Source: Bacteroidia bacterium
Lineage (GTDB): Bacteria; Bacteroidota; Bacteroidia; UBA4408
NCBI GenBank assembly: GCA_014376525.1
Contig: JACMRI010000037.1
Location: forward strand, 1 to 34,116
Length of the DNA stretch: 34,116 bases
Direction of reading: 5' to 3'
In this document: positions 1-34,116 of the stretch, piece by piece
How the letters are laid out: each line of letters opens with the position of its first letter
Numbering within the stretch: position 1 is the stretch's first letter
Position numbers and translations under genes: made by a program
Notes under the pieces: model-generated
Databases searched by the model: none
What the model was told of the DNA's origin: nothing
The model's input: only the letters and a program-made list of their open reading frames with translations

Positions 1-1
1 T

Positions 2-220
2 ATACAAGATTATAGTTATGATGAACAACTAAAATACATACCCTCGTGGTTGGGCGCACCATTTGATGTGGTAGAGTTTAATTTGAAAAATAGCGAGAAA
101 CAAAACATATCGCTAAGCTGGCACTTAACCACCAAAGAAAAGCTACAAATATACAATAGCGTAAACGAAGCCGATAATGTAAAAGCCCTAAAACGCTTGA
201 AGGAATTGGTTGGGAAGTAA
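2..220 (+). CDS. 3' end of an unrecognised gene (5' cut by window edge)
   Basis: An open frame runs from the window edge to a TAA at 218-220, giving 72 residues that begin IQDYSYDEQLKYIPSWLG and end RLKELVGK. It is lysine-rich and hydrophilic, with no motif I recognise and no membrane segment, so I give no function. The stop codon TAA is also the first three bases of the 88-bp repeat described at 218-305. The present C-terminus may therefore be set by arrival of the repeat and not by the ancestral gene. That this is coding is supported by an uninterrupted frame with Bacteroidota-like codon use; only the tail is visible. Confidence 0.6.
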   Translation: MQDYSYDEQLKYIPSWLGAPFDVVEFNLKNSEKQNISLSWHLTTKEKLQIYNSVNEADNVKALKRLKELVGK

Positions 221-305
221 CGAAGTTGCAAACTTCTGCTATATATACTCACAAGTAACGCCGATACTTCGGATCCGCTCAGTAACCAGCTTAACACTTG
301 CGAGA
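218..305 (+). repeat. Left copy of an 88-bp inverted repeat
   Basis: This copy matches the reverse complement of 932-1019 over 88 bases with no gap and 6 mismatches by hand alignment. It contains a short hairpin (GAAGTT at 222-227, loop GCA, AACTTC at 231-236). It also has a longer imperfect stem (CTCACAAGT at 248-256 with ACTTGCGAG at 296-304) that encloses a CTTCGGATCCGCTCAG core. The core resembles the CTTCG-CTCCGCTCAG motif I recall from intergenic REP-like repeats in Bacteroidota; that family link is from memory. The repeat's first three bases are the stop codon of the upstream gene. Confidence 0.85.
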
Positions 306-363
306 ACACCACCAACTATTTGAAAGTTGGGACACTTATAACAACAGGAGGGAATGCGCCGAG

Positions 364-741
364 TTAGGAATACATTTCTAAAAAATCAATTTTATTTTTT
401 TCTGTTTTCCTATAAGGTAAATAATATATTTTGGTTTCTTTTAAATCTATTATTTTAATTTCTAAACTATCCATTTTATTATTCAGGTATGGAGGAGTTA
501 CTAAAACATCTAAGCAAATAGCTGCATAAATATATTCCCCTTTTAAAATACCCTCTTTTATAACTATAGTTAAAAATGATAACACCTCTTCGCTTGTGGG
601 CATTTCATTATCTAAATAAACACCTATTGATTTAATTTCATTTAAACTATTTACAGCATATGCAAAAGGATAAAATTCATCAAATTCGATTAAGAAATTT
701 TCAGCTTGTTTAACTATAGGGGATAAAAGCATATTTTCCAT
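364..741 (-). CDS. Small immunity-like protein (125 aa), unassigned family
   Basis: This acidic, soluble-looking protein of 125 residues has no signal peptide or membrane helix. Its layout is a helical N-terminus, GVYLDNEMPTSEEV, then GEYIYAAICLDVLVTPPY, then YYLPYR near the end. That pattern resembles a loose group of small proteins found downstream of polymorphic toxins, often with an AxxxDVxVxPP strand followed by a FPY strand. I recognise the shape and not a named family. The ATG at 739-741 overlaps the end of an upstream truncated frame by 32 bases, as toxin-immunity pairs often do. The gene sits between two inverted 88-bp repeats, next to a recombinase remnant. Immunity function is inference; that it is a real gene is fairly likely. 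Confidence 0.55.
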   Translation of the reverse strand: MENMLLSPIVKQAENFLIEFDEFYPFAYAVNSLNEIKSIGVYLDNEMPTSEEVLSFLTIVIKEGILKGEYIYAAICLDVLVTPPYLNNKMDSLEIKIIDLKETKIYYLPYRKTEKNKIDFLEMYS

Positions 742-931
742 ATTGAGCTATTAATGTGCCTGCTGGCAATGTTTTTTGTTGTTGAACTGGCATTGTCGGT
801 GGTTGTGTTCTTATTTTGTCTGCAGGAACAACATTGTAGAACTTAAATTCAAAAGATGAGTTCTGTAATGGTTTAGATAATTCAGCCCCGTTCCCGCAAG
901 TGTTCCATAGCTTATTATTAAATTTGTTGGC
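710..931 (-). pseudogene. Truncated gene tail upstream of the immunity-like gene
   Basis: About 73 codons lie between the inner edge of the right repeat copy and a TAA at 710-712, ending in TLPAGTLIAQYGKYAFIPYS. The frame stays open across the repeat up to an ATG at 1031-1033, but those first ~34 residues are encoded by repeat DNA and cannot be the ancestral N-terminus. It reads as the C-terminal end of a larger protein cut off by the repeat. The position just upstream of, and overlapping, an immunity-like gene suggests the tail of a toxin. I recognise no catalytic motif, so toxin identity is inference. Confidence 0.45.
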
Positions 932-1019
932 TCTCGCAAGTGTTAAGCTGGTTACTGAGCGGAGCCGAAGTATCAACGTCACTTGTGAGTATATATAGTA
1001 GAAGTTTGTAACTTCGTTA
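932..1019 (-). repeat. Right copy of the 88-bp inverted repeat
   Basis: This is the reverse-complement partner of 218-305, with 82 of 88 bases identical. On the plus strand it has the stem CTCGCAAGTG (933-942) with CACTTGTGAG (980-989), which pairs fully if one G-U wobble is allowed. A small hairpin follows: GAAGTT (1001-1006), loop TGT, AACTTC (1010-1015). Two differences from the left copy fall in the loop of the small hairpin or just beside it, and its stem is intact in both copies. The two copies face each other around a cassette of about 630 bp. Confidence 0.85.
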
Positions 1020-1217
1020 GCCTGTATTAGCATTGTTCTTTTTATTTTACAACGAAGTTATAACTCTTTCTCATTGTTACATTAATTTAAAATTAACACT
1101 ACAATAAACTTTTATGTAATATTAATTTCCAACTCAGGGTTTTCTGCCGAGCTCACGAAACAACCCCTTAAAATTAACATTGAGTAACTAAAGAATTAGT
1201 GGAATGCGCGTTTCTAA

Positions 1218-1508
1218 ACCTTGATAAATAAAGTTTCTAAGACTACCGAGGTAAAACAAAAGATAATAGGTTCGATGTTCCCCGAAAAATTAATTTTTGA
1301 AAATAACGCATACCGAACCACAAAAACAAACGATGTTGTTGGTTTAATTTGAACTATTAACAAAGGCTTGCAACAAAATAAAAAAGGAAAGAAAATTGAT
1401 TTCTCAATTTCTTCCCTTGGAGTGTACTTCACAGACAAAATCTCTAACCAATTACTAAGAGAGATTGAAATACTATCGATTTTAAAAAGGTACATTTCAC
1501 GTCATTAA
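1218..1508 (+). pseudogene. C-terminal remnant of a site-specific recombinase
   Basis: The plus-strand frame from 1218 reads KVSKTTEVKQKIIGSMFPEK, then LIFENNAYRTTKTNDVVGLI, a TGA at 1350-1352, and on to a TAA at 1506-1508. The pattern TTEVKQKIIGSxFPEKLxFxxxxYRTxxxNxxxxLI is what I recognise as the extreme C-terminus of large serine recombinase family proteins of Bacteroidota. No catalytic domain or ATG lies upstream, because a stop sits at 1215-1217, so this is a fossil and not an active enzyme. It indicates that the first 1.5 kb was once part of a mobile or recombining region. The family match is by memory of the motif. Confidence 0.65.
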
Positions 1509-1566
1509 AGGGGTTAGACATTTTATAAATTAAATCCATTGGTGTAACAATTAAAAAAGGTAAGGT

Positions 1567-2643
1567 CTAAATTAATCTATCATCTTTATTAATATCTACA
1601 ATAACATTGCTAGTATTTGAGGGGTTCAAATAATTTTCTTCATACATTTTAAACAACAGTATAAAAAAAGAGATTAAGAAGGGACCAATTACAAGACCTA
1701 TTAATCCGAAAAACGGAATGCCAATAATTACTCCAATAATGGTTATTAAAGGATGCGTATTTGCTATTTTTTTAGAAATAAATTGCCTTAAAAAATTATC
1801 CACAAGTGTAACTAATACACCACCCCAAATTAAAATACCAAAACCTGCAAAATTGTTGCCCATTGACAACTCAATAATGGCTGCAGGAACAAAAATAATT
1901 GGCGCACCAACAACGGGTAAAAAACAAACAAATACAGACACAGTTCCCCAAAATAAAGGGTCTGCAATTCCAAAAATTAAGAAACCAACAGCTACAATGA
2001 TTCCCTGGCAAAGACCAATCATTCCTTGACCAAGAATGTTAGAAAGTGTGATATTTTTTAATTCATTACCAAATTTTACACTCTGATTTTGATTAAAAGG
2101 AAGATATTTAATTAATGCTGCCTCAAATTTTTCGTACGACTTGAGCATGTAAAACAAAGTGAAGTATAAAATAATGAGGGTAACAAAAACATTGAGCGCA
2201 CTAGTTAAAAAAACCGAAAAAGCCGCAAGCGCCCATTTGGATATATCATTGATACTATTTTTGATTGTGTCTTTCATATCAAAACCTGTTCCCGCATATT
2301 CATGAAGTTTGTTAATGATATTGTTTAATGGCTCAGGATGTTGCTTAAAGTGAATTAACTTTTGAGCAATCATGATACTGAGGCCGGTTAGAGGAACCAC
2401 AATAATTAAAAAAGAAACCACAATAATAATTACAGCACTGAGTGTTTTGCTCCATTTTTTTTTAATTACAAAAAATAAAAAGAGCGACCGAAATAATGTG
2501 TATAAAATTATTGCCGAAAGTAGCGCGGTGAGCACATGTAATAATGAAAAAAATAGTAAAAGCCCGGTTAAAATAATTGTTACAAGTATTATGGTTCTAC
2601 TTTGGCTTGTCGTGTATATAGAATTTGTATTATTTTGGATCAT
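1567..2643 (-). CDS. AI-2E/PerM family membrane transporter
   Basis: This integral membrane protein of 358 residues belongs to the AI-2E transporter-like (PerM/YdiK/TqsA) superfamily. There are several hydrophobic segments: two near residues 17-60, one near 70-95, and a dense block from about 195 to 335. The family's central hydrophilic region lies near 100-135. The block GTVSVFVCFLPVVGAPIIFVPAA and the later PLITIIGVIIGIPFFGLIGLVIGPF are typical of the family's conserved C-terminal half. Members export different small molecules or ions (AI-2, Na+/H+ exchange); the substrate cannot be read from sequence. The gene is transcribed away from tmRNA-nuoL and has no operon partner in the window. Confidence 0.85.
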   Translation of the reverse strand: MIQNNTNSIYTTSQSRTIILVTIILTGLLLFFSLLHVLTALLSAIILYTLFRSLFLFFVIKKKWSKTLSAVIIIVVSFLIIVVPLTGLSIMIAQKLIHFKQHPEPLNNIINKLHEYAGTGFDMKDTIKNSINDISKWALAAFSVFLTSALNVFVTLIILYFTLFYMLKSYEKFEAALIKYLPFNQNQSVKFGNELKNITLSNILGQGMIGLCQGIIVAVGFLIFGIADPLFWGTVSVFVCFLPVVGAPIIFVPAAIIELSMGNNFAGFGILIWGGVLVTLVDNFLRQFISKKIANTHPLITIIGVIIGIPFFGLIGLVIGPFLISFFILLFKMYEENYLNPSNTSNVIVDINKDDRLI

Positions 2644-2894
2644 TTACTGCGTTATTAGGCTTACTAACTGTTTTTGGCTCTATTTCTCGACCATTATTAA
2701 TAATATAATTTTTCATTGTGCTGTAGTTTCATTACCTATGTAAAAATCGTGTCAATGATAGTAATGCTGATTTGCACTAATTAGGTCATTATAATTAATT
2801 AAATTTTAAAAAACGCCATACAACCCTGTCTTTCCCAAAAAATAAAAAAAATTTCTCTATAAGTAATGAGACGTTATATAAATGATAATATACA

Positions 2895-2924
2895 ATAAAA
2901 AAAGCCACTCACTTGAGTGGCTTT
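2895..2924 (-). terminator. Terminator of tmRNA
   Basis: A perfect 10-bp stem (AAAGCCACTC at 2901-2910, GAGTGGCTTT at 2915-2924) with a 4-nt loop directly follows the tmRNA 3' end. It is followed on the minus strand by a T run, a classic intrinsic terminator. Confidence 0.85.
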
Positions 2925-2925
2925 G

Positions 2926-3330
2926 TGGAGTCGGAGGGGTTCGAACCCTCGTCCAAACGAACAATCAACGCGCTTTCTACATGTTTATCATTTTGTTAAT
3001 TGTAGGCAACTAATCGAGAAAATGCACCCTATTAATTACTTAGTTTTTTAATCTTAGCGTGTGCTAAAAAACCTTACACACGAGCCTCACTATTTGTTTC
3101 GATGCCTGTTATACTGCTCCTGTTGTGCTTCAGTTGCAGTCAGACAAATGGTTGCATGCACTATCGTACATGAACAATTAAGCGTTAATTAGTATAAACT
3201 AATTACGCAGCCATTGCGTAGTCATTGTTGTTAATTATTGTTTGATACCTTGGGATTATAGTGCCACCATATCAACGCACTACATGCTTACATCATCAAT
3301 TTCACCCGCTGTCAAATCCATGTCGACCCC
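2926..3330 (-). ncRNA. ssrA: tmRNA (ssrA)
   Basis: On the minus strand the RNA begins GGGGTCGACATGGATTTGAC and ends GGTTCGAACCCCTCCGACTC plus CA, which are the conserved tmRNA ends. The 5' GGGGUCG pairs with 3' CGACUCC to form the acceptor stem, and the T-loop GGTTCGAACC is intact. The terminal CCA is not encoded. A short tag frame ends at 3203-3205 and reads ...NNNDYAMAA-stop, matching the YAxAA degron end expected for Bacteroidota. tmRNA with SmpB rescues ribosomes stalled on broken mRNAs and tags the product for degradation. Length is about 405 nt. A terminator sits immediately downstream. Confidence 0.95.
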
Positions 3331-3355
3331 AGTTATTGTGTTCAAAGAACTATTA

Positions 3356-3363
3356 CAAATGTA
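3356..3363 (-). promoter_or_regulatory. Candidate -7 box for tmRNA
   Basis: On the minus strand TACATTTG matches the Bacteroidota -7 consensus TAnnTTTG. It lies 25 nt upstream of the mature tmRNA 5' end, so transcription would start about 18 nt before it and leave a short leader for RNase P to remove. No good -33 TTG is visible, so this is tentative. Confidence 0.35.
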
Positions 3364-3456
3364 CGTTAATAAAATAAACTTTTAAACCTTTCGCATAATT
3401 AATTTATATAGTTATTTTCGCCACAACTATTTTTATCACAACTATAAATAAAACGT

Positions 3457-5337
3457 ATGAATAATTTAATTGTACTTATTCCACTATTACCGCTGTTAGG
3501 CTTTATTATCAACGGTATTGGCAACAAAAAACTTTCTAACGGCGTTATAAGCACCATTGCTTCGGGTGCAATATTTGGTTCATTTGTTATATCAGTGGTG
3601 CTATTTTTTACGCTTCGCCACAGTTTTGAGCAAGCTCCAATTGTTGTGCATTTGTTTAATTGGATTGATTTTGGAAATTTTCATGTTCCTATGGCATTTC
3701 AGTTAGACGCCCTAAGCTCCCTAATGTTGCTTATAATTACTGGAGTAGGTTTTTTAATACACATATTCTCAACAGGTTATATGAGCCACGAAACCGATTT
3801 TGCACGCTACTTTGCCTACCTTAATTTGTTTTGTTTTTCAATGCTAATGTTGGTACTTGCCAATAATTTTTTGGTAATGTTTATAGGTTGGGAAGGCGTA
3901 GGTTTATGCTCGTACTTATTAATAGGTTTTTGGTTTACTAACAAAGAATATACAGCAGCTGCCCGCAAAGCCTTTGTAATGAACCGTATTGGCGATTTAG
4001 CTTTTATAGGCGCGTTATTTATGATGTATCAAAACTTTGGTAGTTTGGAATATGAGCAAGTGTTTAAAGTAGCACGCACATTCTCGGTAGATAGCCACAC
4101 CATGACAATAATAACCGTATTGTTATTTATTGGAGCAACAGGCAAATCTGCCCAAATACCATTATACACTTGGCTACCCGATGCAATGGCAGGACCAACG
4201 CCAGTATCTGCACTTATACACGCTGCCACCATGGTTACGGCAGGTATATTTATGATAGTGCGTAGCCACGTATTATTTAACCTAGCACCTTGGACTATGG
4301 ATTTAATAGCCGTAGTAGGCGTGCTTACTGCAATAGTAGCTGCGGCCATTGCCATAACTCAAAACGATATTAAAAAAGTATTGGCCTATTCTACCGTATC
4401 GCAATTGGGCTTTATGTTTTTGGCATTGGGCTTGGGCGCATACTCTGCCGCTATGTTCCACGTTATGACGCACGCATTCTTCAAAGCATTATTGTTTTTA
4501 GGTTCGGGTAGTGTAATACACGCCTGCAGTGGCAACCAAGATATTCGTACTATGGGCGGACTCAAAAAACACATGCCCATTACACACGCTACGTTTTTGG
4601 TAGGATGCTTGGCAATAGCGGGTATCCCGTTTTTTTCGGGGTTCTTTTCTAAAGATGAAATACTAGCGTTTGCATTTGACCAACAACCCATCCTCTGGAT
4701 AGTAGCCGCTATTACTGCGGGTCTTACTGCTTTTTATATGTTCCGTTTGTATTTTCTTACGTTCCGTGGTACTTTTCGTGGTACGCACGAGCAAGAATAT
4801 CATTTGCACGAAAGTCCCGTAAGTATGACAGTACCACTTATTATATTGGCTATACTTGCATCATTAGCAGGCTTCTTGGGTTTACCTCATGTTATGGGAC
4901 ACAATATTTTGGAACATTTTTTAAGTGTAAATGGCAATGTACTTAACTTAAGTTCGGGTGCCGAAGTTGCACTAATGGTAGTATCTGTAAGTATTGCAAC
5001 TATAGGTATATTTATAGCGTATTACTTATACGTAAAACGCAGTATGGTACCCGAAGCCGATGCAACCCCTAAAGCAATGACCTACCGTTGGTCGCAAAAC
5101 AAGTTTTATGTAGATGAATTGTACGATTATTTAATATTAAAACCAATTCATTTTATAAGTAAAATTATGTATTCGGGTATAGAACTATTGGGCATAGATG
5201 CCCTAGTAAACGGTTCGGGTAATATGGTTACAGGCACTGGTAACACTATTAAATACCTACAGTATGGTAAAACCAGTTACTACTTATTTGCTATGATTAT
5301 TTTTATTGTAGTAATATTATTTTCGTTGTTCATATAG
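3457..5337 (+). CDS. nuoL: NADH-quinone oxidoreductase subunit L
   Basis: Membrane subunit of respiratory complex I, the most distal antiporter-like proton channel; 626 residues is the usual length. Key charged residues of the proton path are in place: E146 in GWEGVGL, K230 in TGKSAQIP, H255 in SALIHAATMV, K343 in HAFFKALLFLGSG and K399 in FFSKDE. The final ~60 residues form a lateral-helix region ending in a transmembrane segment (LFAMIIFIVVILFSLF), as in full-length NuoL. It leads a compact nuoL-nuoM-nuoN run with gaps of 38 and 54 bp. The gene upstream is the oppositely oriented tmRNA and not nuoK, so the usual nuoA-K block is absent here. Confidence 0.97.
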   Translation: MNNLIVLIPLLPLLGFIINGIGNKKLSNGVISTIASGAIFGSFVISVVLFFTLRHSFEQAPIVVHLFNWIDFGNFHVPMAFQLDALSSLMLLIITGVGFLIHIFSTGYMSHETDFARYFAYLNLFCFSMLMLVLANNFLVMFIGWEGVGLCSYLLIGFWFTNKEYTAAARKAFVMNRIGDLAFIGALFMMYQNFGSLEYEQVFKVARTFSVDSHTMTIITVLLFIGATGKSAQIPLYTWLPDAMAGPTPVSALIHAATMVTAGIFMIVRSHVLFNLAPWTMDLIAVVGVLTAIVAAAIAITQNDIKKVLAYSTVSQLGFMFLALGLGAYSAAMFHVMTHAFFKALLFLGSGSVIHACSGNQDIRTMGGLKKHMPITHATFLVGCLAIAGIPFFSGFFSKDEILAFAFDQQPILWIVAAITAGLTAFYMFRLYFLTFRGTFRGTHEQEYHLHESPVSMTVPLIILAILASLAGFLGLPHVMGHNILEHFLSVNGNVLNLSSGAEVALMVVSVSIATIGIFIAYYLYVKRSMVPEADATPKAMTYRWSQNKFYVDELYDYLILKPIHFISKIMYSGIELLGIDALVNGSGNMVTGTGNTIKYLQYGKTSYYLFAMIIFIVVILFSLFI

Positions 5338-5375
5338 TAGTTTCAATTAGTTTCACTTTAAATATTTATTATAGC

Positions 5376-6806
5376 ATGTTTTTACTTACATTAATTTTAG
5401 TTCCTTTAGTAGCAGGGGTTTTATTATCCTTATTGGGCAATGATAAACTTCCATCGCAACGCATAGCATTAATAGTTTCTATAGCTGTTTTTATAGCGTC
5501 GTTGGGTTTGCTGGGCAACTTTGGCTTAGACCAATCTACAACTCTTAATTGGATACCTGCCCTTAACATACATTTTAGCCTTGCTGCCGATGGTTTATCT
5601 AAACTAATGATAGTTCTTACCACCTTGTTAGTGCCGTTTATAATTGCAACTGGCAATAGTCAAAACAAAAATAATCATGTATTATATGGTTTAATATTAA
5701 TGATGCAAACGGGCTTGTTGGGTGTATTTACTGCGTCTGACGGTTTTTTGTTTTATGTGTTTTGGGAATTAGCCTTAATACCAATTTACTTTATAGCTGC
5801 ATTTTGGAGCAAAGATCAAAACCGTATCAACATCACGCTCAAATTTTTCATTTACACCATATTTGGTTCATTGTTTATGTTGGTGGCTATTATTTATTTG
5901 GGTTTAAAAGGTGATTCTTTTAGCATTGAAGCCATATACGCCACAGGTAAAGCCTTGCCAGCAGCCACACAATCGTGGGTGTTTTGGTGCTTGTTTATTG
6001 CCTTTGCTATAAAAATGCCTATATTCCCTTTTCATACTTGGCAACCTAATACATATGTAGCAAGCAGCACACAAGGTACCATGCTATTGAGCGGTATTAT
6101 GCTTAAAATGGGTATATACGGGTGTATGCGTTGGTTATTGCCAGTAGTGCCTTTGGGTGTAAAAGAATGGCAAACCTTGGTAATAGTACTTTGCGTAATA
6201 GGTATAGTATATACATCTCTTATTGCAATGGTACAAACGGACATTAAACGTATGACCGCCTATTCATCTATAGCACACGTTGGGTTAATAGCCGCAGGTA
6301 TATTTGCGCAAACCCCCGAAGGTATGATGGGCGCATCATTACAAATGTTGGCTCACGGTATAAATGTAGTGGCATTGTTTTACATAGTAGCATTAATAGC
6401 ACGCCGAACAGGTACACGCACCATGGCAGATTTGGGAGGTATTGCGCAGCAAGCACCTAAGTTTGCAACCTTGTTTATGGTGGTAATGTTGGGTACAATA
6501 GCATTACCTTTAACCAATGGTTTTGTGGGTGAGTTTTTATTACTATCGGCCGTGTTTAGCTTTAGCGGTGTAGCTATGGCATTTGCAGGATTAACCATAA
6601 TATTTGGCGCTATATATATGATAAATGCGTATCGTGCAGTAATGTATGGCGAGCTAAACCCTATATCAAGCAAATTTACCGACCTTACCACCGCCGAACT
6701 AATGGTGTTAGCGCCACTTGCCACACTGGTTATAGTATTGGGCGTGTATCCTAGCCCTGTTATTCATTTGGTTGAACCCGCACTAAAAGGATTATTAGGA
6801 GTTTAA
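5376..6806 (+). CDS. nuoM: NADH-quinone oxidoreductase subunit M
   Basis: Second antiporter-like proton-pumping subunit of complex I, 476 residues and all membrane. E131 (VFWELALIPIYF) and K213 (AIKMPIFPFHTW) are the conserved proton-path residues, and the following loop leads into LLSGIMLKMGIYG. The loop after HTW reads QPNTYVASSTQG, where many NuoM proteins have PDAHxxAPTxG; the Asp-to-Asn change there is a small deviation and the rest is typical. DIKRMTAYSSIAHVG is the second conserved block. It lies 38 bp after nuoL and 54 bp before nuoN, clearly one transcription unit. Confidence 0.96.
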   Translation: MFLLTLILVPLVAGVLLSLLGNDKLPSQRIALIVSIAVFIASLGLLGNFGLDQSTTLNWIPALNIHFSLAADGLSKLMIVLTTLLVPFIIATGNSQNKNNHVLYGLILMMQTGLLGVFTASDGFLFYVFWELALIPIYFIAAFWSKDQNRINITLKFFIYTIFGSLFMLVAIIYLGLKGDSFSIEAIYATGKALPAATQSWVFWCLFIAFAIKMPIFPFHTWQPNTYVASSTQGTMLLSGIMLKMGIYGCMRWLLPVVPLGVKEWQTLVIVLCVIGIVYTSLIAMVQTDIKRMTAYSSIAHVGLIAAGIFAQTPEGMMGASLQMLAHGINVVALFYIVALIARRTGTRTMADLGGIAQQAPKFATLFMVVMLGTIALPLTNGFVGEFLLLSAVFSFSGVAMAFAGLTIIFGAIYMINAYRAVMYGELNPISSKFTDLTTAELMVLAPLATLVIVLGVYPSPVIHLVEPALKGLLGV

Positions 6807-6860
6807 TACCGCATACATTTAGATTAACTATATTTACTATTAACACATACACATTACATT

Positions 6861-8255
6861 ATGAATTCTATAATTTTACTTTCATTACTTACTGTTATTA
6901 ATTTGTTTGCGGGCTTTAGCAAAAATAAAAACCTATCTTTTATTCTCTCGTTTATAGGCATAGCAGCAAGTGCAATACTATTGGGTATATTATGGAACGG
7001 TAATGATGTTACCAATATACTAGCCCCCAACTTTATAAACCACATGCTAAGTTTTGATAATACTACTATAGTATTTGGTGTATTGTTGTGCGTAAATGCA
7101 TCGTTAATAGTACTACTATTGCACAGCCACGAAGAGCCTATGGATATACCCGCAGCAGAGTTCTTAACCTTAGTATTAACAATGCTTGTAGGAGCATTGT
7201 GTATGGTAAGTTATACCAACTTAACGATGTTGTTTTTAGGTTTAGAAATATTATCAATAAGTGCATATATACTTGCAGGTGCCAAAAAACGCGATTATCG
7301 CAGCAACGAAGCAGCACTTAAATATTACTTAATGGGAGCATTTACTACAGGTGTATTTTTGTTTGGAGTAGCATTAATATACGGTGCTACAGGCTCGTTC
7401 GACGTTACCGAAATAGCTAAGTATGCAGCCTTGCCCAATCCGCAATCTATTTATTATGTGGGTATAATATTATTGATGATTGCTTTTGCATTTAAAATAG
7501 CAGCAGCACCATTTCATTTTTGGACACCCGACGTATATACTGGCGCACCTACATTGGTAACCGCATTAATGAGTACACTTATAAAAACTGCGGCTATTGT
7601 AGCGTTTTATCGTTTGTTTAACACCTGTTTTGCAGGCGCTACTAATTGGAGTATGATACTTATGATTATGGCTGCAATAACAATGTTTATTGGCAATGTA
7701 ACAGCAATTGTACAAACTAATGTAAAACGTATGTTGGCGTATTCGTCCATAGCACACAGTGGTTATTTATTGTTTGCATTGTTTGCATTGGGCAATAATT
7801 CGGGCGCATCGTTACTAGTATATATGGCAGGTTATACCTTTGCAAGCATACTAGCATTTGCGGGTATTATAGTAGTGCAACACAATATGCATAGCAACGA
7901 TTTAAACGCATTTAATGGCTTAGGCAAGCGCAACCCAATATTGGCAGTATGTATAACTATAGCTATGCTTTCGTTGGCAGGCATACCACCATTGGCAGGA
8001 TTTTTTGGCAAGTTTTATATTTTTACCAACGCACTTAAGGCAGATTATGTAGCCATATCACTATGGGCAGTATTAATGAGCTGTGTAGGCGTATATTACT
8101 ACTTACGCATAGTTATAAATATGTTTTTTAAATCTGCCGAACCTGATGCCAAAGAATTTATATTGCCAGCAAGCTACCAAATAGTAATGGGTATATGCCT
8201 TTGCTTAGTAGTACTATTGGGCGTTGCACCAGGTATATTAAGTGGCTTGATTTAA
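6861..8255 (+). CDS. nuoN: NADH-quinone oxidoreductase subunit N
   Basis: Third antiporter-like subunit of complex I, 464 residues. The hallmarks are FLGLEILSISAYILAG (E129), the FKIAAAPFHFWTPDVYTGAP block with K212, and VKRMLAYSSIAHSGYLL. SLAGIPPLAGFFGKFYIF near the C-terminus is also diagnostic. It ends the nuoLMN run; no other nuo gene follows, and the next gene, 98 bp on, is unrelated. Together with NuoL and NuoM it forms most of the proton-translocating membrane arm. Confidence 0.96.
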   Translation: MNSIILLSLLTVINLFAGFSKNKNLSFILSFIGIAASAILLGILWNGNDVTNILAPNFINHMLSFDNTTIVFGVLLCVNASLIVLLLHSHEEPMDIPAAEFLTLVLTMLVGALCMVSYTNLTMLFLGLEILSISAYILAGAKKRDYRSNEAALKYYLMGAFTTGVFLFGVALIYGATGSFDVTEIAKYAALPNPQSIYYVGIILLMIAFAFKIAAAPFHFWTPDVYTGAPTLVTALMSTLIKTAAIVAFYRLFNTCFAGATNWSMILMIMAAITMFIGNVTAIVQTNVKRMLAYSSIAHSGYLLFALFALGNNSGASLLVYMAGYTFASILAFAGIIVVQHNMHSNDLNAFNGLGKRNPILAVCITIAMLSLAGIPPLAGFFGKFYIFTNALKADYVAISLWAVLMSCVGVYYYLRIVINMFFKSAEPDAKEFILPASYQIVMGICLCLVVLLGVAPGILSGLI

Positions 8256-8353
8256 AAAATGGTGTAAATATAAAAGTAACTCAAATTGCAAACTATTACC
8301 TAAACTTTAATAGTTTAAATGTTTTAATCCCCCTTAATTAAAAAACTTCGCCC

Positions 8354-8950
8354 ATGGGACTTTACAACCACTACCAACTAAAAATAAAACTCAAAGACAG
8401 CAACCCTGTAATATGGCGCCGTATGCAGGTAAGTGGCATATTATCGCTTACCGATTTGCACGTGGCTATACAAGTAGCATTTGGCTGGGAAGACGAAGAG
8501 GTGTTTGAATTTGCAGTAAACAAAACCATATACACACCCGACGAAGAATATGTAGAAGAAAATAAAAACAACCCTGCCCAAACAGTACTATTTACTGATG
8601 CTGTAGCGGTAGAAGATATTATAACTAAAGAGCGCCAGAGTTTTATATACATCTATGATTTTGATTGCGATTGGGAACACGAGGTATTTGTAGAAAAAAT
8701 AATAGAAAACGATACTGAGTACGAAATACCCTATTGCCTAAGCGGAGAGGGCGCTTGCCCTGTAGAAAAAATAGGCGGCATGAGCGACTATTATAACTTG
8801 CTAAGTAGTTTTAGAAACCCACAAGACGAAAAACACGAAGACGCAATAGAATTATTAGGCAATGATTTTGACCCCAACAAATTTAACCTAAAAGAAACCA
8901 ATGCGTATATGGTAAGTGTGTTTGATGAAAATGACGAAGACGAAAATTAA
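8354..8950 (+). CDS. Plasmid pRiA4b ORF-3-like family protein
   Basis: A 198-residue soluble acidic protein. The N-terminal LKIKLKDSNPVIWRRMQV (residues 9-26), SLTDLHVAIQVAFGW (31-45), YDFDCDWEHEV (101-111) and CLSGEGACPVEKIGGMSDYY (128-147) are the ordered landmarks of the pRiA4b ORF-3-like / IS1096 TnpR-like domain. Despite its plasmid-derived name this domain is widespread in chromosomes and its molecular role is unknown. The C-terminal ~15 residues are mostly Asp/Glu. It lies 98 bp after nuoN and 36 bp before the HAD gene on the same strand, with no transposon ends nearby. Family call is confident; function is not known. Confidence 0.85.
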   Translation: MGLYNHYQLKIKLKDSNPVIWRRMQVSGILSLTDLHVAIQVAFGWEDEEVFEFAVNKTIYTPDEEYVEENKNNPAQTVLFTDAVAVEDIITKERQSFIYIYDFDCDWEHEVFVEKIIENDTEYEIPYCLSGEGACPVEKIGGMSDYYNLLSSFRNPQDEKHEDAIELLGNDFDPNKFNLKETNAYMVSVFDENDEDEN

Positions 8951-8986
8951 TTATATTTATACGCTTATACACCTTGATAATAAAGT

Positions 8987-9622
8987 ATGTTAGCACATAA
9001 TACACCACATATAAAAGCAGTGGTACTTGATTTTGGTGCAGTACTTATCAACATCAATTATCAACTTACTATTGATGCGTTTAAACAATTGGGCATTACT
9101 AATTTTGAGGCCCTATACTCCAAAGCACAACAAACCAACCTGTTTAACGATTTGGAAACTGGCGTAATTTCCGACCTCGATTTCTATAACGGTATACGAA
9201 CTTTATGCCGCACACAGCTAAGTAATGAGCAAATACAACACGCGTGGAACGCAATGTTATTGAACCTTCCGAAGTATCGTATTGATTTTGTGTATACGCT
9301 AAAGCAACGTTACAATGTGTATTTATTAAGTAATACCAATTGCATACATGAGCAAGCGTTTATGCTACACATACGCACAACAGTAGGGCAAGATTATTTT
9401 AATGATGCGTTTAACAAAATATTTTATTCGCACGAAATAGGTTTGCGAAAGCCTAATAGCAACGTGTTTGAATATGTACAAAAACATATTAATGTAAATG
9501 CTAACCAAATTTTATTTGTTGATGATAGCCCGCAACACATACAGGGCGCACTGCAGTGTGGTTGGAAAACCCACCACTTATTAAATACTGAAGAGATTAC
9601 AGAGGTGTTGTGTAACTTATAA
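8987..9622 (+). CDS. HAD-family hydrolase (YihX-like)
   Basis: A 211-residue HAD superfamily protein, probably a small-molecule phosphatase. Motif I is VVLDFGAVL with nucleophile D15; the usual second Asp two residues on is Gly, as in the YihX-like DxGxV subgroup. Motif II is LLSNTN (S115), motif III the Lys in GLRKPNSNVF (K155), and motif IV ILFVDDSPQHIQGA (D179, D180). The cap is a small helical C1 type between residues 20 and 100. It lies 36 bp after the pRiA4b-like gene and is convergent with the Omp85-like gene. The substrate cannot be inferred. Confidence 0.85.
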   Translation: MLAHNTPHIKAVVLDFGAVLININYQLTIDAFKQLGITNFEALYSKAQQTNLFNDLETGVISDLDFYNGIRTLCRTQLSNEQIQHAWNAMLLNLPKYRIDFVYTLKQRYNVYLLSNTNCIHEQAFMLHIRTTVGQDYFNDAFNKIFYSHEIGLRKPNSNVFEYVQKHINVNANQILFVDDSPQHIQGALQCGWKTHHLLNTEEITEVLCNL

Positions 9623-9699
9623 ATTAAACTTTATAGTTATTATATTTTACTCAAAAAAACACAATCTCAATTATATAAGTAAAGCAAAATAGCGCTACG

Positions 9700-11103
9700 T
9701 TAAATAGGTGCTACTAACGATATATATATGCCACGTGTATTAATGCTGTTAAGCGTATATTCTACACGTATAGCAGCATCGTAGCTAGTTATAAAATCTA
9801 TGCCTATTCCTGCGCTATACAATAGTTTATTATTGAGAGTACTATTAGGTTGGGCACTACTAAATGCTTGCCCAACGTCGTTAAATAAGTTTAAAAACAA
9901 ACCATATCTAAACACGTTTATACTGTTGTTTTTTGCGCCCCATATACGTACTTCGTTAGGTTGTATAAGTGCATATTTAATATTGTGCCGAACGTAAAAG
10001 TAATTAGGAGCGTCTATGTTGTAATATTCAAACCCACGCACTAAATCATTGCCATATCCCAAACCTTTTACCATAAAATAAGGCTGATAGCCACTATTAC
10101 TTTTTTTGGCTTTTGCACCAATAGCATAGTAAAAACGGGTATTTAGCTTAATGTATTTTTTTAGTTGCAACGTTGCGTATAACGTATTTATGTGCTCGTT
10201 TTTTAAAATATTAAGTCCATCTTTTTGCACTAAGGCACTAATAAAATAACCTTGCAAGGGATAGTTTTTATAGTCTCGTTTGTCTAACTTAAATTCATAA
10301 CTAAGTGTAAAAAACGTGTTTGTACTATTACCATTATTACTACCATAGTTAGGCTGTAAGGCAAGTATAGTGTCGGCTACACTAAGGTAAGTGTATTGTG
10401 CCAATAGTGTATGTATTAGGTATAATTGTTGCCTAAATGTATAGCGTACATTAGTTACTAATTCGTGCTTTATTTTGGTTGTTCCTTTTGCTTTTAAAAA
10501 TTCGGCTTTATTATTTATTGTACGCACCAACACTTGGTTATTGGTAGCATAACGCATCTTAAATGCCATGCCCGAATTCATTTTTTTATTAATGTAAGGC
10601 GCAATATATTCTATAAGTACCGCATTGTTAAACCCTCTTTTAAATGCAAAAATATAGGAGTCGTTATTGCCCGAAATATTACGTGCCATAACAGCTAAAC
10701 CATAATTAATACGGCTCCAGCTTGGGTTTTGTAGCCATGCACTTGCGTTACGGTCTGCAAGTTCAATTACTGGTAATGGCAGTATTGGCAAGCGTTCGGC
10801 TACTAATATAATGGCAGTACCTCTTTGATTATTTTGCGTGGAGTTAATTTCTACTGATGAAAATAAACCTGTATTATACAAATTATTTCTGCTCACTTTT
10901 AGTAATGAATCTAGTAGTGTAGCAGCATATTCTTGTTGTATATTAAATGCTAATTCCCTAGTTATAACTCGGTTGTGCGTACGTTGGTTACCTGCAATTA
11001 TTAACTCGTATATAGTAATTTTTGACGTTGCACTTGTATCATTTGCCCCTTTACTTACAAGCGAGAAAAATACAATACACCATACAATAACAACCTTGCG
11101 CAA
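9700..11103 (-). CDS. Omp85/BamA-superfamily surface antigen protein
   Basis: A 467-residue predicted outer-membrane protein. A signal peptide (KVVIVWCIVFFSLVSKGA) is followed by one POTRA-like domain at about residues 27-110 (ITIYELIIAGNQRTHNRVI, then NNLYNTGLFSSVEI). The rest is a beta-barrel with alternating aromatic strands (residues ~130-467), including GLGYGNDLVRGFEYY and ending ISLVAPI. BamA itself usually carries five POTRAs and is much longer, so this is a small paralogue of the surface-antigen (D15/TamA-like) kind. It starts 3 bp after the CBS gene's stop, suggesting co-transcription and perhaps translational coupling. What it inserts or exports is unknown. Confidence 0.8.
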   Translation of the reverse strand: MRKVVIVWCIVFFSLVSKGANDTSATSKITIYELIIAGNQRTHNRVITRELAFNIQQEYAATLLDSLLKVSRNNLYNTGLFSSVEINSTQNNQRGTAIILVAERLPILPLPVIELADRNASAWLQNPSWSRINYGLAVMARNISGNNDSYIFAFKRGFNNAVLIEYIAPYINKKMNSGMAFKMRYATNNQVLVRTINNKAEFLKAKGTTKIKHELVTNVRYTFRQQLYLIHTLLAQYTYLSVADTILALQPNYGSNNGNSTNTFFTLSYEFKLDKRDYKNYPLQGYFISALVQKDGLNILKNEHINTLYATLQLKKYIKLNTRFYYAIGAKAKKSNSGYQPYFMVKGLGYGNDLVRGFEYYNIDAPNYFYVRHNIKYALIQPNEVRIWGAKNNSINVFRYGLFLNLFNDVGQAFSSAQPNSTLNNKLLYSAGIGIDFITSYDAAIRVEYTLNSINTRGIYISLVAPI

Positions 11104-11106
11104 TAG

Positions 11107-11769
11107 CTATAAATCCAAGTAATTCATCAAATAACCGTAACGCTGTTTTACATCGTCAGCAAACTTACTATTAAATATACTTGCCTTAATTGTGTAATTG
11201 TATCTGTTAAACGTTTGTATAATTCCTGATAATTCTTGTACATTTATTTTAAGGGTAACTTCTAAGTTGTTGCTGTCTTGCGAGGTTACGTTGCTACTCA
11301 GTATTCGTGCATCGTTAGACTCTACTATTTGTGCTATTTGTGATAGTAAATAATCGTGCTGTTTTATTTCCAATACTATAATTCCTCCAGGCTCATCAAT
11401 GCTTGCCATGGTAGCCAATTTTTTAGCGAGGTCGTGTAAGGTTATTATTCCTATAAATTTTTCGTTGGCATCAACCACAGGTATTAAGCTTAATTTTAAT
11501 AATGATATTTGCTTAATAACTTGGTAAATATGGTCGCCTTCGGTAATTATAGGACGTATAAAAGCATCTTGAAAAGTAATAAGTTTTTCTTCAGGCAAAT
11601 GGTGATCTAATATTTCTATATCACTCACTATTCCATAATAGTTGTCGCCGTCTACTACAGGCAGGTGGCTAACTTTGTACTCGTCCATCCAACTTAGCGC
11701 AGTTAAGCCTGTATCGTTCGGTTTTAGCGCAGGTATATCAAAATCTATAAGGTCTTTAGCTATGTACAT
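11107..11769 (-). CDS. CBS-domain protein with ACT-like C-terminus
   Basis: A 220-residue cytoplasmic protein. Two CBS motifs span about residues 1-125 (AKDLIDFDIPALKPNDTGLT ... HLPVVDGDNYYGIVSDIEIL; then LSLIPVVDANEKFIGIITLHDL). The C-terminal part (~135-210: GGIIVLEIKQHDYLLSQIAQ, then EVTLKINVQELSGIIQTF) has the look of an ACT-type ligand-binding fold. CBS pairs usually bind adenine nucleotides and regulate partners. The Omp85-like gene follows by 3 bp. No enzymatic domain is fused, so it is probably a sensor or regulator of unknown target. Confidence 0.85.
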   Translation of the reverse strand: MYIAKDLIDFDIPALKPNDTGLTALSWMDEYKVSHLPVVDGDNYYGIVSDIEILDHHLPEEKLITFQDAFIRPIITEGDHIYQVIKQISLLKLSLIPVVDANEKFIGIITLHDLAKKLATMASIDEPGGIIVLEIKQHDYLLSQIAQIVESNDARILSSNVTSQDSNNLEVTLKINVQELSGIIQTFNRYNYTIKASIFNSKFADDVKQRYGYLMNYLDL

Positions 11770-11798
11770 GACAGTGTTTTTTTTATAAAAATATTAAT

Positions 11799-11806
11799 CA
11801 AAATTA
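11799..11806 (-). promoter_or_regulatory. Candidate -7 box for the CBS-Omp85 pair
   Basis: Minus-strand TAATTTTG fits TAnnTTTG and lies 29 bp upstream of the CBS start codon. No well-spaced -33 TTG is seen, so support is partial. Confidence 0.3.
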
Positions 11807-11848
11807 GCTTTTTTTTTGAGCAGTACTAACTTTCACTACAAATAGAAT

Positions 11849-12457
11849 TTAGGTAGTTATTAGTTCGGATAATTTACCTGTTGCAAAACCTTGTGCACCT
11901 AACCATTGTAAGTACTGTGGCAATATTAGTTTAAGATTTTGATATGATTTTTCGTTCTCATGCAACACCACAATAGTGCCTGCTTTTGTTTTTCGTTTTA
12001 ATCGCTCTAGTATTATTTCGGGATTTTTGCTATCCTTAAAATCGTAGCTCATAAGCGTCCACCATGCAATGTGAGTAAAGCGTTTAAATTTTAAATATTG
12101 TGTGGGCGTAAGCTTTCCGTAGGGAGCACGAAACAACTTGGGCACAAAGTTGGGCAACGTTTGCAATGCTTGTTTGCCATAAATAAAATTTTTTATATAT
12201 GTAATGTCATTGGTTTGCCAACCGTTTAGGTGCGCATAACCGTGGTTGGCTACTTCAAATAAAAAATGGTTGTAATTATCATTCAAATAAGTAAAATTAG
12301 AAGCGTTTTCTCCCAACAAAAAAAATGTAGCGGCGCACTTATGTTCTATTAATAATTGCGTAAGCCATTGCGTAGTATGTGGGCAAGGCCCATCATCAAA
12401 AGTAATATACACTTTTGGTGGTGCGGTGGTAAGGTGTTTAAAAGAAGGAATTATCAT
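11849..12457 (-). CDS. Polysaccharide deacetylase family protein
   Basis: A 202-residue NodB-homology enzyme of carbohydrate esterase family 4 type. The metal and catalytic set is complete: TFDDGP (D21 as base, D22 as metal ligand), NHGYAH (H72 and H76 as metal ligands), RAPYGK (R110), WWTLMSYDF (D139) and VVLHE (H166 as acid). There is no signal peptide or membrane anchor, so it is either cytoplasmic or acts after non-classical export. Its substrate, peptidoglycan or another N-acetylated glycan, is not determined by sequence. It diverges from the large amidase gene across about 140 bp. Confidence 0.9.
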   Translation of the reverse strand: MIIPSFKHLTTAPPKVYITFDDGPCPHTTQWLTQLLIEHKCAATFFLLGENASNFTYLNDNYNHFLFEVANHGYAHLNGWQTNDITYIKNFIYGKQALQTLPNFVPKLFRAPYGKLTPTQYLKFKRFTHIAWWTLMSYDFKDSKNPEIILERLKRKTKAGTIVVLHENEKSYQNLKLILPQYLQWLGAQGFATGKLSELITT

Positions 12458-12596
12458 TAGTACGTTTTTAATGTGTAACTAAATGTAACAAAAAAGTACA
12501 TACTTTGTGGCAACGTGTATTTTACACACAATAAATTTGTTTATATGTTATTAACAATTATCTTAGCATAACTTTAAATATAATTATTTACGTATT

Positions 12597-15500
12597 ATGA
12601 TTAAAAAAATACTCCTAACAAGCGCATTTGTACTATATATTTTATTATCATTTGCCAATGGTTTACCTAAGGAAGATTATCCTTTAACTAACCCTTACAA
12701 AGTTATTTTTGTTAATAACTACGCCACCTATAAAGCTACTATACCTTTGGGTATATTGGAGGCAGTTGCATTTTCACAAACACATTTTACACACCTAACT
12801 CATTCAAGCAGTACATCATCATCTTGTATAAATATACCTAACTCGTATGGAGTTATGGGTTTAATTGCCGATGGAAAAAGCTATTTCAGAAATAATCTGT
12901 CGTTAATAGCAGTACTGTCTGGCATTAGCGAAAGTGAAATAATAAACAGCCCCGCCAAAAACATTGAAGCCTATGCTGCAGCATACAATTCGTTGGCTGT
13001 ACAAAACAATGTAAATGCAAACAGCCCCATAAAAAGCCATATTGATATTTTAATAGCACTAAGTGAATTACCATTAAACAGCGATATTCAAAACGATTTT
13101 GCTTTAAATGCTCACTTATACAACATATTAAATTTTATAAATAATTATGCAAATTATTCTACTTTATTTGCCGCAAAACCCAATGCAGTAAACCTACACG
13201 ATGTGTTTGGAGATAATTATACTTTACTTTCATCGAGCAAAGTAACCATAGATCACGAAAAAATTTATACCAATAACACAAATTATCGTTTTAGCAACAT
13301 AAACCAAAATAACACTGCATACTCAATAGATTATGGTCCTGCTTTATGGAACCCTACTACTTGCAATAAAAGCTCGCGCAACGGTACGGCCATTACGGCA
13401 TTAGCAATACATACAGTACAAGGCAGTTATGCGGGTTGCATTTCGTGGTTCAAAAATTGTACCGCAAACGCATCAGCACATTATGTTATACGCTCAAGCG
13501 ATGGTCAGGTTACTCAAATGGTTTTGGAATCAGTAAAAGCTTTTCACATAGGTTCAGAAAACCCTTATACTATTGGCATAGAGCATGAGGGATATGTTAC
13601 ACAAGCGTCTTATTACACAACGGCTATGTACAATTCTTCTGCCGATTTATCAATAGATATTTGTACAAGTAACAGTATTGATCCTCTCAAAACATATTAT
13701 GGAGCAGGCTGTACAGGTAGCACAGCGCAATGTGGCTTAGGTGCATGTACAAAAGTTAAGGGACACCAAATGTTTCCTAGTCAAACTCATAACGACCCAG
13801 GTGTAAATTGGAATTGGTTTAAATTTTATAATTTAATAAACAAAACATACACTCCAACTATTGTAAATACTGCAACAGGTTCTATTACCGATGGTGGGGG
13901 TGCGTCTAACAATTATAGTGATGATGAACGCAAGTTAATCAAAATTGCCCCATCAGGAGCCACTAATGTAACGCTTACATTTACTCAATTTGGTTTGGAA
14001 AACGGGTATGATTATTTAATTATTTATGATGGAGGAACCCTCACCTCCCCTGTTATTGGTAAATATACAGGTACATCGAGCCCTGGTACTGTAACTTCAT
14101 CAGGCGGAACAATGCTTGTTGAATATCGTACCGACTGTGCCATTACTGATGTTGGATTTGTGGCTAGTTATACCTCAAGCGGAAGTATTGTAAACTCTTC
14201 AGATGTTATACCTCCAGTTACAACAGTTGTATTAAATGATAACTGGGTGGCTGCAAATTTTACGGCTAACTACATTGATACCGATAATGTTGTGGTGGAA
14301 AAATCGTACTATCAAGTAAGCGATTTTAACGGTACAGAGTGGCGTTCTAATAATGCTAAAGGGTTTTATAACGACAATTTTGATGGCTCAACAATAAATG
14401 CTGAATGGACCAAAAAAGTAGGTACATGGACTATTACAGGCAATGTGTTAGAACAAACAGATCAAAGTTTACCAAACACAAATATTTATACGCCACTTAC
14501 TCAAAATTTATCTAACAGATATTTGTATCACTGGTCGGGTAATATGAGTGGTACAGGTACTAACCGCCGATCTGGGTTTCATTATTTTGTTGATAGTCCA
14601 GACTCTACTAATCGTGGTAATTCGTATTTTATATGGTTTAGGTTAGACGATAAAAAAATTCAAATTTATAAAACACAAAACAATGTATTTGGCGCTCCAG
14701 TTTTAGATTCTACTTATAATTTTACAGCAAATACATGGTACGATTTTAAAGTAATATACGACCGTATAACAGGTAGACACATTGTGTACATTAACAATGT
14801 TCCAGCCTGCGATTATACAGACCCTACACCATTAACTAATGGGCAATACATATCGTGGAGAAGTGGAAACTGTAATTATAAAATTAACAATTTAAGAGTG
14901 TATCGCTCTCGTTTTTCAAGTACGCCAATTTCTGTTGGACCTGCTACCACTAATATGATTCGTTATCAAAATGCATCACCTACAACCCCTGCTGGCCGAA
15001 TACGCTCCATAGCTAATGATGCTGTAGGAAACATATCCGCTGTAGATTTACAAGACGTAAATGTAGATTGGACAGCTCCTCTAGCAGCAACCGTTGAAGA
15101 TGGATTGGGAGCTGACATAGATACTACATTTGATAATGGAAAACTATCATTTAATTTCCCAACACTTACAGATGTAAACTCGGGTATAATTAATTATTCT
15201 TATGCAATAGGTACAACACCAGGGGGTAGCGATGTATATACATGGACTGACTCTATAAGTGGTGCTCCTAAAACCATTACGGGAATATCTACTGTAAATA
15301 ACACTATATACTATGCAAGTGTAATAGGTACTAATGCAGCTGGAACTCCATCAGTAATAAACACCAGCGATGGGCAATTATACTTAGAACCTACTAAACT
15401 AAACTCAATAATTGTTAGTAATCAAAAAGTGATAGTGTGGCCTAACCCGATAAATAAAAACGAAAAAATAAACGTTAGCATTAAAAGTTTAGCAAATGAA

Positions 15501-15674
15501 AAAGCTACAATAGAAATTATAAATGAACTTGGACAACTAATAAAAACAATATCTACACCATTATTAATAGGCGAAAATAATCTAAGCCTTGATAATGGAT
15601 TTACACAAGGTAATTACACACTTAAAATTAACACTAAAGACAATATTTTAATCCAAAAAATAATAATACTTTAA
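12597..15674 (+). CDS. Secreted amidase/CUB protein with T9SS sorting tail
   Basis: A 1025-residue modular secreted protein. It has a signal peptide (KKILLTSAFVLYILLSFANG), then a helical region at ~40-220 that may be a lysozyme-like or linker module. An N-acetylmuramoyl-L-alanine amidase (Amidase_2/PGRP-type) domain follows at ~255-415, with likely zinc ligands H272 (AIHTVQG), H390 (KGHQ) and D400 (NDPG). A CUB domain (~423-527: SDDERKLI ... GYDYLIIYDGG ... VGFVASYTS) comes next. A ConA/LamG-like part (~590-770) and a fibronectin-like part (~820-930) follow. The C-terminus (VWPNPIN ... GNYTLKINTKDN) is a type A T9SS sorting domain, so the protein should cross the outer membrane and be surface-attached or released. 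A PorP/SprF gene follows by 54 bp. Confidence 0.85.
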   Translation: MIKKILLTSAFVLYILLSFANGLPKEDYPLTNPYKVIFVNNYATYKATIPLGILEAVAFSQTHFTHLTHSSSTSSSCINIPNSYGVMGLIADGKSYFRNNLSLIAVLSGISESEIINSPAKNIEAYAAAYNSLAVQNNVNANSPIKSHIDILIALSELPLNSDIQNDFALNAHLYNILNFINNYANYSTLFAAKPNAVNLHDVFGDNYTLLSSSKVTIDHEKIYTNNTNYRFSNINQNNTAYSIDYGPALWNPTTCNKSSRNGTAITALAIHTVQGSYAGCISWFKNCTANASAHYVIRSSDGQVTQMVLESVKAFHIGSENPYTIGIEHEGYVTQASYYTTAMYNSSADLSIDICTSNSIDPLKTYYGAGCTGSTAQCGLGACTKVKGHQMFPSQTHNDPGVNWNWFKFYNLINKTYTPTIVNTATGSITDGGGASNNYSDDERKLIKIAPSGATNVTLTFTQFGLENGYDYLIIYDGGTLTSPVIGKYTGTSSPGTVTSSGGTMLVEYRTDCAITDVGFVASYTSSGSIVNSSDVIPPVTTVVLNDNWVAANFTANYIDTDNVVVEKSYYQVSDFNGTEWRSNNAKGFYNDNFDGSTINAEWTKKVGTWTITGNVLEQTDQSLPNTNIYTPLTQNLSNRYLYHWSGNMSGTGTNRRSGFHYFVDSPDSTNRGNSYFIWFRLDDKKIQIYKTQNNVFGAPVLDSTYNFTANTWYDFKVIYDRITGRHIVYINNVPACDYTDPTPLTNGQYISWRSGNCNYKINNLRVYRSRFSSTPISVGPATTNMIRYQNASPTTPAGRIRSIANDAVGNISAVDLQDVNVDWTAPLAATVEDGLGADIDTTFDNGKLSFNFPTLTDVNSGIINYSYAIGTTPGGSDVYTWTDSISGAPKTITGISTVNNTIYYASVIGTNAAGTPSVINTSDGQLYLEPTKLNSIIVSNQKVIVWPNPINKNEKINVSIKSLANEKATIEIINELGQLIKTISTPLLIGENNLSLDNGFTQGNYTLKINTKDNILIQKIIIL

Positions 15675-15728
15675 TAAAAGCATAAGTAAAACACATTTAC
15701 TAATACATCATACATCACACTTTATAAA

Positions 15729-16646
15729 ATGAAAAAGATAATTTTAGTTGCATCAGTACTTGTAGCAAGTACAGCAGCAATACAAGCACAAAACGATTTA
15801 CAATACGCACATTTTATGGTAAACACACTTACCTACAACCCTGCTGTAGCAGGTAGTAACAATAATTTAGATATTATACTTTTAGGTCGTAAGCAATGGG
15901 TAGGTATAGGACAGTCGCCATTATCACAAACATTAAATGCACATACCTATTTAGAAAAACTAAAAGGTGGAGTTGGTCTTACACTTATTAACGATAAGTT
16001 AGGTTATGAAAGTTCGTTAAACTTAAAGGCAAGCTATGCTTACCATATTAAAATAAACAAAAATGCAACTTTAGCAGCAGGTGCAAGTGTTGGTTTTTTA
16101 TACAAATCGGTGCAGAAAGACAAATTTGTGTTTGACGATCCTACAGACCCTACAGCACAAGCTGTTACTAATACTGCATTTAAGCCCGATTTTAACGTTG
16201 GTTTAGAATTCAGAAATAAAGATTTAGTTGTGGGATTATCAACCACCCACATAGATCAAGGTGTAAGTACTGCCACAGTGTATAAAGTGCCTCGCCACTA
16301 TTTCTTATATGGTAAATACTACATAGCAGTGTCTAAAGATTTGGACATTGTACCATCAGTATTATTTAAAAGCGCAGGCTTTGTTACTCAGTTTGAGGGT
16401 AACGTAAATGTATTGTATCAAAAGAAATACTGGGTTGGAATTACTTATCGTAACAAAGAAGCGGCCGCTGGACTTGTAGGAATGCAAATTAACAACAAGT
16501 TTAAAATAGGGTATGCTTATGATTTTAATATAGGAATAACTAAAGCTAATCACAGTAGTGGATCGCACGAGCTGTTTGTAAACATAATGCTGCCAGGCTT
16601 TAACAAGAAAAAACATTCAATGAAAACTCCTCGTTTCTTTAATTAA
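15729..16646 (+). CDS. PorP/SprF family type IX secretion outer-membrane protein
   Basis: A 305-residue beta-barrel protein with a signal peptide (KKIILVASVLVASTAAIQAQ). The opening NDLQYAHFMVNTLTYNPAVA GSNNNLDIILLGRKQWVG is the signature of the PorP/SprF family. Such proteins work with T9SS to export or anchor particular large surface proteins; SprF for the SprB adhesin is the known example. Here it lies 54 bp after a T9SS-tailed amidase and both end at one terminator. It is therefore probably the dedicated partner of that protein and not the core PorP. The partner assignment is inference from position. Confidence 0.9.
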   Translation: MKKIILVASVLVASTAAIQAQNDLQYAHFMVNTLTYNPAVAGSNNNLDIILLGRKQWVGIGQSPLSQTLNAHTYLEKLKGGVGLTLINDKLGYESSLNLKASYAYHIKINKNATLAAGASVGFLYKSVQKDKFVFDDPTDPTAQAVTNTAFKPDFNVGLEFRNKDLVVGLSTTHIDQGVSTATVYKVPRHYFLYGKYYIAVSKDLDIVPSVLFKSAGFVTQFEGNVNVLYQKKYWVGITYRNKEAAAGLVGMQINNKFKIGYAYDFNIGITKANHSSGSHELFVNIMLPGFNKKKHSMKTPRFFN

Positions 16647-16675
16647 TTATTACAATAAATTATAAACAAAACAAT

Positions 16676-16704
16676 AAAAAAACCACGCAATGCGTGGTTT
16701 TTTT
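16676..16704 (+). terminator. Terminator after the amidase-SprF pair
   Basis: CCACGC (16683-16688), loop AAT, GCGTGG (16692-16697), flanked by A and T runs. It forms a strong intrinsic terminator 30 bp after the SprF-like stop and would work in both directions. Confidence 0.85.
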
Positions 16705-17114
16705 ATTTGCTAATTTACCACAAGCTTTTAGCAGCTATATTATATTGCCGCAAGCGTATTTGTTTGTAGTGTTTTTTATAAATGTTCCTAACTGCATTTA
16801 AGTTTATTGGTTAAGTAAAATAATACCAATAGTATAATTAGAATAGTGCAAATGTTTTATAGTTGTTTAACAAATTTATATTCTCGCTTAGGCAGCAAAA
16901 CAAAGTTAAAACTTACATATACAATACTAATATAGGCTTAGACTCCACAGAGTAGCTGTTACACAAATGCATTAGATAAATAAACTTGAACTACTTAATA
17001 TTTACAATTGTAACAACAAATATAGTGTTTTAGCAAAATAATTTTAGCGCAAACAAAACTGCAACTATATAAATGTTATCCCTCATTAATGCTTAATAAA
17101 TACAACTTTAATAG
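16705..17114. other. Gene-free interval
   Basis: With the preceding terminator this makes 468 bp without a gene, between the SprF-like gene and DUF4783. It is AT-rich, with no convincing ORF, tRNA-like fold, long repeat or perfect TAnnTTTG box on either strand. Both flanking genes end into it, so no promoter is required. Confidence 0.6.
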
Positions 17115-17498
17115 TTACTCTATACGCAACTCCTTAATAAATGTTTGGTCGCCCACTTTTTTAAAATACGCATATACACGGTGTGTTCCGTTTACATTTA
17201 CTAATGAACCCATGAGGTATTGTGCGCCGTCTTTACTTTCGCCTTGGTGTAATATGGTAAACGATTTTACACTATTTTTTTCAAAAAAATCTTTCAATAC
17301 TAACTCGGCCTGAGCTTTGCTATACATATTATTTATGCCGTTAAGGCTAATACTTGCATTACCATTAATTTGGTTGGCTATTAAGGCTGCATTACCTGTT
17401 TTAAAGCCCGTTATAAGCTCCTCGGTATTGCCTAATGAAGTAAATGCAAAAGTAGAAAATGCAACTAAGGTTATAAGTATGTTTTTTATTGTTTTCAT
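17115..17498 (-). CDS. DUF4783 secreted protein
   Basis: A 127-residue protein with a signal peptide (MKTIKNILITLVAFSTFAFT). The mature part follows the DUF4783 plan: GFKTGNAALIANQINGNASI, NNMYSKAQAELVLKDFF, SFTILHQGESKDGAQYLMGS and the ending FIKELRIE. This family is small, found mostly in Bacteroidota, resembles an NTF2/SnoaL-like fold and has no known function. It diverges from rlmH across 73 bp that hold back-to-back promoter elements. Family assignment is from recognised motifs. Confidence 0.85.
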   Translation of the reverse strand: MKTIKNILITLVAFSTFAFTSLGNTEELITGFKTGNAALIANQINGNASISLNGINNMYSKAQAELVLKDFFEKNSVKSFTILHQGESKDGAQYLMGSLVNVNGTHRVYAYFKKVGDQTFIKELRIE

Positions 17499-17500
17499 AA

Positions 17501-17530
17501 TTGTTGATGTGTGTTAATGAATTATGTTTG
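17501..17530 (+). promoter_or_regulatory. Probable rlmH promoter
   Basis: TTG at 17501-17503, a 19-bp spacer and TATGTTTG at 17523-17530 fit the Bacteroidota -33 TTG / -7 TAnnTTTG promoter. Transcription would start near 17537, about 35 nt before the rlmH start. Confidence 0.55.
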
Positions 17531-17559
17531 CAAATGTAATTTAACAACAATTAAGCCAA
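17531..17559 (-). promoter_or_regulatory. Probable DUF4783 promoter, abutting that of rlmH
   Basis: On the minus strand TTG (17557-17559), an 18-bp spacer and TACATTTG (17531-17538) fit the same promoter type. Its -7 box directly abuts the rlmH -7 box on the other strand. Confidence 0.5.
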
Positions 17560-17571
17560 TATTTAACTACG

Positions 17572-18048
17572 GTGCTACACATAAAATTATTACAAGTAGG
17601 AAAAACGTTTCAACCCTTTGTTCAAGAGGGAATAACCGAATTTGAAAAACGCTTAAAACACTATTGTACATTGGAAACTATAACCATATCCGATGTAAAA
17701 AACGCAGCCAACTTAACCCACGAACAAGTAAAAAAACAAGAATCCATAATTATATTAAAACACGTAACCAACACCGACACCTTGCTATTGCTCGATGAGC
17801 GAGGCATACAATATACTAGCGTGGAACTCGCAAACTATTTTAACAAGCAAATAAATGCAGGGGTTAAAAAAATAACAGTAGTTATTGGTGGTGCTTTTGG
17901 TTTTGACGAAAGTGTGTACGCTCGTGCCAACGGATTAATTAGTTTATCTAAACTTACGTTTTCGCACCAAATGGTACGTTTGTTTTTAGTAGAACAAATT
18001 TATAGAGCGTTCACTATTATTAAGGGCGAAAAATATCATCATCAATAA
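17572..18048 (+). CDS. rlmH: 23S rRNA (pseudouridine1915-N3)-methyltransferase RlmH
   Basis: A 158-residue SPOUT-class methyltransferase that methylates pseudouridine 1915 in helix 69 of 23S rRNA using SAM. The family's conserved pieces are all present: LLLLDERG (71-78), VVIGGAFGFDE (103-113, SAM-binding knot), and SHQMVRLFLVEQIYRA (131-146) followed by the C-terminal YHH (155-157). The start is GTG at 17572, which places the canonical N-terminal strand (LHIKLLQVGK) correctly. It is convergent with asnB; only 15 bp separate the two stops and a hairpin spans them. Confidence 0.95.
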   Translation: MLHIKLLQVGKTFQPFVQEGITEFEKRLKHYCTLETITISDVKNAANLTHEQVKKQESIIILKHVTNTDTLLLLDERGIQYTSVELANYFNKQINAGVKKITVVIGGAFGFDESVYARANGLISLSKLTFSHQMVRLFLVEQIYRAFTIIKGEKYHHQ

Positions 18049-18072
18049 TAGTATTGATGATTATTATTGATG
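18038..18072. terminator. Two alternative hairpins at the rlmH/asnB convergent ends
   Basis: ATCATCAATA (18038-18047) pairs with TATTGATGAT (18052-18061) around a 4-nt loop. Alternatively CATCAATAATA (18040-18050) pairs with TATTATTGATG (18062-18072). The two folds exclude each other. Both are AT-rich with no T tract, so terminator function is only likely from position. The hairpin overlaps the stop codons of both genes. Confidence 0.45.
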
Positions 18073-19932
18073 CGTAAGTAACCATTTTTGTAACACAATC
18101 ATTAACCATACTCTTCGAAATAATGTAGGGTCGTGTTGTATGAACTGTTGTACTATTTTTTGCACTTCGCTGTTGTTTAATACACCTGTTTGTTGTACGG
18201 CTTGCGGGCTTAAATAATCGTTTATCATAAAATATAAATCTTGCTTTAGCCATTGCTGTAATGGTAATGCAAAACCTTGCTTAGGGCGTTCCATAAGCGA
18301 TTGAGGCACATAACTGTACAATATTTGTTTGAGTAAATGTTTTTGTGTTCCGTTTTTTGTTTTTAAATCGGGCGATAAATTTAATGCAAACCGCACCACA
18401 TCATTATCCAAAAAAGGCACACGAGCTTCTAAGCCATAGCGCATAGTGGCTCTATCTACCTTGGTTAATAAATCGTCTTGAAGAGGTATGGTAATATCAA
18501 AGTAGGCTTGTTGCTCGGCAGGTGTAAGCGTGCGATTATATTGCTTAGTAGTAACGTCGTTGAGCGCAGTAAAATCAATATATTGATAGTCTTTAGTTAC
18601 TAATTTTGTAATATCATTGGCACTAAAATTATATTGCTCTTGCGAATAAATATGACTACGTATTTGCTGTGCATAGTTGTTATAATCAAACAAGCGGGCT
18701 ACTCTTTTGTAGCGTGCATTACCTAAGTTTAATGCTGTTGAAAATAATTGTTTGCCATTGCGAAACGCCCAATTATTTAAGCGAGTAGCCCACTTATATG
18801 CGCCGTAACCATGAAACAATTCATCGGCTCCTTCGCCCGAAAGAGCTACTGTTACTTGCTTTCGAGCAAACTCCGCTACAAACAATGTAGGTATAGCAGA
18901 AGTGTCAGCATAGGGTTCATCATACAAATCTTGCATGCTTTGTATAACAGGTATAGCATCCATTTGCGATACTATAAGTTGATTGTGTTGCGTACCAATG
19001 TGCGCTGCTACTTGCTGTGCGTACTGCGCTTCGTTGTAGTGTTTTTCATTAAAACCTATAGAAAAAGTTTGTATAGGTGTAGTGTTTAATGATTGTGCAA
19101 TAGCAGCTATAAGTGATGAATCGGTACCGCCACTTAAAAAAACACCATAAGGCACGTCGCTCTGTAACTGTTGCTGTACGGCAGTTGTAAGCAATTGATT
19201 AAGCTGTTGTTTTGCTTCGGTTTGGTTAGTTATAATTTGTGGTGATATTAATTCATCAACCGAAGCATATTTGTTAAGTACTAATTTATCTTTCGTAATA
19301 GTAATACAATGCCCAGCTTCCAACTTAAAAATAGTAGTGTAAATAGTATGTGGCGCAGGAATAAAACCTAGGTGCAAAAACTGCGCAACAGCTTTGTTAT
19401 TTAGGGTTGTAAGTACTTGTGGTAATGCGGTTATGGCTTTAAGTTCGGACGCAAAAGCAAAGTTTCCCTCGTGCCAATAGTAGTACAATGGCTTTATGCC
19501 CATCTTATCTCGATAGATATGAAGCTCATCTAAAACAGTATCGTAGAGAGCAAATGCAAACATTCCGTTAAATGTTTTTATAATCTCCACACCAAACGTA
19601 GCGATGGCTTGCAGTATAATTTCAGTATCGCTGGTAGTATATAATTTAAAATCATTTCCCAACTTATCTTGTAATTGCTGGGCTATTTCTTTAAAATTAT
19701 ACACCTCGCCGTTATACGCAATTACGTAGCGTTTGCAAGCACTGTGCATAGGTTGGTGCGCATGTGCCGTCAGATCAAATATACTTAACCTACGATGTGC
19801 CAAACCTACTTTTGGCGTATTGTAATAGCTTGCATTATCAGGTCCACGATGCGCTATAGCATTAGCCATTAAAGGCAAATGTGTTGCGTTAAAAAATAGA
19901 TTTTTACTATAATAACCAGCAATACCGCACAT
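18064..19932 (-). CDS. asnB: Asparagine synthase (glutamine-hydrolysing)
   Basis: A 622-residue two-domain amidotransferase. The N-terminal Ntn glutaminase domain (1-~210) has nucleophile C2 after Met removal (MCGIAGYY), with HRRLS (46-50), YNGE (73-76) and SDTE (101-104) lining the glutamine site. The C-terminal ATP-pyrophosphatase domain has the PP-loop SGGTDSS (267-273) and ALSGEGADELFHGYGAYKW further on. It would make asparagine from aspartate, glutamine and ATP, or amidate another carboxylate, since AsnB-like enzymes in surface-glycan clusters can do this. It starts 8 bp after a transglutaminase-like membrane gene, suggesting a two-gene unit. Confidence 0.9.
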   Translation of the reverse strand: MCGIAGYYSKNLFFNATHLPLMANAIAHRGPDNASYYNTPKVGLAHRRLSIFDLTAHAHQPMHSACKRYVIAYNGEVYNFKEIAQQLQDKLGNDFKLYTTSDTEIILQAIATFGVEIIKTFNGMFAFALYDTVLDELHIYRDKMGIKPLYYYWHEGNFAFASELKAITALPQVLTTLNNKAVAQFLHLGFIPAPHTIYTTIFKLEAGHCITITKDKLVLNKYASVDELISPQIITNQTEAKQQLNQLLTTAVQQQLQSDVPYGVFLSGGTDSSLIAAIAQSLNTTPIQTFSIGFNEKHYNEAQYAQQVAAHIGTQHNQLIVSQMDAIPVIQSMQDLYDEPYADTSAIPTLFVAEFARKQVTVALSGEGADELFHGYGAYKWATRLNNWAFRNGKQLFSTALNLGNARYKRVARLFDYNNYAQQIRSHIYSQEQYNFSANDITKLVTKDYQYIDFTALNDVTTKQYNRTLTPAEQQAYFDITIPLQDDLLTKVDRATMRYGLEARVPFLDNDVVRFALNLSPDLKTKNGTQKHLLKQILYSYVPQSLMERPKQGFALPLQQWLKQDLYFMINDYLSPQAVQQTGVLNNSEVQKIVQQFIQHDPTLFRRVWLMIVLQKWLLTHQ

Positions 19933-19940
19933 ACTAGCCG

Positions 19941-20789
19941 TTAATTAGTAAGTTTATTTAGCAATATAGCTTTACCATTGATATATACTTTTGAATTTAA
20001 TATTATGTAGAGTAAAGCCAAAAATAACCACAGCCAATTACTCATAAATGCGGTAAAATAATGAAACGGAATCATAGTAGATGCCCCCTCTCTATTTTCA
20101 TTTATACGATGTATTAAGCCTCCTTTTATTTTGCTCTCTAACCATTTTTTATTTTCTACGGGATACACTTTTGTTAGTAATGAATCGTGTAATAATGATT
20201 GCATTGATGGATTTCCTTTTAGTTTTTTTGGTTCCATGTTACTATCAAAATAATGCCATGACCCCTGATAATATGCGTTTACAGCATAGTGACCACTTTC
20301 TCCATCATTGTTTTGAAACTGAATGGTCGCAAATTTTACATTGTGCTTTTTTAATAAATATTGAAACAAAATTCCTTGCTGGCTACATGCTGCCATAGGG
20401 TATTTTATGATATGTTGCGGAATAACTACGTACTTAAAATCTTGCCATACGTAGTTACCTAATAGTGTAGCTATCCAATTTTCTTTGTAAGTATAGATAG
20501 AGTAGGAATGAAAAAAACGAATGCGCAATAAGTCGTCAATGCTATTGACCAACAAGCCTGTGTCAGCATAATTATTTTGAACACGTGCTGCCAAAGTATC
20601 TTCAAGTTTTTCAATGGTGTTTATTGCCATTGTTTTAGCATTAAATGTTTCTTTTATTCCACTAGTGAAGTTGTGCGCAGGTCGCATATACAAATACTTG
20701 GCGTATAGCGTAAACAATAATGCTATAAAAGAAAGTAGTAAAAGTGTTTTTTTCAATGAATTTATGACTATAAGTAATAGTATTTGCAA
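19941..20789 (-). CDS. Membrane-anchored transglutaminase-like protein
   Basis: A 282-residue protein with a hydrophobic N-terminal segment (~4-31) and another near the C-terminus (~248-265: WLWLFLALLYIILNSKVYI). Between them lies a papain/transglutaminase-like core: C135 in AACSQQGILFQYLL, H167 in SGHYAVNAYY and D182 in WHYFDSNMEP, with order and spacing matching a Cys-His-Asp triad. Topology would place the core on the periplasmic side. Some such proteins are peptidases or amide-forming enzymes; others have lost activity. It is 8 bp upstream of asnB and 52 bp downstream of the SNF2 gene on the same strand. The family call is by motif; the substrate is unknown. Confidence 0.65.
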   Translation of the reverse strand: MQILLLIVINSLKKTLLLLSFIALLFTLYAKYLYMRPAHNFTSGIKETFNAKTMAINTIEKLEDTLAARVQNNYADTGLLVNSIDDLLRIRFFHSYSIYTYKENWIATLLGNYVWQDFKYVVIPQHIIKYPMAACSQQGILFQYLLKKHNVKFATIQFQNNDGESGHYAVNAYYQGSWHYFDSNMEPKKLKGNPSMQSLLHDSLLTKVYPVENKKWLESKIKGGLIHRINENREGASTMIPFHYFTAFMSNWLWLFLALLYIILNSKVYINGKAILLNKLTN

Positions 20790-20841
20790 GTGTAGTTATA
20801 AATAATAAGATAAACGAAAAGATAATGAACATAAATTACTG

Positions 20842-23796
20842 CTACGCCAGTATAGCTTGTATATCTTCCTTGCTTAATGATTTAAAAAATGATTCTTCAG
20901 TTTTAATTAAGCTATCGCTAAGTTGTTGCTTGTGCTCTTGTAGTTTTACAATTTTTTCTTCTACCGAATTTTTACTTATAAACTTATAGGTAAACACCGT
21001 ATTTAATTGCCCTATACGATGCGCTCTATCTACCGCTTGGCGCTCGGTTGCTGGGTTCCACCATGGGTCAAGTATAAATACATAATCGGCCGTGGTAAGG
21101 TTAAGCCCTACACCACCTGCTTTTAATGATATTAAAAATACTTTTACGTCATCGCTCGCCTGAAACTGATCTACCAAATTTTTACGCTCTGCCGATTTTA
21201 CACCGCCGTCAATATAAAAATAAGGTGTTGCATTTTCGGTTAAATAATCTTGAAACAATTTTAATTGCTTAACAAATTGTGAAAATATAAGCACCTTATG
21301 CCCTTCGTTTAGTGCGTTTTGTAAGCGCAGTATAACCTCATCAAACTTACCCGAATCGCCCTCGTAGTCTTCCATAACCATACTTGGATGATTACTTATT
21401 TGGCGCAGTTTGGTTAATCCTGCTAATAAGTTCATAGACTTGCCTTTGTTTATTTCGCCGTTAGCGCCTATCAACTCGTTGCGGTACTGCGATTTTGTTT
21501 CTTCGTACAACTCGGCTTGTTTTTCGCTCATGTCGCAATATACCACTTGTTCTATTTTATCGGGCAAATCGGTGGCAACTTGTTTTTTTGTACGACGCAT
21601 TACAAACGGTTTTATAATACTATGCAAACGTTCGGTACGGGCTGTGTCGTTTTCTTTTTCAATAGGCGTTACATAATTATCTTTAAACTTATTATACGAA
21701 CCCAGCAAGCCTTTGTTTATAAAGTGCATTTGTGTCCATAATTCCGATATACTGTTTTCTAGCGGAGTACCTGATAATATTAGCTTGTGTGCCGATTTTA
21801 ACTCAAATACATTTTGCGAAACTTGCGAAGAATAATTTTTTATGTACTGGCTTTCGTCCAGTATAACGTAGTTAAAATAAAATTGGTTAAACACCTCCAA
21901 ATCGTTGCGTGCCAAACCGTACGAGGTTATTATCAAATCGTAATTAACAAACGTATCGGCATTTTTTACACGGTCGCTCCCTGCGTGTATGTATATTTTA
22001 AGTTGCGGTGTAAATTTTTTAGCCTCGTCTTTCCAGTTGTATAATAATGATGTAGGTGCTATAAGTAATGATGTTGAGGCTTGACGCTCATGGTACGCTA
22101 TATCGGCACTATCAATAAGGTTTTCTTGCTGCATCTCTTTCATTTTTGCTAATAATGATAGGGTTTGTAGCGTTTTGCCCAAGCCCATATCATCGGCAAG
22201 GCAACCTCCAAAACCATAGCTATGTAAGAAACACATCCAATCGAACCCTGCTTTTTGGTAGGGGCGTAACGTAGCGTTAAGCTGTTTTGGAAGCTCGGTT
22301 TCTTCTATGTTTTCCATAGTAAGTAACTGCTGTAGCTTACGGTTCATAATCACTTCGGCTATGTTGCCCTCTTGCAATTGCTGTAAAATACCAATATGGT
22401 ATTTTTTCAATTGTATGTTTTTACTCGCTGTATTTTCATCAGTAAGGCTAAACAAATCGCGCAGTTGTGCAAACCATTGTTCGGGTATTATTACTATTTG
22501 TCCGTTGGGTAAAGCATATTCTCGTTTGTTGTGTATAATGTTGTTACGTAGCGATGCAAAGGGTATTTCTATATCGCCAAATAGTACTATTGCATGTACA
22601 TCAAACCAATCTTTACTCTCTGATATTTTAATAGATAAATACGGTTTAGCAATTAAATATTCGGTTTCAAACTCGGCTTGTTCTATGGTAAAATTATCTG
22701 CCTTTAATGGTTCGCTATGTGCGCTAAGCCACTCTACCAATTGGTATTTGGTATAATTAATTTCGGTTGATGGAGATAATGTTTTTAATTCATCTACTAC
22801 AAACGCTGCGCTCTCTATATTCTTCAACCCTAAGTCTACCAAACGTTTGGCTTTGTTTCGCTCCCACTCGGCATTGCGCTTGGTACGTACTAATGTTATT
22901 TCATCATTTGTTTTGCTAAATGTTGCACTTATTTTTTTGCCTTGGCTAAATGCATATTGCTCCTCGCCATAATTAAAATAAAGCAACAGTTGTAAGTTAC
23001 CATTCCATGTAGTTTCTATTTTAATAACGGGTGATGCTTGGTGTTGCTCAGTTTTAACAGTAAAGCCTTGCGCATGTATATGGTACTGCTCCGCAAGTGG
23101 AATTACAAATTTTTGAAAATACGCATCTTCGGCACTGCGTGGAATTTCGAGGTAACGTTTGTCTAAAAATATTTTTATTTTTTTTCCATCCACGTGTTCT
23201 TCAAACCTAATGAGTTGCGCATTGTTAATAAGCAAATAGGCTGGGCTTTCGGTTATTAAACGAGCGTTTTTGGCAATAAATTCTACTTTATTTTCATTTA
23301 GTTTTATAGTTGGATAGTAGCGCATATTTTGCTCCGAACGTATAAAGTGAAACACCACAGTAGCCAAACCCTCTTCGTACACCACCTTGTGTTGGCAAGG
23401 GTTTCCGTCCTTGCCTTTGTAAAACAATGCTTTGTTAAGCAGCAGCGGCAACACCTTATCCATAGTGCGGCTTGTAAAATCTCGAGCTAAATGTTGTACT
23501 TGTGTCAAATAAAATTTCTCAAAAAACAACTTAGTAGTTACAGGCTTGCTATGATATTTTTTTACAATGTTTTCTAATGATATTTTTTCTAGTTCACGTA
23601 TAATTTCAACATCATCGGGTAGTATAAATTGTGCAAAATCTTTAACAGTTACATTACTTAATTTTTGGTAGGTAAACGAGTAATCGCCTGCTGTGGTAAG
23701 CTCTACCATATAGGGTTCTACCACATAACCAATATGTGTGTTTTCGTTAAGCGCATATACCAAACGACAAGGGAGGGACGTATTTACTTGAGCCAT
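20842..23796 (-). CDS. SNF2-family DEAD/DEAH-box helicase
   Basis: A 984-residue helicase/translocase. The N-terminal ~500 residues are a divergent accessory region with no catalytic motif. The SNF2 core then runs in order: Walker A DDMGLGKTLQT (K near 541), SLLIAPTSLLYNW, the DEAH-equivalent ILDESQYIKN (D near 647), LSGTPLENSISELWTQM, LIFSQF, and motifs V/VI in SLKAGGVGLNLTTADYVF and DPWWNPATERQAVDRAHRIGQ. Bacterial members of this type translocate on DNA and may remodel protein-DNA complexes, including RNA polymerase. There is no nuclease or methylase neighbour, so a defence role is not indicated. Confidence 0.9.
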   Translation of the reverse strand: MAQVNTSLPCRLVYALNENTHIGYVVEPYMVELTTAGDYSFTYQKLSNVTVKDFAQFILPDDVEIIRELEKISLENIVKKYHSKPVTTKLFFEKFYLTQVQHLARDFTSRTMDKVLPLLLNKALFYKGKDGNPCQHKVVYEEGLATVVFHFIRSEQNMRYYPTIKLNENKVEFIAKNARLITESPAYLLINNAQLIRFEEHVDGKKIKIFLDKRYLEIPRSAEDAYFQKFVIPLAEQYHIHAQGFTVKTEQHQASPVIKIETTWNGNLQLLLYFNYGEEQYAFSQGKKISATFSKTNDEITLVRTKRNAEWERNKAKRLVDLGLKNIESAAFVVDELKTLSPSTEINYTKYQLVEWLSAHSEPLKADNFTIEQAEFETEYLIAKPYLSIKISESKDWFDVHAIVLFGDIEIPFASLRNNIIHNKREYALPNGQIVIIPEQWFAQLRDLFSLTDENTASKNIQLKKYHIGILQQLQEGNIAEVIMNRKLQQLLTMENIEETELPKQLNATLRPYQKAGFDWMCFLHSYGFGGCLADDMGLGKTLQTLSLLAKMKEMQQENLIDSADIAYHERQASTSLLIAPTSLLYNWKDEAKKFTPQLKIYIHAGSDRVKNADTFVNYDLIITSYGLARNDLEVFNQFYFNYVILDESQYIKNYSSQVSQNVFELKSAHKLILSGTPLENSISELWTQMHFINKGLLGSYNKFKDNYVTPIEKENDTARTERLHSIIKPFVMRRTKKQVATDLPDKIEQVVYCDMSEKQAELYEETKSQYRNELIGANGEINKGKSMNLLAGLTKLRQISNHPSMVMEDYEGDSGKFDEVILRLQNALNEGHKVLIFSQFVKQLKLFQDYLTENATPYFYIDGGVKSAERKNLVDQFQASDDVKVFLISLKAGGVGLNLTTADYVFILDPWWNPATERQAVDRAHRIGQLNTVFTYKFISKNSVEEKIVKLQEHKQQLSDSLIKTEESFFKSLSKEDIQAILA

Positions 23797-23962
23797 TGTA
23801 AATTAAATTTATTCGCCTAAGGTTATTATTTTTTAAATGTGTTATGAGTTTAGGTGTATACTAGTTTTTTAGGTTCGGTTTGTTGTGTAGGAAGTTCATT
23901 GTTTAGTAGTTGGGAATATATTGTTATAAATTTAGATTAAATGTTTTGTATGCTTACAATTA

Positions 23963-24544
23963 CTATCCATGCACTCGCTCTTGGGTGCCGTAGTTGGCTA
24001 TAATACTGGCTTCAAAAGCTATCCATTGCTTCCAACGTTCATCTACATTTATGTCTTTGCCGTACTTGCGTGCATAGCTTATAAACGTGGTGTAATGCCC
24101 CGCTTCGCTTATCATTAACTCTCGGTAAAATTGTGCAAGGGCTTTGTCTTCTATGTTTTCTGATAATACTTTGAAACGTTCGCAACTGCGGGCTTCAATC
24201 ATTGCCGAAAACAACAATCTATCTACCAGCGAATGTGTGCGAGAGCCACCGCGTTCCATAAACTTATACAGTTCGTTTACATAGTGGTCTTTGCGCTCAC
24301 GGCCTAAGGTTAAGCCACGTTGTTTTATCAAATTATGCACTTGCTGAAAGTGATCTACCTCTTCTTTTACTACGACCAATAGGTCGGTTACGAGTTCTTC
24401 TAACTCTGAGTTAAGTGTAATAATAGTTATGGCATTGGTAGCGGCTTTTTGTTCGCACCAAGCATGGTCGGTTAATATTTCTTCTATGTTACTTTCTACA
24501 ATATTAACCCAACGCGGGTCGGTTGATAGTGTTAATCCAAGCAT
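23963..24544 (-). CDS. miaE: tRNA-(ms2io6A)-hydroxylase-like protein (MiaE family)
   Basis: A 193-residue ferritin-like diiron protein. Putative iron ligands are E31 (WCEQKAATNA), E62 and H65 (KEEVDHF), E117 (MIEARSCERF), and E147 and H150 (ISEAGHY). The repeated ExxH pairing and the sequence GGSRTHSLVDRLLFSAMIEA are characteristic of MiaE, which hydroxylates the isopentenyl group of ms2i6A37 in tRNA. It follows the BatA-domain gene by 19 bp, so the two are probably co-transcribed, though no functional link is known. Confidence 0.85.
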   Translation of the reverse strand: MLGLTLSTDPRWVNIVESNIEEILTDHAWCEQKAATNAITIITLNSELEELVTDLLVVVKEEVDHFQQVHNLIKQRGLTLGRERKDHYVNELYKFMERGGSRTHSLVDRLLFSAMIEARSCERFKVLSENIEDKALAQFYRELMISEAGHYTTFISYARKYGKDINVDERWKQWIAFEASIIANYGTQERVHG

Positions 24545-24563
24545 GAGTTAAATGGGATGATGA

Positions 24564-26615
24564 TTATTTTCGTTTATAATTCCAAAATTGTATAATTACT
24601 ATTTCGCACAACAAAAATAGTAATGCAGCAGCTATAAAATATAACCATAGCTTGCGCCCAGTAGTAGCTGTATGTATAGCTGTAGTTACGTTTGATGATG
24701 TTTCGTTAAGCACATTAATAGTTGCGTTGGGATTATTGTTGTGCAACACCTCGTTAAGTTGTGTGGGTGTATAGTAGGTTAATACACTCTCGGTAGTAGT
24801 AGCATTTAGTGCTATGTACGACAGTATTTTGTTATTAAGCATTACTTTATAAATGCCATTTTGTAACAGTTCGTTATTCAACAATAACTGTGTGCCCCCT
24901 TGTGTTTTTTGTTGCTCGGGCACTATATCCAAACTATCGTTTAGCTGTAAGTGTATGTTGCTTTCTCCTGCGGCTAAGGTATCTATTACTACTGTGCTAA
25001 GGTTGCCAATACTACTATACAAGCGCGCGTTGTTGGTTGCACTAAATGCCATTTGGTATAACAATGGCAAGAACAATGCGTGGGCACTTACCGTAGTGTA
25101 TTGCGCCGAGTGTGGTGCGGTAAATATATACACTTGTCCTTTGTTGTACTTGTTTTGTTGTAAGTACGTATCGTTATTAGTGAGCGATAGCAACTGTTGT
25201 GCGCCACTTGCTGTACTAGTGTATTTGTAATGGTAATTTATTGCAGGCCAATTTGTTTTGTTGCTAACGTTATTTTTTTCAAACACACCCGCTAATAAAC
25301 TGGCGTTTGTATTAATGTCTTTGAGGGTAAGTTTATTAGTATCAATACTTGTAAATGCACCAGCACCAAGGTTGGTGAGCAATGTATTATAATTAGCTAT
25401 AGTAACATTAGCCGCGGGAAATACCACCAGTACGCAACCTTTATTAACTGCGGTTTGCAACTCCGAAATCATACCAGAGCTTAACTCCGTAAGTTCATCT
25501 AGTACTATTACATCATTAGTACGCAGTTGCGCATAGTTAATAGTGGTGGGTGTGTAATTAGAAATTTTAAAATAATCATCTTGCTCGTACGCGTGTGCTA
25601 CGTCATTGTTTGGCGTGATACTTATAATGGCTACACGGCTAGTATTTACTACATTATAGGCAATGTTTAACGTGTTATCAAACGTTATAGGAAAATCTTT
25701 AATGCTTAGTACGCCTGTGTTCCAACTCGCCACACGATTGGTATAAGTAAGTGTAACCAATGTACTTGCATTGGGCGCAATGATAGCTGTACCTAAAGTT
25801 ACTTGCGTTCCGTTTAGTTTAAGGTTTACCGTTAGTGCATCAATAGCGGTACTGCTTACGTTGGTAATTTTTACTACCAACTCTTCGGCACTGCCTATGC
25901 GGTGTGTAGGGGTTTTAAAATAAGCGGTGTCTATGTACACATTGGGTATATTGGTGTTTTGTATGGGCAATAATGTCCAAGTTATGGTAGTATCAATACT
26001 GGTAACGGTATTGGGTAAGGTATTAGTTTGAAAATCGGAAACCAAATACGCATGCTTATTGCCCTTAACACTAGCTAACGCTGACTGTTGGCGGCTTACA
26101 ACATTAGCCAATGTTTGTGTTGATGCGTTTAATTTTAAATTATAAACCGCCGCTTTTGCATCTTCTTTGTTAAATAAATGTTGTTGTGTTCCTGCAAATT
26201 CGTTGGTAAGCAGTTGAAATTTATCTGCTTCGCTATACGCATCTATTATCTCCAAAGCCTTGCGCTTGCTGGCATCAAGCAGTGTGCCTTGTTTTTCGTT
26301 AGCTTCCATACTTAACGAATTATCTATATATATGCTCACATAATTTTTAGCACCTTGTACAGCACTATTGTTTTTGTTAGGAAAATACGGTTGTGCAAAG
26401 GCAAATATCAAACATGCCAAAGCCAATAGGCGAGCGGCAAGTATTAAATAGTTTTTTAGTTTGTTGCGTGTTTTATTATTTTCTTGCAACTCAGTAAATA
26501 ATTTTACATTGGTAAAATATACTTTTTTATACTTGCGAAAATTAAATAAATGTATGATAATAGGGATAGTCAAGGCAAAAAGCGTCCACAAAAAATAAGG
26601 CGATAAAAACTGCAT
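24564..26615 (-). CDS. BatA-domain/vWA-type membrane protein
   Basis: The chosen start is ATG 26613-26615 (MQFLSPYFLWTLFALTIPII), giving 683 residues. An upstream in-frame ATG at 26645 overlaps a probable -7 box, and it is the internal Met that begins the canonical BatA (aerotolerance N-terminal) domain. Two N-terminal membrane helices flank HLFNFRKYKKVYFTNVKLF. A von Willebrand A-like region follows with a MIDAS-like DNSLS (D98, S100, S102). A long beta-rich periplasmic region and a C-terminal membrane helix near 660 complete the protein. Related Bat proteins occur with AAA MoxR genes; none is present here. Function is unknown. Confidence 0.85.
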   Translation of the reverse strand: MQFLSPYFLWTLFALTIPIIIHLFNFRKYKKVYFTNVKLFTELQENNKTRNKLKNYLILAARLLALACLIFAFAQPYFPNKNNSAVQGAKNYVSIYIDNSLSMEANEKQGTLLDASKRKALEIIDAYSEADKFQLLTNEFAGTQQHLFNKEDAKAAVYNLKLNASTQTLANVVSRQQSALASVKGNKHAYLVSDFQTNTLPNTVTSIDTTITWTLLPIQNTNIPNVYIDTAYFKTPTHRIGSAEELVVKITNVSSTAIDALTVNLKLNGTQVTLGTAIIAPNASTLVTLTYTNRVASWNTGVLSIKDFPITFDNTLNIAYNVVNTSRVAIISITPNNDVAHAYEQDDYFKISNYTPTTINYAQLRTNDVIVLDELTELSSGMISELQTAVNKGCVLVVFPAANVTIANYNTLLTNLGAGAFTSIDTNKLTLKDINTNASLLAGVFEKNNVSNKTNWPAINYHYKYTSTASGAQQLLSLTNNDTYLQQNKYNKGQVYIFTAPHSAQYTTVSAHALFLPLLYQMAFSATNNARLYSSIGNLSTVVIDTLAAGESNIHLQLNDSLDIVPEQQKTQGGTQLLLNNELLQNGIYKVMLNNKILSYIALNATTTESVLTYYTPTQLNEVLHNNNPNATINVLNETSSNVTTAIHTATTGRKLWLYFIAAALLFLLCEIVIIQFWNYKRK

Positions 26616-26644
26616 ATAGGTAAGGTGTAAAAATGTGTTGTACA

Positions 26645-26652
26645 CAAAAATA
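26645..26652 (-). promoter_or_regulatory. Candidate -7 box for the BatA-miaE unit
   Basis: Minus-strand TATTTTTG matches TAnnTTTG. It covers the first base of the more upstream in-frame ATG, which argues for the downstream start at 26615. The -33 element is not clear. Confidence 0.4.
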
Positions 26653-26873
26653 ACATTCCCAATAGTAATTACGAATTAAAAATTGCGAATTACGTTTATG
26701 CGCAAATAATAGTACAATTATTTAACACAAAGAATATCATTTGCTAATAAAGCCACGGTGCCTAAGCAAAGTAAAAGCCCATATAAGACTAGGGCTTGGA
26801 TAAAATAAGCAACCTTGACGTGAATAAAAATTGTAAACTAATTACTAACTGTTAACAATACATAATTTTTTAA

Positions 26874-26911
26874 TTAATAAAGCCACATAAAAAACTATGT
26901 GGCTTTATTAA
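26874..26911 (-). terminator. Terminator of trxB
   Basis: A perfect 16-bp inverted repeat (26874-26889 with 26896-26911, loop AAAAAC) contains AAAGCCACATA on one arm and TATGTGGCTTT on the other. It lies 20 bp past the trxB stop and leads into a T-rich stretch on the minus strand. Confidence 0.85.
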
Positions 26912-26931
26912 TTTGTAAAACGTAACTACTA

Positions 26932-27870
26932 TTATTCTTGTTCGGTTAACCAACGCTCTGCATCAAGTGCGGCCATACATCCACTTCCTGCTGCAGTTAC
27001 TGCTTGGCGGTAGGTGTAGTCTTGTACATCTCCTGCTGCAAATACACCTGCTATACTTGTACGAGTTGTACCTGCTACTGTGTTTATATAACCATTATCG
27101 TGTAGGACCAATTGTCCTTTAAATATACCCGAGTTAGGATCGTGTCCTATGGCAACAAAAAATCCTGTTACAGTTATATCTTGTGTAGTATTTTCTTTTG
27201 TGTTTTTAATACGAGCACCTGTAACGCCCTTATCTCCAAGTATTTCTTCGGTTTCGCTATTAAACAATACGGTTATTTTAGGGTTGTTTAATACGCGGTG
27301 CTGCATAGCTTTACTCGCACGCATTTCTTCGCGGCGCACTATCATAGTAACTTTATTGCATAGTTTTGATAAATACGTTGCTTCTTCGCATGCTGTATCG
27401 CCCGCTCCCACTATGGCTACATCTTGTCCTTTAAAAAAGAAACCATCGCATACTGCACAAGCACTTACACCAAAACCGTTTAGACGCTCTTCGCTTGGTA
27501 AGCCCAGCCATTTGGCCGATGCACCAGTTGATATAATAACAGTATCAGCAGTTATTTCTGTTTTTTCATCAATCCATACACGCTTTGGCGATACTGAAAA
27601 ATCTACCTTTGAAGCCACTCCCCAACGAATATCGGTACCAAAACGCTCAGCTTGCGCCTTAAAATCTTCCATCATTTGTGGCCCTTGCGCACCATCCGGA
27701 TAACCAGGAAAATTTTCCACTTCGGTAGTTATTGTTAATTGTCCACCAGGCTGCATACCTTGATACATAACTGGTTTCATATCAGCACGTGCTGCATATA
27801 TTGCTGCTGTATATCCAGCCGGACCCGAGCCTATAATAAGGCACTGTACGTGTTCTGTTGCATTTTCCAT
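26932..27870 (-). CDS. trxB: Thioredoxin-disulfide reductase
   Basis: A 312-residue FAD- and NADPH-dependent enzyme that keeps thioredoxin reduced. The FAD-binding GSGPAGYTAAIYAARA (14-29) is followed by the redox-active CAVC (138-141, CDG). The NADPH site is VGAGDTACEEA (154-164) with IVRREEMRAS downstream, and GVFAAGDVQDYTYRQAVTA closes the FAD domain. Length is standard for low-molecular-weight TrxB. It has its own terminator and lies about 190 bp downstream of the yceI-like gene, separated by that gene's terminator, so it is probably monocistronic. Confidence 0.97.
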   Translation of the reverse strand: MENATEHVQCLIIGSGPAGYTAAIYAARADMKPVMYQGMQPGGQLTITTEVENFPGYPDGAQGPQMMEDFKAQAERFGTDIRWGVASKVDFSVSPKRVWIDEKTEITADTVIISTGASAKWLGLPSEERLNGFGVSACAVCDGFFFKGQDVAIVGAGDTACEEATYLSKLCNKVTMIVRREEMRASKAMQHRVLNNPKITVLFNSETEEILGDKGVTGARIKNTKENTTQDITVTGFFVAIGHDPNSGIFKGQLVLHDNGYINTVAGTTRTSIAGVFAAGDVQDYTYRQAVTAAGSGCMAALDAERWLTEQE

Positions 27871-28004
27871 TTTTGAATTGGTGGTTTAAATTATGAATTA
27901 ATAGTTGATGTATTTTGTTTTAAAAATTCTTTTGTAAAAGTAATTAAAAGATAGCAGTAAACGAGTAAAGAATAGTAAACTCATTTGCATACATAACCCC
28001 AAAA

Positions 28005-28031
28005 CAAAATAGCCACGCAATGCGTGGCTAC
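28005..28031 (-). terminator. Terminator of the yceI-like gene
   Basis: TAGCCACGC (28011-28019), loop AAT, GCGTGGCTA (28023-28031), followed on the minus strand by TTTTGTTTTG. A strong intrinsic terminator about 28 bp past the stop. Confidence 0.85.
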
Positions 28032-28058
28032 TGAGTAATTGAGATTATTAAAACCTAT

Positions 28059-28646
28059 TTATTTTAAGGCAACTATTTTGAAATCAATGAAAAAATCGTT
28101 GTCGATAGCTTTGTCGCCAATACTGTCAAAAAAACTTTTTGAACCATATTTAATATCATATTTGGTACGATCAACAGTTATTTTTCCAACCATTGCAAGT
28201 GCTTTACCTTCGTTTTTAACTGCTGCAGGAAAAGTAACTTCATTAGTTATTCCTTTAATAGTTAATCTACCCGTTACGTCAGTTTGACCATCTTTGCGCA
28301 ATACAGTTTGAGTTACTACAAATGTTGCTGTTTTGTTTTTTTCTGTATCAAAAAAATCAGGTGATTTTAAGTGTCCAATTAATTTATCAGCACCTTCTTC
28401 TGGTTTCAAATCTGTACAAAGCATACTGTTCATGTCTATTATAAACGTACCTGTAGTAATGTTAGTACCTTGCATATTAAATGTACCCGATGTAAGTTTA
28501 ACTGTACCAGAATGTTGTCCTGTTACTTTTTTACCTAACCATGTTAATGTAGATTTTGAGGTGTTAATTTTGTACTCTGCTGGTTTTGTTGCTAATGCGC
28601 TTGTAGCAATTGCTAACGATAATACGATTGATGTTGCTTTTTTCAT
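28059..28646 (-). CDS. YceI-family periplasmic protein
   Basis: A 195-residue protein with a signal peptide (MKKATSIVLSLAIATSALA). The YceI lipocalin-like domain fills the rest: YKINTSKSTLTWLGKKVTGQ HSGTVKLTSGTF, FIIDMNSMLCTDL, FFDTEKNKTATFVVTQ and DVTGRLTIKGITNEVTFP. YceI proteins bind long polyisoprenoid or fatty ligands in their beta-barrel. The HxlR gene diverges from it across 228 bp that contain a perfect palindrome, so redox or stress regulation is likely, as in the usual HxlR context. The ligand and the stress are inference. Confidence 0.93.
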   Translation of the reverse strand: MKKATSIVLSLAIATSALATKPAEYKINTSKSTLTWLGKKVTGQHSGTVKLTSGTFNMQGTNITTGTFIIDMNSMLCTDLKPEEGADKLIGHLKSPDFFDTEKNKTATFVVTQTVLRKDGQTDVTGRLTIKGITNEVTFPAAVKNEGKALAMVGKITVDRTKYDIKYGSKSFFDSIGDKAIDNDFFIDFKIVALK

Positions 28647-28766
28647 TTTGATTTTTTTTGATTAATTAATTGTTTTAAGATGTTACCAAGAGAACGCTTC
28701 GCTTAGTTGGTTTATTAATTGTTACTAGTTTAATTTTTACAGTGCGAAACTAAGTTATATTTAATC

Positions 28767-28774
28767 TACTTTTG
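28767..28774 (+). promoter_or_regulatory. Candidate -7 box for the HxlR gene
   Basis: TACTTTTG matches TAnnTTTG about 100 bp upstream of the HxlR start. The palindrome at 28798-28815 would lie in the transcribed leader, which suits repression. No -33 TTG is seen. Confidence 0.3.
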
Positions 28775-28797
28775 TAATCAATTACCTTTTATAAACC

Positions 28798-28815
28798 AGT
28801 TTCTTAAAAGAAACT
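28798..28815. promoter_or_regulatory. Palindrome, candidate HxlR operator
   Basis: AGTTTCTT-AA-AAGAAACT is a perfect 8+8 inverted repeat with a 2-bp centre in the yceI/HxlR intergenic region. HxlR-type dimers bind such symmetric sites, so this could serve both divergent genes. Confidence 0.45.
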
Positions 28816-28874
28816 AACTATAAGTAACGAATAAATATTAACGTATTTTGTATGAACAAATAAACGAAATAACT

Positions 28875-29246
28875 ATGGCAATGACAAAAAAAATACCACA
28901 AGTAGTTAGCAAAGAGTGCACCAAAAAACTAATGGGTATAAAAGACACCATGGAGTTGCTGTCGGGCAAATGGAAAATACAAATTATAGCTACATTAATG
29001 CAAAAAGGCACATTGCGTTTTATGGATTTGTTGCGTGAGGTAGATGGTATAGCAGCCAAAATGCTCTCTAAAGAATTGCAAGAATTAGAAATAAATGAAC
29101 TCGTAAAACGTACCGTGTGCAACACCAAACCCATAACTGTAGAATACGAAATAACCGACCACGGACACACGCTACAAAACACTATAAACGAAATAGCCGA
29201 TTGGGGCATAGCCCACCGCAAACGCTTGTTTAAGCAACAAAAATAA
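28875..29246 (+). CDS. HxlR-family transcriptional regulator
   Basis: The start chosen is ATG 28875 (MAMTKKIPQVV), giving 123 residues; a TTG further upstream extends the frame but adds nothing family-like. The HxlR winged-helix domain covers ~20-110: DTMELLSGKWKIQIIATLMQ, GTLRFMDLLREVDGIAAKML, SKELQELEINELVKRTV and VEYEITDHGHTL. A single Cys sits near the N-terminus (SKEC, C15) ahead of the domain, where thiol-sensing HxlR members often keep theirs, and another lies in VCNTKP. It diverges from yceI and is convergent with the permease gene. Probable autoregulator and regulator of yceI. Confidence 0.9.
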   Translation: MAMTKKIPQVVSKECTKKLMGIKDTMELLSGKWKIQIIATLMQKGTLRFMDLLREVDGIAAKMLSKELQELEINELVKRTVCNTKPITVEYEITDHGHTLQNTINEIADWGIAHRKRLFKQQK

Positions 29247-29322
29247 TTTCGCCCCGCCTTGCATACACCACTCGAGAATGAAATTAGTGGCAGAAGTATA
29301 TTGGGTAGCAATAAAATTTCAC

Positions 29323-30537
29323 TTAACTCTCCCGCAACACCTTGCGCACGGGCCATGCGGCTGCAAAGTAACCTATAACTACTACTGTAGTAAGCACATA
29401 CACAACATCTAGCCATTGTATGGCTACGGGGTAATATTGTATTATAAAACTATCATCAGCACCTAGTTTTAATATGCCAAATTGCAATTGTATTACACAT
29501 ATAATTAAACCTACGGTAACGCCCGCTATAGCGCCCCCTAAAGATATAAGCAAACCTTCGGTTACAAATATTTTGTGTATCAATGCCTTGCTGGCGCCTA
29601 AATAAGTAAGTATAGTAATATCTTTCTTTTTATCTACAATAAGCATAGTAAGCGAGCCTATAATGTTAAACGCTGCTATAAGTAATATAAACGCCAGTAT
29701 CATAAATATTGCCCACTTTTCGCTTTTCATTATTTTGTATAAAAACTCGTGTTGCTCAAAGCGTGTTTGCACTTTGTAATTGCTACCGCACAAATCCTGT
29801 ATGGCTTGCCGTACTTGCTTTTCGTTGTTAGTATTGGTTAAACTTATTTCCAACGATGTAACTTTGCCGTGTTGGTGTATTAAGTTTTCTACAAACGGCA
29901 ATGGCACTAATATATATTTTGCATCTATTTCTTGTTGTATGCTATACACGCCCGAAGCATATATAAATGCTTTGTTAAAACTATCCTCTGGGTTAAGTTC
30001 CATACTCTTGCCTGCCTTAGGTACATACACTTGCAAGGGGTTAAGTACATCGCCTAGGTTAAGCCCCAGTTGCGATGCAATGGTTTGCCCTATTACGGCG
30101 TAATACTCGCTATCATTGGGTTGCAATAAGTATTCGCCTGCTACCAACATACTATCTACGTTTGCCATACGACTAAAGGTAGTATCTACGCCTTTGAGTG
30201 TGGCTATAAATTGTTTGTCTTGGTATTTTATTAATGCGTTTTCTTCCAGCGATAGCGCTAAGTTTTTTACCCCTTGTGTGTGTTGTATTTTGTAAATGAA
30301 TGTACTATCGGCGTTAAAAAACTTGCCTTCGTTTAATGTTATTTTTAATGCAGGGTCAAATGAGTTGTAGAGTTTTGTTACCAAGCCCTCAAACCCATTA
30401 AATACCGATAGTACAATAATTAATGCTGCCGACCCTACAAACACGCCCAACAATGAAACCAACGTAATAACGTTAACTAAGTTGTGCGATTTTTTTGCAA
30501 ATAAATACCGCTTGGCTATGAATAATGGTACGTTCAT
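29323..30537 (-). CDS. LolC/LolE-type ABC transporter permease
   Basis: The start chosen is ATG 30535-30537 (MNVPLFIAKRYLFAKKSHN), giving 404 residues. The longer upstream frame would overlap the preceding gene and adds no family-like sequence. The FtsX-like plan is clear: TM1 (VNVITLVSLLGVFVGSAALIIVLSV), a large periplasmic domain (~55-260), then three C-terminal helices (WAIFMILAFILLIAAFNIIG; LLISLGGAIAGVTVGLIICV; VLTTVVVIGYFAAAWPVRKV). It resembles the lipoprotein-releasing LolC/E permeases. No LolD ATPase is present in the window. It is the last gene of the rbfA run, 10 bp after the CarboxypepD-like gene. Confidence 0.85.
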   Translation of the reverse strand: MNVPLFIAKRYLFAKKSHNLVNVITLVSLLGVFVGSAALIIVLSVFNGFEGLVTKLYNSFDPALKITLNEGKFFNADSTFIYKIQHTQGVKNLALSLEENALIKYQDKQFIATLKGVDTTFSRMANVDSMLVAGEYLLQPNDSEYYAVIGQTIASQLGLNLGDVLNPLQVYVPKAGKSMELNPEDSFNKAFIYASGVYSIQQEIDAKYILVPLPFVENLIHQHGKVTSLEISLTNTNNEKQVRQAIQDLCGSNYKVQTRFEQHEFLYKIMKSEKWAIFMILAFILLIAAFNIIGSLTMLIVDKKKDITILTYLGASKALIHKIFVTEGLLISLGGAIAGVTVGLIICVIQLQFGILKLGADDSFIIQYYPVAIQWLDVVYVLTTVVVIGYFAAAWPVRKVLRES

Positions 30538-30547
30538 TTTGTTGGGG

Positions 30548-31315
30548 TTAATTACGTTTCCAAAATTGCCAAGATTTTTTAGACGTACGAGGCTCAACAA
30601 TCCTATAAGAAAGCCTACCAATAGAGGGCATACCTTTTATAGAGGAGTCTGGCACAAATTTAAAATTAACATCTTTAGTAAGTATTATTGTGATTTTTAT
30701 GCTTTTACCCTTTTGTATACTTACTTCTTTAGTTTGCTGTAAATAATATGCTACACTAATAAATTCTAAAGTCCATTTTTCATCTTTAGAATTTTGGTTT
30801 ATTTTGAATTTAAAATTTCCATCAAAATCAGTTGTTGTATGCTGCGAAGTTCCTCTAATATTAACCTTTACAAATGGCACAGGCTCTCCATTTTCATCAA
30901 CCACTTTACCTTTTATGGTAATTCTATCGGTAGTAATTATTGCAGGTGTTGTAAACGAATGTTGTTGTGTTATGTGTTGGTTAGCAATAAGTTCAGGAGC
31001 TTTAGCTTCGGCTTGTTTTGCAGTTACTGATAGCAATATACTACTAGCTACATTGTACCACCAATTATATGTAATAGGAGTTGTTTTAGCTGAATTATGT
31101 ATCTCTCTGTTTAACTGTTGTGGAGATAAACGCCCACACAACTCTCCCGACGAATTATTTAATACCTTAACAATTTCATCATCACTTAATATTGAAAAAT
31201 CTATTACTGTTTTACAACAGTGTGCGCAGTATTTCCCCTGCTCATTAGTGGTCATATCTAACCACTTTTCCTCGCAGGGCTTATTAATCGCTAACTTGTA
31301 ACTACGCAAAGTCAT
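30548..31315 (-). CDS. Cys-motif protein with carboxypeptidase-like regulatory domain
   Basis: A 255-residue protein with three parts. Residues 1-65 carry C14, C30, C33, C34 and C60 in NKPCEEKW, GKYCAHCCKTVIDF and GELCGRLSPQQL, a Cys pattern common in Bacteroidota proteins that may bind metal. Residues ~84-102 form a weak hydrophobic segment (WWYNVASSILLSVTA). Residues ~130-215 are a CarboxypepD_reg-like beta domain (ITIKGKVVDENGEPVPFVKV NIRGTSQHTTTDFDGNFKFK). There is no N-terminal signal peptide. The layout fits an inner-membrane protein with its Cys part inside and its beta domain outside, which is inference. It is 8 bp after the methyltransferase gene and 10 bp before the permease. Confidence 0.75.
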   Translation of the reverse strand: MTLRSYKLAINKPCEEKWLDMTTNEQGKYCAHCCKTVIDFSILSDDEIVKVLNNSSGELCGRLSPQQLNREIHNSAKTTPITYNWWYNVASSILLSVTAKQAEAKAPELIANQHITQQHSFTTPAIITTDRITIKGKVVDENGEPVPFVKVNIRGTSQHTTTDFDGNFKFKINQNSKDEKWTLEFISVAYYLQQTKEVSIQKGKSIKITIILTKDVNFKFVPDSSIKGMPSIGRLSYRIVEPRTSKKSWQFWKRN

Positions 31316-31323
31316 AGTGTTAA

Positions 31324-32133
31324 TTACGCTTTATACGCTCTCACTATAAGCCCTGTGCCTGTAGGGTTTTGGCCGTTGGCATCGAGGTAGTTAAGCACGT
31401 AGCATATTGGGTAGGTTACGGCGTAATAAAATGGTATTAATACAAAAAATAATTTGCTTACGCCTAATAATTGTATTGGCCATTTCATACTCATACGCCA
31501 TGCAATAGTACCAAACTTGCCATAGGCATAACGGCTTACCATGCCTGTAAATCCTGCTAATTTAAGTTTGGCTTCAATGTCGGTAATGGCATAACCATCG
31601 CGCACGTGTTCCTCAATAAAACTACCCTCTTCGCCTTCGTGTACATCGCTTCCGCCTTGGTCGCTTGGGGTTGATATTAACAACATACCTCCTGGTTTAA
31701 GCGATGTATATATGTTTTTAAACACCTCTACATCTTCTAGTATATGCTCCATAACGTCCACCGATAGTGCCAAGTCAAACGCATTGGGTTTGTTGTATTG
31801 TGTTAAATCTCCTACTTCAAATTTTACGTTAGTCTTGCCTACTTTTGCAAAAAAAATGTTGCAATCTTCTACTTGTTCTTCTTTAACATCTACTGCAAGT
31901 ATATTAAACTTTGGGTTTAAGCCCGATAGTTTATAACTGTATTGTCCGTAGCCCGAACCCGCATCAAACACTTGGGTTTTGTTGGGGTTAAGCGCCATCC
32001 ATGCTTTTAGTTCGTTATCTATGTGCCACGTACGAAGCAATAATAAATCTAATAATTTGTAAAATGTTTTGCGTAAAAATGGTGTTTGGTTAAATACACC
32101 GCCCAATGAGCGTTTAATAGGATCGTACTGCAT
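31324..32133 (-). CDS. Class I SAM-dependent methyltransferase
   Basis: A 269-residue protein with motif I VFDAGSGYGQYS (55-66), motif II region ILAVDVKEEQVED, and motif IV/post-I DLALSVDVMEHILEDVEVF followed by LKPGGMLLISTPSD. The C-terminal third has a hydrophobic stretch (LLGVSKLFFVLIPFYYAVTY PICYVLNYL), so it is probably membrane-associated. The SAM-binding fold is clear; the acceptor is not. A lipid, quinone-like or glycan substrate would suit the membrane part but is inference. It sits between rbfA (55 bp) and the Cys-motif gene (8 bp). Confidence 0.85.
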   Translation of the reverse strand: MQYDPIKRSLGGVFNQTPFLRKTFYKLLDLLLLRTWHIDNELKAWMALNPNKTQVFDAGSGYGQYSYKLSGLNPKFNILAVDVKEEQVEDCNIFFAKVGKTNVKFEVGDLTQYNKPNAFDLALSVDVMEHILEDVEVFKNIYTSLKPGGMLLISTPSDQGGSDVHEGEEGSFIEEHVRDGYAITDIEAKLKLAGFTGMVSRYAYGKFGTIAWRMSMKWPIQLLGVSKLFFVLIPFYYAVTYPICYVLNYLDANGQNPTGTGLIVRAYKA

Positions 32134-32188
32134 AATGCTGTTAGTTTGCTAAGGTTGTTTTATAAGTTTTTAATGTACTAAAGTGTAC

Positions 32189-32536
32189 TTATTTTTTAAG
32201 TAAACTATCAATCTTTTCGGCATAGTCTAGCGAGTCGTCTATATAAAATATGAGCTCGGGTACTATGCGCAATTGCGATTTTGTAATTACCGATAGGTAT
32301 TTACGCACTTCTTTCTTTTGAATATTGATGAGTTGCAATACTTCTTCTTTGGTGTTTTTATTACCTACAATAAACAAGCTTAAATAGGCTTTAGCCACGC
32401 TCATATCGGGGCTTACACGTACTATGGTTACTGTTATTAATGCTCCATTAAAAAACTCTCGGGTATTGGCTCTAAAATATTCGCCTAATTCTTTTTGTAG
32501 CAAGCGTGCTACTTTTTGCTGTCTTACACTGTCCAT
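32189..32536 (-). CDS. rbfA: Ribosome-binding factor A
   Basis: A 115-residue KH-like protein that helps mature the 16S rRNA 5' end and the 30S subunit. Landmarks are RQQKVARLLQKELGEYF at the start, ITVTIVRVSPDMSVAKAYLSLF in the middle, and LRIVPELIFYIDDSLDYAEK IDSLL at the end, which is the RbfA signature. Length is normal. It lies 33 bp after the T9SS-tailed gene and 55 bp before the methyltransferase. An rbfA-permease neighbourhood is, from memory, common in Bacteroidota; here two extra genes sit between. Confidence 0.95.
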   Translation of the reverse strand: MDSVRQQKVARLLQKELGEYFRANTREFFNGALITVTIVRVSPDMSVAKAYLSLFIVGNKNTKEEVLQLINIQKKEVRKYLSVITKSQLRIVPELIFYIDDSLDYAEKIDSLLKK

Positions 32537-32569
32537 TATTGTTATTTAAAAAATCTATTGTTATAAAAA

Positions 32570-34116
32570 TTAATGCACCACTACCAATTTGTGTATAGTG
32601 CTACTTGTATTGTTGTTTATTTTTATCAAATATACACCATTAGTCCAATTAGCAGTGGTAATACTAGTTGTTGTGTTGGTAGTAATGCTGTTTTGTATTA
32701 ACTTACCTGTATAGTCGTACACTTGTAATGCACTGTTAATAGGGGTTTCAACGCTTACTTGCTCGTTAGCTGGGTTAGGATAAATATTTGTACTGTTGCT
32801 TGTTGTTTCTTGTAATCCAATGGTGGAGCCTGTTTCAAACGGACATGTGCCAAATACAGGGCGCAGCATCCAACTGCCTTTTATTATAGATTGATTCCAA
32901 CCCAAGCCTGCATTATAATACATACGTATGTTGCTTATAGTGTTAAGGTCTAAGCCCAAATTAAGGTTGGTTGTTACGTTTTGTTGTAAACCTATATAGT
33001 ACTTGCCCACACCAAGATTTACTGGGGTAGTAAGTGTATACTCGTGAAAGAAGTTAGTACTTACACCATACGTAGGGTTTACAGTAGGTGTCTCCTCGTA
33101 CTTAATAGCACCAGGCTTTCCTGTGCCATCATCTTCCCAAATTGTAATTTTAAAATCTACTACTCGTGCATCTATTACTTGCGGTAAAAAATAATAACGA
33201 ACTGCTGTAAGTGCATCTGGCGTATTTAGTTCTACTTGATACGCTAGTTTACCTTCGGGGAAAAACTGATTTAATTTTAACTCATATCCTGCCTCTGCAG
33301 TACCATCATCATACGATAAAAAATTGGACACATATTGCTTGTAATACACTGTGTCGTTATGTTTGTTTACATCATTAGTAAATGATACAAATTGTTTCAT
33401 GGTATAATACTTACACACTTGCGAATCCGCGTACTGAGCATTAACAGGTATTAAGGGGTGTATTAAATTGTTAAATCCTGTGGTGTTTGCAGCTTGTTGA
33501 TTAACTCCAACACCTAAAACAACAGTAGCATTATTTGGGTTTTGATATTGAAATAATTTTGTTTTGTAATTATCTATTATGGAATAATTTGTTTCTGATG
33601 GTTTTTCGCCACCATTTTGTCCAGTAGGATTTGATAAATTATTCACATAATTATCAAAATTAGATTTAAACATACTTTTTTTATATTGCTTATACGTAAT
33701 ATTAGTGTAACCGTTTAGCAAATTTTGATTATCGTTAATAAAAGCTACATCGTTCAAATACTTGTCGTTGTAATTTCTTCCTTTATCAATATAAATATAA
33801 TCTATGTGCCAATGGTCAAATGCGCCTGATAGTGTTGCATAGTTTTTAAACCTAAACTGAAAGCCTGTTTTTAAAAACTTAAGTTGTGTAAGCGAAATGT
33901 TCACCCATTTAAAATACGTACTGCCTGCACTATCGCCTTCGGCTTTCCATATGTACGTCCAGCCAGTATCTGACGGAGCTTTAAATTCTAGCACTAACGA
34001 ATCTTGCGAGGCATTGGGGGCATTACCATATCCTTTGGGTTGATAAAAAAAACTAAAATAAACAGAATCGTTTACACCATTGGGTACAAATAAATTAATA
34101 GGTTTTGAGGTAAGCA
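32570..34116 (-). CDS. Secreted protein with T9SS sorting tail (5' cut by window edge)
   Basis: The frame stays open to the right edge. An internal GTG at 33992-33994 could be mistaken for a start, but codons 5' of it continue LTSKPINLFVPNG ... YQPKGYGNAPNASQDSLVLE without a stop. At least 515 residues are therefore visible and the N-terminus is missing. The visible region starts with a ConA/MAM-like beta domain (LEFKAPSDTGWTYIWK; FDHWHIDYIYID). A second beta domain (FLSYDDGTAEAGYEL ... VGKYYIGLQQ) follows, then a type A T9SS tail (NIYPNPANEQVSVETP ... NGVYLIKINNN ... KLVVVH). It should be exported through T9SS to the cell surface; its role is unknown. rbfA follows 33 bp on. Confidence 0.9.
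   Translation of the reverse strand, partial: LTSKPINLFVPNGVNDSVYFSFFYQPKGYGNAPNASQDSLVLEFKAPSDTGWTYIWKAEGDSAGSTYFKWVNISLTQLKFLKTGFQFRFKNYATLSGAFDHWHIDYIYIDKGRNYNDKYLNDVAFINDNQNLLNGYTNITYKQYKKSMFKSNFDNYVNNLSNPTGQNGGEKPSETNYSIIDNYKTKLFQYQNPNNATVVLGVGVNQQAANTTGFNNLIHPLIPVNAQYADSQVCKYYTMKQFVSFTNDVNKHNDTVYYKQYVSNFLSYDDGTAEAGYELKLNQFFPEGKLAYQVELNTPDALTAVRYYFLPQVIDARVVDFKITIWEDDGTGKPGAIKYEETPTVNPTYGVSTNFFHEYTLTTPVNLGVGKYYIGLQQNVTTNLNLGLDLNTISNIRMYYNAGLGWNQSIIKGSWMLRPVFGTCPFETGSTIGLQETTSNSTNIYPNPANEQVSVETPINSALQVYDYTGKLIQNSITTNTTTSITTANWTNGVYLIKINNNTSSTIHKLVVVH

Follow-up and report, generated by a model that had tools for sequence, protein, structure and literature searches.

The window, a stretch of 34,116 nucleotides from the draft genome of a Bacteroidia bacterium, encodes a large protein that is probably an exported zinc amidase, active by prediction from its sequence. 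We favour, as reasonably likely, an explanation in which this protein is a type A cargo of the type IX secretion system (T9SS) that would act at the cell surface on foreign or debris wall, with a GH18 enzyme as its partner, whereas the PorP/SprF protein encoded beside it would serve type B cargo in trans.

The amidase and PorP/SprF ORFs lie where the earlier note had placed them. The amidase ORF (12597-15674, plus strand, like all the features below) encodes 1025 aa combining an Amidase_2 domain, a CUB domain and a type A T9SS tail. It starts with a putative Sec-type signal peptide (residues 1-22; 12597..12662), the N-terminus being read by eye. This is followed by a degenerate lytic-transglycosylase domain of the SLT/GH23 type (residues 30-222; 12684..13262), assigned by an AF2 model, VIA, Foldseek and alignment, and by the Amidase_2 zinc amidase domain (residues 264-402; 13386..13802), assigned by Pfam, alignment and an AmpD fold match. 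The CUB domain that had been claimed is indeed found by Pfam at residues 426-525 (13872..14171; PF00431, E 5e-13). Residues about 585-775 (14349..14921) form an accessory region that looks like a jelly roll from the sequence alone; the 'ConA-like' domain of the earlier note could not be recovered, with no Pfam match in residues 526-946 and no PDB sequence match for residues 575-781. The protein ends in a T9SS type A C-terminal sorting domain (residues 947-1024; 15435..15668).

The Amidase_2 assignment is clear (PF01510, 67.5 bits against a cut-off of 26, E 1.8e-18). The zinc triad proposed previously, H272, H390 and D400, comprises the correct residues and is essentially invariant in the 79 aligned sequences (the window protein and 78 relatives), where the ligands are not lost: H272 is found in 79/79, H390 in 78/79 with one gap, and D400 in 77/79 with two gaps. 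H398 is present in 74 of the 77 ungapped sequences. E329 is also found in 79/79, a conservation favoured by the selection of the sequences, since the 78 relatives were recruited with DNA patterns derived from a pair of conserved peptides, and E329 lies in one of these; H272, E329 and H390 are also invariant in 28 sequences recruited without that pattern. The catalytic roles of H272, H390, D400 and E329 are presumably those assigned from work on AmpD. The alignment used for the models contained 78 of 80 loci, leaving out L187 (stop) and L224 (short). Structure prediction of the site, proposed earlier as a check, yielded an AmpD fold (2y2b; Z 20.5, rmsd 2.0 over 151 residues, 27% identity). The window protein has the fold, the zinc-ligand positions and the Glu in common with zinc amidases of the AmpD/AmiD type (PF01510). 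Unlike AmpD, it has a CUB cassette, a tail for surface export and, at the N-terminus, a domain of transglycosylase fold; two residues ahead of the Asp ligand, where AmpD has Lys, it has H398. Such an AmpD-like zinc site would strip stem peptides from MurNAc by cutting the MurNAc-L-Ala bond.

The N-terminal domain, residues 30-222, had been overlooked in the earlier note. The fold search with a two-domain model returned the amidase alone, so this domain was modelled separately, giving a pLDDT of 93.6. Rows 1-29 of the VIA results for residues 30-222 are lytic transglycosylases (Z 9.0-11.7), the best match having Z 11.7 over 133 residues with rmsd 3.1 and 11% identity, although for helical domains Z values around 10-12 may reflect no more than a common arrangement. 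The top Foldseek match is MltE (E 0.22, probability 0.92), and a PDB search with the sequence profile of the domain found nothing. The fold is common to the lytic transglycosylases MltE, MltF and Slt (SLT, GH23), but the window domain has the catalytic Glu replaced and gives no Pfam SLT match; SLT is likewise missing from the family list of the 79 aligned members. According to the register of the alignment, Q61 (12777-12779) occupies the catalytic Glu position of the active enzymes. This position is Glu in 1/152 sequences and Gln, Asn or another residue in 151/152. For this count, the motif pattern failed on 19 of 153 sequences; of these, 18 were read by eye (none Glu) and L187 lacks the stretch. 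The catalytic Glu is kept in two actinobacterial homologues, from Streptomyces (Pfam SLT 23.3 bits, cut-off 21.3) and Nonomuraea (12.7 bits, under the cut-off). Such actinobacterial SLT-Amidase_2 amidases (WP_112443096.1, Streptomyces cadmiisoli) have the same two-domain core as the window protein; in contrast to it they keep the Glu, and a Pfam scan finds in them no CUB domain or T9SS tail.

The N-terminal domain is probably a wall-binding pseudo-enzyme, which would grip glycan strands outside the cell. A retained glycosidase activity using a displaced acid such as E55, which would make the protein a wall hydrolase with two activities, is very unlikely. In favour of it, the domain folds like lytic transglycosylases, E55 is near-invariant (77/79) and the stretch G85-L89 is well conserved, with 68 to 78 of 79 sequences agreeing at G85, M87, G88 and L89; against this, the catalytic position has almost always lost its Glu, and E55 lies six residues before it within the same helix.

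The type A tail reported earlier was recovered by both TIGR04183 (36.8 bits, cut-off 23) and PF18962 (Por_Secre_tail, 32.9 bits), and no type B tail was detected with TIGR04131/CHU_C or with a type B profile built for this analysis. PorV is encoded in the same genome (NF033710, 445.9 bits, cut-off 250). According to published work (PMC12618676, PMC9143113), every type A tail is recognised by PorV, and PorP/SprF proteins serve type B cargo. From the tail and this literature, the amidase would be a type A cargo that leaves via Sec and the SprA translocon, after which PorV would carry it to the surface; there the tail would be cleaved and the enzyme attached or released.

The PorP/SprF-family outer-membrane shuttle gene (15729..16646; PF11751 and TIGR03519 over cut-off, family E 2.9e-71) does lie 54 bp downstream of the amidase ORF, as had been described, and so does the terminator hairpin 3' of it (16673..16707), a 17-nt perfect inverted repeat with a fold energy of -19 kcal/mol (z -6.3). 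The terminator consensus scan lists this hairpin on the minus strand, and the plus-strand T run is inside the arm. The 54-bp gap contains no terminator-like site; together with the terminator after PorP, this gap suggests that amidase and PorP are co-transcribed in the window genome. Co-transcription would be equally expected of a dedicated amidase partner. The arrangement resembles the SprB-SprF and Fjoh_3952-Fjoh_3951 pairs, in which a T9SS cargo gene is followed by PorP/SprF, but the gene directly upstream of the window PorP/SprF encodes a type A protein, and the upstream cargo of those pairs is type B (PMC12618676).

The pairing, whose co-occurrence elsewhere the earlier note had proposed to check, proved unique among the loci compared: PorP/SprF directly follows the amidase in 1/129 loci, the window alone, these loci taking in the window itself and seven gammaproteobacterial loci where T9SS and PorP are not expected. 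In the homologues from Lysobacter, Stenotrophomonas, Tahibacter and Alteromonas, T9SS tail and PorP were not detected, and therefore the enzyme there cannot depend on SprF. Among 38 PorP loci in the tree set, which holds one own-genome copy twice, the window PorP alone follows a type A gene. Its sister is the PorP of relative G280 (49.7% identity, support 100/99).

In two relatives, the one carrying this sister PorP and a second MAG (loci L055/L287 and L152), the gene order is amidase, type B, PorE-like and PorP, the PorP of L152 running off the sequence end (115 aa). The earlier note had said that SprF-like partners serving unrelated cargo at the corresponding place in relatives would speak against its reading; this holds in part, in that two relatives have type B and PorE-like genes between amidase and PorP. 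We call the middle gene PorE-like on account of its TPR/PD40/OmpA composition, which we take to be the domain make-up of PorE. Like the PorE-PorP-PG1035 complex of P. gingivalis (PMC9143113), the G280 locus combines a type B protein with a TPR/PD40/OmpA protein and a PorP, whereas the window, without these middle genes, keeps PorP alone beside the amidase. No further locus with the order amidase, type B, PorE, PorP was found among 20 extended loci; in one of them a type B gene and a PorP from a different lineage lie on the same strand at a point further downstream, and in five a type B-PorP pair from a different lineage occupies the opposite strand. The remaining loci mostly extend about 6 kb downstream, within which a more distant PorP could be missed. 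With the window genome 94% complete and split into 211 contigs, the middle genes could lie in its missing parts. Synteny with same-family genomes placed the best matches of the deacetylase and RlmH on different contigs in the six genomes having them, and thus an empty site could not be shown.

An assembly artefact would be a highly improbable source of the amidase-PorP adjacency: it is known from a single draft assembly of 211 contigs and no second genome with the exact order was found, but amidase loci in two other assemblies show an independent link to the same PorP lineage, so a link is expected in the window as well.

The earlier note had read the PorP/SprF protein as the dedicated helper of the amidase. 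We dropped this as the main reading because of the type A tail, the presence of PorV, the adjacency in one locus of 129, the ancestry of the PorP and its type B neighbours in relatives. That it is a dedicated shuttle or anchor for the type A amidase now appears quite unlikely: the short gap, the shared strand, the terminator after PorP and the linkage of its lineage to the amidase locus in three genomes are in its favour, and a shuttle without a local type B partner could be re-used, but PMC12618676 describes type A tails as all PorV-recognised, and the window PorP is the only one of the 38 to follow a type A gene. More specifically, after loss of the type B cargo and PorE-like gene, PorP may have been re-used to collect or tether the amidase, which we regard as distinctly unlikely; if true, a type A cargo would have a dedicated PorP/SprF shuttle, breaking the rule, given in PMC12618676, that type A goes with PorV and type B with PorP.

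Our preferred reading is that the window PorP would be left over from the type B, PorE-like and PorP module located after the amidase in relatives, and that it would most likely shuttle in trans the orphan type B proteins of contigs C5 and C125, its predicted cargo. Of the own-genome type B tails, those of C5 (0.479) and C125 (0.470) are the most similar to the G280 type B tail, followed by the truncated C163 tail (0.300) and the next one (0.247). PorP similarity and tail similarity are correlated (r 0.70 over 17 pairs, with 0/5000 permutations as high), although the pairs include related genomes, which makes the permutation too optimistic; L258, which duplicates L007, was not used in the tail matching. 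The rule holds for 13/17 pairs; one of the four exceptions is the G280 pair itself, for which the closest PorP and the closest tail belong to different pairs, both of low similarity. Matching a tail to a shuttle lineage provides a testable idea for orphan type B cargo. It names the C5 and C125 proteins as clients of a PorP adjoining something else, and warns against assigning cargo by adjacency.

A GH18 enzyme appears, on the evidence of gene neighbourhoods and co-occurrence, a better-supported partner of the amidase than PorP/SprF. A GH18 enzyme with the amidase-type C-terminal cassette adjoins the amidase in 11/129 loci, concentrated in family f21, and the other 118 loci lack it; in the window genome it is encoded on contig C142, and its cassette shares 44% identity with that of the amidase from the CUB domain onward. 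Across 395 genomes, leaving out here and below the 7 with weak amidase matches, 62 have both enzymes, 52 amidase only, 25 GH18 only and 256 neither (odds ratio 12.2); without 12 genomes with weaker GH18 matches the figures are 62/52/13/268 (odds ratio 24.6). Kinship was handled by the genus table alone, where they are 28/24/13/132. The nearest PDB relatives of the GH18 enzyme include chitinases and YdhD. The C142 enzyme would likely be the partner cutting the glycan chain. The cassettes of the amidase and of GH18 show no sign of having evolved in concert: partner cassettes rank from 1st to 27th, that of the window 18th of 27.

The claim of a surface-exported wall hydrolase acting on foreign wall or fragments is supported as likely, and the CUB/jelly-roll cassette would hold the target, presumably peptidoglycan of other bacteria or debris. 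Recycling or remodelling of the cell's own shed wall, or of wall in transit, rather than attack or scavenging, is unlikely. The closest solved relative, AmpD, is a recycling amidase, and the window protein is the sole Amidase_2 match in its genome. However, of the 44 diverse homologues, 33 show the surface-export tail, including at least two from outside Bacteroidota, and the accessory cassettes are large, CUB being detected in 35/44. In addition, a search of seven relatives from the same family, including one of 71% completeness, found no amidase match, arguing that this is not a core wall gene.

The amidase core was matched in 121/395 genomes of the class (7 of the 121 weakly), and 100 places were fetched from the match list, leaving out partial and weak ones at the bottom. 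The family is not recognisable in the literature pairing type IX secretion with N-acetylmuramoyl-L-alanine amidase; neither Amidase_2 nor type IX secretion was found paired with a CUB domain, subscription journals being thinly covered in these searches. Nothing related, judged by title, was found on type IX secretion with GH18 and amidase. What emerges is a widespread family of probable surface wall hydrolases that has drawn little notice, carrying an unannotated transglycosylase-fold domain without its catalytic residue and often co-occurring with a GH18 partner. A phage search with the amidase gave one weak endolysin match, and plasmid matches were mainly from Streptomyces and next from haloarchaea. 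In Chitinophaga sp. YR573 the amidase is fused to SpoIID (Pfam 43.4 bits, cut-off 23; TIGR02669 70.9 bits, under its cut-off of 83.3), described in PMC6221140 as a transglycosylase acting on peptide-stripped glycan.

The amidase ORF (12597-15674, plus strand) lies on C144, one of the 211 contigs of a draft genome of 2.95 Mb that is 94% complete; the window is this entire contig. It encodes a protein of 1025 residues with an Amidase_2 domain, a CUB domain and a type A T9SS tail, and is followed 54 bp downstream by a PorP/SprF gene (15729-16646, plus strand) and by a terminator hairpin (16673-16707), a 17-nt perfect inverted repeat with a strong fold. Domain matches bore out the amidase, CUB and type A tail that had been proposed, and the zinc triad (H272, H390 and D400) was corroborated by the fit of the AF2 model (pLDDT 89.7) to AmpD (Z 20.5, rmsd 2.0, 27% identity) and by an alignment of 79 sequences. 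In this alignment the three ligand positions and E329 are essentially invariant; caution applies to E329, since one of the patterns used to find the relatives contains this residue. The ConA-like domain of the earlier note found no support in Pfam and PDB sequence searches, and the proposal of a surface zinc amidase acting on extracellular peptidoglycan holds as a prediction. The other neighbour of the amidase gene (11849-12457, minus strand) encodes a divergent polysaccharide deacetylase without an obvious signal peptide, over the cut-off in Pfam and with PdaB/NodB matches below it.

The earlier note overlooked a domain with a lytic-transglycosylase fold at residues 30-222. Modelled alone, it reached a pLDDT of 93.6, and VIA rows 1-29 were all lytic transglycosylases with Z of 9.0-11.7, values that in a helical domain can reflect merely a common arrangement; the best Foldseek E was 0.22. 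Pfam gave no consistent family for this region, each family beyond Amidase_2 appearing in at most 2 of 79 members and SLT being unlisted. The fold match is strengthened because a Streptomyces homologue passes the Pfam SLT cut-off across the corresponding region. The catalytic Glu is kept in the Streptomyces and Nonomuraea homologues, and its position is occupied by Gln in the window protein and by Glu in 1 of 152 sequences. The most plausible reading is a dead transglycosylase, retained as a putative wall-glycan binder. The one sequence of the 152 with the Glu (L096:2597-5815) might combine both activities.

The N-terminal and amidase region was matched in 121 of the 395 genomes of the class (seven weakly), and within its own family and order in this genome only (1/8). 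A scan of named genomes recovered at least 585 stretches encoding a relative, and the 80 loci kept include Lysobacter, Stenotrophomonas, Tahibacter and Alteromonas loci, in which a search for T9SS tails detected none. Among 44 diverse homologues, 35 carry CUB and 33 the type A tail. One protein of Chitinophaga sp. YR573 (L208) joins SpoIID after Amidase_2, plus a type A tail, and so unites an amidase with a transglycosylase of denuded glycan. SpoIID is described as cleaving glycan already peptide-stripped by an amidase (PMC6221140), and this indicates peptidoglycan as the substrate. In four loci (L081, L084, L086 and L113) and possibly L116, the next gene after the amidase encodes a type A tail protein of about 400 residues, which in L081 is YCF48-like (PSII_BNR).

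The same CUB-to-type-A cassette is present in a GH18 protein of 989 residues encoded elsewhere in the source genome (G000:C142:14327-17296; L002:361-3330). It shares 43% identity with the amidase from residue 410 on and has a GH18 catalytic domain in front, whose closest solved relatives comprise chitinases, YdhD and a GH18 entry (4wiw); it is a domain-swapped paralogue of the amidase. In 11 of the 129 amidase loci that extend far enough downstream, the amidase is immediately followed, on its own strand, by a relative of this GH18 protein, and in 4 more such a relative lies within 6 kb; the independent adjacency events are fewer than 11, since adjacency is concentrated in one family. Both genes co-occur in 62 of the 395 genomes (amidase only 52, GH18 only 25, neither 256) and in 28 genera (24, 13 and 132, respectively). 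The GH18 protein is a likelier candidate partner of the amidase than PorP/SprF, and the family is a variant of known amidases, marked by a degenerate transglycosylase-fold domain and often accompanied by GH18.

The claim that the amidase has its own SprF partner does not stand as stated, because a PorP/SprF gene immediately follows the amidase in only 1 of the 129 loci, type A tails are described as recognised by PorV (PMC12618676, PMC9143113), PorV is present in the genome, and the PorP lineage is linked to type B proteins. The same sources describe PorP/SprF proteins as shuttles and anchors for type B cargo, whose gene is commonly the one immediately upstream. The genome has nine PorP/SprF genes and 39 type B tails above the Pfam cut-off. 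Five of the nine are preceded by a type B gene and the window's alone by a type A gene; upstream of the remaining three, neither tail was found. Among 29 further PorP loci, the upstream gene was type B in 12 (one being an own-genome copy counted again), type A in none and neither in 17. Re-use of the window PorP for the type A amidase would be a surprising result if true, and we consider it improbable. In another PorP clade (L238, L241, L243, L245-L249, L253, L255 and L266), the gene lies 60-238 bp downstream of a gene for about 390 residues that by eye resembles arginase/formimidoylglutamase; this clade probably, at a guess, supplies the secretion machine with its core PorP. A further type A T9SS cargo of 474 residues, with other Pfam domains absent, is encoded at 32570-33994 (minus strand) of the window.

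Two relatives, G280 (L055/L287) and the MAG with contig JAURXZ010000008.1 (L152), share one gene order behind the amidase: type B protein, PorE-like protein (TPR, PD40 and OmpA domains in G280) and PorP/SprF; between the two loci the type B proteins are 55% and the PorE-like proteins 57% identical. The window PorP is sister to that of G280 (49.7% identity over 304 residues, tree support 100/99; next 36%), and the L152 PorP fragment (115 residues) matches these two best. Going by this relation and the gene order of the relatives, the window PorP is by descent a member of the amidase locus, and the cargo next to it in the relatives is type B. Both middle genes are absent between amidase and PorP in the window, and the nearest PorE-like proteins in 383 kb of the genome, 27-31% identical, are located elsewhere.

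The more alike two PorP proteins were, the more alike their paired type B tails tended to be (Spearman 0.70, 17 pairs), with none of 5000 permutations as high, a figure that overstates the strength since the pairs include related genomes. Nearest PorP and nearest tail concur in 13 of the 17, the G280 pair, whose nearest matches are of low similarity, being among the four discordant ones. When the 39 type B ORFs in the covered parts of the genome were compared with the G280 type B tail, two long orphan proteins with Ig_7 repeats stood out, C5:24091-28014 (tail score 0.479) and C125:6385-10278 (0.470), ahead of an ORF cut at the end of contig C163 (0.300) and the next one (0.247). Contigs C5, C125 and C163 carry none of the nine PorP genes. 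A precedent comes from F. johnsoniae, in which one orphan shuttle is reported as common to three orphan type B proteins (PMC12618676). The C5 and C125 proteins are predicted clients of the window PorP, and this pairing of orphan type B proteins with a shuttle, which can be tested, is the most useful outcome. Our confidence is slightly reduced because the G280 pair itself breaks the tail-matching rule; even so, we regard it as reasonably probable that the amidase is a surface enzyme directed at peptidoglycan and that the adjoining PorP instead serves the C5 and C125 cargo in trans.
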